Source of the DNA: Rubripirellula lacrimiformis
GTDB lineage: Bacteria > Planctomycetota > Planctomycetia > Pirellulales > Pirellulaceae
Direction of reading: 5' to 3'
DNA: 64,000 bases
Assembly (NCBI RefSeq): GCF_007741535.1
Contig: NZ_CP036525.1
Coordinates: 5,208,001-5,272,000 of the forward strand
Numbering within the stretch: the stretch's first letter is position 1; each line of letters starts with the position of its first letter. Below, piece by piece: positions 1 through 64,000 of the stretch. Both the position numbers and the translations under genes were made by a program. The notes under the pieces were generated by a model that worked only from the letters and a program-made list of their open reading frames with translations, was not told where the DNA came from and did no database searches.

Positions 1-1
1 G

Positions 2-484
2 ACCAGCGCGTTGGGCAAGGGAAGCACGTTCGCCTTCACGGTCCCGCTAGACGAACCAGACGAAGTGGCCAAACGATTCTTCGCCCGTGCGGTCCCCGGT
101 GAAGCAATGACGGTGTTCGTGGTCGAGCCCGTCGAGCCGAACGCGCCGCCCGAGGCGTTGACAGAAATTCATCAATTGCTGAACTACCTGATTCGTTCCC
201 GCGACCTACTGGTCCGACAAACGCCTTCGCAGTGGACAATCGTCCTAGCCGCCGACGAGGCGGGCTGCCTGGTGTTTTTGCAGCGAGCCAGCGAAGACAT
301 CGAATCGATCAATCGCAACCGTCCGCAAGGCAAACTGCCCAGGCTGCAACTGCGTCGCCATGCCGGCATGGTGGTCCCCCCGCCGGCCAGCACCAGCAAG
401 CCACGCGTGGAAACCGAATACCCCGTTTCAACGTTTGTCAGCGATCTGACCACCGCAAGTCCGGAGTGCACCTATGCACTTTGA
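2..484 (+). CDS. Sensor histidine kinase, C-terminal fragment (5' end outside window)
   Basis: The reading frame is open from the left edge, so the N-terminus is missing. The first residues (SALGKGSTFAFTVPL) match the last conserved block of a histidine-kinase HATPase_c domain, the G2-type 'GxGSxFxFxLP' end, which closes the ATP-binding fold. About 140 residues follow that are not part of the kinase core. Their middle (RSRDLLVRQTPSQWTIVLAA, then an arginine-rich helix) resembles the second half of a GGDEF domain with the GGDEF loop lost; this is a weak similarity by eye. The stop codon overlaps the start of the next gene by 11 bp, so the two are very probably translationally coupled and the kinase is likely to act on one or more of the three downstream receivers. 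The input domain cannot be known from this window. Confidence 0.75.
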   Translation, partial: TSALGKGSTFAFTVPLDEPDEVAKRFFARAVPGEAMTVFVVEPVEPNAPPEALTEIHQLLNYLIRSRDLLVRQTPSQWTIVLAADEAGCLVFLQRASEDIESINRNRPQGKLPRLQLRRHAGMVVPPPASTSKPRVETEYPVSTFVSDLTTASPECTYAL

Positions 485-851
485 ACCAACGGTCCTGGTC
501 GTCGAAGACGACGACGCCATTCGCCATGGCACTGCGATGCGGTTGAACTTCAACGGGTACAAGGTGCTAACAGCCAACGACGGCGAACAGGGCACTCAGC
601 TGGCGGGCCAGCATTTTCCGGACCTGATTCTGATGGACATCCGGATGCCGCGAATGGACGGGCTTACCGCGCTGTCGCTGCTGCAGCAAGACCCACGGAC
701 GAAGGACATTCCCGTGATCATGATCTCAGCCAGCCCAGGTGACCAGGAAAAGTCGCTCGAATGCGGCGCCAAGTTCTTCCTTACCAAGCCTGTACCGAAC
801 GGATCGATGATGGCTGCAATCGAATCCGCGTTGTCCGTACCTCAAATTTAA
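474..851 (+). CDS. Single-domain response regulator (receiver) 1
   Basis: This 125-residue protein is a stand-alone CheY-like receiver domain. Visible residues are the acidic pocket E11-D12-D13, the phospho-acceptor D55 in LILMDIRMPRMDG, the switch S85 in IPVIMISA, and the invariant K105 in FLTKP. There is no output domain, so it would signal by protein contact or pass the phosphate on. It starts inside the last codons of the histidine kinase gene (11 bp overlap) and is the first of three consecutive receivers, which makes it the likeliest direct partner of the kinase. All key residues are present, so it should be phosphorylatable. Confidence 0.93.
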   Translation: MHFEPTVLVVEDDDAIRHGTAMRLNFNGYKVLTANDGEQGTQLAGQHFPDLILMDIRMPRMDGLTALSLLQQDPRTKDIPVIMISASPGDQEKSLECGAKFFLTKPVPNGSMMAAIESALSVPQI

Positions 852-862
852 GAACCCAAACT

Positions 863-1252
863 ATGTCTGAACTGAACATCCTACTGATCGACGACGATGT
901 CGATTTCGCTGACGCGGCCGCCATGTCGCTGCGCAGCTTGGGCCACAACATCACCGTCACCCACAATTGGCTCTCGGTGATGCTGAAGCTAAAGGACGGC
1001 AACTTTGACGCCATCGTCGCTGACATTCAAACGCCAACCGGAAACGGTCTGACCGCAATGGGCTTCCTAAGCCAGGATCCCAAAATCAGCCAGATCCCCA
1101 AAGTCTTTGTCAGCGGACTCAACGATCCCGAAACCATCCAATCCTGCCAATCGCTGAACGCGATGTACCTTCACAAATCAGCAACCGTTTTCAACGAACT
1201 GTGCGCGACGATCACCTACATCGCAGCACAACGCGAACTCGCGTTGGCATAA
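863..1252 (+). CDS. Single-domain response regulator (receiver) 2
   Basis: A second receiver-only protein (129 residues), beginning 11 bp after receiver 1. The ATG at 863 is chosen because the receiver motif ILLIDDD follows at residue 6; a longer open frame upstream would run through receiver 1. The acidic residues D10-D11-D12 and the acceptor D54 (AIVADIQTP) are present. The switch position is S in KVFVSG, and the lysine follows in a divergent YLHKSA context instead of the usual KP. The methionine or arginine usually found after the acceptor aspartate is replaced, so this receiver has diverged from the other two. It is probably in the same transcript. Confidence 0.88.
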   Translation: MSELNILLIDDDVDFADAAAMSLRSLGHNITVTHNWLSVMLKLKDGNFDAIVADIQTPTGNGLTAMGFLSQDPKISQIPKVFVSGLNDPETIQSCQSLNAMYLHKSATVFNELCATITYIAAQRELALA

Positions 1253-1302
1253 CCGATTCGCGAACGCAAACCGAAGTACACAAAAACATTTTGGGGCAAA
1301 CC

Positions 1303-1848
1303 ATGAATGCAAAGCCAGATTGGAATACGGCGCAAAGCGACACGCAGCCCAGCGAACTCGCAGGACCGCACACGTCACCGGGCGACGCTGGAACACACCA
1401 CAATTCCCTCAACGATGGGCCGCATACGGCGATCCATTCATCCCACCAAAAGTGCAGCTATCCGGTCGACCGACCGTGGATCCTTTGCATTGACGATGAC
1501 GTTGATTTTTCGAACGGCCTGAAATGGACACTGCAGTCCAGCGGGTTCGAAGTGGTCCGAGCATTCGAAGGCGAACAGGGGTATCGATTCGCATTCGACT
1601 TAGATCCGGCGGTCATCCTGCTGGACCTTGGACTTCCGAAGATTGGCGGTGAAGAGTGGCTGGCCCACCTAACTCTGCACCCCGACACGTCTCACATCCC
1701 AGTCATCATCGTCACGGCAATGAACGAACAGGGACTGCACGACCGACTGCTATCGCAGGGTGCCAAGGCCGTGTTTCAAAAACCCGTCAGCGCCATCGCA
1801 CTGATTCGAAAAATCAAACAACTCTCCGGCAGCGACCAGGCACAGTAA
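1303..1848 (+). CDS. Response regulator (receiver) 3 with long N-terminal linker
   Basis: A 181-residue protein. Roughly the first 58 residues are low-complexity, rich in His, Ser, Thr, Pro and Asn. A full receiver domain follows: WILCIDDDVDF (acidic pocket), VILLDLGLPKIGG (acceptor Asp), VIIVTAM (switch Thr) and VFQKP (conserved Lys). There is no output domain. The ATG at 1303 is chosen over an in-frame start near 1201 that would overlap receiver 2. It lies 50 bp after receiver 2 and closes the cluster. The tail before the receiver may be a flexible tether, which is inference. Confidence 0.88.
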   Translation: MNAKPDWNTAQSDTQPSELAGPHTSPGDAGTHHNSLNDGPHTAIHSSHQKCSYPVDRPWILCIDDDVDFSNGLKWTLQSSGFEVVRAFEGEQGYRFAFDLDPAVILLDLGLPKIGGEEWLAHLTLHPDTSHIPVIIVTAMNEQGLHDRLLSQGAKAVFQKPVSAIALIRKIKQLSGSDQAQ

Positions 1849-2010
1849 CCCGGTGGACACCGAGATCCGGGCACTGCCACCGCAGAATATCTCAGCCGAC
1901 GCGTGAAACAAACGTGAAACGCAACCAAGCCGACTGCACCGAATGAATTCCATTCGGCTTGCCGGGCTTGCCGAACGGGGGTGACCGCGATGGCGGTGAC
2001 AACCGGCCAT

Positions 2011-2048
2011 AAAAAAACCCGGGCTCGCCGACAAGCGAACTCGGGTTT
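2011..2048 (-). terminator. Intrinsic terminator of parAB
   Basis: Read on the minus strand this is AAACCCGAGTTCGC, a short loop, then a near-complementary arm ending in GGGTT and seven T residues. A GC-rich stem followed by a U-tract is the standard Rho-independent terminator. It lies about 40 bp past the parB stop. It may also stop transcription arriving from the receiver cluster on the other strand, although that direction has no long T run. Confidence 0.8.
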
Positions 2049-2087
2049 GATCTTAGGTTTCTTTCCGATGCTGAAACGGGACGCTCC

Positions 2088-3062
2088 CTAGCCTGCGACT
2101 CGCAGACGAGGTTTCGCCGATTCGCACAGGATCTCTTTCAGCCGATCGAACTCATCCGCATCGGTGAAGTGGATGGTGATCTTACCGCGGCTTCTGGCCG
2201 ATGACTTGATCTCGATCTTGGTACCGAAAATCATCCGCATCTCTTGCTGCATTGCCTCGATCTGAGGCGACACGGGTCGACGCTTTTGGCGAGATGCGTT
2301 GACAACCTTTTTACCGGTGTCCTCGTCCTCTTCGTTCTTCAGCAGTTCGGCGATGTGACTTTCCGTTGCCCGCACGCTCCAGCGATCTTCCATGATCTTT
2401 CGAGCGATGTTGACTTGGATATCCTCGTCGCCGACCGGCAGCAAGGCACGGGCATGGCCCGCGCTAATTTCGCCTGCCGCCAGAAAATCCAGGATTGCCT
2501 GAGGCAACTCTAGCAGACGCATCAGGTTTGCGATCGTGCTGCGGTCGATGCTAAGTCGCCGAGCCAGATCATCTTGCTTGCACTTGTGTTCGGTGATGTA
2601 CCGTTTGAACGACAGAGCCTTTTCGATCGGGTTCAGATCTTTACGCTGAAGGTTCTCGATGATCGCCAGTTCGGCAACCAAGCGATCGTCCGCTTCGCGA
2701 ACCTCGGCTCGAATCTTCGACAGCCCCGCGTGGATCGTCGCACGCAAACGGCGTTCGCCACTGATCAGCTGGTACTTGCCGTCCACAATCCGAACCAACA
2801 CCGGCTGAAGCTGCTGGTGGTTCTTGATGCTTTCGGCAAGCGAAGCAATTTCGTCAGCGTTGAATTCGCGTCGCGGCTGGAACGGGTTGGCTTCGATCTC
2901 GCTGACATTCAGTTCCAGCGACTCGATACCGTGCGAAGCCCCCGACGAGCCGTTCCCTGCCTCAGCACTTGGTCGTTGGAAATCATCATCCATCGAATCA
3001 CCGAGTAGAGCGGCAAGTCCTTTGCCAAGTCGTCGGTCTTTATTGGTCGTTGCACTAGTCAC
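2088..3062 (-). CDS. parB: Chromosome-partitioning protein ParB (Spo0J family)
   Basis: A 324-residue ParB. It binds parS sites near the origin, spreads by CTP-dependent clamping and works with ParA to segregate chromosomes. Visible features are the family N-terminus RRLGKGLAALLG (residues 10-21, the ParA-activating segment), the ParB/Srx domain from about residue 50 with the CTP-site GERR motif at 102-105, a helix-turn-helix (LARRLSIDRSTIANLMRLLELP), and a C-terminal dimerisation segment. The GTG at 3062 is chosen because it places RRLGKG at the very N-terminus. A longer open frame upstream merely reads through parA. The start overlaps the parA stop by 8 bp, which indicates translational coupling. 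Confidence 0.95.
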   Translation of the reverse strand: MTSATTNKDRRLGKGLAALLGDSMDDDFQRPSAEAGNGSSGASHGIESLELNVSEIEANPFQPRREFNADEIASLAESIKNHQQLQPVLVRIVDGKYQLISGERRLRATIHAGLSKIRAEVREADDRLVAELAIIENLQRKDLNPIEKALSFKRYITEHKCKQDDLARRLSIDRSTIANLMRLLELPQAILDFLAAGEISAGHARALLPVGDEDIQVNIARKIMEDRWSVRATESHIAELLKNEEDEDTGKKVVNASRQKRRPVSPQIEAMQQEMRMIFGTKIEIKSSARSRGKITIHFTDADEFDRLKEILCESAKPRLRVAG

Positions 3063-3801
3063 GCTGGAGCACCTCCATGCACAGCTGGGTATAAGCGAAC
3101 GCGCCGCGCGATCGCGGAGCGTATTGGAACACGGTCTGGCCGTGGCTGGGAGCTTCGCACAGCGAAACGTCCCGAGGCACGACGTTATCAAAAACGATAT
3201 CGCCAAAGAAGTCTCGTACTTCTTCGTCGACCTCGTGAGTGAGTTCTAGATGCGGATCGTACATCGTCAGTAGGATGCCGCCAAAGGTCAGTCGCCCGTC
3301 GGTGGCGACCATGACCTTCTTGATGGTCTGGATCAGCTGGGTCAAACCCTCCATCGCGAAGTACTCGCATTGGATGGGCATCAGCACTTCGGTCGATGCG
3401 GTCAGGGCCGATTGCGTCAACGCACCCACACTGGGCGGACAGTCAATCAGCACAAAGTCATAGTCGTCCATCACGGCGTCCAGGTGGCGGCGGACCAGCT
3501 TGGCCTGGTCGTCGTCCGCATGTGCGAGCTTGTCGACGTCGTGGAAGGTGCGGCTACCAGGCACGACCGACAGATTCGGTTGCCGCGCTTCCATGATTCG
3601 TTCGGCTAGGTCTTCTTCGCCCACCAGGGCGTGCCCGTTGGTTGGCTGGATACCCAGCGATGTTGTGGCGTTGCACTGCGGGTCCATATCGACCAACAGC
3701 GTACGTTGTCCGGCCAAGGCCAGTGCGGCAGACAGATTGACAGACGTGGTGGTTTTGCCCACGCCCCCTTTCTGATTCACCACGCAAAGTATCCTTCCCA
3801 C
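3055..3801 (-). CDS. parA: Chromosome-partitioning ATPase ParA (Soj)
   Basis: A 248-residue ParA/MinD-type ATPase that forms ATP-dependent gradients on the nucleoid and moves ParB-parS complexes. The deviant Walker A KGGVGKTT lies at residues 11-18, the switch region LLVDMDPQCN near 40, and Walker B FVLIDCPPS near 115. The start is taken as GTG at 3801, giving VGRILCVVNQKGG, the expected N-terminus; the length also matches Soj proteins (about 250 residues). The frame stays open to about 4260, but that part runs through GC-rich repeats and has no ParA homology. The gene is transcribed with parB, which overlaps its end. Confidence 0.95.
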   Translation of the reverse strand: MGRILCVVNQKGGVGKTTTSVNLSAALALAGQRTLLVDMDPQCNATTSLGIQPTNGHALVGEEDLAERIMEARQPNLSVVPGSRTFHDVDKLAHADDDQAKLVRRHLDAVMDDYDFVLIDCPPSVGALTQSALTASTEVLMPIQCEYFAMEGLTQLIQTIKKVMVATDGRLTFGGILLTMYDPHLELTHEVDEEVRDFFGDIVFDNVVPRDVSLCEAPSHGQTVFQYAPRSRGAFAYTQLCMEVLQRD

Positions 3802-3890
3802 CGGGGATGTTCTCGATTCGGAGAAACCTGCCTTTGGCGACCACAGGACTGTGTCGCTCGATGGAATGCAAAGTACGGAAAAGGTTCCCC

Positions 3891-3918
3891 ATGAAACAAG
3901 AGTGGTTTCACAAGAAAC
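3891..3918. other. Degenerate parS-like inverted repeats upstream of parA
   Basis: The stretch holds three half-sites: TGAAAC, GTTTCA and GAAAC. GTTTCACAAGAAAC (3905-3918) differs from the core of the universal parS palindrome (GTTTCACGTGAAAC) at only the two central bases. The mismatch falls at the most conserved part, so ParB binding is uncertain; it may instead be an autoregulatory operator about 100 bp upstream of the parA start, or chance. Confidence 0.25.
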
Positions 3919-4040
3919 TGACCTTGACCTGGGCCGCGATCGCAGCACCCCCGAAAGCCGCCAATGCCATCGCGGGACGGATAGCGGATGGTCGACCAGG
4001 CAGGAACCGCCACTGGATGCCGTCTCCTCCAGATGCAAAG

Positions 4041-4780
4041 CAAGCTCCACTTGCCGAAGATCCGGGGAAGAGGGGAGGCAGGAGAGACGAGGGAGAAAGG
4101 CACGCAAGCTTCCTCTAGCCCCCCTCTCCCCCGCGGCAGGTGCGAGTGGAGCTCGCGACTGTCGTGGGGGAGAGGGGTTGGGGTGAGGGGGCGCAAAGGC
4201 GGCACAGGGAGACTGGCCGCAGGGCTTGGGACTACGTGTGCGGGCGGGGTGGACAGGCACGGCGTTTTGGCCCCCTCACCCCCGACCCCTCTCCCCCAGA
4301 TCTTGGGCAAGCTCCACTTGCCCAAGATCCGGGGGAGAGGGGAGGCAGGAGAGACACGAGAGAATGGCAGGAGAGACAAGCGCGCAAGCTTCTTCTAGGC
4401 CCCCTCTCCCCCGCGGCAGATGCGAGTGGAGCTCGCAACTGTCGTGGGGGAGAGGGGTTGGGGTGAGGGGGCGCAAAGGCGGCACAGGGAGACTGGCCGC
4501 AGGGCTTGGGACTACGTGTGCGGGCGGGGTGGACGGGCACGGCGCTGTCGCCCCCTCACCCCCGACCCCTCTCCCCCAGATCTTAGGCAAGCTTCACTTG
4601 CCCAAGATCCGGGGGAGAGGGGAGGCAGGAGAGACACGAGAGAATGGCAGGAGAGAAAAGCACGCACGACAAGCGCGCAAGCTTCTTCTAGGCCCCCTCT
4701 CCCCCGCGGCAGGTGCGAGTGGATCTCGCAACTGTTGTGGGGGAGAGGGGAGGCAGGGGAGGCAGGAGAAAGAACGGCCA
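4041..4780. repeat. GC-rich tandem repeat with nested hairpins, unit about 280-293 bp
   Basis: About two and a half copies of one unit lie between parA and the DUF1015 gene. The landmark CGCGGCAG occurs at 4132, 4412 and 4705. Each unit carries long inverted repeats: CCCCTCTCCCCC pairs with GGGGGAGAGGGG, and GATCTTGGGCAAG (4299-4311) pairs exactly with CTTGCCCAAGATC (4317-4329). Open frames exist on both strands because stop codons are rare here, but none resembles a protein. Such pyrimidine/purine hairpins are a common intergenic repeat type in large-genome bacteria. A role in transcription shielding between parAB and its neighbour is possible but unproven. Confidence 0.85.
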
Positions 4781-4819
4781 GCTCACGACGACTGGAGGCT
4801 CGGCGTGCCTGCCGGTCGG

Positions 4820-6166
4820 CTACTGCAATGGGTTGAATGTCAGACCGCTTAGCAGCTTGGGGTAGAAGTACGTGCTTTTCGCTGGCATGCGTTCTTTGTG
4901 CAGACTGATCGCCTCCACGTGCGCCAACGTCGCTGGCATGACTAGGGCGGCCAGCGTGTAGGGATCGTCGCCGTCGGATTCTGCTTGACTGCCCTGCCCT
5001 TGCATCCCGCCGATCACTTCGTCGACCTCGTGTACGTAGGTCGGTTTTGGATGGCCGGCCGATTCCAGCAGTTCGTCGATCACTAGTCGGTGCAGTAGGC
5101 TGACGCCTAGCGATCGCCAATCGTCACTCTTGTCCGGTTCGATCTGTGCCATCCGAACCGCGGCCTGATCCGTCGCACGGCACAGCAACCATGAATCGTC
5201 TTTGACGGCGTACAGCCCGATCAGCCCCTGGTCGTTCGACGTTTCCATCTGGCCCCAAACGGTTCCGGCAACCTGCAATCCGCCCGCCACCAGTTCACAG
5301 TCGAAGACTCCCGCCAATGCCGCCGTGATCTCTGCCGAGGAAAATCGTGGTGTCCCTCGCAGCAGACGATGCGTTGGCAACACAACCATTCCGGGGTCGC
5401 TCATCCCGACCATCATCGTCATCAAGAAATTGGCGGGGTGATCCTCTGGCAACGGACCGCCCTGCTCTGCTGCGTACTGCGCCGCGACTTGGTCCTTGTA
5501 ATTGCACGAGGTCTCGTAGCGGTGATGACCATCGGCGACGAACATCGGCCGGTCCATCATCAGATCACTGACCTGCTGGATCACCTGCGGGTCGGTGACC
5601 GGCCATAGCGTATGCAGCACGCCTAAATGGTCCGTCGCCTGGACCGGCTGAATCCCCTCGGTCGCCGCATCCAACAGGTCGATGACCTGGTTCTCGGGAT
5701 CCGGATACAGACCGAAGATCTGGCTATTGTTTTGTTTGGTCGCGGTCGTCAGCTTCAACCGATCGACTTTGGCTTTGGGATGCGTTTCTTCGTGCGGGTA
5801 GATATTGCCTTCGCCGAAGGGGGTTGTGCGAACACGACCCTGGAATCCTCGCCGGGTGACCGTTTGCCCGTCAACTTCGAAGGTCTGATGATAGACATAG
5901 AACGCTGGCGATTCTTCCCGCATCAACACTCCCTCGCTGATCCACTGTCGCACGAACTTGGCCGCACGATCGTAGTTGGCGTCCGGCGCATCCCCGGGTT
6001 CCGTCCGATTCAGGATCACGCGAACGACGTTGGCGGTATGCCGTTTGTAGAGCTGCTCTTGCAGCTCGGGATCGATGACGTCATACGGCGGCGCGACGAC
6101 GTCCGATAGTGACCCAATGTGTTCGAGGTTGTATCGGAGTGCTGCGAATGGGACGGTTTGTGGCAT
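4820..6166 (-). CDS. DUF1015 family protein (SerK-like)
   Basis: A 448-residue DUF1015 protein, full length for the family. Conserved blocks are PFAALRY at the N-terminus, VVAPPYDVI, HEETHPKAKVDRL near residue 115, and FVADGHHRYET in the middle. Members of this family include ADP-dependent serine kinases (SerK) and SbnI-type free-serine kinases/regulators, so a role in phosphoserine metabolism is plausible but not shown here. ATG at 6166 is chosen because PQTVPFAALRY is the usual beginning; the open frame continues 114 codons upstream without homology. It is transcribed towards the GC-rich repeat, downstream of ahcY. Confidence 0.85.
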   Translation of the reverse strand: MPQTVPFAALRYNLEHIGSLSDVVAPPYDVIDPELQEQLYKRHTANVVRVILNRTEPGDAPDANYDRAAKFVRQWISEGVLMREESPAFYVYHQTFEVDGQTVTRRGFQGRVRTTPFGEGNIYPHEETHPKAKVDRLKLTTATKQNNSQIFGLYPDPENQVIDLLDAATEGIQPVQATDHLGVLHTLWPVTDPQVIQQVSDLMMDRPMFVADGHHRYETSCNYKDQVAAQYAAEQGGPLPEDHPANFLMTMMVGMSDPGMVVLPTHRLLRGTPRFSSAEITAALAGVFDCELVAGGLQVAGTVWGQMETSNDQGLIGLYAVKDDSWLLCRATDQAAVRMAQIEPDKSDDWRSLGVSLLHRLVIDELLESAGHPKPTYVHEVDEVIGGMQGQGSQAESDGDDPYTLAALVMPATLAHVEAISLHKERMPAKSTYFYPKLLSGLTFNPLQ

Positions 6167-6571
6167 GGATCTATTTTGAAGAATGTCGATATTTTGGCTA
6201 AAGTTTCCCGCGTCGGTTTCGGCCGGCCTAGCCGAAGGAGCCGAGCGGCCATCATCATAACCGCCGATCGCCTGATCATGGCTGACCAACAGCGGCACAC
6301 TTTGATGCACATCCCGCGGCACTTTGGGCCCGCCCCATCGCCCGTCACGACGATCCAATCCGGCGCCCCGACGCCATTGGTTTGCCAAACACGCACCGGT
6401 TGCCGAGCGACTTAGGAACGCGGCCAACGATTGGCCATCAGCGGCACTTCCACAGCGGCGCATGAAAAAACCCGGACGCCATGGACGCCCGGGTTCTGCT
6501 CGGTTCAACGCAGCCGGTATCCGAGTACCGGCAACGTTTCGTTTGATATCAGCGGTCGCCCGCTGGGCCGA
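6167..6571. other. Intergenic region between ahcY and the DUF1015 gene
   Basis: About 400 bp without a convincing gene. It holds the ahcY terminator (separate entry) and, closer to 6166, presumably the promoter of the DUF1015 gene. No Shine-Dalgarno-preceded frame with recognisable protein content was seen. Confidence 0.6.
6465..6495 (-). terminator. Intrinsic terminator downstream of ahcY
   Basis: On the minus strand AACCCGG pairs exactly with CCGGGTT across a short spacer, and the second arm runs straight into six T residues. It lies about 75 bp past the ahcY stop. The stem sequence recalls the parB terminator. Confidence 0.75.
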
Positions 6572-7918
6572 TTAGTATCGGTAATGATCCGGCTTGTATG
6601 GACCTTCCACTGGCACGCCCATGTACTCGGCTTGGGTCGCGGTCAGCTTGGTCAGCTTGACGCCACAGGCATCCAGGTGCAGACGAGCGACTTCTTCGTC
6701 CAACGCCTTCGGCATCAAGTAAACCTTGACCTGGTACTTGTCGTTTTCGCGGTTTTCCCACAATTCCAACTGAGCCAACACTTGGTTGGTGAAGCTAGTG
6801 CTCATGACAAAGCTGGGGTGTCCGGTGGCACAGCCCAAGTTGACCAAACGGCCCTTGGCCAGAATGATCACGCTGCGGCCAGTGTCGGCGAACGTGTAGC
6901 GATCGACTGCACCGATTTCCGATGGCTTGATCGAGCTGGCCGTCGCCTTGCCGTCAGCAACTTGCTTTTCGATCCAAGCGACGTCGATTTCGGTGTCGAA
7001 GTGACCGATGTTGCAAAGGATCGCGTCGTTCGGCATTTCAGCGATGTGCTGGCCCAGGATGATGTCCTTGTTCCCGGTGGTGGTAACAAACAGACGACCT
7101 TCCTTGCAGGCTTCTTCCATCGTCGTGACTTCGAAACCTTCCATCGCGGCTTGCAGCGCGTTGATCGGATCGATTTCGGTAACGATCACGCGGCAGCCGT
7201 AGCTCTTCAAGCTGTGGGCACAACCCTTGCCAACGTCGCCGTAGCCACAGACCACAGCAACCTTGCCAGCCAACATCACGTCGGTCGCTCGCTTGACACC
7301 GTCGGCCAACGATTCCCGGCAACCGTATAGATTGTCGAACTTCGACTTGGTGGCCGAGTCGTTGATGTTGATCGCAGGAACCTGCAACTTGCCGGTCTTG
7401 TTCAACACGTCTAGGCGGTGGACACCGGCGGTGGTTTCTTCGCTGATGCCGTGGATCTCGGTCAACAGTTCTGGGAACCGATCGTGGACCATCGCGGTTA
7501 GGTCACCACCGTCGTCCAGGATCATGTTCAGCTTCTTGCCATCGGCAAAATGCAGAGTCTGCTCGATGCACCAATCGAACTCTTGATCCGTCATGCCCTT
7601 CCAAGCGTAGACGGGGATGCCAGCGGCTGCGATCGCAGCGGCTGCGTGATCTTGGGTGCTGAAAATATTGCAGGACGACCAGGTGACTTCGGCACCCAAT
7701 TCAACCAGCGTTTCGATCAACACAGCGGTTTGAATGGTCATGTGCAAACAACCAGCGATCCGAGCGCCCTTCAGCGGCTTGCTCGGACCATACTTGGTTC
7801 GCAACGACATCAGGCCAGGCATCTCGTTCTCGGCCAGTTCGATCTCTTTACGACCGAATTCAGCCAGGCTGATGTCTTTGACCTTGTAGGGGAGTCGGTC
7901 CGTTTCGACTTGTGACAC
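6572..7918 (-). CDS. ahcY: Adenosylhomocysteinase (S-adenosyl-L-homocysteine hydrolase)
   Basis: A 448-residue cytosolic NAD-dependent enzyme that splits S-adenosylhomocysteine into adenosine and homocysteine, pulling methylation reactions forward and feeding the methyl cycle. Diagnostic blocks are [32 protein letters not shown], the substrate-binding [14 protein letters not shown], the Rossmann [12 protein letters not shown] and the C-terminal PDHYRY with the NAD-contacting Lys and Tyr. GTG at 7918 is chosen because family homology begins within about 15 residues and an AGAGAGA purine stretch lies just upstream; the longer frame has no homology. No SAH riboswitch was recognised in the leader. 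Confidence 0.97.
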
Positions 7919-8220
7919 GCGTTTTCTCTCTCTTCGGGAGGGAACAAAAAAGGTTATTTCCACCCAGCTCCATGACGTGACGGACCGAACACAGGGACTC
8001 CCGCTGATTCGCACTTCGTTGCCGAGTAACCGCCATGATAGCGGTATGTCAAACGATTTATAGGGCTAAAGTCCCAACAGGCAACCCTGCCGGGACGGGA
8101 ACAACCACCGATCACAGCCCAAATGGACCGACGACATGGGCCGCGCAGCACGCCCAGCCGGTCCAGTTACTGCGAATCGTTCTCAACAATGCATTGCGTC
8201 CAATCGGAAATAACGCAACA
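7919..8220. other. Divergent intergenic region, ahcY / hemP
   Basis: About 300 bp separating two divergently transcribed genes, so it should contain both promoters. No clear -35/-10 pair, operator palindrome or riboswitch could be named by eye. An open frame on the plus strand runs through it into hemP but lacks a better start. Confidence 0.5.
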
Positions 8221-8538
8221 ATGGGTGAGACAAATCGCAGCCACCCCACCTCACTCTCGCTGGACAAGCCTCAGGCGATGCCGGACCAACCCCACAACGC
8301 CGCCGCTGCATCGCCCTCGAACCTGAAGGCAGCACTGGAACAAGAGGCTGCCTTGGGCCAGAAAACAGTAGCGGCAACGCCGGTTCAGCAGGAAGTGAAT
8401 CCGAACCACCCTGCCCTTCCCAAGATCGTCAAGTTCTCGGACTTGGCCCGCTGCGGTGACGAGATCTGGATCGAGCACGAGAACCAACTTTATCGCCTGC
8501 GGGCGACCCGCCAAAATAAATTGATCCTGACGAAATAG
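8221..8538 (+). CDS. hemP: Hemin uptake protein HemP family
   Basis: A 105-residue protein whose C-terminus carries the HemP signature: the last part reads EIWIEHENQLYRLRATRQ, followed by NKLILTK to the stop. HemP/HmuP proteins are small cytosolic factors that promote expression of haem-uptake genes. The first 60 residues are a Gln/Ala/Pro-rich extension not typical of the short proteobacterial forms (about 60 residues). ATG 8221 is chosen; ATG 8278 is an alternative in the same frame. No haem receptor or transporter gene lies nearby, so its regulatory target is not local. Confidence 0.8.
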   Translation: MGETNRSHPTSLSLDKPQAMPDQPHNAAAASPSNLKAALEQEAALGQKTVAATPVQQEVNPNHPALPKIVKFSDLARCGDEIWIEHENQLYRLRATRQNKLILTK

Positions 8539-8981
8539 GCCGCGGCGGACACCCAAATCCGCAGCACGCGAGACGCAGATCGGTGGGATCGCAGACAACG
8601 GCATCTACGCCTTCCCGTCACGAAAGTCGCCAAGACTTTCGGCCAATCCCAAGCCGCACCCAAAATTCTCGGCGGGGTGTCACGAACGGGGGTGGGGGAG
8701 GCAGATTCATTTGTCGCCGGCCGTCTAGCGTTGGGAATCGATAGGGCCCGGACGCTGACGCTTTGCGAGCCCGAAAGTCTTGGCGGCTTGTCACTTTCAA
8801 CGGCAATGGTGAACCGCTGGCAGTGAGGCCACGGGCAGCGGGGGGGATTCCCGGCCGCTCAGGCGATCACGGCTCACTCAATCGACCAAGTCTTGGCGAC
8901 TTTTGCCACGGCTGGTGGGTGGGTCTTGCGACAGGTGACGCAGACAAACTTTCATTTTGGATCAATCGCTAGCATTGCGGT
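8539..8981. repeat. Convergent intergenic region with three CGAAAGTC-type palindromes
   Basis: About 440 bp between the ends of hemP and trpF, with no gene seen. It holds three copies of a short palindromic element: CGAAAGTCGCCAAGACTTTC at 8621-8640, a variant at 8771-8790 on the opposite strand, and CCAAGTCTTGGCGACTTT at about 8886-8903. Related copies occur at about 25487 and 38214, so this is a dispersed intergenic repeat. The hairpins might act as bidirectional terminators. Confidence 0.7.
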
Positions 8982-9629
8982 CTATCCGGACGCTTGCTGG
9001 AGAAATTGTTGGATCAGGGCGGCCGATTTGACTCCCTTGGGCGACTCGACTCCGCTTGCCGTGTCGACGCTGGCGGTCCCGCTGGTCCGGATCGCCTCGG
9101 CCACATTCTGCGGATTCAGGCCCCCCGCCAGCGTCCAACCGCTCTGGCCGTGTTGGTCGTTCCAGTCCGCCACCGATTTCCAATCCAAATATTTTCCGCT
9201 GCCGCCGTGGGCCGCCCCCGCGTCGGCATCGAACAACACATGGAACCCAGCGTCGATCCAGGGCCGTGCGGCCGATTCGATCAGGTCCACCGAAACGGGA
9301 CCGACCGGCAACTTGATCGCTCGCAACCGTGGGCCGCGGACCGTGCCGGCCGCCGAAAGGGTTTCGTCGCCATGCAACTGAACCGCGTCCAGCCCGACCT
9401 GATCAACGATCTGATGAATCTGGTCTGCGGTTTCATTGACGAATACCCCGACACGCAGCAACTTGGCCGCCGCCGCAGCCTCGGACAGCAACCGTGTGGA
9501 TTCGGATTGCGGATCCACAAAACGGACACTTGGCCGAAAGAAATTCAGCCCCACCGCATCGCCCCCCGCCGCTGCGACCGCATCGACATCGGACTTGAGT
9601 CGAATGCCACAAATTTTGACGCGAAACAT
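8982..9629 (-). CDS. trpF: Phosphoribosylanthranilate isomerase
   Basis: A 215-residue TIM-barrel enzyme that performs the Amadori rearrangement of N-(5-phosphoribosyl)anthranilate to CdRP in tryptophan synthesis. Landmarks are VKICGI with the catalytic Cys at residue 7, GLNFFRPSVRFV, VGVFVNE, AVQLHGDE, LFDADAG with the catalytic Asp, and the phosphate-binding LAGGLNPQNV and DTASGVE. ATG 9629 gives MFRVKICG, the normal N-terminus; the frame extends upstream without homology. No other trp gene is adjacent, so the pathway genes appear dispersed, as often seen in planctomycetes. Confidence 0.96.
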   Translation of the reverse strand: MFRVKICGIRLKSDVDAVAAAGGDAVGLNFFRPSVRFVDPQSESTRLLSEAAAAAKLLRVGVFVNETADQIHQIVDQVGLDAVQLHGDETLSAAGTVRGPRLRAIKLPVGPVSVDLIESAARPWIDAGFHVLFDADAGAAHGGSGKYLDWKSVADWNDQHGQSGWTLAGGLNPQNVAEAIRTSGTASVDTASGVESPKGVKSAALIQQFLQQASG

Positions 9630-9728
9630 GCAGGTCGGCCTCAGGATAGGAAAAGTTTGACTAATCCGACCATTCTCGGATCTCCGATACCAGAAGTAAC
9701 GCAATCCGTTTCGCAGGGGAAGTCGCTG

Positions 9729-10559
9729 ATGATCGCACGAAAACCATCCATGCCCCGCCGCGACAGGATGTTCGTGTTTTTGACAGCATTCCTGATCGCA
9801 CTTAGCTTTCTGCCGAAACCGCCCGCTCGGCAAACGATCGAGGTTCGCGAACGCGTGATCGGCGGCCTGTCCGATTCACCACGCCTATACTCCTTGGCTC
9901 TCGGCGATCCGCGACTGGTACAAATCCGACGCCAAATCTTAAACTACGGCCATTCCAAACCGGCGGCCGCATTGGGGATGGCTCGGTGGCAGGCGGAAAC
10001 AGCAGCGATCTACGCTCAACGCACCAACGAACTGGCCGTCGATCCAACCACGATCGACCGACCCACCCTGGGAAGCATCACTCCCGTGATCCCAGTCTCG
10101 TTTACCAACCAAGCGAAAACGATCGATCTGGTGGGATACTGGAACCAAGTCGACGAACAAGCCCGCGGCCACCTGCTGAAACTGGAAACGGTCTGGCGTC
10201 AACAACAGGCCACGATCGGGCCTCCACCGGTCCGACTAGGCAACGTGACTCAGCCGCTGCTGTCGGGCACAAACCTCGGATACGCCGCGTTGATAGCATT
10301 CCTAGCGATGCTGCTGATGGCCGTATGGATTCGAGTCCAACCGCCACGCAGATTGGTTGGCGCATCGGCCGAAGACATGCAAGCGATTTCAACCAAGCGG
10401 GAACAGAGCCAAGGCAAGTCTTCTTCGCAAAGCGAAAACCAACTGCCGGTGATCCTGCCTGCCGCATGGATCCGGCTACGACAACCGATCGGCGTGCACC
10501 TGCGAAAAATCGTGTACGTCGGCTTGTTCGCCACCGCCGTGGGATGCTGGACGATCTAG
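9729..10559 (+). CDS. Predicted membrane protein, function unknown
   Basis: A 276-residue protein not recognised as a named family. It has an N-terminal hydrophobic helix (FVFLTAFLIALSFL, about residues 16-30), a soluble region of about 150 residues, a second helix (YAALIAFLAMLLMAVWI, near 185-200) and a weaker hydrophobic stretch at the C-terminus. ATG 9729 is preceded by a strong GGGGAAG ribosome-binding site 7 bp upstream, which decides this start over a much longer open frame that overlaps trpF on the other strand. It is divergent from trpF across about 100 bp. Confidence 0.7.
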   Translation: MIARKPSMPRRDRMFVFLTAFLIALSFLPKPPARQTIEVRERVIGGLSDSPRLYSLALGDPRLVQIRRQILNYGHSKPAAALGMARWQAETAAIYAQRTNELAVDPTTIDRPTLGSITPVIPVSFTNQAKTIDLVGYWNQVDEQARGHLLKLETVWRQQQATIGPPPVRLGNVTQPLLSGTNLGYAALIAFLAMLLMAVWIRVQPPRRLVGASAEDMQAISTKREQSQGKSSSQSENQLPVILPAAWIRLRQPIGVHLRKIVYVGLFATAVGCWTI

Positions 10560-10802
10560 TAGAGGGCGTGCAGATCGATAGGTTCGCACCGAGTTTTCCC
10601 ATCGCACCGAGCTTCCCTATCGCACCTACGAAGTCGCTCGCAAGTTAAGCGTCGGCTAGCAACGCGGGCCTTTGACCGACATATCGGAAAGCCGCGTAAA
10701 TGGGACGAATCTCGTTTGCCAGCAAAGCAAGTCGCGACTGCGGCGTTTCATCGTCAAACCGCGGACAGCGATGTCCGAGGCACCGCAACCATCGTCGACG
10801 GA

Positions 10803-11507
10803 CTAGTGTTTTAGCAGGCGATTGGAATCCGCCTGAGTGATCCGGCCGAAGATGTCGCGCAAGATCACTTGCTCCAGCGACGTGTCACGGCCAAGCGGGA
10901 TCCAGCCCAACGTTTGCGGGCTGTCGTCATACCCGTCCGATCGACGGATGATCGTACCATCGTGACGAACCGATGCCGTTGATTCGGTCGAGTACTGGCT
11001 GCGATCGGTGTCTTCGAGGTCCTTTTGGACAATGACTTCGATCGAGTACGCCGCGCCGCGGGGACGGACAACCACAGTGGCGCGTCGGCGGATCGACTGG
11101 AGCGTGCTTTGCAGTCGTTCGAAGCCGGAAGTGCTGTCTTTTCTCCACGGCTCTAGCAGCGAGGCACCGATCTGGTAGGACGTTTCGATCGTTCCGTCCA
11201 GGATCACTCCGTCCGAGTTCTGAACGGGCTGTTCGCGAACGATGCGGAAATAGTCGTCCACCGAATCAACCACCTGCGACCACACGAAGTCGTCTTTCGC
11301 AGGAGGCAGTTCCAGCGGATTGGGGACAAAGGTTTCCGGCACATCGTTCTTCAAGCGATACGCCAACTGGCCGCATCCGGTGACCGTCAACAGCAAGGCC
11401 GCCAACGTCGATGACGCCATCCCCACGCTTCCGATTCCGCTAACACCGAGCGCAAACCGCAGAAAACCGCGTCGGTTCGTCTTTCCGGATTGGGATTCTC
11501 TGATCAT
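10803..11507 (-). CDS. Tat-type lipoprotein, function unknown
   Basis: A 234-residue protein. It begins with a twin-arginine leader (NRRGFLRFALG) followed by a hydrophobic stretch and a lipobox-like TVTGC near residue 45, so it is probably exported folded and lipidated. The mature part contains LEPWRKDSTSGFERLQSTLQ and a basic beta-rich segment, then a C-terminal region with FGRITQAD. I do not recognise a named family; a LptE-like or other small envelope lipoprotein is possible. It is 63 bp downstream of the foldase gene in the same direction, so the two are likely co-transcribed and may share an envelope role. Confidence 0.75.
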   Translation of the reverse strand: MIRESQSGKTNRRGFLRFALGVSGIGSVGMASSTLAALLLTVTGCGQLAYRLKNDVPETFVPNPLELPPAKDDFVWSQVVDSVDDYFRIVREQPVQNSDGVILDGTIETSYQIGASLLEPWRKDSTSGFERLQSTLQSIRRRATVVVRPRGAAYSIEVIVQKDLEDTDRSQYSTESTASVRHDGTIIRRSDGYDDSPQTLGWIPLGRDTSLEQVILRDIFGRITQADSNRLLKH

Positions 11508-11570
11508 GGACGGTCGAGATAGCTGGACGGTAGAGCCGATGAAAGTTGCCGTGGTCTGCGAGATCGATCT

Positions 11571-12686
11571 CTATTGCAAACGCGATACGCTGGTGGGAAG
11601 CGGGTTGGCACCCGGTGTATCGTCGGGGAACAACGACCAAACGGGAATCCGCTTGTGCATCGCTTCCATGACTTCGACTTGCGACTGCTGAATTTTTTCC
11701 GCGCGGATCTTTTCGCGAATTTCGTCCTGCACCTTGCTAAGCGGTGTCACGCCCGCCTCCTCACGTTCCAACACACGGACGATGTGCAACCCATCGGTAT
11801 CCTTGATGATCTCGCTCATCTCGTTCAACGGAATCGAAAAGATCTGCTGATCCAAGGCCGACGACGCCAATGATCCCTTCGTGGTCCAGTCATGCAGACC
11901 ACCTTTGCTAGCGAAAGGTTCTTGGCTCTTTTCACGAGCAACGGCTTGCATGTTTCCACCAAAGTAGGCTTCGCGGCCCATCGCTTCGATCGCCTGGCGA
12001 GCCTCTTCGGCGGTCGCAAACCGATCGAACAGGACGGACATCTGTTCCCACCGAGCACGGGTTGGGTTCAGAAATTCGTCGCGATTGACTTGGTAGTAGT
12101 CGTTGATTTCCGAGATAGAAACTTTCGGTTCGCGATCGACTTTGTCACGGATATAGAGGTGCCCCAGCATCATGTCGACAAATTCGCGTTGTTGGGACGC
12201 CAGCGACGTTCCTTTTTCGCGTAGCTTTTCGTCCAGCACGTTTCGGTCGGTCGTTTCGTACTGTTTCATCAAGTCAGGCAACTGCGACTCGTGGAACATC
12301 ATTCGGGCGCGAGAGGTGAGTTTCGCATCGGCCTGGGCGCGTTTGTCGGCGGCTTCGGTTCCCATTTGGTCGATCAGGAACGCTTCTCGCATCATTTTGT
12401 TTTGGATCGACTGGGCCAACAGTCCACGAACCAGATTGACTTTGGCGATTTCCAACTGAGCTTCAGGGATTTCCTGACCTGCTCGCTTGGTCACCTCGGC
12501 AATTTTGGCTTCGACTTTCGGAAGCAGATCAGCGAGCAAGATTCGCTGCTGTCCAACGACTGCGATCAGCGCAGCGGGGTCTTCGGGCAACCGGACACTC
12601 GGTCTTTGGCCATCGGAAAACGGCTGAGCCGAGACGGCGGCGGCGAACCAAAGGCAGGGTAGCAATGTTAGGAGACGCGGTATCAT
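11571..12686 (-). CDS. Parvulin-type peptidyl-prolyl isomerase / periplasmic foldase (SurA/PrsA-like)
   Basis: A 371-residue secreted protein. It has an N-terminal signal peptide (LLTLLPCLWFAAAVSA), a helical chaperone part (about residues 35-200) rich in Lys, Glu and Gln, and then a PPIC rotamase domain (about 205-320) containing FGGNMQAVAREKS, FASKGGLHDW, LNEMSEIIKDTDGLHIVRV. These match SurA/PrsA-type isomerases that assist folding of exported proteins. It leads a two-gene unit with the Tat lipoprotein. The divergent gene at 12861 also encodes a lipoprotein, so the locus is envelope-oriented. Exact clients are unknown. Confidence 0.88.
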   Translation of the reverse strand: MIPRLLTLLPCLWFAAAVSAQPFSDGQRPSVRLPEDPAALIAVVGQQRILLADLLPKVEAKIAEVTKRAGQEIPEAQLEIAKVNLVRGLLAQSIQNKMMREAFLIDQMGTEAADKRAQADAKLTSRARMMFHESQLPDLMKQYETTDRNVLDEKLREKGTSLASQQREFVDMMLGHLYIRDKVDREPKVSISEINDYYQVNRDEFLNPTRARWEQMSVLFDRFATAEEARQAIEAMGREAYFGGNMQAVAREKSQEPFASKGGLHDWTTKGSLASSALDQQIFSIPLNEMSEIIKDTDGLHIVRVLEREEAGVTPLSKVQDEIREKIRAEKIQQSQVEVMEAMHKRIPVWSLFPDDTPGANPLPTSVSRLQ

Positions 12687-12860
12687 TCCGAGCCCTACGT
12701 GATGGCGTATCGTGAATTATCGAATGGATCGGTATCGCTTGTAGGGCGTTTCACGACCGTTTGGCAAGACCGATGTTAGAACGTGCGAATCGAATCATCG
12801 GTCGATCCCGTGATGGACTCTTCTTGACGGGGCGCCCGCCGGGCAGGTAATCACGCGACT

Positions 12861-13793
12861 ATGTTCGCATCACGTGTTCCCATCGCTTTCGCACTGCTGT
12901 TCCTATCCGGATGCCGGATGGGCGCGCCGGTGCACCTATGGAAGCCACCATCGCTAGAGTCGACTGTCGGCAAACGGGTCGCGGTCGCCGAAGTTCTAGG
13001 GCCGAAAGAAATCGCCGGTCCGGTCCGACGCAAAATGTTGGCGTTGGCGCCGTCCGACGCTGGTCGCCAGATCGAAGCCTTGGCCCCCGAGTCGTTGGCA
13101 CAGCACGAGACGATCCGCTTGGTATCCGGCACCGACGAAGTCAACGATCTAGCGTTGGCCTCGGTCGCCAGACAAGAGGACGTGGATTATGTGCTTCGCG
13201 GCCAAGTCCTGTCGCGGCGTAGTCACCAAGAAGACCAGGACGAATTCGACTCCGCCGCCCCCTTGGCGGTATCTTGGCGATTGATGTCTGTCGCCGATGG
13301 ACGTCACGCCGGTGGTCGCCCCGTCGTCGTTGATCTCGAGACAGCTCGGAAAGACTATCCCGAACTAGCATTGATCGCTGACCCCGCCGAGGCGCTTGCG
13401 ACGGCGGCAGCGCGAGAAGCCTATCGGTTGGTCGCTCCTTCGGTCGTTCGCGAACGTGTCCAGATCGAAATCCCCTACCTATGGGCTGGCAGCAAAGAAG
13501 TACGGCGAGGCAACCTACTGGCTCGCAACGGAAAATGGGGCGAAGCTGAACAGGTATGGCAGAAGGTTTTCGACCAGCACCCCACACAGACCGCGGCGCT
13601 ACACAACCTAGCGATCGCTGCGGCCGCGGCACAGGACTTCTCGCTCGCCAAAGAACGCATCCGAAGAGTCATTCGGCGGCAACCCACACCGCTGCACAAA
13701 CAGTCCATGGCCTGGATTGAACAGCAGCAACGGAAGTACCACCAAGCGTTCGATCTGCCCGATCCACCCGAAGGCTGGTTCGTCACACGCTAG
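12861..13793 (+). CDS. Lipoprotein with C-terminal TPR-like region
   Basis: A 310-residue protein with a short signal peptide ending in a clear lipobox (FLSGC, Cys near residue 18). The middle part (VAVAEVLGP, VDYVLRGQVLSR, VSWRLMSVADGRHAG) resembles the CsgG/LpoB-like style of envelope proteins that begin with a 'variable-expression' beta fold; this is only a resemblance. The last 90 residues (LARNGKWGEAEQVWQKVFDQHPTQ, ALHNLAIAAAAAQDFSLAKE) form two TPR-like helical hairpins. It is divergent from the foldase gene and ends just before the palindrome array. No named family is claimed. Confidence 0.78.
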   Translation: MFASRVPIAFALLFLSGCRMGAPVHLWKPPSLESTVGKRVAVAEVLGPKEIAGPVRRKMLALAPSDAGRQIEALAPESLAQHETIRLVSGTDEVNDLALASVARQEDVDYVLRGQVLSRRSHQEDQDEFDSAAPLAVSWRLMSVADGRHAGGRPVVVDLETARKDYPELALIADPAEALATAAAREAYRLVAPSVVRERVQIEIPYLWAGSKEVRRGNLLARNGKWGEAEQVWQKVFDQHPTQTAALHNLAIAAAAAQDFSLAKERIRRVIRRQPTPLHKQSMAWIEQQQRKYHQAFDLPDPPEGWFVTR

Positions 13794-13868
13794 CCAGCAC
13801 TGGCCCCCATCGCCCCCATCGCCGCAGACGAACAGCAAGTCAAATTCGGACCGCACATCGCCCCCCAT

Positions 13869-14173
13869 CGTTTAACCGCGTGGGCATCGCCCCGTGCGTC
13901 CACCCACCAAACGCGCGGCCCGGTGGGCACGCGGTCAAACGACTGACTCGGCTCGACCGCATATCGACCGCATATCGACCGCACATCGACCGCACATCGT
14001 TTAACCGCGTGGGCATCGCCCCGTGCGTCCACCCACCAAACCACCAAACCCATTGGCCACGCGATTTGACGAGCGTGCAAGAACCAAGTATCAAAAAGGA
14101 TCGTTTAGCCGCGCGGCAACGCCCCGCGCGTCCACCCTGCATCGCGCGGCCCTTTGGGCCCGTGGGGCAAACG
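13869..14173. repeat. Left REP-like palindrome array
   Basis: Three imperfect palindromes lie at 13869-13941, 13998-14071 and 14102-14173. Each begins CGTTTAACCGCGTG or a variant and ends with its complement (CACGCGGTCAAACG and decayed forms), with a GC-rich internal arm pair and a loop reading CCACCCACCAA. Between the first two is a run of four 11-bp repeats (CGACCGCATAT, about 13954-13997). The third copy ends about 20 bp before the transposase start and is the most diverged. Confidence 0.9.
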
Positions 14174-14194
14174 GTTCTAGCTGGGAGGAGCGTG

Positions 14195-14809
14195 ATGGTT
14201 CATGGATACCATGTTGTGTTTGGGACTTATGGATTTTGGCTTCCTAACGACCAACGCGGCTCTTGGTCCAACTTCATTGCGGTCTGGGAGCTGCGACTTC
14301 AGGGACCAACGACGAAAGGAACGGAGCGACAACAGCTAACGGACGAACAGCAGCGATGGCAGCAGTCGACAAAGCTGAAACTGCAGTACCCCGAGGTCCA
14401 TCTGGATGGGCAGCAGGCGCTGGCAATCGGGTGCGGTTTCAAGAACGCAATCCACAAAAGCAAGTTCACCATCTGGGCATGCTCGATCCTGCCACAACAC
14501 GTGCATTTGGTAATCGCCCGCCACCGCTTCAAGGTCGAGTACATCGCAGGATTGCTGAAGGGCGAAGCAACCAAAAAGCTAAACCAGCAAAAGTGTCATC
14601 CGCTTGCCGGTTACAAAACCAAGGAGAATGAGACACCGACTCCATGGACGGCAAGGTGCTATCGCGGCTTCCTGGAATCGGAACAGGAAATTGAAGATGC
14701 AATGTCCTACGTGATTGAGAATCCAATCAAAGAAGGAAAGAGAAGACAAAAGTGGAGCTTCGTCACACCATTCGTAGGGCTGGATCCCGGGTGGAACACC
14801 TACCAATGA
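14195..14809 (+). CDS. REP-associated tyrosine transposase (RAYT, Y1/HUH family)
   Basis: A 204-residue single-strand transposase related to IS200/IS605 TnpA. Family marks are the N-terminal HVVFGTYGFWL strand, the metal-binding HUH motif as H102-V-H104 in LPQHVHLVIA, and the putative catalytic tyrosine Y172 in MSYVIENPIKEG, the usual Y-x-x-x-NP segment. RAYTs are domesticated enzymes that bind and cleave REP palindromes in single-stranded form and are thought to spread them. ATG 14195 follows a strong GGGAGGAG site; a longer frame from about 13880 reads through palindromes. It is flanked on both sides by palindromes of one family, as expected of a REPtron. Confidence 0.9.
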   Translation: MVHGYHVVFGTYGFWLPNDQRGSWSNFIAVWELRLQGPTTKGTERQQLTDEQQRWQQSTKLKLQYPEVHLDGQQALAIGCGFKNAIHKSKFTIWACSILPQHVHLVIARHRFKVEYIAGLLKGEATKKLNQQKCHPLAGYKTKENETPTPWTARCYRGFLESEQEIEDAMSYVIENPIKEGKRRQKWSFVTPFVGLDPGWNTYQ

Positions 14810-14892
14810 CAGATGCATGGAGCGGCGAGGGGAAACGCGCGGCCCGGTGGTAGACGCGAGGGGACAGCGCATCAATCCACATCGACGCGCGT

Positions 14893-15590
14893 CGTTTAAC
14901 CGCGTGGGCAACGCCCCGTGCGTCCACCCACCAAACGCGCGGCCCGATGGGCACGCGGTTAAACGACTGGACCGCACGTCCACCCACCAGTACGCGCGGC
15001 CCGATGGGCACGCGGCTAAACGACAGACTCGGCTGGCCCCCAAATCCACACCCATCGTTTAACCGCGTGGGCATCGCCCCGTGCGTCCACCCACCAAACG
15101 CGCGGCCCGATGGGTACGCGGTGAAACGACAGACTCAGCTGGCCCCCAAATCCACCCCCATCGTTTAACCGCGTGGGCAACGCCCCGTGCGTCCATCCAC
15201 GCAAACGCGCGGCCCGATGGGCACGCGGTTAAACGACAGACTCGGCTGGCCCCCAAATCCACACCCATCGTTTAACCGCGTGGGCAACGCCCCGTGCGTC
15301 CACCCACCCAGACGCGCGGCCCGATGGGCACGCGGTTAAACGACTGGACCGCACGTCCACCCACCAGTACGCGCGGGCCGATGGGCACGCGGTTAAACGA
15401 CTGACAGGGCTCGACCGTGCGTCCATCCACCAATACGCGCGGCCCGATGGGCACGCGGTTAAACGACAGACTGGGCATCGCCCCGCACGTCCGTCCACCA
15501 AACGCGCGGCCCGATGGGCACGCGGCTAAACGACTGGACCTCGCGTCCACCCACCAGTACGCGCGGCCCGGTGGGCTCGCGGTGACACCG
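14893..15590. repeat. Right REP-like palindrome array
   Basis: Four full palindromes begin at 14893, 15056, 15162 and 15269, each 73-74 bp; the last three recur every 106-107 bp with a shared 33-bp spacer starting ACAGACTCGGCTGG. Between and after them are at least five half-units that keep only the right arm (ending ...GGGCACGCGGTTAAACG), at about 14966-15022 and 15343-15590. Outer stems are CGTTTAACCGCGTG and its exact complement. Copies are nearly identical, suggesting recent or ongoing amplification. The array ends before the acyltransferase gene. Confidence 0.92.
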
Positions 15591-15678
15591 ACAGACACCG
15601 ACAGATACCGGCGATGCGAGTGGACGGCGCTTCGGCGCGTGTCGCCTGGTCGCACGGGCACGCGGAGAGAGATCGACG

Positions 15679-16872
15679 CTATTGGGATTCGCCGTGGATG
15701 CTGTCTAGCATTCCTTGGACGCGGGCTTCGATCTGGGTCGTGATCTCGGTGGTTTGACCTTTGACTTTTTTGTCACCGATCACTTCGACGGCTTCGCCGA
15801 ACATCACCTTCACTTTGCGGCGGGCCTTGATTGATGCTGTTGGTTCCTTCAACACGTCTTCCTCGAACTTGTCAATCGTCTCGGCCACTCGCTCGATCGA
15901 TGGTTTGTCACCCACGTAGTCACCGGGGTAGCTGAACGACTGAACCACCAGAAACAGGTCCTCCAGATCGTCGTCCAAGCGTGACCTATCAGCATCGACG
16001 AGTTCATCGGCGGAACGTTTTTCGATGATGGCTTTGCGAGCGGCTTTGACACGTTCGGGGATCGACTTGTTGCCGCACGCCAGTTCATGCCTAGCTTCGA
16101 CAGCATCCAACACAAAATCACCAAACGCACGAATTCGCTCGGGCAATCGACCTGATTTCGTTTCTCCGTAGTATTCCAGTTCTTTGACCGCCAACAGGGC
16201 CTCGGCAAATCGATAGATTCGTTCTTCTAACGAACGGTTGGTCTGCCGACGCCAGAAGATCGACTCTTCCAAACGCCCCATCGTTTCGGTCAGAGCGGGT
16301 GTGGGGTCATCGACGTATCGGTACGAGATTGCACAGGGGATGCACACGATCGGGCGATCCGACTTTCGGGCCGCGGCGACAGCGATCGCAGCTGCACCCT
16401 CGCGAAACGGCGTCACCCGGTCGCTGCAGTGATAGATCTCGCCTTCGGGAAAGATCACCAGCGGATGTGGTTCCTGTTGCAACAGCCCGCTTGCCAATTT
16501 GAACGCACCGATGTCGTTAGCTTCGCGGTCCACGCTAAAACAGCCGTGCTTTCGAAGCAGCCACTGAACCAGACGCGACTTTTCATGAAACACGTGCCAG
16601 GTGGCCATCAATAGCAGCGGTGTCCCGATCAGGTCCGCCGCGGCATAGATAACATACGGATCGGCGTGCGACGAATGGTTGGGCATCAGCATGACGCCGT
16701 GCCCGGCGTCCAAATGTCGGCGGACGATGTCGTCCCCACTGACTTCGAAGTCGGCGATACAAACCTCGCGATTGCACTGCTGGGTGCGGAGCGATTTCAG
16801 CCAGCGCACCAGAGTCGGACTCAGCGATGGCTTCCAAACGTGCGGCGCGAAACGCATCCGGTAACGATTCAT
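15679..16872 (-). CDS. 1-acyl-glycerol-3-phosphate acyltransferase-like protein (PlsC domain)
   Basis: A 397-residue protein. The PlsC acyltransferase domain (about residues 40-230) shows the catalytic NHSSHADP (HX4D) block, a GCFSVDRE block, the FPEGE substrate-binding block, and a VCIPCAISYRY strand. The C-terminal 160 residues are a charged helical extension (KAARKAIIEKRSADELVDADRSRLDDDLEDL) not found in short PlsC enzymes. It is probably membrane-associated and acylates a glycerophosphate-type acceptor in lipid synthesis. It is the last gene of a same-strand run with gaps of 66-80 bp that begins with the AAA ATPase at 20257. Confidence 0.85.
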   Translation of the reverse strand: MNRYRMRFAPHVWKPSLSPTLVRWLKSLRTQQCNREVCIADFEVSGDDIVRRHLDAGHGVMLMPNHSSHADPYVIYAAADLIGTPLLLMATWHVFHEKSRLVQWLLRKHGCFSVDREANDIGAFKLASGLLQQEPHPLVIFPEGEIYHCSDRVTPFREGAAAIAVAAARKSDRPIVCIPCAISYRYVDDPTPALTETMGRLEESIFWRRQTNRSLEERIYRFAEALLAVKELEYYGETKSGRLPERIRAFGDFVLDAVEARHELACGNKSIPERVKAARKAIIEKRSADELVDADRSRLDDDLEDLFLVVQSFSYPGDYVGDKPSIERVAETIDKFEEDVLKEPTASIKARRKVKVMFGEAVEVIGDKKVKGQTTEITTQIEARVQGMLDSIHGESQ

Positions 16873-16946
16873 CTGCTCGCCTCGTTCAGTCTTTTAGGAA
16901 ACGATCGAAATGGCGATCTGTTCTTGATCTGCCGCGATCGTGTTGG

Positions 16947-17858
16947 CTACTGCGTGTTTTGATTTCGCAGCGCGATCAGCAACGCCTGAGTACCGCTCTT
17001 GCTATGCCCTGCTGCGGCCAGGTCTTGGTACATCCGATGAGCCATTGCCAGCCCCGGCAGTTCCAGTCCCATCCGCGCGGCTTCATCCAGTGCGATGCCC
17101 ATGTCCTTGATGAAGTGTTCCACATAAAAACCGGGTGCGAAGTCGCCAGCGATCATACGCGGTGCCAAGTTGGAAAGCGACCAACTACCTGCTGCCCCGC
17201 TGCTGACACTCTGCAGAACCTTTTCCAGGTCCAGTCCTACTCGCTCGGCATACAGCAGTGCTTCACAAACGGCCACCATGCCCGCGGCGATCAACGTTTG
17301 GTTGACCATTTTGGTGTGCTGTCCCGATCCGGCCGGTCCCTGGTGGACGATCGTCTTGCCCATTCGCTGCAACAATGGATCAACGGCCGCAACCGCGTCG
17401 GCTTCGCCACCGACCATGATCGACAATCCGGCATTGCGAGCGCCCAGGTCCCCACCGCTGACGGGCGCGTCGATCGCGTGCACCCCGTGTCGGGCAGCTT
17501 GTTCCGCAATCTGGATCGCCAACGACGGTTTGCTAGTCGTCATGTCCACGATGATCGATCCGGGACTGGCCCCGGCAAGGACGCCATCGTCGCCCAAGAT
17601 CACCGATTCGACATCAGACGGAAAACCGACGATCGTGAAGATCACATCACTGGCCTCAGCGACCAATCGAGGCGAATCAACGCGAACGGCACCTTTGCTG
17701 ACCAAGTCATCAGCTTTGGCCGGCGATCGATTGAACACTGCCGCGGCATAGCCGGCATCGATCAGGTGACCACACATACTGCGCCCCATCACGCCTGTGC
17801 CAATCCAGCCAATGCGAGTGGACGGGGTGACCTTTACCGGCGTCGGAAGCTGAGTCAT
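16947..17858 (-). CDS. 3-hydroxyisobutyrate dehydrogenase family oxidoreductase
   Basis: A 303-residue NAD(P)-dependent beta-hydroxyacid dehydrogenase. The Rossmann fingerprint [13 protein letters not shown] is at residues 15-27. The substrate-binding [22 protein letters not shown] block follows in the middle, and the catalytic lysine lies in [11 protein letters not shown]. The C-terminal all-helical domain begins after it. Substrates in this family include 3-hydroxyisobutyrate, tartronate semialdehyde and glyoxylate-type acids; the sequence alone does not decide. It sits between the unknown 151-residue protein and the acyltransferase, probably in one transcript. Confidence 0.9.
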
Positions 17859-17924
17859 GGCTATTCAATATGGGGAAAGTATCGCGAAGCTGCGTCGAAA
17901 TGGTGGCCAGCTGCCCCATGACGT

Positions 17925-18380
17925 TTAGGCGGCCACCAACGGGCGTTCGCCAAGCGGGATAGGCGTGACCCATTCTGGCAATGGCTGACCAACGTGGCAA
18001 AGTCCGATCACCAGCGCGTCGTCGCGATTCGCAGTATTGCGTTGGCGACCATCCAACGAGCTTGCCGTTGCCGATCTGGGACGCCCGATCGACGAAGTCA
18101 GTTCGATCGAATGATCTGCGCTGCATCGTTTGCGGAGCATGCGTGTGATCCGTTTGGCGTCCTGCATCGCCATTGTATCACTGATCATCGCCATGATCCC
18201 GGTTTCGGTCCGCAACCAGTCAATTCGAACCGTCCGCCCCGACCGCTGCGCCAGCACAGCGACGAATTGCTGATAGAAAGCCGGTCGAAACGACAAATAC
18301 TTGGGAGTCACCAATACCGGCGTGGTATCGCCGGAACGACAAATTTCGACGATTCGGTTTGCCAAAGGTTCTAGCGACAT
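17925..18380 (-). CDS. Hypothetical protein, 151 residues
   Basis: A protein I do not recognise. It begins with a helical segment (LANRIVEICRSG) followed by LVTPKYLSFRPAFYQQFVAVLAQRSGRTVRIDWLRTETGIMAMI, which looks like a compact alpha/beta fold, and a Ser/Arg-rich linker before a short C-terminal strand region. No signal peptide or membrane helix is present. The ATG at 18380 and the tight spacing with both neighbours (66 and 80 bp) support it as a real gene. Confidence 0.6.
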   Translation of the reverse strand: MSLEPLANRIVEICRSGDTTPVLVTPKYLSFRPAFYQQFVAVLAQRSGRTVRIDWLRTETGIMAMISDTMAMQDAKRITRMLRKRCSADHSIELTSSIGRPRSATASSLDGRQRNTANRDDALVIGLCHVGQPLPEWVTPIPLGERPLVAA

Positions 18381-18460
18381 GTTTTACGGCGTGATCAGAT
18401 GGCGGTTTGATAAGCGGGGCGGCGATCAAAATCACCGCGTCCTAAACGTCCCGAGGAACG

Positions 18461-20257
18461 TTAACTGCCGGTTCGCATACGCGAGAGCATGGATTGGAAA
18501 TCGATGGTGACGCTTCGCGGTGCACCTTCCGATTTCGAACCAGGATCGGTTCGTGTCAGATCCATTTCGTCTTCGATCACCAGCATATCGCTGTCATCAT
18601 GCGCCAGTCGCAGACCACCATCGAAACTTTGCTGATCATCGTATCCCAATGGTTGACAGTGGTTTGTCGGCGCCGCGGCGCCACGGTCGTCGCTGTCCCA
18701 ATCGATGTCTTGCGACGCATTGATGTCGTGACCACCGTCGTCAAACGAAGGGCTTTCCAAGCTCAATACTTCTGGACGCTCTGCAACAGGTTCCGGCATG
18801 ATCATCACCGAATCGTCGTAGCTAGACATTCCGATGATCTCTTGATGCAACATCGCTTCCAAGTTTGTGGTCGATCGAACGCCCGACATCGGCACGGGTT
18901 CGGAAACAGCGGCCGGCTGATGCACCGATTTCGCTGCCTCGGACGTGGCCGCTGCGGGTGCCGCTGCGGGGATGTGGGCAGCAGGCACCGACGGAGCCGT
19001 TGCTTCCATTTCAACGCTGCAGGCGTGGTCGACGGATCGGCCGGCTAGGTCGTCGTTGGAACACCCGTCACCGAACGACGCGTTGTGTGCGGACGCGGCG
19101 ACAGCATTCAGGTCGACGTCTTCTTCGATTTCAAAGTCACCAAACAAGGCGGCAGGCAGCGGAGTGGTCCGAAGCAGTGCTGCGGCATCGCATTCATCCG
19201 GCTCGGATTCCAAGGTCGCGTCGGCCCCAGCATCGGATTCGTCTACCCACATCGCGGTCGCCGGTTCCACGCGAATATCATCCACCTCGCCGCCGGGTTC
19301 TTCCCAATTGCAGTCGTCGGATTCATCGGATGAATCGCATGGCACCGGTTGGGCCGGCTGGCTTGATTCCAAACTGCTAAGTTCGCCGAATTCGATCGGT
19401 GACCCGGCGTTGGCCGATTTCAAGGCCGGTTCTTCGATCATCGGGCTAGGCAATTGTTGCAGCGTTGCCCAAGCGCGATCGACAACCGCTTCGGTGATCA
19501 CCGATTCGTCAGATTCCTCGGCGCAATCGATCGCTTGCGTCATCATTTGGTTGACCAAACGAGGCACACCGCTGGCGGCATGATGGATCGCCGCAATCGC
19601 TTCGTCACTGATGGTTTGATCCGGTTCGGCACCACAGTGGCGAATGGTTTCTTGGATATAGCAGCGTGTTTCTTGGCTGTTCATCGGATGCAGATAGCAT
19701 CGCGTCGACACGCGTTGGACAAACGATTCCAACGATGGATCAATCAGGACTTCGTCCAGTTTCATGCCACCGCAAACCACGGCCGTCACACGTGGCTGAC
19801 CCGATCGCATGATGTTGGTGACCATCCGGATCGATTCAAGCACTTCGCGAGCGAGCGACTGTGCTTCGTCGACGACGATCAGCAGTCCTCGGTCGGACGC
19901 ATCGGGCCCACAAACGCGATCGACCAAGGCCAGATGCAGATCGTTGTCGGGTGTGCGAGCGTATTCGCAGCCAAGGTGATGCAGCAGATGGCGCAAGAAC
20001 GCAGCCCGATCTTCGATCGTTGTATCGCCAAGCACCACGACGTCGTGCGTCTTTTGATAGCGTTTGACCAACAGGTTGCAGATCAGCGACTTGCCAGTTC
20101 CGGGAGGGCCGATCACCAACGAAATGGCTTCCTGGGCGTCGATGCTGCGACCGACTCGAGTCACCGCGTCTTCGATACTGCCCAGTGCCACGTAACGGCT
20201 AACGCTTGGAAATGCCGGAAACGGTGGAACGTTGTATGTGCTGTTGGAAGATTGCAT
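18461..20257 (-). CDS. ExeA/GspA-like AAA ATPase with long acidic tail
   Basis: A 598-residue protein. Residues 1-280 form an AAA_22-type ATPase: Walker A GPPGTGKS at 50-57, Walker B LLIVVDEAQ near 125, and a sensor/arginine region GVPRLVNQMM near 235. This resembles ExeA/GspA and MshM ATPases that work with secretion or type IV pilus machinery. Residues 285-598 are a low-complexity acidic region rich in Asp, Glu and Ser with no predicted domain. The transport role is by analogy only; no secretin or pilin gene is adjacent. It begins a minus-strand run of four genes. Confidence 0.85.
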   Translation of the reverse strand: MQSSNSTYNVPPFPAFPSVSRYVALGSIEDAVTRVGRSIDAQEAISLVIGPPGTGKSLICNLLVKRYQKTHDVVVLGDTTIEDRAAFLRHLLHHLGCEYARTPDNDLHLALVDRVCGPDASDRGLLIVVDEAQSLAREVLESIRMVTNIMRSGQPRVTAVVCGGMKLDEVLIDPSLESFVQRVSTRCYLHPMNSQETRCYIQETIRHCGAEPDQTISDEAIAAIHHAASGVPRLVNQMMTQAIDCAEESDESVITEAVVDRAWATLQQLPSPMIEEPALKSANAGSPIEFGELSSLESSQPAQPVPCDSSDESDDCNWEEPGGEVDDIRVEPATAMWVDESDAGADATLESEPDECDAAALLRTTPLPAALFGDFEIEEDVDLNAVAASAHNASFGDGCSNDDLAGRSVDHACSVEMEATAPSVPAAHIPAAAPAAATSEAAKSVHQPAAVSEPVPMSGVRSTTNLEAMLHQEIIGMSSYDDSVMIMPEPVAERPEVLSLESPSFDDGGHDINASQDIDWDSDDRGAAAPTNHCQPLGYDDQQSFDGGLRLAHDDSDMLVIEDEMDLTRTDPGSKSEGAPRSVTIDFQSMLSRMRTGS

Positions 20258-20750
20258 GGAATGGCCCGCGAACGTTTGGGGGAGGTCGTTGTGGTGTGCA
20301 GCGCCGATAGACCGCTACGATCGGTATAATCGGCACAATCTGCCACGACCTTGAGAGCGACTGTGTCAAAAACGGCGAGCACTCGAATTTGTCCCGCTCA
20401 GGTAGACCGGTGTTCGGTGCCAATCCATCAGCGGTTCGATGGCCCAGCGGGCCTGTTCCGGCCCCCCTTGGGACGTCCAGGCCAAGCCGTCGCAGGCCAC
20501 CGCGATGCCAGCATGCGGGCGTGAAACAGGCATCGCAGCGTTGATAAAAATCAGCCACGACGGCCAGACCGGATAACCCGCACTTCTTGCCGCCAGAACC
20601 CGAAACGGTGCCATCAGTCTTTTTTCAGAGCTAACGTCCCGGCATGCCTGGGTCGATACCGTCCACTGCTCGGCGATCGGGCAGTCGGTGCTGGATCGCG
20701 ACAGAGGCCATCAAACTTCCTTCCTAGTGACCACCCCCAAAAGGAATTTT
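20258..20750. other. Divergent intergenic region
   Basis: About 490 bp between the AAA ATPase (minus) and the small protein at 20751 (plus). Short open frames are present on the minus strand, including one of 82 codons from about 20614, but none has a convincing ribosome-binding site or recognisable content. Promoters for both flanking genes are expected here. Confidence 0.5.
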
Positions 20751-21095
20751 ATGATCGGTTTAACGCCACGTAAGATCGACTTCACGACCCTGTGCGAGAA
20801 CATCGAACGGCGACTTTGCGACCTCGGCCACCTGGTCCCCAATCAGTTCCCGATGACTCAGCGCGAAGTCGTGCGAGCCGGAAAGACTGTCGGCGTTTAC
20901 TTCTGTGTGCACGGCCCGCGAAGTGTCAAGTTGACGGCGATTTGCGACTTCAACAAGAAACAAGTGATCTTCTACGGCAGCGACGGTATCCGACGCGAAT
21001 CGATGCCAGTCGCCGTCCAAGCACCCGTGAAGGTTGCCAACAGCAAACCCGCCAAGGCCGCGGCTAAAGATGAAGCCCAAACCGTGTTGGCCTGA
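20751..21095 (+). CDS. Small conserved-type hypothetical protein, 114 residues
   Basis: A cytosolic-looking protein with a compact alpha/beta head (KIDFTTLCENIERRLCDLG, VVRAGKTVGVYFCVHGPRSVKL, ICDFNKKQVIFYGSDGIR) and an Ala/Lys-rich tail. The start at 20751 follows an AAGGAA site at optimal spacing, which decides it over a longer in-frame upstream start. No named family is recognised. Its codon use and layout look like a genuine gene. Confidence 0.75.
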   Translation: MIGLTPRKIDFTTLCENIERRLCDLGHLVPNQFPMTQREVVRAGKTVGVYFCVHGPRSVKLTAICDFNKKQVIFYGSDGIRRESMPVAVQAPVKVANSKPAKAAAKDEAQTVLA

Positions 21096-21133
21096 GGATT
21101 GGATCACGGGATCCGGCCAAGACAAGAGAGCCG

Positions 21134-21208
21134 GTGAACGAGTGGCCGTTGAATGAACGGCCAGTGAATGAACGGCCAGTGAATGAACGGCCAGTGAATG
21201 AAGACCCA
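21134..21208 (+). repeat. 15-bp tandem repeat, about five copies
   Basis: Units of GTGAATGAACGGCCA at 21164-21178 and 21179-21193, with degenerate copies before (from 21134) and after (to 21208). Read in frame it would spell a VNERP pentapeptide repeat, but the frame then runs into the end of the antisense kinase gene. It lies in the convergent gap between the small protein and the kinase. Confidence 0.9.
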
Positions 21209-21279
21209 GTGCAAAGCCCGCTAGAAAAGGGGCGATGCAGAGGCCAGTCCGACCGGGACGCGGCTGCAACGCATCGACA

Positions 21280-24105
21280 TCAAAGCCGAGACAACTGGTC
21301 GGACCGCGGCGCTTCCTTAGGCAGTTCCATCGTCCGCAGCGGCGTCGGATGGGTCATCACCAGCAATTGGACATGGCGCAGATCCCAGCGTCGGATCACG
21401 CCATCGTCGTAACCGGCCACCAGCCAACGCCCGGCGGGGTCAATCCACACCGACCACGCTTCGCCGCCGGAGTCGAGGATTTGGTAGGCCGCCCCAAGCC
21501 GGTCCGACTCGCCATCCACCAACCACACGCTGCCGTCCATCATCGCTGCTGCGATCCAACGACCATCGGCCGAAACATCCAGCCCCAACACGGACTGCGA
21601 CGACAGATCCAGACGTGCGGCCGTGGCGATCGATCCCAGCTGCCAACGATGGATCGATCCATCGGCGCCGCCGGTGACAATCACGTCATGATCGGGCTTC
21701 CGAACAATCTTCATCGCTTCGACCTGGCCGCTGTGAGGCGAATTGGCAAGATCGATCAACGTGGGTGACTGATCCGGCACATCCGATAAACCGTACAGGG
21801 CCACGCTGCCACCGCGGCTGCCGACCACCAAGGTTGCCAAATCACCACGAGGACTGGCAAAACCAATCTGCTTGGCATCGACCGCACCAAAATCAATGGC
21901 CGGCACCGATGATGGCGTTTGGCGAGTCGCGTCGATCGCGTTCCAGGGATACACCACCGCTTCGACATCGTTCGCGACAGGATCCTTTCTGGCCACCGCG
22001 GCCAGCCATTTCGAATCCGGATCGATTGCTAGTTGAGAGATTTCCTGGTCGGCAAAAAAAGCGGCTCCGTTGACAGAACCGTTGGGCGATGCGGTGGTGC
22101 CTGGCCCGATTTCCCAGATTCCGATTCGCTTCCCTCTGGAACCGGTCACGACGATGGGCAGCGTTGGGTGCCAGGTGGCCGCCAACACTTCACTCGTCTC
22201 GCCTTCGATCGGCAACACGGTGCTGGCCACTTGATCCGCGGTCAGATCCCACAATCGCGGCGTCGCGTCAAAGCCGCCCGATAGCAACCGCTTGCCATCC
22301 GGCGAAATCTGGACCAACGTCGCCATGTCCTGATGCCCCACCAACTTTTCCGGTGCAACCGGTTGGTCGGAAGCTCCGCCATCCGAATGCTGGTTCAAGT
22401 TCCATACGAATGGCTCTGCATCTTCGGCGATCGATACCAAGCGGTCCGCAGATCCGATGATGCGGTTCACTTCGCCCTGATGGCCTGGCATCCGGATGGT
22501 CGCTGGCACAGCCAAACTGACATCGGTCGCCATCGCCTTGCCGAATTGTTCCGAAGCCGCCACGGGGTCGGTCGCCAAAAGTTCGATCGCGCTGGTCATC
22601 CATTGGTCCGCAGTCCGCTGTCCCCCGTCCGGCCCGACCACGATAGGCTTCGTTTCGGCAACATCTTTGTCGCCACCGTTATGGCCTGAAGCCTCGGATT
22701 GCTCGGTCTTGGACACTGACGCTGACCCATCGCCCGCATCATCCTGGCTGTCGCCCCCCCCCATCGCGACGATGGCAATGAACAGCAGCACCAAGCCGCC
22801 GCCGACGACTCCGGCAACGACTTTGGGATGGAAGCGGTTGCCGGCGGCACGGCCATTCTCCCCACCGGTATGCGTCCCGATTGTCGCCCCCGTGGCTGTG
22901 CCAGCAATTGGCACCGACGCGATCGTTTCGTCGAAAAATCCTTCGGCGGTGGATTGATCGGATGCCAATGCCTGAGTCGCGGACACGGCGAACGGTTCGG
23001 TGGGCACGGCATCGGGAACGGTGTCCAAGGTCGCGGTGAAGTCTTCACCAGCGGTCGAAAGATTGCCCAAGTCGGCCGTTTCAGCAGCTGTCCCCGACGG
23101 GGTGGGCGATGCGAATCCGGAAATTCCCGCACCGGACGCCACAAAGCTAGGCTTCGTTTGCCCTTCGGCACGCAGCGCATCCCGCAATGCGTCGACCATA
23201 TCGACGTTGGTTTCGAAACGCTGTTCCCATTTCAGGTCGGTCGCTTTTCGAATCACTTCTTGTTCGGCGGGACTGACTTGGTCCAGATGCAGATTGCCTT
23301 GGCGGTGGGCATCCAGCACTTCCCACAACGATCCATCGTTGACCGGCAGAGTTCCGGTTCGCAGATGGTAGTACGTGACGGCCAACGCATATTGGTCACT
23401 GGAACGCGACGGCTTTCCGCTGATCGCCTCGGGGGCCATGTACGCCGGCGTGCCCGCCGCGCTGGTCGCGGTGACCTGGTTGCGAGTCAGGATGCGAGCC
23501 AGCCCAAAGTCACAAACCACTGCGGATGATCCGATCAGCACGATGTTGGCTGGCTTGATATCACTGTGTTGGATCGCGATCGGGCCATCGCCCAAGTCGT
23601 GGATGGGCGAATTCAGGAAATCGATGCCTTTGGCCGATTCGTCCATGTACGAAATCAGTTCCTTGGGCGGGATCCCCGGCAGTCCCGATTTGACACAATC
23701 ACGCAGCCTGGCCTGCAAACTCTGTCCCCCCAACAACATCGAAACCGCCAACCAACTCGGTTCGACTTCATGCTGGGGAACGAACAGCCCCGATTGACCT
23801 TTGCCTTCGACGATCGACAGATCGATCGTTTCGTTGGCAACGTCGGGCGCCTCTTCGATCACCTTGCCTTCACCATCAAGCAACCAGATGGCAGTGATCG
23901 GCATCAGATTGGCGTGCCGAATCTGTTTGACTCGTCGAACGCCGTCGTATTCCTTTTGCCCCTGCCCGTCCGAAAGATCAATGAACTTGACTGCCGCAGC
24001 GGCGCCACCGGGAGCGGTTGCCCGCCAAACTTGACCAAACTGCCCTCGCCCGAGGAATTCTTGCAGCCGGTATCCCGGGGCGAATTGGAATCCACGTTTC
24101 AGCAT
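21280..24105 (-). CDS. Membrane Ser/Thr protein kinase with C-terminal WD40-like repeats
   Basis: A 941-residue protein. Residues 10-300 form a Hanks-type kinase: glycine loop GRGQFGQV (19-26), ATP-lysine K40, catalytic loop H180-S-D182-I-K184, DFG at 199-201, and APE-type YMAPE. The catalytic loop has Ser in place of the usual Arg, making it a non-RD kinase. A Ser/Thr/Ala-rich linker precedes one membrane helix (about 428-448, VVGGGLVLLFIAIVAM). The rest is a WD40-like propeller (for instance DGKRLLSGGFDATPRLWDL, DVSADGRWIAAAMMDGSVWLV, GRWLVAGYDDGVIRRWDL). The expected topology is kinase in the cytoplasm and propeller outside. Substrates are unknown. Confidence 0.93.
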   Translation of the reverse strand: MLKRGFQFAPGYRLQEFLGRGQFGQVWRATAPGGAAAAVKFIDLSDGQGQKEYDGVRRVKQIRHANLMPITAIWLLDGEGKVIEEAPDVANETIDLSIVEGKGQSGLFVPQHEVEPSWLAVSMLLGGQSLQARLRDCVKSGLPGIPPKELISYMDESAKGIDFLNSPIHDLGDGPIAIQHSDIKPANIVLIGSSAVVCDFGLARILTRNQVTATSAAGTPAYMAPEAISGKPSRSSDQYALAVTYYHLRTGTLPVNDGSLWEVLDAHRQGNLHLDQVSPAEQEVIRKATDLKWEQRFETNVDMVDALRDALRAEGQTKPSFVASGAGISGFASPTPSGTAAETADLGNLSTAGEDFTATLDTVPDAVPTEPFAVSATQALASDQSTAEGFFDETIASVPIAGTATGATIGTHTGGENGRAAGNRFHPKVVAGVVGGGLVLLFIAIVAMGGGDSQDDAGDGSASVSKTEQSEASGHNGGDKDVAETKPIVVGPDGGQRTADQWMTSAIELLATDPVAASEQFGKAMATDVSLAVPATIRMPGHQGEVNRIIGSADRLVSIAEDAEPFVWNLNQHSDGGASDQPVAPEKLVGHQDMATLVQISPDGKRLLSGGFDATPRLWDLTADQVASTVLPIEGETSEVLAATWHPTLPIVVTGSRGKRIGIWEIGPGTTASPNGSVNGAAFFADQEISQLAIDPDSKWLAAVARKDPVANDVEAVVYPWNAIDATRQTPSSVPAIDFGAVDAKQIGFASPRGDLATLVVGSRGGSVALYGLSDVPDQSPTLIDLANSPHSGQVEAMKIVRKPDHDVIVTGGADGSIHRWQLGSIATAARLDLSSQSVLGLDVSADGRWIAAAMMDGSVWLVDGESDRLGAAYQILDSGGEAWSVWIDPAGRWLVAGYDDGVIRRWDLRHVQLLVMTHPTPLRTMELPKEAPRSDQLSRL

Positions 24106-24450
24106 GTTCGATCCGAAGGCAAAGAGTACGTCGTCAGCAACGAGTATAGCGAAAGTCGATCGCGGTTCTTACCGCAGTCGGACCGCAGTCGACGACGCGT
24201 TTTCCATCATCCGATCATGGCCCGCGGCATCATCTTGTTGAATGTTGCTGTGATTGAAATGTGGATTCCGGATCCCACCGAACGCCATGATTTCCCGATT
24301 GCGACGGACAGGAATTCTTTTTGCTGAAGGCCTGGGTCAGGTTGTGCCGATTGTTCCGAATGGAGGGGTCGGTCTGGTACGGCGCGCATAGGAATGACGC
24401 GACGAGCACTGCTGCGCCCTTTCGCTTGCACAGCCCTTAAGGATCGAACC
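24106..24450. other. Divergent intergenic region
   Basis: About 345 bp between the WD40 kinase (minus) and the secreted protein (plus). No gene with supportable content was seen. An AAGGATCG ribosome-binding site lies just before the ATG at 24451. Promoters for both genes are expected. Confidence 0.5.
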
Positions 24451-25458
24451 ATGCGAATCTCGTTCTCACGAATCATGACCGCCGCGACCACCTTGGTGAT
24501 TGCCGCGGGAGCCGTTTCCAACGCCGAAGCCCAGCGTCCGGTCGTGCCCGGAATGGGCTCGGAAATCGTCGGCGTCGCGGACGACTTCGAAGACGAAAAG
24601 TGGGGATACATTCCTCGCGATCCCAAAAGCACCGAAGACATCGACGAAAACCAACGCGGTCCGATGGGTCGCAGCACCAATGGTCGTTGGTACGAAGGCA
24701 TCAAACGCGGCCACCCCGATATCGTCAAACGAGTCTCCACGCCCAGCGGCGGGCTGCCCGGTAGCACCGGATCGCTGTTGCTGAAGAGCCTGCGAACGGG
24801 GATCCCCGGACAACCATCGGGCAAAATGCACCAGGACGATTTCGTCGCCAATGTGCAGTACCGCCTGAAACGAACGATCAATGTTTCCGAGGCTCCCAGC
24901 GTCACCACGCGGCTGTACCTGCCGCCCGTCGACACCTGGGAAAACCGATCGGGACCACACTTCGGTTTCCGCTTGGCCCTGGAAACCACGGCGATGACCG
25001 ACAAAGAAGTCGGCGTCGGCATCTTCAAACGAACCAAGCGTGAAATGGGCAACGAAGTCTATTGGCCAGGTCTGTTTGTCGAATTTGAAAGCAAATCAGA
25101 TTCCGGCAAAGACGCCGACTTCGCCTACCTGCGGGTTCGCAGCAATCAACGAGGCGGCGATTTCCGAGGCCCTCAAATCACGACCACCGGATGGTGGACG
25201 CTGGGAATGAGCGTGACGCCGGACGGAATGGTTCACTATTACGCTTCGCCGGGTGTCGACGAGTTGACCGAGGCGGACTACATCACCAGCCAATTCCCAT
25301 ACGATTATCGCTGCGAACGGTTCCGAACGTTCTTCTATAACGTCTGCAGTGCCGACGACGACCGACGTTGGAGTACGGCGTTCATCGTTGACGACCCGAA
25401 GGTCTACGTCGTGCGTCCGCAGGGACAAATGGCGACCCGCAGCAATAATCGGCGGTAA
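24451..25458 (+). CDS. Secreted protein of unknown function
   Basis: A 335-residue protein with a clear Sec signal peptide (FSRIMTAATTLVIAAGAVSNAEA, cleavage near residue 27). The mature part is beta-rich and acidic: ADDFEDEKWGYIPR early on, GSLLLKSLRTGIPG, then HFGFRLALETTAMTDKE and GWWTLGMSVTPDGMVHYYASPGVD. This order of strands recalls concanavalin/jelly-roll carbohydrate-binding folds, but no family is named. ATG 24451 is chosen for its AAGGA site and because the signal peptide begins there. It is probably periplasmic or external. Confidence 0.8.
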   Translation: MRISFSRIMTAATTLVIAAGAVSNAEAQRPVVPGMGSEIVGVADDFEDEKWGYIPRDPKSTEDIDENQRGPMGRSTNGRWYEGIKRGHPDIVKRVSTPSGGLPGSTGSLLLKSLRTGIPGQPSGKMHQDDFVANVQYRLKRTINVSEAPSVTTRLYLPPVDTWENRSGPHFGFRLALETTAMTDKEVGVGIFKRTKREMGNEVYWPGLFVEFESKSDSGKDADFAYLRVRSNQRGGDFRGPQITTTGWWTLGMSVTPDGMVHYYASPGVDELTEADYITSQFPYDYRCERFRTFFYNVCSADDDRRWSTAFIVDDPKVYVVRPQGQMATRSNNRR

Positions 25459-25485
25459 TGGGGGGCATAGGGCCGAAAGAAGATG

Positions 25486-25520
25486 GCCGAAAGTCTTGGC
25501 GACTTGCGCTACGGAAGTCG
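25486..25520. repeat. Dispersed CGAAAGTC-type palindrome copy
   Basis: CCGAAAGTCTTGGCGACTT followed by GCGCTACGGAAGTCGG, lying between the convergent ends of two genes. It belongs to the same short repeat family as the copies at 8621, 8771, 8886 and 38214. Confidence 0.75.
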
Positions 25521-25548
25521 GCGGCGAAGATGGCCGGGGTGGATGCCG

Positions 25549-26166
25549 TTACCGGAGCGTTGCTTCGATGGCGGCTTCGTATTCGTTGTCCGACAGATTC
25601 AAAATTTCTCGCATCTCGGCCAGCACTTTCAGCTTCTCGTCGCTCAGTTCGCCTTCGGCGCTGGCGGCCAAGAACATCGCCTGCAGCGCCTCGACACGTT
25701 GGCCTTGATCCCAGCGTGTCGAAACCGTCAACACATAGTTGGCGGCTTTGATCCCATTCTGTTGGGCGATCGAGCACAATCGGCCCAGTTCTTCTCGGTC
25801 GAATTCACGGCCCAGTCTGTCGGACCCCAAATCCAACAGCGCGGCAATCTCTGCTTCGCTGATCGATCCGTCGATCAATGTCACTACGACGGCGGACCGG
25901 ATGGTTTCGTCCACGAACTGCTCTGCAGCGGCCATTTCATGAGTGGCCTGATCCATCTGCATCACGGTCGGATCCCAGGTCTGTTTGCACTGATCGCACT
26001 GGACAAACAATTCGGGCCCCCCAATCGGAACGGTGGGGATGAAATACAGCGTCAACCAGGGCCGACGGGCCCGCAGCCGGAACGTCTGGGGCACTCTGCA
26101 ACCGGGACAATAGAAATTGCCTCGTTCGCGGGTCCGCGTCAAATTCGTGGTGCCGATTAAAATCAT
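25549..26166 (-). CDS. Zinc-ribbon protein with TerB-like helical domain
   Basis: A 205-residue protein. The N-terminal part has two CxxC pairs, FYCPGCR and VQCDQCKQTW, typical of a zinc ribbon; between them a short hydrophobic stretch (PWLTLYFIPTVPIGG) is present. The C-terminal 120 residues (DETIRSAVVVTLIDGSISEAE, AMFLAASAEGELSDEKLKVLAEM) match the repeated DG/EG-containing helices of TerB-like domains. ATG 26166 is preferred over a longer frame because the ribbon begins directly after MILIGTTNL. The role is unknown; TerB-like folds occur in stress and envelope proteins. Confidence 0.75.
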   Translation of the reverse strand: MILIGTTNLTRTRERGNFYCPGCRVPQTFRLRARRPWLTLYFIPTVPIGGPELFVQCDQCKQTWDPTVMQMDQATHEMAAAEQFVDETIRSAVVVTLIDGSISEAEIAALLDLGSDRLGREFDREELGRLCSIAQQNGIKAANYVLTVSTRWDQGQRVEALQAMFLAASAEGELSDEKLKVLAEMREILNLSDNEYEAAIEATLR

Positions 26167-26365
26167 GCTCCCATGATACGGGTCCCCGCGATGTCGGTCG
26201 ACGGGCGATTCGACCGACCGATCCACCGCCATCCGCTAATGGGGGGCACCCACCCGGGTATGTCTTCCGGTTTCGTAGGTGCCGAAATCCCTGCCCGGCG
26301 GCCCAGCGTGCATCGATATGCAGTTTTGCTGAATGTCCCGGTTGTCAAACGACGATTAAAGTCGC

Positions 26366-28321
26366 ATGGCACTTCTACCAATCTCGGCGACTCGAACCAG
26401 CACCCCGCTTTCGAATCAACGGCTGTTGTTCCAACTGAACAACGACCAGCTAGCGATCCAGCGTCAATACGACCAACTCAGCACCGGTCAACGGGTATTG
26501 AGTCTGTCGGACGATCCGGCCGCAGCCAACCGCGCGATCACCTTGCATCGCAGCATCGACAACAGCAATCAGTTGGTCCGAAACGCGACCAGCACACGCA
26601 GCTTTTATCAGGCAGCCGACGATTCGTTGGCACAGATCGACAACGCTCTGATCGAAGCTCGCGGGGCCGCCGTGCTGGGTGCCCAAAACGTGATTTCCGA
26701 CGACGAACGTGCGGCCCTGGGCGCAACGTTGCAGCAGACGATCGACCGAGTCGTGGCAGCCGGAAATTCGATGTTCCGCGATCACCAACAACTGGGCGGC
26801 TTTCTGAATTCCGCCAGTTCGTTCAATTACGATCAAAAAGACATCGTTTTTAGCGGAAAAAGTGCGATCGGCCGAACGGAGATCGGTGCGGGGACGCCCG
26901 CCGAAATCAACCTGACCGCCAACGCAGCCCTGGGTGCCAACGCGGTCATCGTCGACGGCACATCGCTGGACGCCGCCCTGGACGCCGATTCGCGGTTGGT
27001 CGACCTGCGACAAGGCCGCGGCGTGGTACCGGGCGAGATCAGGTTGTCGGGCGGTGGCAACTGGGTCGACCTAGACCTCAGCAACGCAGCGACCATCGGT
27101 GACGTCGTCGAACTGATCTCCACCATCAAACTGGATGATCGCCCTGTCGTCGCATCGCTGACCAATGATGGTATCCGCATCGAATACCAAGATGGGCTGG
27201 GCGGAACGCTAGCAATCGCCGATGGTGTCGGCAGCACCATGGCTGCAGAGCTAGCGATCAGCAACCCGACCGGAGTTCAAGCTCCGCCAATTATCGGCGA
27301 TCGCCTGTCCCCGCGGGTAACGTCGGCGACGAAGATATCGGACCTGGCCAACGGGGCCGGGTTGGACCTGTCCGACGGTATCCAAATCATCCAAGGCGAC
27401 AAGACGTTCACCGTCAACTTCGACGGTGCCGAGGACCTCAGCGACGTGCTGATTGCGATCAACCGCAGCGGCGCGGACGTGACGGCCGAACTGGATCAAG
27501 CCGAAGGCCGCATCGTGCTGCGGTCCCAGCGGATGGGCGTCGACTATTCGATCGGCGAAAATGGTGGCGACACGGCCGCCGCACTGGGCATTCGATCAGC
27601 CGACACCACCACATCCTTGGCTTCGCTGGGGCGTGACCGTGGGCTAGCTCTGAATCCGAACTCATCCGATCTAACCATTATCCGCCCCGATGGCGTGGAA
27701 TTGGAATTCGATCTGGAGGGTGCCGAGACGATCGCGGATGTGATCGATCTGATTCGCAACCACCCACAAAACCAAGACACCCGCCGCGTTTTGGTGGATC
27801 TGAACGATTTTGGCAACGGATTGCAACTGAAGGCGCCCCCCGGAGCGGGAGCTTTGACGGTCACGCAAACCGCGGTGTCCAACGCCGGTACGCGATTGGG
27901 GCTGATCCCGCTGGGGCAAAACACCAGTTCGGGCGGCGTCGTCGGTTCGGTCGACACGATCGTGGGCGAGGATTATGCCACGCGAGATGCCGGCGGGGCC
28001 CTGGACACGCTTTTGCGTCTGCAGCGGGCGGTCGAGTCCGGTGACGGGCCCGAGATCGAACGATTGCAGGCCAAGCTGGACATCGATCTGGACCGTGCTT
28101 CAAGAGTTCGCGGCAAGGTGGGCGTCTGGACTCAGAATCTGGACCAACTGCAAGAGACCACCGAAACGCGGGTGATCCAGTTGCGAGCCCAGCTATCCGA
28201 AGAGATCGATGCCGACCTGACCGAGGTGATCAGCGAACTGGGGCAGCGTCAGGTGTCGTTGGAAGCATCGCTGCGGATCATCGGACAAACGGCCAGCATG
28301 ACCGTGCTGAACTATTTGTAA
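26366..28321 (+). CDS. flgL: Flagellar hook-associated protein FlgL, enlarged
   Basis: A 651-residue FlgL/flagellin-family protein that joins hook and filament. The N-terminal D0/D1 helices are typical: NNDQLAIQRQYDQLSTGQRVLSLSDDPAAANRAI, then SFYQAADDSLAQIDNALIEARG. The C-terminal D1/D0 part (LQETTETRVIQLRAQLSEEIDADLTEVISELGQRQVSLEAS) ends in a hydrophobic tail. Ordinary FlgL has about 300-400 residues; the extra middle part consists of several beta-rich segments with repeated 'LADGVG/ISDLANG' style turns that resemble the flagellin-IN insert repeated about four times. No flagellin gene is in the window. It leads the flgL-fliW-csrA set. Confidence 0.92.
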   Translation: MALLPISATRTSTPLSNQRLLFQLNNDQLAIQRQYDQLSTGQRVLSLSDDPAAANRAITLHRSIDNSNQLVRNATSTRSFYQAADDSLAQIDNALIEARGAAVLGAQNVISDDERAALGATLQQTIDRVVAAGNSMFRDHQQLGGFLNSASSFNYDQKDIVFSGKSAIGRTEIGAGTPAEINLTANAALGANAVIVDGTSLDAALDADSRLVDLRQGRGVVPGEIRLSGGGNWVDLDLSNAATIGDVVELISTIKLDDRPVVASLTNDGIRIEYQDGLGGTLAIADGVGSTMAAELAISNPTGVQAPPIIGDRLSPRVTSATKISDLANGAGLDLSDGIQIIQGDKTFTVNFDGAEDLSDVLIAINRSGADVTAELDQAEGRIVLRSQRMGVDYSIGENGGDTAAALGIRSADTTTSLASLGRDRGLALNPNSSDLTIIRPDGVELEFDLEGAETIADVIDLIRNHPQNQDTRRVLVDLNDFGNGLQLKAPPGAGALTVTQTAVSNAGTRLGLIPLGQNTSSGGVVGSVDTIVGEDYATRDAGGALDTLLRLQRAVESGDGPEIERLQAKLDIDLDRASRVRGKVGVWTQNLDQLQETTETRVIQLRAQLSEEIDADLTEVISELGQRQVSLEASLRIIGQTASMTVLNYL

Positions 28322-28492
28322 CGATTTTGTCGATTGCTCCGCCCATGCGGCCGATGAATAAAAAGACGGGATAGCATCGTCTCCAATTTCGGACGACGCG
28401 AACGCTTTCGGGCGGATCGATCGAAATCCCGCAACGCGACTGGACGGATTCAATTCCGGCTAGTTTTAACTGTTTCATTGGGAACTTCGGCC

Positions 28493-28954
28493 ATGCGGAT
28501 CGACACGCAACGCTTCGGCACTCTTCGTCTGAATGCCAACCAACTCTTCCTGTTTCCACAGGGATTGATAGGGATGGAAACGCTGCGTCAGTGGGCATTG
28601 TTGCCCGATCCGCAGAATGCTTCTGTGGCTTGGCTGCAGAGTGCGTCACGCGGTGACCGGGCGATCGCATTGGTCAGCCCGCGAGCATTCTTCGAGGATT
28701 ATCGGGTCCACGTCACCCGCCGGGAACTGGCGTGTTTGCACATGCAGCCGGGTGCCGAAATGTATGTCATGACGACCGTTTCAGGGCACGTCGGCAAACT
28801 GACGACCAACCTGCGTTCACCGCTGCTACTGAACCTTAGCCGCCGCTTAGGGTGTCAGGTCATCACCAGCGACGAACAACCCATCCAACGATCGCTGCCG
28901 CTGGCTCAGGCCGCCGCCGATTCGATGGTTCAGTCTTTGCGGAAAGCCGCGTAA
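28493..28954 (+). CDS. fliW: Flagellar assembly factor FliW
   Basis: A 153-residue FliW. This family binds flagellin and the allosteric site of CsrA, forming the three-part switch that couples filament protein level to CsrA repression. Conserved blocks are [22 protein letters not shown], the central ALVSPRAFF with the usual aromatic/acidic run, and [25 protein letters not shown] 28493 is chosen; an in-frame TTG 15 bp earlier is possible. It lies between flgL and csrA, the arrangement typical of this control loop. Confidence 0.93.
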
Positions 28955-29186
28955 GCGGATCGACCGGCGCCGCTATGCGTCGGTGGGTCAGCCGGTACGA
29001 TCGGCATTGGTGGACTTCGCGACCGCCACTTCAATTTGTCACTCAGGGTGGTCGATGAATCCCTTGTCGAGAGGTTGCTGCGACTTCTGAAAGCAGCCCT
29101 CGATAAGAATCACTATCAACCTTGGGGGCGATTGTACGCTGCCCAAAGCGAAATCCCTTCCCCCCAAAGATCACCACGAGGACAAC

Positions 29187-29411
29187 ATGCTCGTCCTTTC
29201 CAGGCACCGCGACGAAAGCATCATGATTGGCGACGATGTCGTGGTGACCATCGTTGACATCCGAGGCGACAAAGTTCGTCTGGGCATCGAAGCACCACAA
29301 TCGATCCCCGTTCACCGGCAAGAAGTCTACGATGCGATTCAGCGGGAAAACCGCCGAGCCACCCAGACTGGCACCGGTGCAACCAAAGACGTCCAGCCGC
29401 CCAAAGGCTGA
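29187..29411 (+). CDS. csrA: Carbon storage regulator CsrA
   Basis: A 74-residue RNA-binding protein that represses translation by covering GGA motifs in mRNA leaders. The sequence starts [20 protein letters not shown] and continues with the beta-strands [27 protein letters not shown], which carry the RNA-binding LTR-like and basic residues, followed by a short extended tail. A GAGGACA site precedes the ATG. FliW upstream probably antagonises it, so flagellar assembly and CsrA activity are linked at this locus. Confidence 0.97.
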
Positions 29412-29421
29412 AACGTTAGCG

Positions 29422-29450
29422 GTCCAGCCAAGCTTGATTGCAGGCTGGAC
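29422..29450 (+). terminator. Hairpin downstream of csrA
   Basis: GTCCAGCC (29422-29429) pairs exactly with GGCTGGAC (29443-29450) about 10 bp after the csrA stop. No T run follows, so it may be a Rho-dependent or RNA-stabilising stem rather than a classical terminator. Confidence 0.45.
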
Positions 29451-29826
29451 ATGACAATCGGTCGCAGCGAGAGCCGTCAACCGTTTGTTGAAGCAACATC
29501 CCCATGTGCAAGCCACGGATCCTAGCGGTCCAAGCCGCTGGTATACCGGGATGTTGCCCTCAGTGTCGAATCCAACCGATCCGGCACATTCAACCAACCG
29601 TCAACGGCTTTGGGCGACCCTTCGTCCCAAGCAACCACGATGACGCGCCCTCGCATCCCGCCGGCGCTGTCATCGCAACCACAATCCGCTGCACTCACCA
29701 CGCAATGGATCCCCACCCCGATCGCCCGACGTGGATTTCGCCCGAAATCTCAATTGCGCAGCGGTTGCCCCCAACAAGATCCAACGCTTCACCAGCGTCT
29801 ACATCCTTGGGCAATCGCGGCCCCGA
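29451..29826. other. Intergenic region after csrA
   Basis: About 375 bp between csrA and the end of the GT39-type gene. Open frames exist on both strands but have no recognisable content or good ribosome-binding sites. No repeat was seen. Confidence 0.5.
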
Positions 29827-31557
29827 TCAATACGTCAGATCGGGCAATTCGGCAATTCGATGCACCGGGCGACGTCCGTCGGGATATCCGGTCACGGGAA
29901 CATCGACTCCCGGCGGCAACTCCCCGCTCTTGATCGCTGTCCCCATTCCGGCTACTTCGCAGAAGCGAAAATGAGTCGTGTCGCCCGAACCGTACTGGTA
30001 CCGGATGTCGACGTCGTGCCAACGCGTATCGATGGCTGCCAGTGTCGTTTCGACCGACTGACTTAGCCGTCGCAGTCCGCCCTGGCCATCACCGTCGCTT
30101 TTGCGATCGACAACCAACAGAATTCGGTCGGTGTCTTTGGGGGGGAAACTTAGTCCCGCCGGACGCCGAAACGGAAGATCGCTGATCGTGATCACCGGCA
30201 TGTCCGGAAAGTGCGCCCGCAGATTTCCGGCGAATCGAATGTTCGATGCCGCAATCATGTCGGGCTGCGGATGAATCCGCTTGATCTCTTCGGCAACCGT
30301 ATCAAACGGCATGTTCAGCCACGAATAGTCACCTCGCACCGACGCGGTCAGCGGTCGTCCAACCACGACGGCAAGAACCACTAGTGCCAAGCATCCCGTG
30401 GTGATGCCCAATCGCCCACCACCGATGTCAAAGGTGCGAACGTCGTTGCCCTGTGGCCGAAGTCCGCGGATGTGACTGCGACTGAAAAATCGCATCACCA
30501 GATACACAGGCAGCAGGAACAGATAGGGCTGCAGCCAATGATTTTTGGTGTCAATCGCGTTGCCCGACGCAGCCAAGATCAACATGATCGCTGCGACGCC
30601 AATCATGGTCCGTTCGACCAAGCACGTGACATCGTCGGCCAGCACATTTGCAATCGCGTCAGCCAAACGCTTGGGTTTTTCGTTCACCGGTTCGGGCAGT
30701 GAATTCCGAACGCGAAACCAGCGTGGAAACAGCCGCTCGCGGAACGCGATGGAAAACAAGATGCAGGTCGCCGAACAAGTCGAAAATGTCGAACCCGCAA
30801 GCGCTAGCAATCCCAACTCGATCCTTCGTCCAAGCGAAAGCGGCTCGCTAGGCAACAACTGCTCCATGGCCTTCGACGACGCCGTTTCCAGGTGCTCCAT
30901 CGCCCACAGGTAGTGCGGCGCGATGCAGACGAGGGCAATGGCGATCGCGGCCACGATCCGAGTGTCCAACAATCGGGCCCGAAACGAATCGATCGACAAG
31001 GCTGCCCCCATGAAGGCAACCAAAATGACAGCAAAGTTGTATTTGAACAGCAAACCGGCCGCGGTCGCAAAACCGATCGCCAAATATCCGGCCATGCTAG
31101 GTCGTTGGCGAACGTTGACAATCGCCCAAAACAACCAAGTGGCTGCAAAAAGTGCGGCAACGGTGTGCGATAGATCTCGGTGGCTTTCCCATGCGATCTG
31201 GGGCATCGTCAACATGGCTGCCGACGCAGCGATCCCGGTCACCCGATTCCCAGTCGCCCGGCCAACCGCACCATAGACGCACAGGTAGGTCAACAACAGG
31301 AACAGGTTCTTCAGCAGCGGCAGAGCCAATGCCGCCTGGCCAATCGTGTCCAGAATCGGTGTCTGCAGCCACGTGTACAGCGGCGGTTGGCCGTTGTATC
31401 CGACGTGCCACCACTGAGAAAGATAGACCTGTTCCGCTTCGTCAAATGTCAACGACGATGACAGCGAAGCACGCACGATTACGTGCAGTGCAAAATACCC
31501 CACCAAAACAGCCGGATATCGATAGGGAGTTGCCGCCAACCAACGCAAAGGGTTCAT
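29827..31557 (-). CDS. Polyprenyl-phosphate glycosyltransferase, GT39/ArnT-like membrane protein
   Basis: A 576-residue multi-pass membrane protein of the PMT_2 superfamily, with about ten hydrophobic helices. The first loop contains the family's acidic motif, here LTFDEAEQVYLSQWWHVGYNGQPPLYTWL, whose Asp-Glu is thought to be catalytic. These enzymes take sugars from a lipid carrier such as undecaprenyl-phosphate sugar and place them on lipids or proteins at the outer face of the cytoplasmic membrane. Its ATG overlaps the stop of the GT2 gene (ATGA arrangement), so the GT2 product is likely to supply the lipid-linked donor. Confidence 0.85.
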   Translation of the reverse strand: MNPLRWLAATPYRYPAVLVGYFALHVIVRASLSSSLTFDEAEQVYLSQWWHVGYNGQPPLYTWLQTPILDTIGQAALALPLLKNLFLLLTYLCVYGAVGRATGNRVTGIAASAAMLTMPQIAWESHRDLSHTVAALFAATWLFWAIVNVRQRPSMAGYLAIGFATAAGLLFKYNFAVILVAFMGAALSIDSFRARLLDTRIVAAIAIALVCIAPHYLWAMEHLETASSKAMEQLLPSEPLSLGRRIELGLLALAGSTFSTCSATCILFSIAFRERLFPRWFRVRNSLPEPVNEKPKRLADAIANVLADDVTCLVERTMIGVAAIMLILAASGNAIDTKNHWLQPYLFLLPVYLVMRFFSRSHIRGLRPQGNDVRTFDIGGGRLGITTGCLALVVLAVVVGRPLTASVRGDYSWLNMPFDTVAEEIKRIHPQPDMIAASNIRFAGNLRAHFPDMPVITISDLPFRRPAGLSFPPKDTDRILLVVDRKSDGDGQGGLRRLSQSVETTLAAIDTRWHDVDIRYQYGSGDTTHFRFCEVAGMGTAIKSGELPPGVDVPVTGYPDGRRPVHRIAELPDLTY

Positions 31558-32654
31558 GCCGCATTTCGCCGATAGGGGGCCAGAATCGATGGAGACGCTT
31601 GTTCGGCGTCATCGAAATTTGTGTGCTCTTGTCGAACGATGTAGTTGCCTTGGCCCGGAAGTTCCATATAGATCCGGGAAACCATCTCGGCCAAAATTCC
31701 GATCGCGATCAACTGCACCGCCGTGCACAGAGCGAAGGCACCGACGATCAGCATCGGCCGATTGCCAATGTCTTGACCAAGCCCGAATTTGGCGAATCCA
31801 ACGATCGACAACATGGCCGTTCCGATCGCCGCTAGGACCAATCCGATCGATCCAAAGAAGTGACCAGGACGTGCCCGGTATCGCATGAAGAACAACACCG
31901 AAAGTAGATCCAACACGACGCGAAAGGTTCGTGAAATCCCGTACTTGGACTGTCCGAATTGGCGAGCATGGTGACGAACACCGATTTCGCCGATGCGGTC
32001 CGGCGATGTGATTTTTGCGACCCAGGCTGGGATGAAGCGATGCATTTCGCCCACCAATTGAACATCACGGATCACTTCACCGCGATAGATTTTAAGGCTG
32101 CAGCCATAGTCGGAAATCTTGACTCCCGTGACTCGCGATATCAGCCGGTTGGCGATCCAGGAGGGGATTTTTCGCAATAGGAACGCGTCTTTGCGTCGTT
32201 CGCGGCGACCGCACAGCAGATCCAACCCGTTGTCTTCGAGATGCTGGACCATGCGTGGGATATCAGCGGGATCGTTTTGCAGATCCCCGTCGATGGTGGC
32301 GACAATTCGTCCCCGCGAGGCATCGATTCCGGCCTGCATCGCCGCGGTTTGACCGAAGTTTCTTCGCAAGGAGACCACACGAGTCTCGGTGGCAACCGAT
32401 TCGCTGACCTTGGCGGCTACGGCGTAAGTTCCGTCCGTACTGCCGTCATCGACCAACACGATTTCGGCGCGACCCACCGACTTCGCAGCCGACGTCAAAG
32501 CAGCCTCGATCTGTGCGACCAGCGGGCCCACGGATTCGGATTCGTTGTACAGCGGAACGATAATCGAAAGGTCAACCACATCCGACGATTTAGCGGCTAG
32601 GACGTCGTCGCCCGGTGTGTTTGCGGCCAAAGTTTTGTTGTCCAAATCGCTCAT
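31554..32654 (-). CDS. GT2 polyprenyl-phosphate glycosyltransferase (ArnC/GtrB/DPM1-like)
   Basis: A 366-residue enzyme. The GT-A fold begins with LSIIVPLYNESESV at about residue 28, continues with VLVDDGSTDGT and the metal-binding DGDLQNDP (DxD type), and the HARQFGQSKYGISR acceptor block. Two C-terminal membrane helices (FGSIGLVLAAIGTAMLSIVGF and MLIVGAFALCTAVQLIAIGILA) anchor it, as in GtrB and ArnC. It would transfer a sugar from a nucleotide donor to undecaprenyl phosphate. ATG 32654 is chosen because homology begins within 30 residues; a longer frame lacks support. It is followed with a 4-bp overlap by the GT39-like gene. Confidence 0.93.
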   Translation of the reverse strand: MSDLDNKTLAANTPGDDVLAAKSSDVVDLSIIVPLYNESESVGPLVAQIEAALTSAAKSVGRAEIVLVDDGSTDGTYAVAAKVSESVATETRVVSLRRNFGQTAAMQAGIDASRGRIVATIDGDLQNDPADIPRMVQHLEDNGLDLLCGRRERRKDAFLLRKIPSWIANRLISRVTGVKISDYGCSLKIYRGEVIRDVQLVGEMHRFIPAWVAKITSPDRIGEIGVRHHARQFGQSKYGISRTFRVVLDLLSVLFFMRYRARPGHFFGSIGLVLAAIGTAMLSIVGFAKFGLGQDIGNRPMLIVGAFALCTAVQLIAIGILAEMVSRIYMELPGQGNYIVRQEHTNFDDAEQASPSILAPYRRNAA

Positions 32655-33042
32655 GGGGTTTCGTCTGGGATCAGCCGTTCTCGGATCGTTTGTTGTCTTG
32701 TCGGGCCGGGTCACGGGCGATACTTGGGGGGAACTCGGGTGGCGGGACGCGGGTGTCTTCGTCCGGTCGATATCAAAAACCTGTTTCACACGGCAAGACC
32801 ACCCCGTCCGGTTCCCCCCATCCCAGCAATCGCAGCCATCCCCCAAACCCACCCGCGGGAATCGCATTCGTAGGACCACCCGGAAATCAAATTCGCCACA
32901 GTTCCCTTCCACACCACAGGGCATTCTGGCGAAGTCCACTACGGCATGGGGGATTCGACATTGGGATGGAGTTCGAGAAAGTTTCCGATTTTCTGGTAAC
33001 AATGGGCAGCCACACTCGGGTTGCTGGTAGGAGAACACTGAT
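32655..33042. other. Divergent intergenic region, GT2 / ECF sigma
   Basis: About 390 bp expected to hold promoters for both directions. The ECF gene may respond to its own sigma factor, but no ECF-type -35 element (for example GGAAC or AAC near -35) could be assigned with confidence. Confidence 0.5.
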
Positions 33043-33636
33043 TTGCAAGGTCCAGAAACACGTCCGACTTTCATTGGCAACCTAGCCAATCCGGCTTGCG
33101 AGCAAGCTTGGAACGAATTCGTGCGTCTGTACCGCGACATCATTTACCGGGTGGCACGCTCTAGAGGGCTGCAAAATGCCGATGCCGAAGACGTCACCCA
33201 GGAAGTGTTTGCGATCGTCAGCCGGAAAGTCGAATCCTTTGACTGCTCGGCTGCGGGCTCGTTTCGCGGATGGCTCCGCAAACTGGCTCGGGATACCGCC
33301 ATCGATCGACTTCGACAGCCCCAGCATGACGTGGGTTCCGGCGACAGCCAGATGCGGCAAGCACTGGAACAACGCCTGACACCGGACGACACGGCCACGC
33401 TTTGGAATGTGGAAGTCAAACGCGAGCAGTTGTTGCGAGCGTGCGACCACATCCGCGATCAATTCTCTGAATCCGTATGGCAGTCATTTTGGTTGACTGC
33501 CATTGAACACCAATCGATCCCGTCGGCTGCGAAGCAGTTGGGAAAATCCGAGGGCTCCGTACGCGTCGCTCGCTGTCGCGTCATGGCCCGTTTAAAGAGA
33601 GAGGTTGATTCCGATGATCGCTCGCTTTCACTATGA
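33043..33636 (+). CDS. ECF-type RNA polymerase sigma factor
   Basis: A 197-residue sigma-70 family ECF factor. Region 2 shows FVRLYRDIIYRVARSRGLQNADAEDVTQEVF (the polymerase-binding 2.2 and the -10-binding 2.3/2.4), and SFRGWLRKLARDTAIDRLR follows. Region 4 shows VWQSFWLTAIEHQSIPSAAKQLGKSEGSVRVARCRVMARLKRE, a helix-turn-helix for the -35 element. The start is TTG 33043, with GGTAGGAG about 10 bp upstream; no ATG or GTG upstream keeps homology. It overlaps the kinase gene by 23 bp and is probably controlled by it. Confidence 0.93.
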   Translation: MQGPETRPTFIGNLANPACEQAWNEFVRLYRDIIYRVARSRGLQNADAEDVTQEVFAIVSRKVESFDCSAAGSFRGWLRKLARDTAIDRLRQPQHDVGSGDSQMRQALEQRLTPDDTATLWNVEVKREQLLRACDHIRDQFSESVWQSFWLTAIEHQSIPSAAKQLGKSEGSVRVARCRVMARLKREVDSDDRSLSL

Positions 33637-35977
33637 CCGCAGCCAGTTGCAAGCTTTTCTGGACCAGGATCCGTCGGCTGACCCCGCGGAGATTCAGTCA
33701 CACATCGAATCGTGCGCCGACTGCCAAGCCGAACTAGAAACGATCGCCCAAGCCGACTTTGATTGGGAACAAGCGACTCGGCTACTAAGAGTCGATCCAA
33801 CGTCGCTGACAAATTCCTTTGACCAACCGATGGAACTGGACGACATCCCTGGCTTCCTTGAACCCAGCGACCACCCCGGTTCACTCGGTCGGTTCGCTCG
33901 CTACGAGGTGCTAGAAATCTTGGGCCGCGGTGGCATGGGGATCGTCATGCGTGGATACGACACATCACTCAATCGCCATTCGGCGGTCAAGGTGTTGGCA
34001 CCGGAACTGGCCACCAGTGCGGCGGCAAGAATGCGATTCTCGCGAGAAGCCAAGAGTGCCGCCGCCGTCGTGCATCCGCACGTCGTTCCGATCCAAACCG
34101 TTGACGAACACAACGGAATCCCCTACTTGGTGATGCCGGTCGTGGAAGGCAACAGCGTTGACGCCAGGGTGCGCAGCGTGGGACCACTGACGGTCATCGA
34201 AACCGTCCGAATCGCATCGCAAGTCGCCGAAGGATTGGCGGCCGCACACGAACAAGGCCTGGTCCACCGGGACATCAAACCCGCCAACGTGTTGTTGGAA
34301 AACGGGGTCGAACGCGTCCAAATCACCGATTTTGGGCTCGCTCGCGCCGTCGACGACGCCAGCATGACTCGCAGCGGCGTCATCGCCGGAACACCGCAGT
34401 ACATGTCGCCCGAACAAGCTCATGGCGATTCCATCGACCATCGCAGCGATCTGTTCTCGCTGGGCAGCCTGATCTATTTCATGCTGACCGGGCGAAGCCC
34501 GTTTCGCAGCGAGACCACAATGGGCGTGCTGAACCGGATCGTGAACGACCAGCCGCGACGGCTGCGCAGCATCAATGCCGACGTCCCCGAGTGGCTGGAA
34601 CAGATCGTCACCAAACTGCTGGCCAAATCACCCGACGAGCGTTTTCAGAACGCGTTGCAGGTCGCCGAAGTGCTGCAACAATGGCACGCCCATTTGCAAA
34701 CGCCGGATGCGGTCCCAGAACCGACAACGACCGATCTTCCCGGTCTCCCGGCGCCCGTTTCGGATGGTGGAAACCGATGGCCACCCCGGAACAGGCTTGT
34801 CGCCGCAGCCGCGGCCGCCTTCTTCGCAATCTTTGGCACGATCATTTACCTAGAAACCAGCAAAGGCACGCTTCGGATCGAAAGCAATTCAAACGCCCAG
34901 GTCCCAATCGTCATTCGGCAGGATGGCAACGTCGTGCAAGAATTCACAGTCACCCAAGATGGAACCACCACCCGATTGCGAGCCGGAAAGTACTCGATCG
35001 AATCCAAGGCGGACGACCAATCCATCACGCTGCAGAACAATCAAGTCACGATCCAGTCCGGCGGCCGGTGGGTGGCACGTATCGCGATGCAGGAACCGCC
35101 GGAATCAGTCTTCGAAAGCCGTGACCCCAGCATCATCCGCCAAGCTGCGGCGGAGGACACCCGAGACGGGAACTACGAAGCGTCGCTGGACAAAATTCTG
35201 TGGTGCTGGGAAAACGGCGTCGAAGCCAACTCGGCCTGGTACGCCGTCCGTCGATCATTCTTGCTGTCGGATTGGCTGGATCTTGCCGACTCGTATCCCA
35301 CCGCACTGCAGAAATTGAAATCGATCCAAGACGAACTCCAGCAACAGATCACCGCGAAAGATCAACATCGAGTCTCCGAGGACGACTTCGCTGATTTCGC
35401 ATCCATCAACCGCGTGCTTCGTGAAGAGCAACGCACAATCGAGGTATACGACCAACTGGACCCGCGCGATCAAGCACGCGTGAAGTACTACTTGCCAAAG
35501 CCCCTTTCATCCGACGGGTCCGATGGGGCCGAACAAATCGCGGGCGCCGACCAGGACGATCAACCGCGGCAACCAGTCGAGGCGAAGCCACTTGATCGTC
35601 TTCGAGATTGGATTGAAACGCTGCCCGGCGGGTTCAACGATCCACCCAAGATCTCTCCTTTCACGCGGATGCAGTTCGACGACGAACGAGTCATCGTGAC
35701 CATGGATTCCAAGACGTACGAATTGCTTGGCATCGACCATTTCCTGATCCAGGAATTGATCCAAAAAACCCGTGATCACTACGACCAGAAATGGAAGAAA
35801 CGGTTGAGCGAGGACTTGGTCGAAGTTCTGTGGCACCTAGGACACATCCCCGGCCAGAATGTCGAACTGCGTCTCAAGCCGATCGATAGCGATCAGGAAA
35901 TCACGATCCCACACGCCCCGATGACCAAGAAAAATCGCAGCGAACTGTACCGCGACAACGATCACAACCAACCCTGA
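33614..35977 (+). CDS. Ser/Thr protein kinase with N-terminal zinc-finger (anti-sigma-type) motif
   Basis: A 787-residue membrane protein. The N-terminus has HIESCADC (H30, C34, C37), the HxxxCxxC arrangement of zf-HC2 zinc-binding anti-sigma domains. A Hanks kinase follows (about 95-360): GRGGMGIV, ATP-lysine K126, HRDIKPAN at H218-D220-K222, DFG D239. A Pro-rich linker precedes one membrane helix (about 394-414). The outer part of about 370 residues starts with a PEGA-like beta segment (LETSKGTLRIESNS) and has no named fold after that. It probably binds the overlapping ECF factor and releases it on an external signal, by analogy with ECF/kinase pairs described in Planctomycetes. Confidence 0.92.
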   Translation: MIARFHYDRSQLQAFLDQDPSADPAEIQSHIESCADCQAELETIAQADFDWEQATRLLRVDPTSLTNSFDQPMELDDIPGFLEPSDHPGSLGRFARYEVLEILGRGGMGIVMRGYDTSLNRHSAVKVLAPELATSAAARMRFSREAKSAAAVVHPHVVPIQTVDEHNGIPYLVMPVVEGNSVDARVRSVGPLTVIETVRIASQVAEGLAAAHEQGLVHRDIKPANVLLENGVERVQITDFGLARAVDDASMTRSGVIAGTPQYMSPEQAHGDSIDHRSDLFSLGSLIYFMLTGRSPFRSETTMGVLNRIVNDQPRRLRSINADVPEWLEQIVTKLLAKSPDERFQNALQVAEVLQQWHAHLQTPDAVPEPTTTDLPGLPAPVSDGGNRWPPRNRLVAAAAAAFFAIFGTIIYLETSKGTLRIESNSNAQVPIVIRQDGNVVQEFTVTQDGTTTRLRAGKYSIESKADDQSITLQNNQVTIQSGGRWVARIAMQEPPESVFESRDPSIIRQAAAEDTRDGNYEASLDKILWCWENGVEANSAWYAVRRSFLLSDWLDLADSYPTALQKLKSIQDELQQQITAKDQHRVSEDDFADFASINRVLREEQRTIEVYDQLDPRDQARVKYYLPKPLSSDGSDGAEQIAGADQDDQPRQPVEAKPLDRLRDWIETLPGGFNDPPKISPFTRMQFDDERVIVTMDSKTYELLGIDHFLIQELIQKTRDHYDQKWKKRLSEDLVEVLWHLGHIPGQNVELRLKPIDSDQEITIPHAPMTKKNRSELYRDNDHNQP

Positions 35978-36052
35978 TCGTCGCGGCCTTCACCCGTCGT
36001 GGGATTCGCCAGAACGCCCCGTGCACGATTCCGTAGTGGGACGCGGGTGCAA

Positions 36053-37015
36053 TCAGTGGCTGGGGTACACGGGTGCTAGCGGGCCGCCGGGATCTTGAAT
36101 ATCGGTATCGCCGATAAAGATTTGGCCGGCATTGGGACACTTCTTCAGGTCCTCGGCCGACAGGTTCTCGACCGCGGTCGTGATGATCAACTTGATCTCA
36201 CCATCGTGGCGGACCAGTGCCGGACAGGTGTTCTGGGGCGATCCAGGCGTCTTCCACACGCACTGCAATTGGCCGCTTGCGAAATCGTACAGACGCGTTT
36301 GTCCGAACTCGGCCACGCCCGGATGGAACATCGCCACGATGATCCCCTTGCCATCGGGTGTCATGATCATGCCATCGGGAACCGCCGGGTCGTCGGTCAG
36401 GTCCAACACGGTGGTCGGTTCGCCAAGCGTGCCAGCGGCGATGTCCAGCGGATAACGGACGATCGTGCGAGTGGGCGAATCAATGTCGACCAGGTTCAGG
36501 CTGCCATCATCGCCTTGGACGATCGCCTTGCCATTGCTGCAGATCTGGTCGTCGCGAAGTCGGATCAGTTTCTGGTCGCTGCCACGAAACAGATACAAAC
36601 CCGCTTTCTTGGTCGCAAATTCAAGGTCTTTGGTGCCAAAGATCAGATTGTTTTCGAAAACTAAGCCGTCATTGATGATCGTGCCGCTGACATCGCTGTC
36701 GACGCCCTCGCAGATCGGTTCCCACTGGCCCGATCGCACGTCGAACATTCCCAACTTCCGCTCGCAACCGACCACGAAGGTGGTTCCGTTTTTGCAGGGG
36801 AACGCAAACCCGGGACGGCCGGGAAGTTCGAATGATTCGTTCTTGCTGCACAACAGGTCATAAATATTGACGCTGCCGACGGTCGATTCGCTGCCGTGCT
36901 GGATTCCGACCCAACTGAATTTGCTTTCGCTGATCGAGATCGGGCCCTCGGGCAAGAACCGAAGAGCGTCGGTGTCGGGAAATCCAATCGGTCGTGCTTC
37001 AAGTGTTTGATTCAT
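36053..37015 (-). CDS. SMP-30/gluconolactonase-like six-bladed propeller protein
   Basis: A 320-residue protein of the SMP-30/LRE superfamily of metal-dependent lactonases. Landmarks include LPEGPISISESKFSWVGI near residue 20, SGTIINDGLVFENNLIFGTKD (the family's metal-ligand Asn-Asp region), ICSNGKAI in the centre and DGMIMTPDGKGIIVAMFH near 215. No signal peptide is visible, so it is cytosolic. A lactonase role on a sugar or related lactone is inferred from the family; substrates vary widely. Confidence 0.82.
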   Translation of the reverse strand: MNQTLEARPIGFPDTDALRFLPEGPISISESKFSWVGIQHGSESTVGSVNIYDLLCSKNESFELPGRPGFAFPCKNGTTFVVGCERKLGMFDVRSGQWEPICEGVDSDVSGTIINDGLVFENNLIFGTKDLEFATKKAGLYLFRGSDQKLIRLRDDQICSNGKAIVQGDDGSLNLVDIDSPTRTIVRYPLDIAAGTLGEPTTVLDLTDDPAVPDGMIMTPDGKGIIVAMFHPGVAEFGQTRLYDFASGQLQCVWKTPGSPQNTCPALVRHDGEIKLIITTAVENLSAEDLKKCPNAGQIFIGDTDIQDPGGPLAPVYPSH

Positions 37016-37192
37016 ATGCCCGTTTTACACCCTGACGAAGCTGGAAAAAAGGAGTCGCAAACGCGCAGGCGAACATCGATCCGATCGCGTCGGATCGAAA
37101 ATATCCCGAAAGTCGGCTACGCTGATTCACTGTATTCCCGGCCACCATTCTGTCTTCTCGACTACCGCCCGACTCGCACCCCTGACCGGACC

Positions 37193-37630
37193 ATGCCACT
37201 TAGCATCATGCGTCGCTTCTCTTTCTGTGCTGGCCATCGCTTGGTCGGCCACGAGGGCAAATGCCAGAACCTTCACGGCCATAATTACGTCGTCGAGGTC
37301 TACGTCACGGGCCAGGAACAGGACGCCGTCGGCCGAATCCTAGACTTCAAGAAACTGAAACAATCGATCAATGGTTGGTTGGACAAGAATTGGGATCACA
37401 CATTCATCCTGTGGGATAAAGACGAAAACGGGCTGGCCGCGATCCGTTCCTCCCAGCCTCACCGAATCTATGAACTCGACTGCAACCCGACGGCCGAAAA
37501 CATGGCCATCCACTTCCTAGAAGTTGTCTGCCCCGAGGTATTGGCCGACAGCGGCGCTGTCGCCTTCAAAGTACGACTGTGGGAGAGCGAAGAGACGTGT
37601 GCCGAAGTCAGCAAAGACATCGTTGGCTAA
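37193..37630 (+). CDS. 6-pyruvoyl-tetrahydropterin synthase / QueD family protein
   Basis: A 145-residue T-fold enzyme. Zinc ligands are H15 (CAGHRL), H28 and H30 (LHGHNY); the probable catalytic Cys is C24 in GKCQNLHGH, and the other catalytic residues fall in WDHTF and PTAENMA. QueD makes 6-carboxy-tetrahydropterin for queuosine, while PTPS makes tetrahydrobiopterin precursors. The short length fits QueD, but no other queuosine gene is adjacent, so the symbol is left open. ATG 37193 is chosen over a longer frame. The VOC protein gene follows after 28 bp. Confidence 0.88.
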   Translation: MPLSIMRRFSFCAGHRLVGHEGKCQNLHGHNYVVEVYVTGQEQDAVGRILDFKKLKQSINGWLDKNWDHTFILWDKDENGLAAIRSSQPHRIYELDCNPTAENMAIHFLEVVCPEVLADSGAVAFKVRLWESEETCAEVSKDIVG

Positions 37631-37658
37631 ACCAAATTCCCCCCGATGGATCACCACG

Positions 37659-38045
37659 ATGGACAATTTATCGATGCAAGTTCGACGACTGGACCACATC
37701 GCTTTACATGTCGCTGATGTCCCGACCAGCGTCGCTTTCTATCGCGACACGATGAAGTTGCCGCAGATGGACCGGCCGGCTTTCGATTTCCCCGGTGCAT
37801 GGTTTCGACTGGGCGTCGAACAGGAACTGCACTTGATCGGCGATCGTCTGGACCCTGTCTATTCGCACCACCGAGGTGGCCACTTTGCGTTGATCGTCGA
37901 CGAACTGGACAGCTGGGAACAGCATTTGGACCGTCAAGGCGCCACGCGATTGCAGCGCAAAACCAGACCCGACGGAGCCCTGCAAACGTTCGTCCAAGAT
38001 CCCGATGGACATTGGATCGAGCTGTGCGTCCCGCCCAAGAAGTGA
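37659..38045 (+). CDS. VOC superfamily protein (glyoxalase/dioxygenase fold)
   Basis: A 128-residue single VOC module. The first metal ligand is H13 in LDHIALHV and the last is the Glu in HWIELCVPP; in between are HLIGDRLDPVYSHHRGGHFALIV and QTFVQDPDGHW, which provide the other ligand positions. The family includes glyoxalase I, methylmalonyl-CoA epimerase and fosfomycin-resistance enzymes. The exact reaction is undecided. It is closely spaced behind the PTPS/QueD gene. ATG 37659 is used; ATG 37674 is an alternative. Confidence 0.88.
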   Translation: MDNLSMQVRRLDHIALHVADVPTSVAFYRDTMKLPQMDRPAFDFPGAWFRLGVEQELHLIGDRLDPVYSHHRGGHFALIVDELDSWEQHLDRQGATRLQRKTRPDGALQTFVQDPDGHWIELCVPPKK

Positions 38046-38166
38046 TCGCCAACGAAACGAAGCGTTCCCAGTGGACAGTCGCCGGGGGCTTGGCGTGAGC
38101 CTTGGGCTGCGAAACTCACCAAGGGCTTGTCGATTGAGTGAGCTGCAATCTTTGTGATGAAATCAA

Positions 38167-38240
38167 GGCGAAGGAGCTCCAGAGTTGAACTCCTTCGCCA
38201 TGGTCGCAGGATTACCGAAAGTCTTGACGACTTCCGCTAC
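38167..38240. repeat. Perfect hairpin plus CGAAAGTC-type repeat
   Basis: GGCGAAGGAG (38167-38176) pairs exactly with CTCCTTCGCC (38190-38199) across a 13-nt loop. It is followed by CCGAAAGTCTTGACGACTTCCG (38214-38235), a degenerate member of the dispersed palindrome family. Both lie in the 225-bp gap between two converging genes and may end transcription in either direction. Confidence 0.6.
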
Positions 38241-38270
38241 CCGATGCTTCACAGCGTTTCCTCAGACCGC

Positions 38271-38645
38271 TTACTTGTGCGGTGTGTGACAGGCTTTGCA
38301 GTTGGCGGCCTTCTTCAACATCTCGCCCGCCTTCGGATCGTCCTTGACGGCTGCTTCGCTGGCCTTGACCAGAGCACCGGTCAATTTGTCCCAACTTTCC
38401 TGTTCACCCTTCTTCGGTGTGTTCTTTGCAAGCGCGACCATCATGTCGTGCAGCGTCTTCTTTTCTTCTTCGGATGCGTCACCACTGGCGACCTTCTTCA
38501 GCAGCGGCCCCTTCATCGCCTTCTTCATGATGTCCTTCGTTGCGTACTTCGGTTCGGCATCGTCGTCGGCAGCCAAAACCGGGATCGCCGTCAATGCGAC
38601 AAGCAGACCTGCGGAACTTAAGATCGTCCAAAATTTCTTAGACAT
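38271..38645 (-). CDS. Small secreted c-type cytochrome (cytochrome c'-like)
   Basis: A 124-residue protein with a Sec signal peptide (ILSSAGLLVALTAIPVLA, mature from about residue 29). The mature part is a Lys-rich helical bundle and ends in C116-K-A-C119-H120, a haem-attachment CxxCH only four residues from the C-terminus. Cytochromes c' and related class II proteins carry their haem site near the C-terminus of a four-helix bundle, so this call fits length and layout. Electron-transfer partners are not in the window. ATG 38645 is chosen because the signal peptide starts there. Confidence 0.75.
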   Translation of the reverse strand: MSKKFWTILSSAGLLVALTAIPVLAADDDAEPKYATKDIMKKAMKGPLLKKVASGDASEEEKKTLHDMMVALAKNTPKKGEQESWDKLTGALVKASEAAVKDDPKAGEMLKKAANCKACHTPHK

Positions 38646-38840
38646 CGGCACTCTCAATCCAATCGGGAAAAACGGGAAGCACAGAAAACGCAGACTCGCC
38701 AAGATAGCGGAGCCAGAATCGGGCCGCCACAAGCAGCCGCTGACGGGTGCCCCATTATGCTATTCTGGAACCGGCTGCGGTGCCCGGTACCGATCCGGTC
38801 ACGCGTTTCACCCTCGCCTTGATTTCGCAAAGGTTCCCCC

Positions 38841-40247
38841 ATGGATCATTCCAGGTTTAGCCGTCGCTGTTGGCTTCGCGGGGCAGGAGCCAGCATCATT
38901 GGGCTGCCGTTTTTAGAGGAAATGGCGATCGGGGCCGGTCCCGCCGCTACCGTGGTCCCCACGCGATCGTTCAACGTTTTTTTTGGTTTGGGAATCCCAG
39001 CGCCACTGCAAACCGAGGGTTTCGACGGGGTACTGGAACCGCTGCGGCCGCTGGCCGACAAGCTGTTGATCATGCGAAACATCGATCAGGTTCGATGCGA
39101 CGAGTCCGGCATCAACGCCCACTTCGACGGGGCAAGTGGGGCATTCACGGCAACGCCGCCTGATGGCGAGGCCAAGGCCGGTGGTGCGTCGATCGACCAA
39201 GTCATCCGCAAATCGGCCTATCCCGATGGGCTGCCGCCAAGTGTCGTGCCGACGCTGGTCGCCGGCACCTTCTTTCGTCGCAGCCGCGTCAGCCGATATG
39301 TGCATAGCTACAACAGCGATGGCACCGTCGCGGCTAATATCCAAGAGAAACCACGCGATGTGTTTGACCGTGTCTTCGGCGTACTCGAAGGCGCCTCGGA
39401 CCACGGGGAGCGGCGCCTAAAACGCAGCGTTCTAGATGCGGTGGTCGACCAATACAAATTTTACACCGGCGCAAACTCGCCTCTTTCGGCCGCATCGCGA
39501 GGCCGCATCGCTGACCACTTGGACCGGATCCGCGAATACGAACAACGGGCGTTCGAAGTCCGACAATTGGATCCCGACGGACCGGCCTACCCTGCACCGT
39601 CCAACCTCGCCCACGGTGGCAAAGCCGACCCCGGCGGCGAAGGCATCGACATGGAACTGGACCAATTAACCGCCGAATGGAGATTGCAGGCCGACCTGTA
39701 CGCGCTGGCCATCGAACTGGATCGCACTCGATTCGGATCGTTGACGTTCTTAGCCGCCGGCGAACGACTGCGGATCAAGGGCGACTATCAATACGATGGT
39801 CGCCTGATCCATACCTTCGACGATTCGTCTCAATTGGGCCGCGGTGGATCGGCCGGCTGCAGCCACGAATGGTGGCATAAGTTCAACGAAAAGAAAAAGA
39901 ACGAACAGCTGCGTGCCCATGCCCACATGAAGATGCGCGAAGTCGCCTACTTCCTTTCTCGCTTGGACGAAACCACCGAAGCCAACGGAAAGACCATTCT
40001 GGAAAACAGCTGTATCACGATTAGCACGGAATCGGGCGATGGCCGTCACAGCGATGTCAAACGGGAACTCTCGGGTGTTTTCCACGCCATCACATCCGCC
40101 GGTGGCCGATTCAAAACCGGCCAAATCATGGACGTCGGACACGAGGGCATCGATGTCTACAACACGATGCTGGAACGCATGGGTGCCGACGACCGGCTAG
40201 GGCCCGCGGAGCGTGAAATGCAACGGGTGGAAAAGATCCTTGCCTAG
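38841..40247 (+). CDS. DUF1552 family protein
   Basis: A 468-residue protein with a twin-arginine-type start (FSRRCWLRGAGASIIGLPFLEEM) and the DUF1552 body: FNVFFGLGIPAPLQ, KLLIMRNIDQV, INAHFDGASGAFTA, SIDQVIRKSA, and a C-terminal GAD-type block. DUF1552 proteins are exported and abundant in Planctomycetes and Verrucomicrobia, usually encoded next to DUF1592/1587/1588 proteins; no such partner is seen here. Function unknown; a role in handling complex polysaccharides or in multi-heme complexes has been suggested for the related clusters but is not shown here. Confidence 0.9.
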   Translation: MDHSRFSRRCWLRGAGASIIGLPFLEEMAIGAGPAATVVPTRSFNVFFGLGIPAPLQTEGFDGVLEPLRPLADKLLIMRNIDQVRCDESGINAHFDGASGAFTATPPDGEAKAGGASIDQVIRKSAYPDGLPPSVVPTLVAGTFFRRSRVSRYVHSYNSDGTVAANIQEKPRDVFDRVFGVLEGASDHGERRLKRSVLDAVVDQYKFYTGANSPLSAASRGRIADHLDRIREYEQRAFEVRQLDPDGPAYPAPSNLAHGGKADPGGEGIDMELDQLTAEWRLQADLYALAIELDRTRFGSLTFLAAGERLRIKGDYQYDGRLIHTFDDSSQLGRGGSAGCSHEWWHKFNEKKKNEQLRAHAHMKMREVAYFLSRLDETTEANGKTILENSCITISTESGDGRHSDVKRELSGVFHAITSAGGRFKTGQIMDVGHEGIDVYNTMLERMGADDRLGPAEREMQRVEKILA

Positions 40248-40290
40248 CAACGTGCGTGAAAAAAGTGGTCGACCAGTCCTTAGCGGTCTG

Positions 40291-41235
40291 CTAGATCCAC
40301 TGTTTCAGCGTCTGCAGGTCGGTCTTCATCGCCTTCAAGTGGTCGGGGACAAGTTCCGGCTTGCGATGGTCCAAGTACTCTTCATGCAACGAGATCGGTC
40401 CATCGAACTCACCTAGCTTCATCGCCTGGATCGCTTCTTTGCCGACGCGACCTTCGCCCAACGGGACGTTGATCAACCGATTGCCATCCCACTTGAAATC
40501 TTTGATGTACATCGCGCCGATGTGTGGCCGGATCAGTTCCAAAGCCACGGGCCATGACATCCCGCCTTCGGCGATCCCGTGCCGAATGTCATAGGCCACG
40601 CCGAGGTCGGATTTTGCGATCCCTTGCAGCCCAAGGTGCAAATCCCAGATCGGTGCGCCAAAGTAATTCTTGCCCGCGTGGTTCTGGTACAGCCCCTGGA
40701 TGCCGTAGCTATGGTTCAGGGCCGCCAAATCTTGCAGGCCCGGCCGCCACTGTTGGATTTGATCAGCGATGTTCTGGTTCAGATCGTACTTCAGGTACTC
40801 CATCCGATAGCGTTGGATGCCGAGCGTCGCCGCCGTCCGCAACACACGCTTGGTCAACGGATCGCTTGCGTCCCGAATGTCGGTGGTGATCAACAACACC
40901 TTCAGTCCGCGTTTGTCCAACGCCTCGACCAAGCGGGGCAGATCATCTTCGACCTTCTCTGGCTCGACATTTCCGCCCGGTCGCACCGGTGCTTCAATGC
41001 CATCGAAACCGGCTTCGGCCAACACGTCGGCCATTTCATCAAACGAGATCGAATTCAGTGGCTTGGTGAACACGCCGATCGGCGCCACGGGTGGTTTGAC
41101 GTCCTGACTATCGCTTGTCGCTTGACCTTGCTTCTGGTCCGCGGACGCGGAATCTGCAGAGACGAACATTGATGCGGCGGCAGTGGCGGACGCGGCGGCA
41201 AGAAAATCACGGCGAGAACGGATGGGAGACATCAA
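40291..41235 (-). CDS. Sugar phosphate isomerase/epimerase-like TIM-barrel protein, exported
   Basis: A 314-residue protein with a twin-arginine leader (RSRRDFLAAASATAAASMF). The rest is an AP-endonuclease-2/xylose-isomerase-like TIM barrel (ADVLAEAGFDGIEAPVRPGG, YQNHAGKN, LGVAYDIRHGIAEGG, IKDFKWDGNRLINVPLGEG, FDGPISLHEEYL), which places the metal-binding Glu, His and Asp in the usual strands. In planctomycetes such Tat-exported epimerase-like proteins are frequent and assumed to act on sugars. It is convergent with the DUF1552 gene (43 bp gap). Confidence 0.85.
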   Translation of the reverse strand: MMSPIRSRRDFLAAASATAAASMFVSADSASADQKQGQATSDSQDVKPPVAPIGVFTKPLNSISFDEMADVLAEAGFDGIEAPVRPGGNVEPEKVEDDLPRLVEALDKRGLKVLLITTDIRDASDPLTKRVLRTAATLGIQRYRMEYLKYDLNQNIADQIQQWRPGLQDLAALNHSYGIQGLYQNHAGKNYFGAPIWDLHLGLQGIAKSDLGVAYDIRHGIAEGGMSWPVALELIRPHIGAMYIKDFKWDGNRLINVPLGEGRVGKEAIQAMKLGEFDGPISLHEEYLDHRKPELVPDHLKAMKTDLQTLKQWI

Positions 41236-41805
41236 ATGCAGCTCTTTCAGGGGGCGGGCGGGGCAGAAGCGGTCAAAACGGCGAGGCCCCCATCATGACC
41301 CGGCGGCTGCGGCATGTCAGCCAACTGCCGCTGGCAATCGGCAAACAAAATTCAAATCCAACAAATTTCTGTTCTCCGTGCAAATTTTCTGGTCGGCGAC
41401 AAATTCTAGGAAACATGGAACTTTTAGAGAACTTCGCGAAGCTTCGAACGTTTCAGGTACTGCAACCGTTGTAGCCGGACAGCTATCGCGAAGGTTCGCA
41501 GCGAAATCAGAAGTGAGCAAATGGCGGCTATGCCGAACGTTTTTGCCATTTCGCCTTCCGTAGCTTCTTCTGAGTTGTCTTCTTCGCGACGCTCTTTCGC
41601 CGCTAAATCCCCGTCTATTTGGGGGTTCCTCTTATCCCAAAAAAATCGACAATCCTCACCCAATCGGCGGGTGCCGGTTTTGCTTTCCTGGGGCGTCGTA
41701 ATTACCCTTTCACGTCGGCGAGCGTTCTGTGCTGCGCCATTAGCACACGACTTTTTCAGCGTTCGTATCCATTTCTAGTTTTCATCCTGCAGAGTTTTCC
41801 CACCC
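41236..41805. other. Long leader region of the giant gene
   Basis: About 570 bp between the TIM-barrel gene (minus) and the giant gene (plus), so both promoters are expected. A short stem with CCCC...GGGG arms lies near 41611-41627. Open frames of about 80 codons exist on both strands, but none has support. No purine-rich Shine-Dalgarno sequence precedes the ATG at 41806. Confidence 0.5.
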
Positions 41806-44800
41806 ATGGTCCAACTTCGACCAACCGCGAAAACGCGGCGCCAGCTTCGTACCGAAAAACGACGTTTGCAATTGGAGTCGCTTGAGCGGCGAGAACTTTT
41901 GGCAGCCGAAATCATCGGCACAACCGGCTTAGAACCCCACGCAGTTTTTGCTCCCGATACGCCGCAAAGCTACATCGATCAATGGGAACAGGAACACGGA
42001 AACGCGCCGGTCCCGGACGGATTTGTCGGTCCGATCAACCTTTCCAGTTCGCGGTGGACCAACCCCACCGGCGGAGTGAGCCCAGAGATCGGCGACGGAG
42101 CGACAATTTCGTGGAGCTTCATTCCTGACAACACGTTGGTTGCCGGGGACGCTGCGCCAGCCGGCAGCGATCTGATCGCGTTTCTAGACGGTATCTATGG
42201 CGGAACCGGAAACAGCACGATCGAAACCAAACCATGGTTCCCGTTGTTCCAGAACGTGTTCGACGAATGGGAAACGAATTCGGGACTGACATTCGTCTAC
42301 GAACCCAACGACGACGGTGCTGCACAGGGTGGCAACGCCGTTGGCGAGATCGGCGTGCGCGGGGACATTCGAATTGGTGGTGCCAATATCGATGGCAACT
42401 ACAACACGCTGGCCTACAACTTCATTCCCACCGGCGGTGGAAATAGCGGTGTGGACGGGGACATGGTCATCGACACCGCCGACATTTTCTATGCCAACAA
42501 TTCCAATGGTGCCGGCGGCGAAAATCGTGGTCTTCACAACGTGCTGATGCACGAAGTCGGTCACGGACTGGGCCTGTTGCACGTCGAACCTGTCAACCAA
42601 ACCAAGTTGATGGAACCGTCGGTCAATTTTTCGTTCCTCGGTGCCCAGCATGACGACAAGCTGGCGATCCAAAGCCTGTATGGCGACCGATTCAGCGACA
42701 ACAACTCCCAAGCCAACGCTACCGATCTAGGGCAGGTCAACGCGGCTTCGATTCATGCCACGAATGTATCGATCGACAGCAATAGTGACATCGACTGGTA
42801 CAGTTTCGACGCCGAAGCGGGTGAATTGCTGACATTGGCGATCACGCCGTCGGGCGAAGCCTACAGCGTCGGGGCCCAGGGCGGATCGGCCAGCGACGTG
42901 GATTCCCGATCCAACAGCGACCTGCGTTTCGAACTGTACACCCCCTCGGGCGACCTGATCGTATCGCAGAATGCTGCTGCCGAAGGTGAACCCGAATATG
43001 CGTCCTCGATTGCGCTGTTGGAATCCGGCAAGTACACCGTCGGTGTGTTTGGCAGTTCCAGTCGCGGTGCGAACTCGGGCGAGAACTCGCAAACCCAGTT
43101 CTACAGTTTGACGGTCCAGCAGTCGCAGTTGACGGACCCATCCCTGATCGCGGTGGCCCCGAACAATGGCGAACTGTTTGACCTGGATCCGACCGATCAA
43201 TCCAGCAATTTCCGCGAATTGGCGCCCACCGAACTGACCCTGACCTTCGGCGGCACCCACGCGATCGATGCGTCAACTCTGGACGCGATTACGGTCCAAT
43301 ACAGCGAGTCCGGGAACTTTGTGTTGGACGCCGTTGACGTCAACATTGGCTACATCGGATTGGACGCCAGCGGACGAAATGCGATCGTGCGATTTGCCGA
43401 AAATCTCAGCGACGGCTTCTATCAGCTATCGGTTTCATCCGAATTGTCCAGCGTTGCCGGCATTCCGTTTCTGCCCAGTTCACCAGAGCCGGTACCCGGT
43501 GCCCCGTTGCAAACGCGAGAAGTGATCAGCTTCGAGATCGAACTCGGCGCCAAGGTCATTGCTGTCGTTGCGCAGCCGATCGTTGGTGGGTCTGCGAACC
43601 TTCGTGAAATCGACGTCTACTTTGACGACGCAGATCTATTCCGCCCTGGATCCACGATTGCAAACCCGAGTTTTTATCAGCTCGTTGACACACAAAACAC
43701 TGCGACGACCGAGGATGATGTCCTTGCGATGCCCCAATCGATCGCTGTCGACTCGGTCGCTCGGAAAGTCACGCTGACCTTCGCCGCGGATCTAGACGCC
43801 TACGTTGACCCGGGCGACACGCTGCGGCTTCGCGTTGGTGACAACACGGATTTCACCAACATCAACGTCACCAGGCAGTCGATTCCAACCGACGCAGGCC
43901 TGACCAAGACCACCGCGGCCGCCGTCACATCCGCAGCGACTGGCAGCTGGTCGACCGTGATCACCGGTCAAGCGATCCGAAACTTCGGCGCAATCCAGGT
44001 CAATCCGATGGTGGACGATGCCGGATCCCGAAGTGATCCCGGTCATCGCGATATCGAGATCGAAGGTCACTTTCTATCGCCAGGTTCGATCGATGGTGAC
44101 AACAGTGTCACAACCATCGCCTACACGTTCTTGCGAAACACACCGTACGGATCGAACAGTCAGGGCGATCCGCTGTTCAATCAAATGAACGCGGAACAAG
44201 AGAAGCGTTTCCTAGAGATTTTGGATTTGTACAGTGCCCAATTGGGGATCGACTTCGTCGAAACGGAAACCTTTGGCTTGCGTCTGATCGTTGGTGACTT
44301 GTCGACAGCCGACCCGACTGTCGTCAGCGGACCGGGCGGCACAGCGGGCTTGGGCGGCCCAGGCGGCGTCACGATGGATGCACTCGATTTCACGACCTCG
44401 CAGTCGAATCAGTTCGGTGCAGGTTTCTTCAATGTGGCACTCCACGAAATCGGCCATGCCATTGGGCTGGGCCACTCGTACGAACTATCCCCTGGGACGG
44501 TTCAAGGATCCACTGGCCAATACCCTGATCCGGAACGAACCGGCCCCGGCACCGAGTGGGCATTCCCCAGCGCCAACGACATCGTTCACGGTATCCATTT
44601 GCACCAACGTGAATCGTTGGACGTTGACCTCTACAAAGTCAGCGTCGCCGAAACGGGCATATTGAAGGCACAGACTTTTGCCCAACGGTTGCCCAGCGCC
44701 AGCTTGCTGGACACGCGTTTGTCGCTGTACCAAGAAGACGCCAGCGGCAAACTGGTTTTGGTCTCGGCCAATGAAGACTACTTCGGGGCGGATTCCTTCA

Positions 44801-47800
44801 TCGAGTACTCCGTCACGGCCGGTGACTACTACGTCGGTGTATCGTCCGAAGGCAATTCATTGTTCGACCCCAATTCGGGTTTGACGGCCGCCGGGGGTAC
44901 CAGCGAAGGCAGCTACGAATTGCGAGTCGATTTTAAGAGCGAAGCGGCAACCGCCATGGTCGACGCGGCGGGAACCCGGATCGACGGTGACCGCGATGGT
45001 TCGCAGGGGGGCATCTACGACTTCTGGTTCGAACCGGTCGACACAACCACCATTTTCGTCAACAAGCTTGGCGGAACCGGTGTCGGCCCGCTGGGATCGC
45101 TTACGAATCCCTACACCGATATTCCTGCTGCACTAGCGGCTGCCGAAGCCGCCGTCGCTGCCAACGACGGCGTCGTGGTTCGACTATTGCCTAACGGCGG
45201 TGTCGACGCAGACGTCATGACCGCCGGCGATAATCTGGCCTATGAAATCGGCGTCATACCGTCGATCAACGACACGCTGGACGATGGTCGCAACCTGACA
45301 CTGCCTCGCGGGGTCCATTTGGTCGTCGACGCCGGCGTGATCATGAAGTTCTTGGACGCTCGGATTTCGGTCGGTAGCGATGACGACGGGAACGACCGTA
45401 GCGAAGGATCGATTTCGGTTCAGGGCACACCCGATCTACCGGTCTACTTCACCAGTTACAACGACACCACGCTAGGATCCAACAGCAACATCTTCGGCAG
45501 TGCAGTCCAACGGGGTGATTGGGGGGGGATCGAAATCCGTAGTGACGTCGACCGCCTGCAAGGCCGCAACGACCTATCCCGCCAAGGGATTTTCCAGAAC
45601 TACGTCAATCACGCACAGTTCTCCTACGGCGGTGGTGAAGTCTCCACGGTCGGCCGCACCATTGACCCGATTCACCTATCCGATTCGCGTCCCGAACTGT
45701 CGTACAACATGATCGTGCGCAGCAGCGGTGCAGCGATGTCGGCCGACCCGAACGCCTTTGAAGTCACCACGTTCGCCGAACCGCGATTCCAAAGTTTTTC
45801 AATTTCCGGAGACGGATTCTCGACCGATTATGACCGCGTGGGACCGAGCATCTTCGGCAACCTGTTCGACGAGAATTCAACCAACGGCATCTTCGTGCGG
45901 ATCGACACGCCCGCCGGTGGTGGGCTAGAAACGCTTCGCGTGACCGCTCGCTTTGACGATACCGACATCGTCCATGTATTGGGCGAAAACCTGTTGATCG
46001 ACGGCAACGCGGGGGGCCCGATCCAAGTTTCACGTCGCCCCAGCCCGATCATTGGATTGGCAGTCGCCAGTGGCGGGGCACTGACCGCCGGCAATTATCA
46101 ATACAGTTACACGTTTGTCGATCAGTTTGGGTTCGAAAGTCCCGGATCGGTTGTCCAGCAGATCAACGCCGTGGCTGCGAATTCACAGATCGATCTGACG
46201 AACATTCCGGTCGCCAGCGAGCAATATGTTGCTAGACGGCTGTACCGCAGCGTCGGCGGCAGCCCGTTTACGCTGGTCGCCGAGCTGGATAAATCGTCGC
46301 GTGACTACACCGACAATTTGACCACGCCGGCCATCGGGGCACCGACGATGGATCCCACTAACGCCGCTGTGATCCATAGTCGGCCCGACGGCACGCTGGT
46401 CGTTGATCCGGGCACGCTGATCAAGAATCGCGGCGCCCGTATTCAGCTTGGATTCGGCGCGACGTTGATCGCCGAAGGGATCGAAGGGAAAGAAATTGTT
46501 CTGACAGCACGCGCCGATGATCGTTACGGTGCCGGCGGAACGTTCGATACCAACGGGAACGGAGCCAGCGTCGGTGCACCCGCGGCCTGGGCTGGTATTT
46601 ATGCGTCACCAACGAGTCGGCTGAGTATCGATCATACCTACGTCGCATTCGCCGGTGGTACCACCGGTGTGAATGGCGGTACAGCCTCGTTCAACCCGAT
46701 TCAAATCCACCAAGCCGACGCCCGCATCGCAAACTCGGTCTTCGAAGACAACGCCGATGGAACCGGCGTTTCCCAAGGAGATGCGCGCCGCGACTTTGCT
46801 CCGAACGCCGCTGCAACGATCTATGTCACCAACGCCCAGCCCACCTTCGTCGGCAACACGCTGATCAATAACGAGGGTTCCGCGTTCAACATCAACGTCA
46901 ATTCGATGAACGCGGACTTTGTCACCGACCTAGGTCGTCAGACAGGCGCCGTCGCAATATACGAAACGCCGCCCGCCAACAACGGCCCCGTGCTGCGTGG
47001 CAACCGGATGTCGGGCAATGGTGTCAATGGTGTCACCATCCGCGGGGAAGTCCTCACCACCGAAGTGGTCTGGGACGACACGGACATTGTCCACGTGCTT
47101 CGAAACGACATCGAAATTCCTGACCTGCACACCTACGGTGGCATGCGGATGGAAAGCAGTTCCAACGAGGCCTTGGTGGTCAAGGCAGAGAACGCCGAAA
47201 TCTTGGCGACGGGTCGATCATTGGACATCGATGATCGAATTGGTGGCCGCCTGATCGTGTTGGGGCAACCTGGATTCCCGGTCGTGATCACGGCCTTGAA
47301 CGACGCCACCGTCGGTGCCGGGTTCTCACCAACGGGATCCGCCCAACTAGAAACCGTCGCGCCCACCAACGGGCCGACACCGGGATCATGGCAAGGGTTG
47401 AAATTCGATTCGTACAGCCATGACCGAAACGTGGCGACCGCAATCGAGCGAGAAGGATCGGTCAGTGGACTCAGCGATTCCAACGGCGACATTGGCGTGC
47501 AACAAGACCTTGGGTTGCTGGCTGCGAATGAAAAGTCGGGCGACGAAAACATTCGCTTAGGTTTCACCGTTCATGGTGCGATCGCAGCGGACTTCGACAA
47601 GGACCTGTATAGCTTCGAAGGCGTTGCCGGAACCGCGGTTTGGTTGGACATCGACGAAACCGACCCCCGTTTGGACACGGTGCTGGAACTGATCGACGGC
47701 AACGGACGGGTGCTGGCTCTGAGCCAAAACTCACGCACCGAATCGGCAAACGGTGCGTTGACCTACACCGATACAACCTTGATGCGGCCCGGCCACGCGT

Positions 47801-50800
47801 TGCCCATGCAACTGGATCAAGCTGCCGAGCAAAACCAAGCGGGTGGGTACCGTGACTTGTTCACGACGAATGATGGTGACTCGGGGATGCGGGTCATCCT
47901 GCCCGGCACCAGCGGTACGCGAAACACGTTCTATGTCCGTGTTCGAAGTGCGAACCTGACATCCAGCTACAGCACACTTGCCGGCATCAATGCCAGCCTA
48001 GTGGAAGGCGGAAAGACTTCGGGCGGATACCAGTTGCAGATTCGTCTGCGCGAAACCGACGAACATTCTGGCAGCGTCGTTCGCTATGCCGACCTGCGTT
48101 ACGCCACCAACGCGATCGTCGCGATCGGGCTCCCCGCCCACTCGCCTTTGGCGGGCGAGATGAATAATCCAGGCGGCGTGCTGGATTTGGGCAGTTTTAG
48201 CAACACCGACCGTGCTGCAACATCGATCTCTGGATTTGCCGACTCCTCACCGGATGCCTACACGTTCACAGTCGAGCGTGATTCGCTTCAAGGGTTGAAT
48301 CCAACCGACAATAGGCTGTCGTTGATGATTGACGTCGATTGGGCCGATGGGCTGACGCGCCCCAATACCAGCGCGTACCTGTTTGATGGCACGACCCTGA
48401 TCGCGATTGGCACCGATTCGAATGTTTCCGATGACCGAATCACACCGATCGTGCCCGGGCAACCATCGACGACCAAAGACGATTCACGAGGTTCTGTGGG
48501 CAGTCGCGATGCGTTCATCGGTCCTTTGGAATTATCCCCCTTGGGCGACTACCGCTTGGTGATCGCGAATCCGGAACAAGTTCCCGCCGACATGGCTCAG
48601 TTTTTCCGAAGCGATGCTGCCAATCCGTTGGCGCGTTTGGAACCGATCGATTCGGCCGTGCGGATCACAGATGACCGTTTTGATTACAATCCCGGCACCG
48701 GAGCCAACCAGACTCCCGTGCCGCTGGGTCCCAACGGGCCAGTTGCGGTTCAAGTCGGCTTTGATGACGACGGCAGCAACATCATCCCGTGGCAGTTCGG
48801 CGATATCCCGCTGATCACGCTTCGCGAGGACATCAACAACGCTGGCGAAGCACGGTTGTCGATCTACAACCCGATGACCGGTCGCCACGATGCCGTGATC
48901 GAGGAAGCAACCTCGAACGCTCCGCTAGGCGCAGCGGCTCAATCCACCAACGGAACCATTCTGGGAATCCGAAATCGCGGCAACGCGTCGCCGCAGAACG
49001 ATGCCAACACATCGACGACCTATTCGATTTCGAACGAAGGTCTGGTCACGCAAGTCGGTTCAACCGGTATCCAAACCTACGAACACTTCCTGACGACGGG
49101 TGCCAATCCAGTCAACACGAACCGGTTGGACAACGAAGGCACCGAGTTTGTCAGCATGACTTACTACAACTCGCCCGAGAACGCCGACCGATTCTTGTAC
49201 GGCATCAGCAACCGTGGTGCTTTCCAAGGCGTCACCGTGGGAGCTGACACTAATGGAAACGACATTGTCGGACCGGGAACGGGCGTCAATGCCGACAACA
49301 TCATCTTCCTGCTGGACCCCGACACGGGCACAGCGATCAGCCGCCGCGGCCAGAACATGATCGGTGGATACGAATCCGCCGATCCACTGGATCCTCGGCT
49401 GCAGAACAATTTCAACGGCAACAACAGCACTGCTTCTTACTTCCCACCGGAAACCCCCTGGGCAGGCACTCAGATCGTTGGGCAAATCCAGATCCCCACG
49501 AACTCGCCCGCTACCGGCAATCCCACCGGCAACGTCACCAGCATCACGACCAGCGTGGGCGATGCGGCCAAACTGTACGCGTTCACCGATCAGGGTGCCG
49601 TGTGGGAAATGGATATCGTCACCGGCAATGGCGGCCTGTATTCCAAGGGCGATCTGAGTGTTCCGACGGCCAACAGTGGGCTGCCAACATTGCTGGTCGA
49701 TCCTAGCGTCGCTGCGCCGATCGGCGGAGCGGATTTCATCACGGATTCTGATGGCAACCGACTGGTGTTCGAACAGGTCACTAAGGGACCGAGCAACTTC
49801 TTGGACGCGACCAATGACACCGTCGGCCTGGCTGACATGTACTTTGGCGTCGGACGTGCAGCGGGCGAAGCCAATTCGGTCCGTCGTTTCTATGCATTCG
49901 ATCTGGCCTCCCGAACCTCGCAGCCTGTGTTCACCTTTGGTGCGGACCGAGTGGCCGTCGACGGCAACAATGCCGGGGGCGAGTTCGCCGGACTGTTCTT
50001 CAGCCCCCTAGACCAATCCCTTTGGCACCTCTCGGACACCCTGCGTGATCAAGAAGGCCATGGATATGGTGAAATCGATGACCGCGGACCGGTCATCGGC
50101 GGCGGTTCGCTGCGATTCGGGTTCGATGCACTCAACGACGACTTCAACCACCTATCCCGTCAGGACGCAGATGGCGTTTTGGGCGGCATCGTCAGCGACA
50201 ACTCGGACGGCAACAACGATCTGGACGCATCCGACCTGCAAGGGTTCACCGGTTACAACTTCATCGGTGGTGCCCACGGTTCAGTCCAAAGCAACAACAT
50301 CGATCTGTCGGGATTCGCGTCCGATGACCTGCCCACGCTGTACTTCACCTACTTGCTAGACAGCGAGAACGTGAACGCCGATGACGACGCACCTAACTTC
50401 AGCGACGGCGACTTGGACGATGTGATGCGAGACTCGTTGCGAGTTTCGGTCGCTGGCGAAGACGGCGTATGGCGGCTAGTGGCGACCAACAACATGGACG
50501 ATTCGATCGACAACCGCGTTTGGCATGACAGTCGCGGGAACGTTCACGAATATGATCCGGTCGGAAGCAACGGATACACCGACATCGGCGACCAACGTTT
50601 CGTGCAAGAGTTATTTGACGGTGGTACCGATTTCCGCCAAGCACGAATCGATCTGGGCCCCTGGGCCGGACAAGAAAATGTGCGAATTCGCTATGAATTT
50701 AGCACCGCAGGCGAGGCCAGACCTGACCAGAGCGAGATCCAAGCGATTGCGGGCGAGCGTATTATCGATGGTCACACGCTGACGATTTCTGGTGATATGC

Positions 50801-53800
50801 CCGATTCGAACTTCACCAATGTGTCGGATCCATTGGTGACACGAACCAAGACGTTTGAATTCGACCACGGCTTGGTCGTCCAGATGCCATCGGGAGCTCA
50901 AATCGCCGCCGGCGGTCCAGTCGAACTGACGCGACCCGGCGGCTCTCGGATCATGCTGTTGACGGAGAACTCCGGCGAGTCGCTCGGGGTACAAGTCTTC
51001 GCATCCGATTCGGCTGCTGATGTGGCTGACAAAGTGGCCTCATTCATCGGCTTGTTCGCAACATCGCGCAGCCCCAGCAATCCAGCGTTGGTGTCCTTTG
51101 ACTCCGAGAACATGACCGGGAACTACGGTTTTGGCGGTTTACCATCGCAGATCATCTCGAAACCCGGGATCGCGGCGACATCCGATGTTGCGATCCAGAT
51201 TCACATTGGCATGACGGATATCGAAGTTCGTGATGTCATCCAACAATCACTTGCCGAAACCATTCGGTACGCTGACGTCGCCGCCAACTTGGCGTCTTTC
51301 CCAGTCGTCGGAAACACCAACTCGGTACGGGTCTACGACCTCGAAGTCACTCAGAACAACAGTTCCGATCCATTGACTCTGATCAACGGTCAGAACGCAG
51401 GCGTCGCGAACACGCCGGGTGCAGATTTCGGTGTCTATTCGGGTGGCAGCTCTCTATCCAGCCTACTGCGTGCGGGCGAACGATCACGTGGTCTGGGCGG
51501 TGATAACGGGATCTACATCGACGATATCGTGATCGGGCTGGCCGACCGCGGTGAAACATTCTCTGGCGCCAACCAGGGTACCACCATGGTGGACGACCCT
51601 TACTTCGAAGCGTTGTTATATGACGCACAGCGGGACGAAGACCGTCCGATCGTTCCAGAAGTCACTCGAGGTGCTTACCAAGTCGAAGTCAGGCTAGGCC
51701 GAGAATACTTGGGCGACGACAACGACGGTAAAGACGCGCGAGTCGGGCTGAACGAACGGCTGGCCGAGGGATTGAACCTGGTCATCAATAGCACCGGAGC
51801 AGACATCGTTGATGGAGACACGTTCACCCTATCCAACGGTTCAGAAACGCTGACGTTTGAATTCAATGATGTCACGGCGCCAGCGTTGACGACGGCCCCC
51901 GTTTCGACTCGAGTTCCGGTCAACTACACGATCTCCGATTCGCAAGGCAACATCGCGGACCGGATCCGGGCTGCCATCAACAGCACCTCGGTGCGGTCGG
52001 TATTGGGTGCCCAAGCCACCACGCAAGCCGGTAAATCAAGCGACCCGACCGACCCGGTCATCCTGATTCACGGTTATCTGGCAGCCACCAATCTGGGTGC
52101 CATTGATTTCACATCACCCCAAAGCGGCCGAGCCCATATCACAGGCAATCTGACCGGCGGTGATGTCGTCCTGGGAATCGACAATGGCGATCGCAATCGC
52201 CAGCGGGATCAGGGCGTGTTCATCGTCGATTCGAACGTGATCAGCTTTGCGTCGGGTACCGCCATCGACATCGTTGCTGACGACATCGCACCGGGCAGCA
52301 AAGTTCCACTGGAAGGCGATCGCCCCAAACCTGGTGCTCCGCAAAACCTGCCGACTCTATCCAACGAGAAACTGGTCCACGGTGCGGTGGTGCAGAACAA
52401 CCTGCTGATCAGCAACGGCAATGGCATCCACTTGGCCGGCAATCAAGACGCCGATGGTCCCAACGTGTACTCGCGAATCGTCAACAATACGATTTTTAAT
52501 TCCGCCATCGGAATTGACATCGAAAATAACGCGGCTCCGACCTTGCTGAACAATGTTTTGGTGGGCAACGGAATTGGACTTCGCGGCAACAACCAAGGGC
52601 CAACCGTCATTCGCGGAACCGTGTTTGACGACAACGGCAACAATTTCCCGGGAATCTCTGCAGGCACCGAAGCGATCATCGACCCGGTGGGTCCGCTGTT
52701 CGTGAACCCAAGCGATGTCAACTTTGGCCTCTCGGCTGGCAATCCAAATTTCTATCCCGCAGATGGCAGCGTGCTGATTGACAACAGCATTGAAAGTCAA
52801 CTGGATCGCACCTCGATCGTCGATGTCAAAGATTCGCTGGGCATCCCACGCAGCCCGATCGTCGTGACCCAGCGAGATCTGGCGGGCCAAATCCGTGACG
52901 ATGGTTCAACGTCGTCCGGACAATCCCAGAACGTGAAGATCGACCGCGGAGCTTTGGATCGATCGGATTCGGTTGGACCGGTCGCGACGATTCTCGTTCC
53001 TGCGGACAACGACGCCGAAATGATCGATATCGATCGGCTCGATACGTTCATGCAACTGCGTGAAGGCGTTTACAACTTCTTTGAAATCCTGCTGAACGAT
53101 GGTTCCGGCATGGGTCCGAACGAAGGAACGATCACGGCCGACCAAATCGTCTTGCTGGAAAACCGTCGCCCACTGTTGGCCGGAAATGAATACACCTTTG
53201 GCTACAACAATTCCAACCGCACCCTTCGCCTGACACCCGCAGCGGGCATTTGGCGTCAGGATGCGGTTTACGAAATTGTGATGCGAAACGACTTTTTGAC
53301 GTTGGCCGATGGCACCACCATCAACCCCATCGTTGATCTAGCGGGTAACCGTTTGCAACCCAACCGGCCCGACGGGCAAACACGATTTACGATCGTGATG
53401 CCAGAAGTCGAATTGGACTTCGGCGACGCCCCTGCGTCCTACGCGACTTTGTTCGCCACAGACGGTCCACGGCACGCGATCATCGACAATGCGACACCGC
53501 GACTGGGCAAATACATTGATAGCGAAGACGATTCGGCCGGTGTGGGTTCGGACGACATCGTGACCGCACCTGTGGTGGATGGCAATGTTCGCGAAGCGGG
53601 CGATGGCCCGTTCATCGTTACGACCGTCGGCACCGACGTGCAACTTGTATTGTCCACGTTGCCAGTGATCGGTGACAACATTTCGATCACCGCAGGTAGC
53701 GAAACGGCGGTCTTTGAATTGGTCGAAACCGGCCGATCCGTCGCCGTTGGCCGCATTCCGGTGGAATACCCGGCCGGTGCGACCGTCGAAGAGATCAGCG

Positions 53801-56800
53801 ACTTGCTGGCTGACAAGATGGCCGTCGAACTGCTGGCTAGAAATGTCCAAGCGACTGCGTCACACGTGGCCGGCACCAATAGCATCACGCTGGTACCACA
53901 AGACGACGAAGACGGTGCATACATCGGAACCGGTGTCGTTGACGGCACCACGTTGAACGGAGTCTTCTTGGATCCAAACAGTGGCGATGTGATCAGCTTC
54001 TTGAACCCGCTGGCTCCCAGCGGATCCGAGATCTTCCTAGAAGTTGTTGGCAGCGGTTTCGTGGATGCGTGGGTCGATTACAACGGCGACGGCGATTTCA
54101 ATGATCTGGGCGAACAAGTCCTGTCCAGCGTCGCCGTGGTCAACGGCCTGAACTCGCTGGTGCTGGTCGCCCCGGCCGTATCCGACGTTGCCGAAAACCC
54201 CGACAACTTTGGGTTCACCAACGCTCGCTTCCGACTCAGTTCAGACGGGAACCTGTCGCCCTTCGGATTGGCGTTTGACGGCGAAGTCGAAGACTACACT
54301 GTCGTCGTCGCCAAGGCTGCGATTCCAGTTTCCGCCGCCGATGCATACACGTTCCAAGAAGACGTCACGTTGGATCAAACCGGCGTGGGCAATGGTGTGG
54401 CAGCCAACGACAGCGACGCCGGCGTGACCAGCATTCAGTACGAAGTGCTTGAATCACCACTGCACGGCACGCTGACCCTGGATCCTGCCACCGGCCAGTT
54501 TACCTATGCACCCGATCCGGACTTCTACGGGGACGACTCGTTCACGTACCGCATCGCCGGAGTCCAAACCCTCGGTGCGGCAAACTATCCCGTTCGCAGC
54601 GAAGTTGCCACGGTTTCGTTGACCGTCACTGCGGTCAACGATGTGCCGATCGCCTTCGACGACGCTCGCGTCACTTTGGAACTCAGCGACACCAACACGA
54701 CCAGTACGGTTACGGTATCCAAAGCCGACCTACTAGACGGTGCGTTGGCCCAAGACGATGCCGATCTGCGGACAAGTCCCTGGGACGAAAAAGAACAGAC
54801 CCTGCGAGTCGTCCAAATCAACGTTCTGGATGCCACCGGTGCATCGGTGGAAGCCATTCCGATGGTCAGCACCTTTGTGCCCACCGCTGGTGTGCACACG
54901 ATCGCGACTTACGTTGCCGATGGATTGGGCGGGTTCGTCGAATCCGGATCGATCACGGTCACCGTCGCCGCGGACGCCGCTGTCCCAGGATCATTGGACG
55001 AAGTCGTATCGGTCCAGTACACGCCGAAGCTGCAGTACAACGAAGACAACCCGCGCACCGGTCCGGCGCCGTCGTTGGATGGGTTCACCTTCACCATCGC
55101 GGATGATGGCAAAACGACGCTGCCCGATGGAAACCTAGCCGCTACACAGCCAGCACCGGAAACATTCACAGCGAATGTCAGCATCCAAGTTCGACCGCAA
55201 AACGATTCCCCTGTCGCAGCCGACGACACGATCCCGTCCACGTCGCTGACGCCGGGGCCGATCGAAGACGTCGACTTCGTGATCCCCGTATCGTTCCTTC
55301 TGTCCAACGATACCGCTGGGCCGGTCGATGTGAATCGAACCGGATCGGATGACGAAAACACGCCCGTCGGTGCGAACGATGGCGCGGTGATGATCGTGAC
55401 GGACATGCCTGCGGACCCATTGCCGGCTAATTTCCCCGCCGGGTTCCAAGCATTCCCGCTGACCACCGCCGCCGGTGCGACCGTGTCCTATGACTCGGCA
55501 ACCAGTTCGCTGATCTATTCACGCAGCGACGACTTCTACGGTGTCGATTCGTTCCAGTACACCATTGTCGACCAAGGTTTTGACGTCGCCGTGGATGGCA
55601 CACGGACCAGCAATCCGAAGTACCACACCGCAACGGTGAACCTGACGATCGATCCGGTCAACGACGTGCCAAGTGCGATTGACCAGTCCTTCGAAACGTT
55701 GGAAGACGCGGACATCACCATTACCGCCGCCGACCTGTTGGGCGCCGCCTCGGGTGATGCGGATGCGATGCAGTCGACGTCGCCACTGGACGAAACCAAT
55801 CAAGTGGTGCGAATTTCCGCCTTGAAATTGGGCGGCACCAACGTCAATGCCGCTTCGGCAGCCGTTGGCCAATCCTATGCAACACCGCATGGATCCGTGG
55901 TTCCAAATTTCGATCTGGATCCACTGTCCACGAACTTTGGTTTCCTGATCGACTTGGTCTACACGCCGTCGACCGACTTCAACAGCGACAATCCGTTGAC
56001 CGGCGGACTTCGCACGCTGGACACGTTCGAGTTCACAGTGACGGATGACGGCATCTCGCCGCTACCACAGGGCGGCCCCGACGTTGTCAATCCGGTCCAG
56101 TCGGCTGTCGCAACGGCGTCCATCTTGGTGCGTCCGATCAATGATGCACCGGTGGCCGCCGATGATACGGCCAGCGGCGACGACGCGACGTGGAACGCTT
56201 ACTTTGCGAACCTGCCGACGCCCGAAGTGGCTCCTGTGCCGACCGAGGACATCGCGTTTGTGATTCCTCGCGACTTTGCCCTGGCCAACGATCGCAATGC
56301 ACGTGCTTCGGCCGGCGATGAATTGGATTTCACCAATGACGGTGATTTGTCGATTGTTGAAACGACGATCACGACCGCGTTTGGTGCGACCGTGACGTTC
56401 GACGCTAGCGGCGACATGCTGTACACGCCCGCCGCCGATCGTTTCGGAATGGACTCGTTTGTTTACACCGTGACCGATTTGGGGATCGACGAGGACTCCG
56501 CCGGTGATCGCGCGGTCAATTCGCTGTCCCACGAAGCCACGATTTTCGTGAACTTGGCCGCCGTCAACGATACTCCGCTGTTGGATCCGATCGCCAATGA
56601 AGCGATCGTCGAAGACACCCCGACGTTGACAGTCGCACTTGCCGGTATCGATGCAGGCGGTGGACCGACCGAGATTCAAAATCTGCGAGTCACCGCGACC
56701 AGCAGCGACACCGCTCTGATCCCCGACCCGGCCGTGACCTACACATCGGACGACATCGCTGGATCGTTGACGCTGCTGCCCAATCCAGATGGTGCTGGGA

Positions 56801-59800
56801 CGGTGACGATCACCGTGACGGTCGAAGACGCTGGTTTGGACAACGATTTGTCGACCACGGCAGACAACCTAACCATGACCCAGACGTTTGACGTCTTTGT
56901 GGCCGCGGTGAACGACGCCCCAACCACTTCGCCTGATTTGATCAGCGTCGGTTCCAGCCGCTGGAACGCGTATCACGGCGGCCTTGGTCCGATCCCCACC
57001 GAAGACACACCACTGGATATCGCACGCGACTTCCTGCTGGGCAATGATGCCAACGGTCCGGTGACGGCATTGGACGAATTGAATTTCACCCATGACGCGC
57101 CGCTGACAATCGTTCAGCAGCAGATCACCACCACACTTGGCGGTACCGTGATCTTCCTGCCCAACGGTGATCTGCGTTACTTCCCACCGTTGGACCAGTC
57201 CGGTACCGATTCGTTCGAGTACACCGTGACCGACACGGGAATCGACCAAGATCCGACGGGCGTGCCGACGGTTCGCCCGTTGACCTCCACCACAACGGTC
57301 ACGATCGAAGTGGTACCGGTCAACGATCCGCCGCTGATCGATCCGATTGCCGATGTGATCATCTCTGAAGATACGACCAGCCGCATCGTGACCTTCACCG
57401 GCGTCGACGCAGGTGGCAGCGAAACCCAAGACTTGCGTGTCACGACGCATAGCGACAACCCGACTCTGATCAATGATCCGGCCGTCACCTACACATCCGA
57501 CGGTGCGACCGGTTCGATCGACTTGGTTCCCAATCCAAACCAAACCGGTGATGCGATCATCACCGTGTTTGTCGAAGACGCGGGATTGGACGGCGACCTT
57601 TCGACATCCGCCGACAATAGCATTTCGTCGACACAGTTTCGTTTACGAGTGACGGCGTTGAATGACGCACCGATCGCCAGCGACGACTCGCTGACCGCGA
57701 CCGAAGACACTCCGTTGGTATTCTCGCAGGCTTCCCTGCTAGCCAACGACCGCAACGGCCCCGCCAATGCAACGGACGAACTGACCGGCCAAAACGATGG
57801 CCAATTGGTGATCCAGCAGCAAACGATCACGACCGCACTGGGCGGATCGGTGATCTTCCTGCCCGGAGGCAACTTGCAATACACGCCGCCGACCGATTCA
57901 TTCGGCACCGACACGTTCGAATACACCATTTTGGACGAAGGAGTCCAAGAAGACGAAAACGGCAACCAGATCGTTGCCCCACTGTCGGACGTTGGAACTG
58001 TCACGATCGACATCATTCCGGTCAACGATGTTCCGACATTGAACCAGCCGAACGCGGTCACGATGTTGGAAGACACCGTACGCCCCGTCGTGCTGACCGG
58101 CATTACCGCCGGTGGTGGTGAAGTCCAAAACGTGCGAGTCTCGGCGACCAGCAGCAATCCGTCGCTGTTGCCCGATCCGACGATCAACTACGTTTCGCCC
58201 AACGTCAACGTCCAGTTTGACTTGGTACCCAATGCCAACCAATTTGGTGTCAGCGTCGTGACCGTGGTGGTCGAAGACGCCGGCCTGGACAATGACTTTG
58301 CAACCGGCGGCGACAATCTGTCGGTGACCAAGACGTTCATTGTTCGCGTCAACGCCGTGAACGATCCACCGACCTTGGATCCAATTGGCGACGTGACGAT
58401 CGACGAAGACGCCGTTGGTGAATCGATCAACCTGACGGGAATCACCGCCGGCATCAGCGAAACGCAACTGATCCGTGTGATCGCGACCAGCGGTGACACG
58501 ACCTTGGCTGCGAACCCCACGGTGACGTACACGACCCCGGATAGCGGAGCCACGCTGACATTCGCTCCCGTGGCCGATCGATTCGGTACCACCCCGATTA
58601 CGGTTGTGGTCGAGGACGCTGGTTTGGATGGAAATTTCGCCACGCAGGGCGACAACCAACAAACCACTCGCACCTTCCAGTTGACGATCAATCCGATCAA
58701 CGACGCACCATCGATGGATGCATTGTCGGATCTTTCACTCGATGAAGACGCGCCGGAACAAGTTGTCGCGCTAACCGGGATCACGGCCGGACCGAACGAA
58801 AATCAGGCGATCCGCATCAGTGCGACCAGCGACAACACGACCTTGCTTGCCGACCCCAGTGTCGATTACCAATCGCCATTGGATGCCGGTTCGCTACGGT
58901 TCGTGCTGAACCCCGATCAGTTCGGTACCGCCACCGTGACGGTTCGGATCGAAGATGGCGGCGCCGACAACAACCTCGCGACGCTAGGGGACAACCTGAC
59001 ATCGTTCCAAACGTTCGTGATCGATGTCGCGGCCGTCAACGATGCCCCGTCGATCACCCCGATCGCCGACATCACCATCGACGAAGATTCACCGGTCCAA
59101 TTCGTGTCGTTGGCCGGTATCACGGCCGGTGGCAATGAAACGCAGCCGTTGCGTGCCTCGGTTTCTAGCGACAACGTCAACTTGATCCCAACGCCTCACT
59201 TGACACTCGATCTGTTCACCGGCGCAGGCATATTGGACTACACCCCCGCGGCCGACGGCTTCGGGTCCGCCACCATCGTGGTGACGCTAGAGGACGGCGG
59301 GGCTGACCAGGATCTGGACACACCGTCGGACAATGGCATCACCACTGAAACCTTTGTGATCAACGTTACACCGATCAATGACGATCCAACCCTATCGCCG
59401 ATCGCGGATCAAACCGTGGCCGAAGATTCAGGTCCGGCAACCGTATCGCTGGGCGGAATCAGCAACGGTGCCGGCGAAACGGGCCCGTTGCGAGTAACGG
59501 GCGTCAGTGCGGATACAACCATGATCAGTGACGTATCGGTGACCTACACATCCCCCGACGCCGACGCAACGTTGTCGTTCACACCGGGCACTGATCAATT
59601 CGGCACCACCACGATCACGGTCACCGTCGAAGACGGCGGAGTGGACGGGGACCTGGCGACGGCCGCCGACAACGGCACGACCACCCAGTCGTTCGATGTC
59701 ATGATCACACCGGTCAACGATTCTCCAACGATCAACCAGCCTAGCGACGTCACGATCAACGAAGATTCGCCACAGCAAACCGTTGCCTTGTCCGGCATCA

Positions 59801-61539
59801 TCAATGGTGGCGGCGAAAATGGCCCGTTGCGAGTGACCGCGACCAGCGGCAACACCGAACTGATTGGCCAACCCAGCGTCAGTTATGTGTCACCGTCCAC
59901 CACCGGAACGGTTTCCTTCACGCCACTGCCCAACGGCTTCGGATCGACGACGATCCAGTTGACCGTCGAAGATGGCGGTCTTGATGGCGACTTGGCGACA
60001 ACCGGCGACAATCAAACGACGACAACATCGTTCGTTGTCGAAGTTCTGAACCTGGACGATTCACCGACCGCGGTCGTGGATACCATCGACACCGACGAAG
60101 ACACCGACATTCGGATTCCGTCATCGGCGCTGACCGCCAATGACACCGACCCGGACATCGGCCCTGGCAGCAGCGAGCAGCTGAGTCTGACTTCGGTCGA
60201 CGCCATCTCCACGCAGGGTGCCACTATCCGGTTCAATCCGACCACGGGCGAAATCACCTACGTGGCAACCAGCTCTGCGACGCTGCAGGCATTGGCCCCG
60301 GGCGAATCGCTGCAGGACAGTTTCACCTACACGATCACCGACTTGGACGGCGAATCGCCCGAACCGGTCGGCACCGTGTTCCTAAATGTCACTGGAATCA
60401 ACGACGCACCCACCGTTGTCGATGATGCCATCGCGGCTCCCGAAGATGTCACTTCCACCACCCCGATCATCATCAAACCGCTCAGCAATGACTTTGATGT
60501 GGACGGAAGCTTGGATCTAGACAGCCTGATCATCACGCTTGACCCTCAATTCGGATCGCTCGCGAAACGAACGACGTCTACCGGCGAAGTCGAATTGGCG
60601 TATTCGCCCTTCTCGACCTTCACCGGTGCCGATTCGTTCCGCTACACGATTTCCGACAACTTGGGACAACAGAGTGCCCAGGCAACGGTCTCGATCGACC
60701 CCAGCCGTTTGCCGCGAACCGGTGCAGACGTGGCCGGTGGCGTGGCAGGCAACGACATCCACATCGATGTGCTGGCCAACGACTTGCCCGTCGTCGGCGA
60801 CTTGGATCGTTCGACGTTGACCGTCACCACGCAAAGCACCGGAGGTGTGGCGACCGTGCAACCCGATGGCACGATCACCTACGTCCCCAATGTGGGATTC
60901 ACCGGCAGCGATTCGTTCCAGTACACGGTCGCGGACACTGCTGGGAATGTCAGCAAGCCGCAGGCGGTCAGCGTTCAAGTGGTCAACAGTGGACTGCAGA
61001 ACCCGATCCTGTTCGGCGACGTGAATGCCAATGGCGAAGTCACCGCGCTGGATGCACTGCTGATCATCAACCGTCTGTCGCGTGCCGGCGGAGTCGCCAG
61101 CATCCCAGTGGGCGACGATGAACGGGGCCCCGATTTCTTCGATGTCAACGGCAACCGTCAAATCAGTGCATTGGACGCTCTGTTGGTGATCAACCGCATC
61201 GGCACTCAAGCATCGGTGATCCCCAGTGGCGAATCTGTCGGAGGCGAAGGCGAATCGATCCCAGCGACTCTGTCACAGCCGATCATCGCCGACCTGGCAA
61301 CGTCACGAAGCACGGCCGAGGAATTGGCCGCCGAGTCGTCCAGCGACGCGGACAGCCCATGGGCCGACATCCACGCGGCCGACTCGGGTCTGATCGCAGG
61401 CAAGTTGGTCAGTCACGGCAGTGCTAACGAAGTCGATGTCGATTTGGTCGACCTACTGGCGCAACAGGCCGATCTGGACGATGAACAAGAACAGGACGAA
61501 AGTTCGCGAAACGACCTGGCCCTGCTGGATCTGATCTAG
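41806..61539 (+). CDS. Giant secreted multidomain protein: two metalloprotease domains, beta-helix, cadherin-like repeats and dockerin
   Basis: A 6577-residue protein. A LEPR-XLL-type motif (LESLERRELLA, residues 23-33) replaces a normal signal peptide. Domains in order: matrixin-like metalloprotease with HEVGHGLGLLH at 249-259 and Met-turn M269; PPC-type domain (about 325-435); SbsA-type Ig modules; second metalloprotease with HEIGHAIGLGH at 880-890; second PPC-type domain; right-handed beta-helix (about 1080-1830); further PPC and propeller-like parts; GEVED region (about 3870-4165); cadherin-like modules; eight repeats of about 112 residues between 4925 and 6085, six of them contiguous from about 5411; dockerin with two Ca-binding repeats (GDVNANGEV at about 6404, FFDVNGNRQI later); acidic tail. 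It is probably surface-bound. Function is unknown; proteolysis and adhesion are inferences. Confidence 0.9.
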   Translation: MVQLRPTAKTRRQLRTEKRRLQLESLERRELLAAEIIGTTGLEPHAVFAPDTPQSYIDQWEQEHGNAPVPDGFVGPINLSSSRWTNPTGGVSPEIGDGATISWSFIPDNTLVAGDAAPAGSDLIAFLDGIYGGTGNSTIETKPWFPLFQNVFDEWETNSGLTFVYEPNDDGAAQGGNAVGEIGVRGDIRIGGANIDGNYNTLAYNFIPTGGGNSGVDGDMVIDTADIFYANNSNGAGGENRGLHNVLMHEVGHGLGLLHVEPVNQTKLMEPSVNFSFLGAQHDDKLAIQSLYGDRFSDNNSQANATDLGQVNAASIHATNVSIDSNSDIDWYSFDAEAGELLTLAITPSGEAYSVGAQGGSASDVDSRSNSDLRFELYTPSGDLIVSQNAAAEGEPEYASSIALLESGKYTVGVFGSSSRGANSGENSQTQFYSLTVQQSQLTDPSLIAVAPNNGELFDLDPTDQSSNFRELAPTELTLTFGGTHAIDASTLDAITVQYSESGNFVLDAVDVNIGYIGLDASGRNAIVRFAENLSDGFYQLSVSSELSSVAGIPFLPSSPEPVPGAPLQTREVISFEIELGAKVIAVVAQPIVGGSANLREIDVYFDDADLFRPGSTIANPSFYQLVDTQNTATTEDDVLAMPQSIAVDSVARKVTLTFAADLDAYVDPGDTLRLRVGDNTDFTNINVTRQSIPTDAGLTKTTAAAVTSAATGSWSTVITGQAIRNFGAIQVNPMVDDAGSRSDPGHRDIEIEGHFLSPGSIDGDNSVTTIAYTFLRNTPYGSNSQGDPLFNQMNAEQEKRFLEILDLYSAQLGIDFVETETFGLRLIVGDLSTADPTVVSGPGGTAGLGGPGGVTMDALDFTTSQSNQFGAGFFNVALHEIGHAIGLGHSYELSPGTVQGSTGQYPDPERTGPGTEWAFPSANDIVHGIHLHQRESLDVDLYKVSVAETGILKAQTFAQRLPSASLLDTRLSLYQEDASGKLVLVSANEDYFGADSFIEYSVTAGDYYVGVSSEGNSLFDPNSGLTAAGGTSEGSYELRVDFKSEAATAMVDAAGTRIDGDRDGSQGGIYDFWFEPVDTTTIFVNKLGGTGVGPLGSLTNPYTDIPAALAAAEAAVAANDGVVVRLLPNGGVDADVMTAGDNLAYEIGVIPSINDTLDDGRNLTLPRGVHLVVDAGVIMKFLDARISVGSDDDGNDRSEGSISVQGTPDLPVYFTSYNDTTLGSNSNIFGSAVQRGDWGGIEIRSDVDRLQGRNDLSRQGIFQNYVNHAQFSYGGGEVSTVGRTIDPIHLSDSRPELSYNMIVRSSGAAMSADPNAFEVTTFAEPRFQSFSISGDGFSTDYDRVGPSIFGNLFDENSTNGIFVRIDTPAGGGLETLRVTARFDDTDIVHVLGENLLIDGNAGGPIQVSRRPSPIIGLAVASGGALTAGNYQYSYTFVDQFGFESPGSVVQQINAVAANSQIDLTNIPVASEQYVARRLYRSVGGSPFTLVAELDKSSRDYTDNLTTPAIGAPTMDPTNAAVIHSRPDGTLVVDPGTLIKNRGARIQLGFGATLIAEGIEGKEIVLTARADDRYGAGGTFDTNGNGASVGAPAAWAGIYASPTSRLSIDHTYVAFAGGTTGVNGGTASFNPIQIHQADARIANSVFEDNADGTGVSQGDARRDFAPNAAATIYVTNAQPTFVGNTLINNEGSAFNINVNSMNADFVTDLGRQTGAVAIYETPPANNGPVLRGNRMSGNGVNGVTIRGEVLTTEVVWDDTDIVHVLRNDIEIPDLHTYGGMRMESSSNEALVVKAENAEILATGRSLDIDDRIGGRLIVLGQPGFPVVITALNDATVGAGFSPTGSAQLETVAPTNGPTPGSWQGLKFDSYSHDRNVATAIEREGSVSGLSDSNGDIGVQQDLGLLAANEKSGDENIRLGFTVHGAIAADFDKDLYSFEGVAGTAVWLDIDETDPRLDTVLELIDGNGRVLALSQNSRTESANGALTYTDTTLMRPGHALPMQLDQAAEQNQAGGYRDLFTTNDGDSGMRVILPGTSGTRNTFYVRVRSANLTSSYSTLAGINASLVEGGKTSGGYQLQIRLRETDEHSGSVVRYADLRYATNAIVAIGLPAHSPLAGEMNNPGGVLDLGSFSNTDRAATSISGFADSSPDAYTFTVERDSLQGLNPTDNRLSLMIDVDWADGLTRPNTSAYLFDGTTLIAIGTDSNVSDDRITPIVPGQPSTTKDDSRGSVGSRDAFIGPLELSPLGDYRLVIANPEQVPADMAQFFRSDAANPLARLEPIDSAVRITDDRFDYNPGTGANQTPVPLGPNGPVAVQVGFDDDGSNIIPWQFGDIPLITLREDINNAGEARLSIYNPMTGRHDAVIEEATSNAPLGAAAQSTNGTILGIRNRGNASPQNDANTSTTYSISNEGLVTQVGSTGIQTYEHFLTTGANPVNTNRLDNEGTEFVSMTYYNSPENADRFLYGISNRGAFQGVTVGADTNGNDIVGPGTGVNADNIIFLLDPDTGTAISRRGQNMIGGYESADPLDPRLQNNFNGNNSTASYFPPETPWAGTQIVGQIQIPTNSPATGNPTGNVTSITTSVGDAAKLYAFTDQGAVWEMDIVTGNGGLYSKGDLSVPTANSGLPTLLVDPSVAAPIGGADFITDSDGNRLVFEQVTKGPSNFLDATNDTVGLADMYFGVGRAAGEANSVRRFYAFDLASRTSQPVFTFGADRVAVDGNNAGGEFAGLFFSPLDQSLWHLSDTLRDQEGHGYGEIDDRGPVIGGGSLRFGFDALNDDFNHLSRQDADGVLGGIVSDNSDGNNDLDASDLQGFTGYNFIGGAHGSVQSNNIDLSGFASDDLPTLYFTYLLDSENVNADDDAPNFSDGDLDDVMRDSLRVSVAGEDGVWRLVATNNMDDSIDNRVWHDSRGNVHEYDPVGSNGYTDIGDQRFVQELFDGGTDFRQARIDLGPWAGQENVRIRYEFSTAGEARPDQSEIQAIAGERIIDGHTLTISGDMPDSNFTNVSDPLVTRTKTFEFDHGLVVQMPSGAQIAAGGPVELTRPGGSRIMLLTENSGESLGVQVFASDSAADVADKVASFIGLFATSRSPSNPALVSFDSENMTGNYGFGGLPSQIISKPGIAATSDVAIQIHIGMTDIEVRDVIQQSLAETIRYADVAANLASFPVVGNTNSVRVYDLEVTQNNSSDPLTLINGQNAGVANTPGADFGVYSGGSSLSSLLRAGERSRGLGGDNGIYIDDIVIGLADRGETFSGANQGTTMVDDPYFEALLYDAQRDEDRPIVPEVTRGAYQVEVRLGREYLGDDNDGKDARVGLNERLAEGLNLVINSTGADIVDGDTFTLSNGSETLTFEFNDVTAPALTTAPVSTRVPVNYTISDSQGNIADRIRAAINSTSVRSVLGAQATTQAGKSSDPTDPVILIHGYLAATNLGAIDFTSPQSGRAHITGNLTGGDVVLGIDNGDRNRQRDQGVFIVDSNVISFASGTAIDIVADDIAPGSKVPLEGDRPKPGAPQNLPTLSNEKLVHGAVVQNNLLISNGNGIHLAGNQDADGPNVYSRIVNNTIFNSAIGIDIENNAAPTLLNNVLVGNGIGLRGNNQGPTVIRGTVFDDNGNNFPGISAGTEAIIDPVGPLFVNPSDVNFGLSAGNPNFYPADGSVLIDNSIESQLDRTSIVDVKDSLGIPRSPIVVTQRDLAGQIRDDGSTSSGQSQNVKIDRGALDRSDSVGPVATILVPADNDAEMIDIDRLDTFMQLREGVYNFFEILLNDGSGMGPNEGTITADQIVLLENRRPLLAGNEYTFGYNNSNRTLRLTPAAGIWRQDAVYEIVMRNDFLTLADGTTINPIVDLAGNRLQPNRPDGQTRFTIVMPEVELDFGDAPASYATLFATDGPRHAIIDNATPRLGKYIDSEDDSAGVGSDDIVTAPVVDGNVREAGDGPFIVTTVGTDVQLVLSTLPVIGDNISITAGSETAVFELVETGRSVAVGRIPVEYPAGATVEEISDLLADKMAVELLARNVQATASHVAGTNSITLVPQDDEDGAYIGTGVVDGTTLNGVFLDPNSGDVISFLNPLAPSGSEIFLEVVGSGFVDAWVDYNGDGDFNDLGEQVLSSVAVVNGLNSLVLVAPAVSDVAENPDNFGFTNARFRLSSDGNLSPFGLAFDGEVEDYTVVVAKAAIPVSAADAYTFQEDVTLDQTGVGNGVAANDSDAGVTSIQYEVLESPLHGTLTLDPATGQFTYAPDPDFYGDDSFTYRIAGVQTLGAANYPVRSEVATVSLTVTAVNDVPIAFDDARVTLELSDTNTTSTVTVSKADLLDGALAQDDADLRTSPWDEKEQTLRVVQINVLDATGASVEAIPMVSTFVPTAGVHTIATYVADGLGGFVESGSITVTVAADAAVPGSLDEVVSVQYTPKLQYNEDNPRTGPAPSLDGFTFTIADDGKTTLPDGNLAATQPAPETFTANVSIQVRPQNDSPVAADDTIPSTSLTPGPIEDVDFVIPVSFLLSNDTAGPVDVNRTGSDDENTPVGANDGAVMIVTDMPADPLPANFPAGFQAFPLTTAAGATVSYDSATSSLIYSRSDDFYGVDSFQYTIVDQGFDVAVDGTRTSNPKYHTATVNLTIDPVNDVPSAIDQSFETLEDADITITAADLLGAASGDADAMQSTSPLDETNQVVRISALKLGGTNVNAASAAVGQSYATPHGSVVPNFDLDPLSTNFGFLIDLVYTPSTDFNSDNPLTGGLRTLDTFEFTVTDDGISPLPQGGPDVVNPVQSAVATASILVRPINDAPVAADDTASGDDATWNAYFANLPTPEVAPVPTEDIAFVIPRDFALANDRNARASAGDELDFTNDGDLSIVETTITTAFGATVTFDASGDMLYTPAADRFGMDSFVYTVTDLGIDEDSAGDRAVNSLSHEATIFVNLAAVNDTPLLDPIANEAIVEDTPTLTVALAGIDAGGGPTEIQNLRVTATSSDTALIPDPAVTYTSDDIAGSLTLLPNPDGAGTVTITVTVEDAGLDNDLSTTADNLTMTQTFDVFVAAVNDAPTTSPDLISVGSSRWNAYHGGLGPIPTEDTPLDIARDFLLGNDANGPVTALDELNFTHDAPLTIVQQQITTTLGGTVIFLPNGDLRYFPPLDQSGTDSFEYTVTDTGIDQDPTGVPTVRPLTSTTTVTIEVVPVNDPPLIDPIADVIISEDTTSRIVTFTGVDAGGSETQDLRVTTHSDNPTLINDPAVTYTSDGATGSIDLVPNPNQTGDAIITVFVEDAGLDGDLSTSADNSISSTQFRLRVTALNDAPIASDDSLTATEDTPLVFSQASLLANDRNGPANATDELTGQNDGQLVIQQQTITTALGGSVIFLPGGNLQYTPPTDSFGTDTFEYTILDEGVQEDENGNQIVAPLSDVGTVTIDIIPVNDVPTLNQPNAVTMLEDTVRPVVLTGITAGGGEVQNVRVSATSSNPSLLPDPTINYVSPNVNVQFDLVPNANQFGVSVVTVVVEDAGLDNDFATGGDNLSVTKTFIVRVNAVNDPPTLDPIGDVTIDEDAVGESINLTGITAGISETQLIRVIATSGDTTLAANPTVTYTTPDSGATLTFAPVADRFGTTPITVVVEDAGLDGNFATQGDNQQTTRTFQLTINPINDAPSMDALSDLSLDEDAPEQVVALTGITAGPNENQAIRISATSDNTTLLADPSVDYQSPLDAGSLRFVLNPDQFGTATVTVRIEDGGADNNLATLGDNLTSFQTFVIDVAAVNDAPSITPIADITIDEDSPVQFVSLAGITAGGNETQPLRASVSSDNVNLIPTPHLTLDLFTGAGILDYTPAADGFGSATIVVTLEDGGADQDLDTPSDNGITTETFVINVTPINDDPTLSPIADQTVAEDSGPATVSLGGISNGAGETGPLRVTGVSADTTMISDVSVTYTSPDADATLSFTPGTDQFGTTTITVTVEDGGVDGDLATAADNGTTTQSFDVMITPVNDSPTINQPSDVTINEDSPQQTVALSGIINGGGENGPLRVTATSGNTELIGQPSVSYVSPSTTGTVSFTPLPNGFGSTTIQLTVEDGGLDGDLATTGDNQTTTTSFVVEVLNLDDSPTAVVDTIDTDEDTDIRIPSSALTANDTDPDIGPGSSEQLSLTSVDAISTQGATIRFNPTTGEITYVATSSATLQALAPGESLQDSFTYTITDLDGESPEPVGTVFLNVTGINDAPTVVDDAIAAPEDVTSTTPIIIKPLSNDFDVDGSLDLDSLIITLDPQFGSLAKRTTSTGEVELAYSPFSTFTGADSFRYTISDNLGQQSAQATVSIDPSRLPRTGADVAGGVAGNDIHIDVLANDLPVVGDLDRSTLTVTTQSTGGVATVQPDGTITYVPNVGFTGSDSFQYTVADTAGNVSKPQAVSVQVVNSGLQNPILFGDVNANGEVTALDALLIINRLSRAGGVASIPVGDDERGPDFFDVNGNRQISALDALLVINRIGTQASVIPSGESVGGEGESIPATLSQPIIADLATSRSTAEELAAESSSDADSPWADIHAADSGLIAGKLVSHGSANEVDVDLVDLLAQQADLDDEQEQDESSRNDLALLDLI

Positions 61540-61590
61540 TGCGACCAAAGTCGTTGAACCGGTTGCTCGCTTGGCCAAGTGCTCGTTCAG

Positions 61591-61810
61591 CCGTGTGCTC
61601 AGCGAGCCGCGCGTTTCACGAAAGCGCGCGGGGCGATGCCCACGCGGCTTGGCGATGCACATCGAAAACTGATCTTCGACTGCTCTCGTTTAACCGCGTG
61701 CCCAGCGGGCCGCGCGTTTCACGAAAGCGCGCGGGGCGATGCCCACGCGGTTAAACGACGCATACCGAAAACTGATCCACGACTGCTCTCGTTTAACCGC
61801 GTGCCCAGCG
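61591..61810. repeat. REP-like palindromes beside the insertion sequence
   Basis: A decayed copy lies at about 61591-61650. An intact 71-bp palindrome lies at 61687-61757, with CGTTTAACCGCGTG outer stems and a loop built on TTTCACGAAAG. The left half of a third copy is at 61790-61810. Copies 2 and 3 start 103 bp apart. The outer stems equal those of the arrays around the RAYT gene, whereas the loop differs from the CCACCCACCAA loop there. Confidence 0.88.
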
Positions 61811-63384
61811 AGACTGTGAATAATTGGCCGGTTGTGGCTTGACGCCGTGTTTTTGAAGTGGTTTTTCAAAAATTTTGGATTGCCGGTCGTCGTCAAAGTT
61901 TCAGGTTGAAGCTTCGGTGGTTCTTTTGTCTTGGTGGATCGCTTTGAAGCTTCGTTGGACGCGATGCGTCCAACGATTGGAGACCGGAGGCCAACCTCAA
62001 GGCGTCGCAGTACAGGATTGCCTCATCAGTGTTTGTAAAAATCCTAGGTTGTTCAATCGATTGAAGTTGTTCACCAGCACGTGCCAAAGCGTTTGGGCCA
62101 TTGCTTTCTTCTGGCCACGAACCCGGAACTGATGAAGACCGCGATTACGACATTCCGCGTTGGGAAATTCAGCTATCGATGGACGTCGTCTCAACATCTC
62201 CTGCGCCTCGGGTGTCCCCATCCTCTTTCGATACCTCGCCATCGCGTCGCTATCGCCCGGCTTGCTCGCATGGGGATCCTTGCCGTTAGCGACTTGTCTT
62301 TTGATGTCCTTCAGTGGACCGTAAACCTCCGTCCCCGCAGCGTCCATCGCTTCGATATCGCTCGCTTTGGTGAACCCGCCGTCGACCAAGTAGTGTGCCG
62401 GCGTCACCCCATAGGTGCGGCAGATCGACTCGTACATCGGAAGCATCTCACCTTGATCGCTGCCCTGATTGTCAACGCTCACGCCGACGACAATTCGAGA
62501 GTCGCCGTCGCTGGCGAATTGGACGTTATAGGCGGGGCGAAAACCGCCGTCTCCCATCTTCATCCGCGCCGCTTCGGGGTCCGTTGTGGAGGCTCGTGGG
62601 GTCGACTTGCTTTTGCGTGATCGTTTCTCTTTACGACGTCGCTCAAGTTCTTTGAGGTTCTCTTGAGCCGCCTTGATACGCTCGAGTCGTTCGTCGGCAG
62701 CACGCTTGCGGGCGGCCTGTTCGGCCCGAGTTGCCGCGGCAGCTTCCTCGTCGGATCGCTCGGCGAGTTCCTTTACATAGTCTTCGGCAACCTCTTGCAT
62801 CTGTTGGAGCGTCGATTCGGACCGAAACGAACTGCTGCCGGCCGAGGCACGCACCCGCATGCCATCCTGCCCGATGGTATCCAACGTGATCAGTTTTTCG
62901 CTCAGCAGCACGGCGATCGAGTCGCTAAGCAACTTCTCGAGATACTCGGCGTTGCCGCTGCGAAAGTCGCTCAGGGTGTGATGATTAACCGTGACATCGC
63001 CGCAGATCCACAGGTAGTGGAAGTCGCGGGTGGTCAAATCGCTCAAACGGCGGGCGCTACTGATCCCTTCGAGCGTTGCGTAGAACCACAGGGCGAAGAG
63101 GATTCGCGGATCGATCGGGGTGCGACCACGACCATCTACTTTCGATTTAATCTTCTCGTAAAGCGGTCCGAGGTCGAGCGATTCGCAGTACTGCCATACC
63201 AAACGAACGCGGTGCTCGCGGGCCACCATCTGGTCAAGCGAATAGAACCGCATCTCAACTTGGCTGCGTTCGGGGCGGTGGGTGCGAGCGGAACCACGCT
63301 GCTGAGCATCGGTTGGAATTTTCATGCAAATAATTTAGCCCCATGCAGAAATCCAACAAGCCAAAACTCAATTATTCACAGCCT
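61811..63384 (-). mobile_element. Complete IS1182-like insertion sequence, 1574 bp
   Basis: Terminal inverted repeats are AGACTGTGAATAATTG at the left (61811-61826) and, read inwards, AGGCTGTGAATAATTG at the right (63369-63384), one mismatch in 16. A 5-bp direct repeat, CAGCG, flanks it at 61806-61810 and 63385-63389. The transposase gene fills most of it. Removing it and one CAGCG restores a 71-bp palindrome identical in length to its neighbour. Confidence 0.9.
61997..63325 (-). CDS. IS1182-type transposase
   Basis: A 442-residue DDE transposase of the IS1182/IS5-like group. The N-terminal DUF772 region reads FYSLDQMVAREHRVRLVW and SKVDGRGRTPIDPRILFALWFYATLEGISSARRLSDL. The catalytic domain shows the first Asp in TLDTIGQDGMRVRASAG, the second in HYLVDGGFTKASDIEAM and the Glu region near the C-terminus (AEFPNAECRNRGLHQFRVRGQKKAMAQTLWHVLVNNFNRL). 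A charged coiled coil (RAEQAARKRAADERLERIKAAQENLKELERRRKEK) sits between the first and second catalytic segments, typical of IS1182 members. The frame is intact, so the element may be active. Confidence 0.95.
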   Translation of the reverse strand: MKIPTDAQQRGSARTHRPERSQVEMRFYSLDQMVAREHRVRLVWQYCESLDLGPLYEKIKSKVDGRGRTPIDPRILFALWFYATLEGISSARRLSDLTTRDFHYLWICGDVTVNHHTLSDFRSGNAEYLEKLLSDSIAVLLSEKLITLDTIGQDGMRVRASAGSSSFRSESTLQQMQEVAEDYVKELAERSDEEAAAATRAEQAARKRAADERLERIKAAQENLKELERRRKEKRSRKSKSTPRASTTDPEAARMKMGDGGFRPAYNVQFASDGDSRIVVGVSVDNQGSDQGEMLPMYESICRTYGVTPAHYLVDGGFTKASDIEAMDAAGTEVYGPLKDIKRQVANGKDPHASKPGDSDAMARYRKRMGTPEAQEMLRRRPSIAEFPNAECRNRGLHQFRVRGQKKAMAQTLWHVLVNNFNRLNNLGFLQTLMRQSCTATP

Positions 63385-63439
63385 CAGCGGGCCGCGCGTT
63401 TCACAAAAGCGCGCGGGGCGATGCCCACGCGGTCAAACG
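63385..63439. repeat. Right half of the split palindrome
   Basis: Begins with the CAGCG target duplication and continues GGCCGCGCG to GGTCAAACG at 63439. It completes the palindrome whose left half ends at 61810; the arm has a T-to-C change (GGTCAAACG instead of GGTTAAACG). Confidence 0.88.
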
Positions 63440-63670
63440 ATGCACATCGAAAACTGATTTTCGTACCACCATTCCGCTGGCAGGGGGGGGAGACCGGCTA
63501 CTACACGTTCCCCCTGGACCACCCAGCCCGGATAACCTTGCTAACCCCGACGACCAGCTTTTCGATAGCAATCTAACAGCACTTCCCATTCCGTTAGGCT
63601 TCCGCTATCTTGCGGGGCTTCCAGCTAGCGGAAAACCAAATTTCACCGATAATGACGGACCGGAACAGCC

Positions 63671-63892
63671 ATGACCAAGGCTAAAGCAAAAACTAAAGTC
63701 AAGACCCACAAGGGCACCAAGAAGCGTTTCCGACTGAGCGCCAAGGGCAAAGCGATGCACCGCAGCAGCGGTACAAGTCACTTGGCTCAAGCACTCAGCA
63801 GCAAGCGCCGTCGTAACCTGCGTGGCACCACTTCGGTGGACACATGCATGGAAAAGACGATCCAAGCGGCTCTGGCTGGCAACAGCTACTAA
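63671..63892 (+). CDS. rpmI: 50S ribosomal protein L35
   Basis: A 73-residue basic ribosomal protein with the L35 pattern KVKTHKGTKKRFRLSAKGK, then HLAQALSSKRRRNLRG. It binds the large subunit. ATG 63671 fits the family N-terminus. No infC lies upstream: the preceding gene space is the IS and palindromes. rplT, the usual downstream partner, is not reached by the window end. Confidence 0.95.
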   Translation: MTKAKAKTKVKTHKGTKKRFRLSAKGKAMHRSSGTSHLAQALSSKRRRNLRGTTSVDTCMEKTIQAALAGNSY

Positions 63893-64000
63893 GACCGCCA
63901 TCGAACCTCGATTTCTTTTTTACTATCCAGGGAATTTGATTTCCCATCCGATTGGGCAAAACTTCGGCACCTTTATCTGTGTCGGGGCCTGAATCGGAAC

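Follow-up and report, generated by a model that had tools for sequence, protein, structure and literature searches.

The locus formed by the gene P0001 and its surroundings is best read as a REPtron, in which a divergent, single-copy RAYT lies inside arrays of its own REPIN family, and we give this reading a probability of about 0.8. It is supported by the profile and fold matches of the protein to RAYTs, the single copy of the gene, the presence of repeats on both sides of it, the more than 1000 matches of the repeat arm in the genome, and the similar organization of the loci of homologues. The original prediction of a REPtron-like locus, made on a single stretch of DNA, is thus borne out. 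What distinguishes the system is its GTTTAAC/GTTTAGC tag and, in the sampled genome, its heterodimeric units and its head-to-tail arrays with array-specific linkers.

Organization of the locus

The window is the whole stretch of 64,000 nucleotides analyzed here, positions 5208001 to 5272000 of the single 8.54-Mb contig of its genome (G000). P0001 lies between two convergent genes, P0003 (+) and P0002 (-). We scanned the window with the arm motif CGTTTAACCGCGTG, allowing up to 3 mismatches. The motif starts at 13869, 13998, 14102, 14893, 15056, 15162, and 15269, and the inverted arm at 13928, 14058, 14952, 15009, 15115, 15222, 15329, 15386, 15452, and 15519. Around P0001 this gives a left array of three units and a right array of four units plus four half units. 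The features are as follows, with repeats placed by the arm motif scan unless indicated.

12861..13793, + strand: P0003, flanking gene, lipoprotein-like by inspection, left edge of the insertion
13869..13941, + strand: left REPIN 1, a G-type arm followed by one of C-type
13998..14071, + strand: left REPIN 2, right arm degenerate (3 mismatches)
14102..14173, + strand: left REPIN 3, both arms degenerate (right arm beyond 3 mismatches; right end by eye)
14195..14809, + strand: P0001, RAYT-like HUH/Y1 transposase gene, 204 aa, with H102, H104, W151, Y172, N176, and P177
14893..14965, + strand: right REPIN 1
15009..15022, - strand: lone arm, 14-nt tag end, C-type by eye
15056..15128, + strand: right REPIN 2
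15162..15235, + strand: right REPIN 3
15269..15342, + strand: right REPIN 4
15386..15399, - strand: lone arm
15452..15465, - strand: lone arm
15519..15532, - strand: lone arm
15679..16872, - strand: P0002, flanking gene, acyltransferase-like by inspection, right edge of the insertion
61687..61803, + strand: small second site with repeats of this family, three arms close together (61687 forward, 61744 reverse, 61790 forward)
63426..63439, - strand: further single arm, 1.6 kb beyond the second site

This agrees with the three left and four right units, the half units, and the 106- to 107-bp period described before, the last three full right units (15056, 15162, and 15269) being spaced by 106 and 107 bp. 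The nearest repeat had also been placed about 20 bp before the transposase, and left REPIN 3 indeed ends near 14173, about that far from the start codon at 14195. In two genomes of the same genus (G011 and G018) the matches to P0003 and P0002 are separated by no more than about 60 bp, versus 1885 bp in the window, and hence the block made of P0001 and its arrays is lineage specific. A P0002 orthologue (about 66 to 82% identical) is present in 11 further genomes, and the flank fetched from these contained no match to P0003.

The P0001 protein

Homologues align with P0001 from residue 1, which supports the 204-residue start. Among 74 aligned proteins, H102 and Y172 are conserved in all and H104 in 72, and 72, including P0001, have the three residues jointly. 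The alignment, together with profile and fold matches, confirms the HUH/Y1 transposase of 204 residues with H102, H104, and Y172 that had been read from the sequence. In profile searches P0001 matches the REP_Tyr_transpos model NF047646 (E 4.4e-12, 46 bits) below its cut-off of 80 bits, and Pfam Y1_Tnp (E 2.5e-4, 21.6 bits) just under a cut-off of 23. We therefore regard it as a RAYT-like divergent relative outside the curated family. Its predicted fold is a Y1 HUH fold like that of 4er8, and also matches the IS608 and ISDra2 transposases.

The motif around the catalytic tyrosine is YVxxNP, with N at Y+4 in 74/74 proteins and P at Y+5 in 72/74, and it extends to NP.[KR].G in 57/74. The HUH motif is mostly [EQD]H[VT]H. 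W151 is followed by A, S, G, T, N, or V (T or A in 49/74), and by Q in none of the 74 aligned rows. The conserved N-terminal threonine described in PMC2817692 was not found as such in the 74 aligned proteins, where residue 11 varies.

The fold and the lineage-specific insertion between P0003 and P0002 could also fit an IS200/IS605 insertion sequence, whose gene and end palindromes would move as one unit. In such elements the gene is mobile as a unit and usually present in several copies. P0001 has one gene match in its own genome, against about a thousand arm matches, and no set of identical copies of the gene sharing their ends was seen there. It also scores 46 bits with the RAYT model versus 23 with the IS200 model, and its YVxxNP motif differs from the Q form of class 1 (PMC6006769). 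We find this explanation very improbable.

The repeat unit

The repeats are REPINs. With up to 2 mismatches, the genome has 576+545 arm matches (1121) versus 43+39 (82) for the motif read backwards, an excess showing that they are not due to chance; with up to 1 mismatch, the counts are 464+455 versus 2+2. The genome-wide count proposed as a check on the palindrome thus gives over 1000 arm matches. Each arm spans about 30 nt, with the tag CGTTTAAC at its 5' end and then a short hairpin whose loop has 3 nt. The arms begin with GTTTAAC, not with GTAG or CGTC. Two inverted arms with a short spacer are dispersed as a unit (213 paired units in the sample of G000), which corresponds to a REPIN in the sense of PMC3116915. 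Units are 72 to 76 bp long in 172 of the 186 found in a first sample of this genome (range 71 to 84). The original prediction had considered the palindrome unusual because it exceeds the length of known REPs. This argument falls, since the 73- to 74-bp unit is made of two arms of ordinary REP size. The broader suggestion of an unusual planctomycete RAYT substrate class survives through the tag and the lack of WQ in this clade, not through length.

Across 454 arms, the 4-bp stem with its 3-nt loop keeps 95 to 98% pairing while the middle pairs switch (228 G-C versus 207 C-G at one, 218 versus 218 at the other). The arms are of two types, GGGC/GCCC (G-type) and GCCC/GGGC (C-type), and all 175 fully typed units of G000 have one of each; 38 further paired units had one arm untyped. 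Mixed units are also found in two other genomes (14/14 fully typed units in G206 and 5/5 in G205). They are no general rule, because the 5/5 typed units of the congener G021, at sites chosen where a match was listed, have two G-type arms. At these sites this congener, which lacks the P0001-type RAYT, has between one and four arms together, in contrast to the mixed arrays of G000.

Folded alone, the G-type arm shows no extra stability over shuffles (z -0.17), the C-type arm is modestly more stable (z -2.0), and five arms from relatives show no gain (z -0.17 to 0.55), while the complete unit forms a single long hairpin of high stability (z -5.1). Folding energy thus favors the long-hairpin structure drawn in the original prediction. 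We prefer a hairpin within each arm, since the stem pairs switch with pairing kept; the arm hairpin is supported by these changes in sequence, not by folding energy. Many G-type arms have the letters CGTC on their 3' side, which the common C-type arms lack there, and hence CGTC is not the shared tag.

Arrays in the genome

Most of the copies sampled in G000 are in head-to-tail arrays. Sampling 40 stretches of 20 kb at even spacing gave 119 arms, 117 of them in 8 clusters that each have 4 arms or more. Adding 40 further stretches (1.6 Mb overall), 131 of the 141 arms are in 10 clusters of 4 or more; the arm density of this second set is too low, because three partly covered grid points, two of which hold arrays, were left out and three others substituted. 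This differs from the REPINs of Pseudomonas fluorescens SBW25, which has 61% doublets and 18% singlets, and where the largest ordered cluster comprises four REPINs and a REP (PMC3116915). REP doublets spaced by 71 and 110 bp have been described in P. fluorescens (PMC3116915).

Within an array, units have a nearly constant period (96, 97, 104, 121, 123 bp, and so on) and a constant direction, and both arrays beside P0001 share one direction. Linker similarity in 21 arrays is 0.84 within and 0.47 between arrays, a likeness expected from local tandem duplication and not from many separate insertions. The orientation of the arms relative to replication showed no significant bias in the G000 sample (p 0.07, or 0.41 after merging neighbors).

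The tag accompanies the RAYT across planctomycetes

Of the 241 genomes of the family, 33 have a homologue of P0001 (E <= 1e-10); within the genus, just 1 of 22 does. Scanning named genomes gave 255 related stretches, of which we kept 80; by title, 79 of these are from planctomycetes and one from Vicinamibacteraceae. With the window, they make 75 non-redundant loci (under 90% identity). The pattern GTTT[AC][AG]C, which was picked after the flanks had been viewed, occurs within 400 bp of the RAYT in 68 of the 75 loci and on both sides in 61. In a control zone at 700 to 1100 bp, which some loci are too short to cover, it occurs in 20 loci and on both sides in 1. An unbiased count of 7-mers ranks TCGTTTA (37 loci), GTTTAAC (35), and GTTTAGC (33) at the top, and the density of exact GTTTAAC in the 80 loci decreases from 4.42 per kb at 0 to 150 bp to 0.07 at 1000 to 1500 bp. 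The arms of relatives carry GTTTAAC or GTTTAGC, and their hairpins vary between loci while the tag is constant. The type of tag tracks the RAYT tree, with 5 changes for GTTTAAC versus 25.0 in shuffles, on a quick tree in which 35 of 72 inner branches are weak.

The tag may vary further, since loci without GTTTAAC or GTTTAGC hold related words there: by eye, the loci L111, L112, L114, L138, L109, and L152 have GTGTAGC, GTTAGC, or GTTTGAC in the same place. Separately, a RAYT-like match in the window's own genome (L038, G000:C1:1371943-1375119) has three GTTTAGC words in its locus. In G021, a Y1 gene at L071 (G021:C261, about 46-2120) has around it several copies of another palindrome, ATACAAGCTCGACGCGCAAGCGAGTG with its complement (by eye), which suggests a second RAYT/repeat pair.

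Repeats without the RAYT

We called genomes repeat-rich when they had at least 15 copies by two patterns, a threshold set after the counts had been seen and tabulated by hand. By this measure, 24 of the 33 RAYT-bearing genomes of the family are repeat-rich versus 22 of the 208 others (Fisher 1.6e-13, uncorrected for kinship). With these two patterns, the 9 remaining RAYT-bearing genomes fall below the threshold. The 22 genomes also indicate that the repeats often exist without a P0001-type RAYT. Among those lacking this RAYT clade are G204 (100% complete) and G205 (99%), each a single contig, and the congener G021, which is 99% complete in 310 contigs. When the 22 were searched with a profile, 10 yielded Y1 genes, all of them distant, and the fetched locus of none of these contains GTTTAAC. 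Equal abundance of the palindrome in relatives without a RAYT had been named as evidence against the prediction. It is found in part, in G021 (587 arm matches) and G205 (237), neither of which has a P0001-type RAYT, and the case of G205 is well explained by loss.

A single site in three species of one genus illustrates how this could arise. The adjoining gene has its last 399 residues 99% identical in the three species, and the site is in three states: G206 has an array, the RAYT, and another array, G205 has a single REPIN (mixed, by eye), and G204 has no arm within 1.5 kb. By eye, the outer left arm of G206, with an odd CCGCGGCCC after the tag, is the left arm of G205, and the sequence past the last right arm continues alike in both. 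Since a REPIN sits at the exact place of the G206 RAYT in a genome with 237 matches, the simplest reading is that G205 lost its RAYT, probably by recombination between the outer REPINs. A gain in G206 instead is conceivable. G204 is not a clean empty site, because the sequence after the adjoining gene looks different. The site may thus represent one way by which repeat-rich genomes come to lack the RAYT.

Orphan repeats could have other origins. They could be satellites, maintained by the host or selfish, that spread by recombination, with the RAYT a passenger inserted beside or into an array. The 22 repeat-rich genomes without the RAYT, the tandem-like arrays with local linkers, and the abundance of matches in G021 despite the rarity of the gene in the genus all suit this view. 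It does not account well for the same class of tag occurring on both sides of the RAYT in 61 of 75 loci and tracking its tree, nor for P0001 homologues being in 24 of 46 repeat-rich genomes versus 9 of 195 others, and we regard it as quite improbable. The arrays could also be kept by host selection, as terminators or as nucleoid or gyrase sites, with the RAYT once their source. Such roles are cited for REPs (PMC6006769), copies persist in genomes without the RAYT, and stem pairing is held through compensating changes. Yet the same site ranges from no arm to arrays within one genus, and we consider host selection unlikely.

Proposed mechanism

Under the REPtron reading, the most likely mode of action of the enzyme follows from analogy with the TnpA-REP of Escherichia coli and Stenotrophomonas. 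The RAYT would recognize the tag and the hairpin of an arm and bind it while the DNA is single-stranded, as is probably the case at replication forks. Tyr172 would then cleave beside the arm, and rejoining of the strands would copy or move REPINs elsewhere. A second process, which could be recombination between direct repeats, slippage, or repeated action of the enzyme, would amplify a REPIN together with the linker next to it, giving a head-to-tail array. As the flanking arrays point the same way, recombination between them could remove the RAYT and leave a REPIN behind.

Comparison with known systems

The locus resembles the RAYT/TnpA-REP REPtrons of E. coli, P. fluorescens SBW25, and Stenotrophomonas. 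In both, the enzyme is of the HUH/Y1 type and present once per type of repeat, inverted pairs of REPs surround its gene and are scattered over the genome, the tyrosine is followed by the NP.[KR].G motif, and the fold is that of 4er8. It differs from GTAG-type systems in having the GTTTAAC/GTTTAGC tag instead of GT[AG]G and in lacking the WQ guide-binding residues. Two REP superfamilies, GTAG and CGTC, were described by Di Nocera et al. in 2013 (PMC3733652). The planctomycete repeats are like them in being short tagged hairpins, often in opposite-facing pairs; they differ in the tag, and CGTC REPs have no associated transposase in that description, whereas GTTTARC repeats have one. We consider it reasonably probable that GTTTA[AG]C repeats make a third superfamily of tagged REPs across Planctomycetota, with their own RAYT subclass, which would recognize the tag without the GTAG-binding residues. 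In the window's genome, this superfamily would take the form of GGGC/GCCC heterodimers in long directional arrays, from which the embedded RAYT can be deleted, orphaning the repeats.

Among the papers found by our literature searches, we recognized none that describes the GTTTARC tag. Parts of the system may have been seen before, since PMC3733652 names planctomycetes and Rhodopirellula baltica, the latter with many tyrosine transposases with flanking repeats. In the literature we found, the recognition of repeats by RAYTs is understood in detail for GTAG-type REPs alone. The way in which a RAYT selects and spreads its repeats becomes directly testable in a clade that has a different tag and offers many natural pairs of enzyme and repeat, with a distinct hairpin in each pair.

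We also compared the P0001 clade with TnpAY1 class 3 of Quentin et al. 2018, found in Planctomycetes, Acidobacteria, and Proteobacteria (PMC6006769). The two are alike in being mainly planctomycete, in having W followed by T or A (here 49/74), and in their extended N-terminal conservation, atypical flanking structures, and high copy number in some genomes. By its description, class 3 has the Y-motif YV[VI][AENY]EQ, the HUH motif NHVH, and the foot CnGA (PMC6006769). The clade studied here, with N at Y+4, P at Y+5, and the foot GTTTARC, is set apart by that description, and we rejected the assignment on the Y-motif. Finally, the two arm forms are somewhat like the dimorphic REPs of enterobacteria (PMC2817692).
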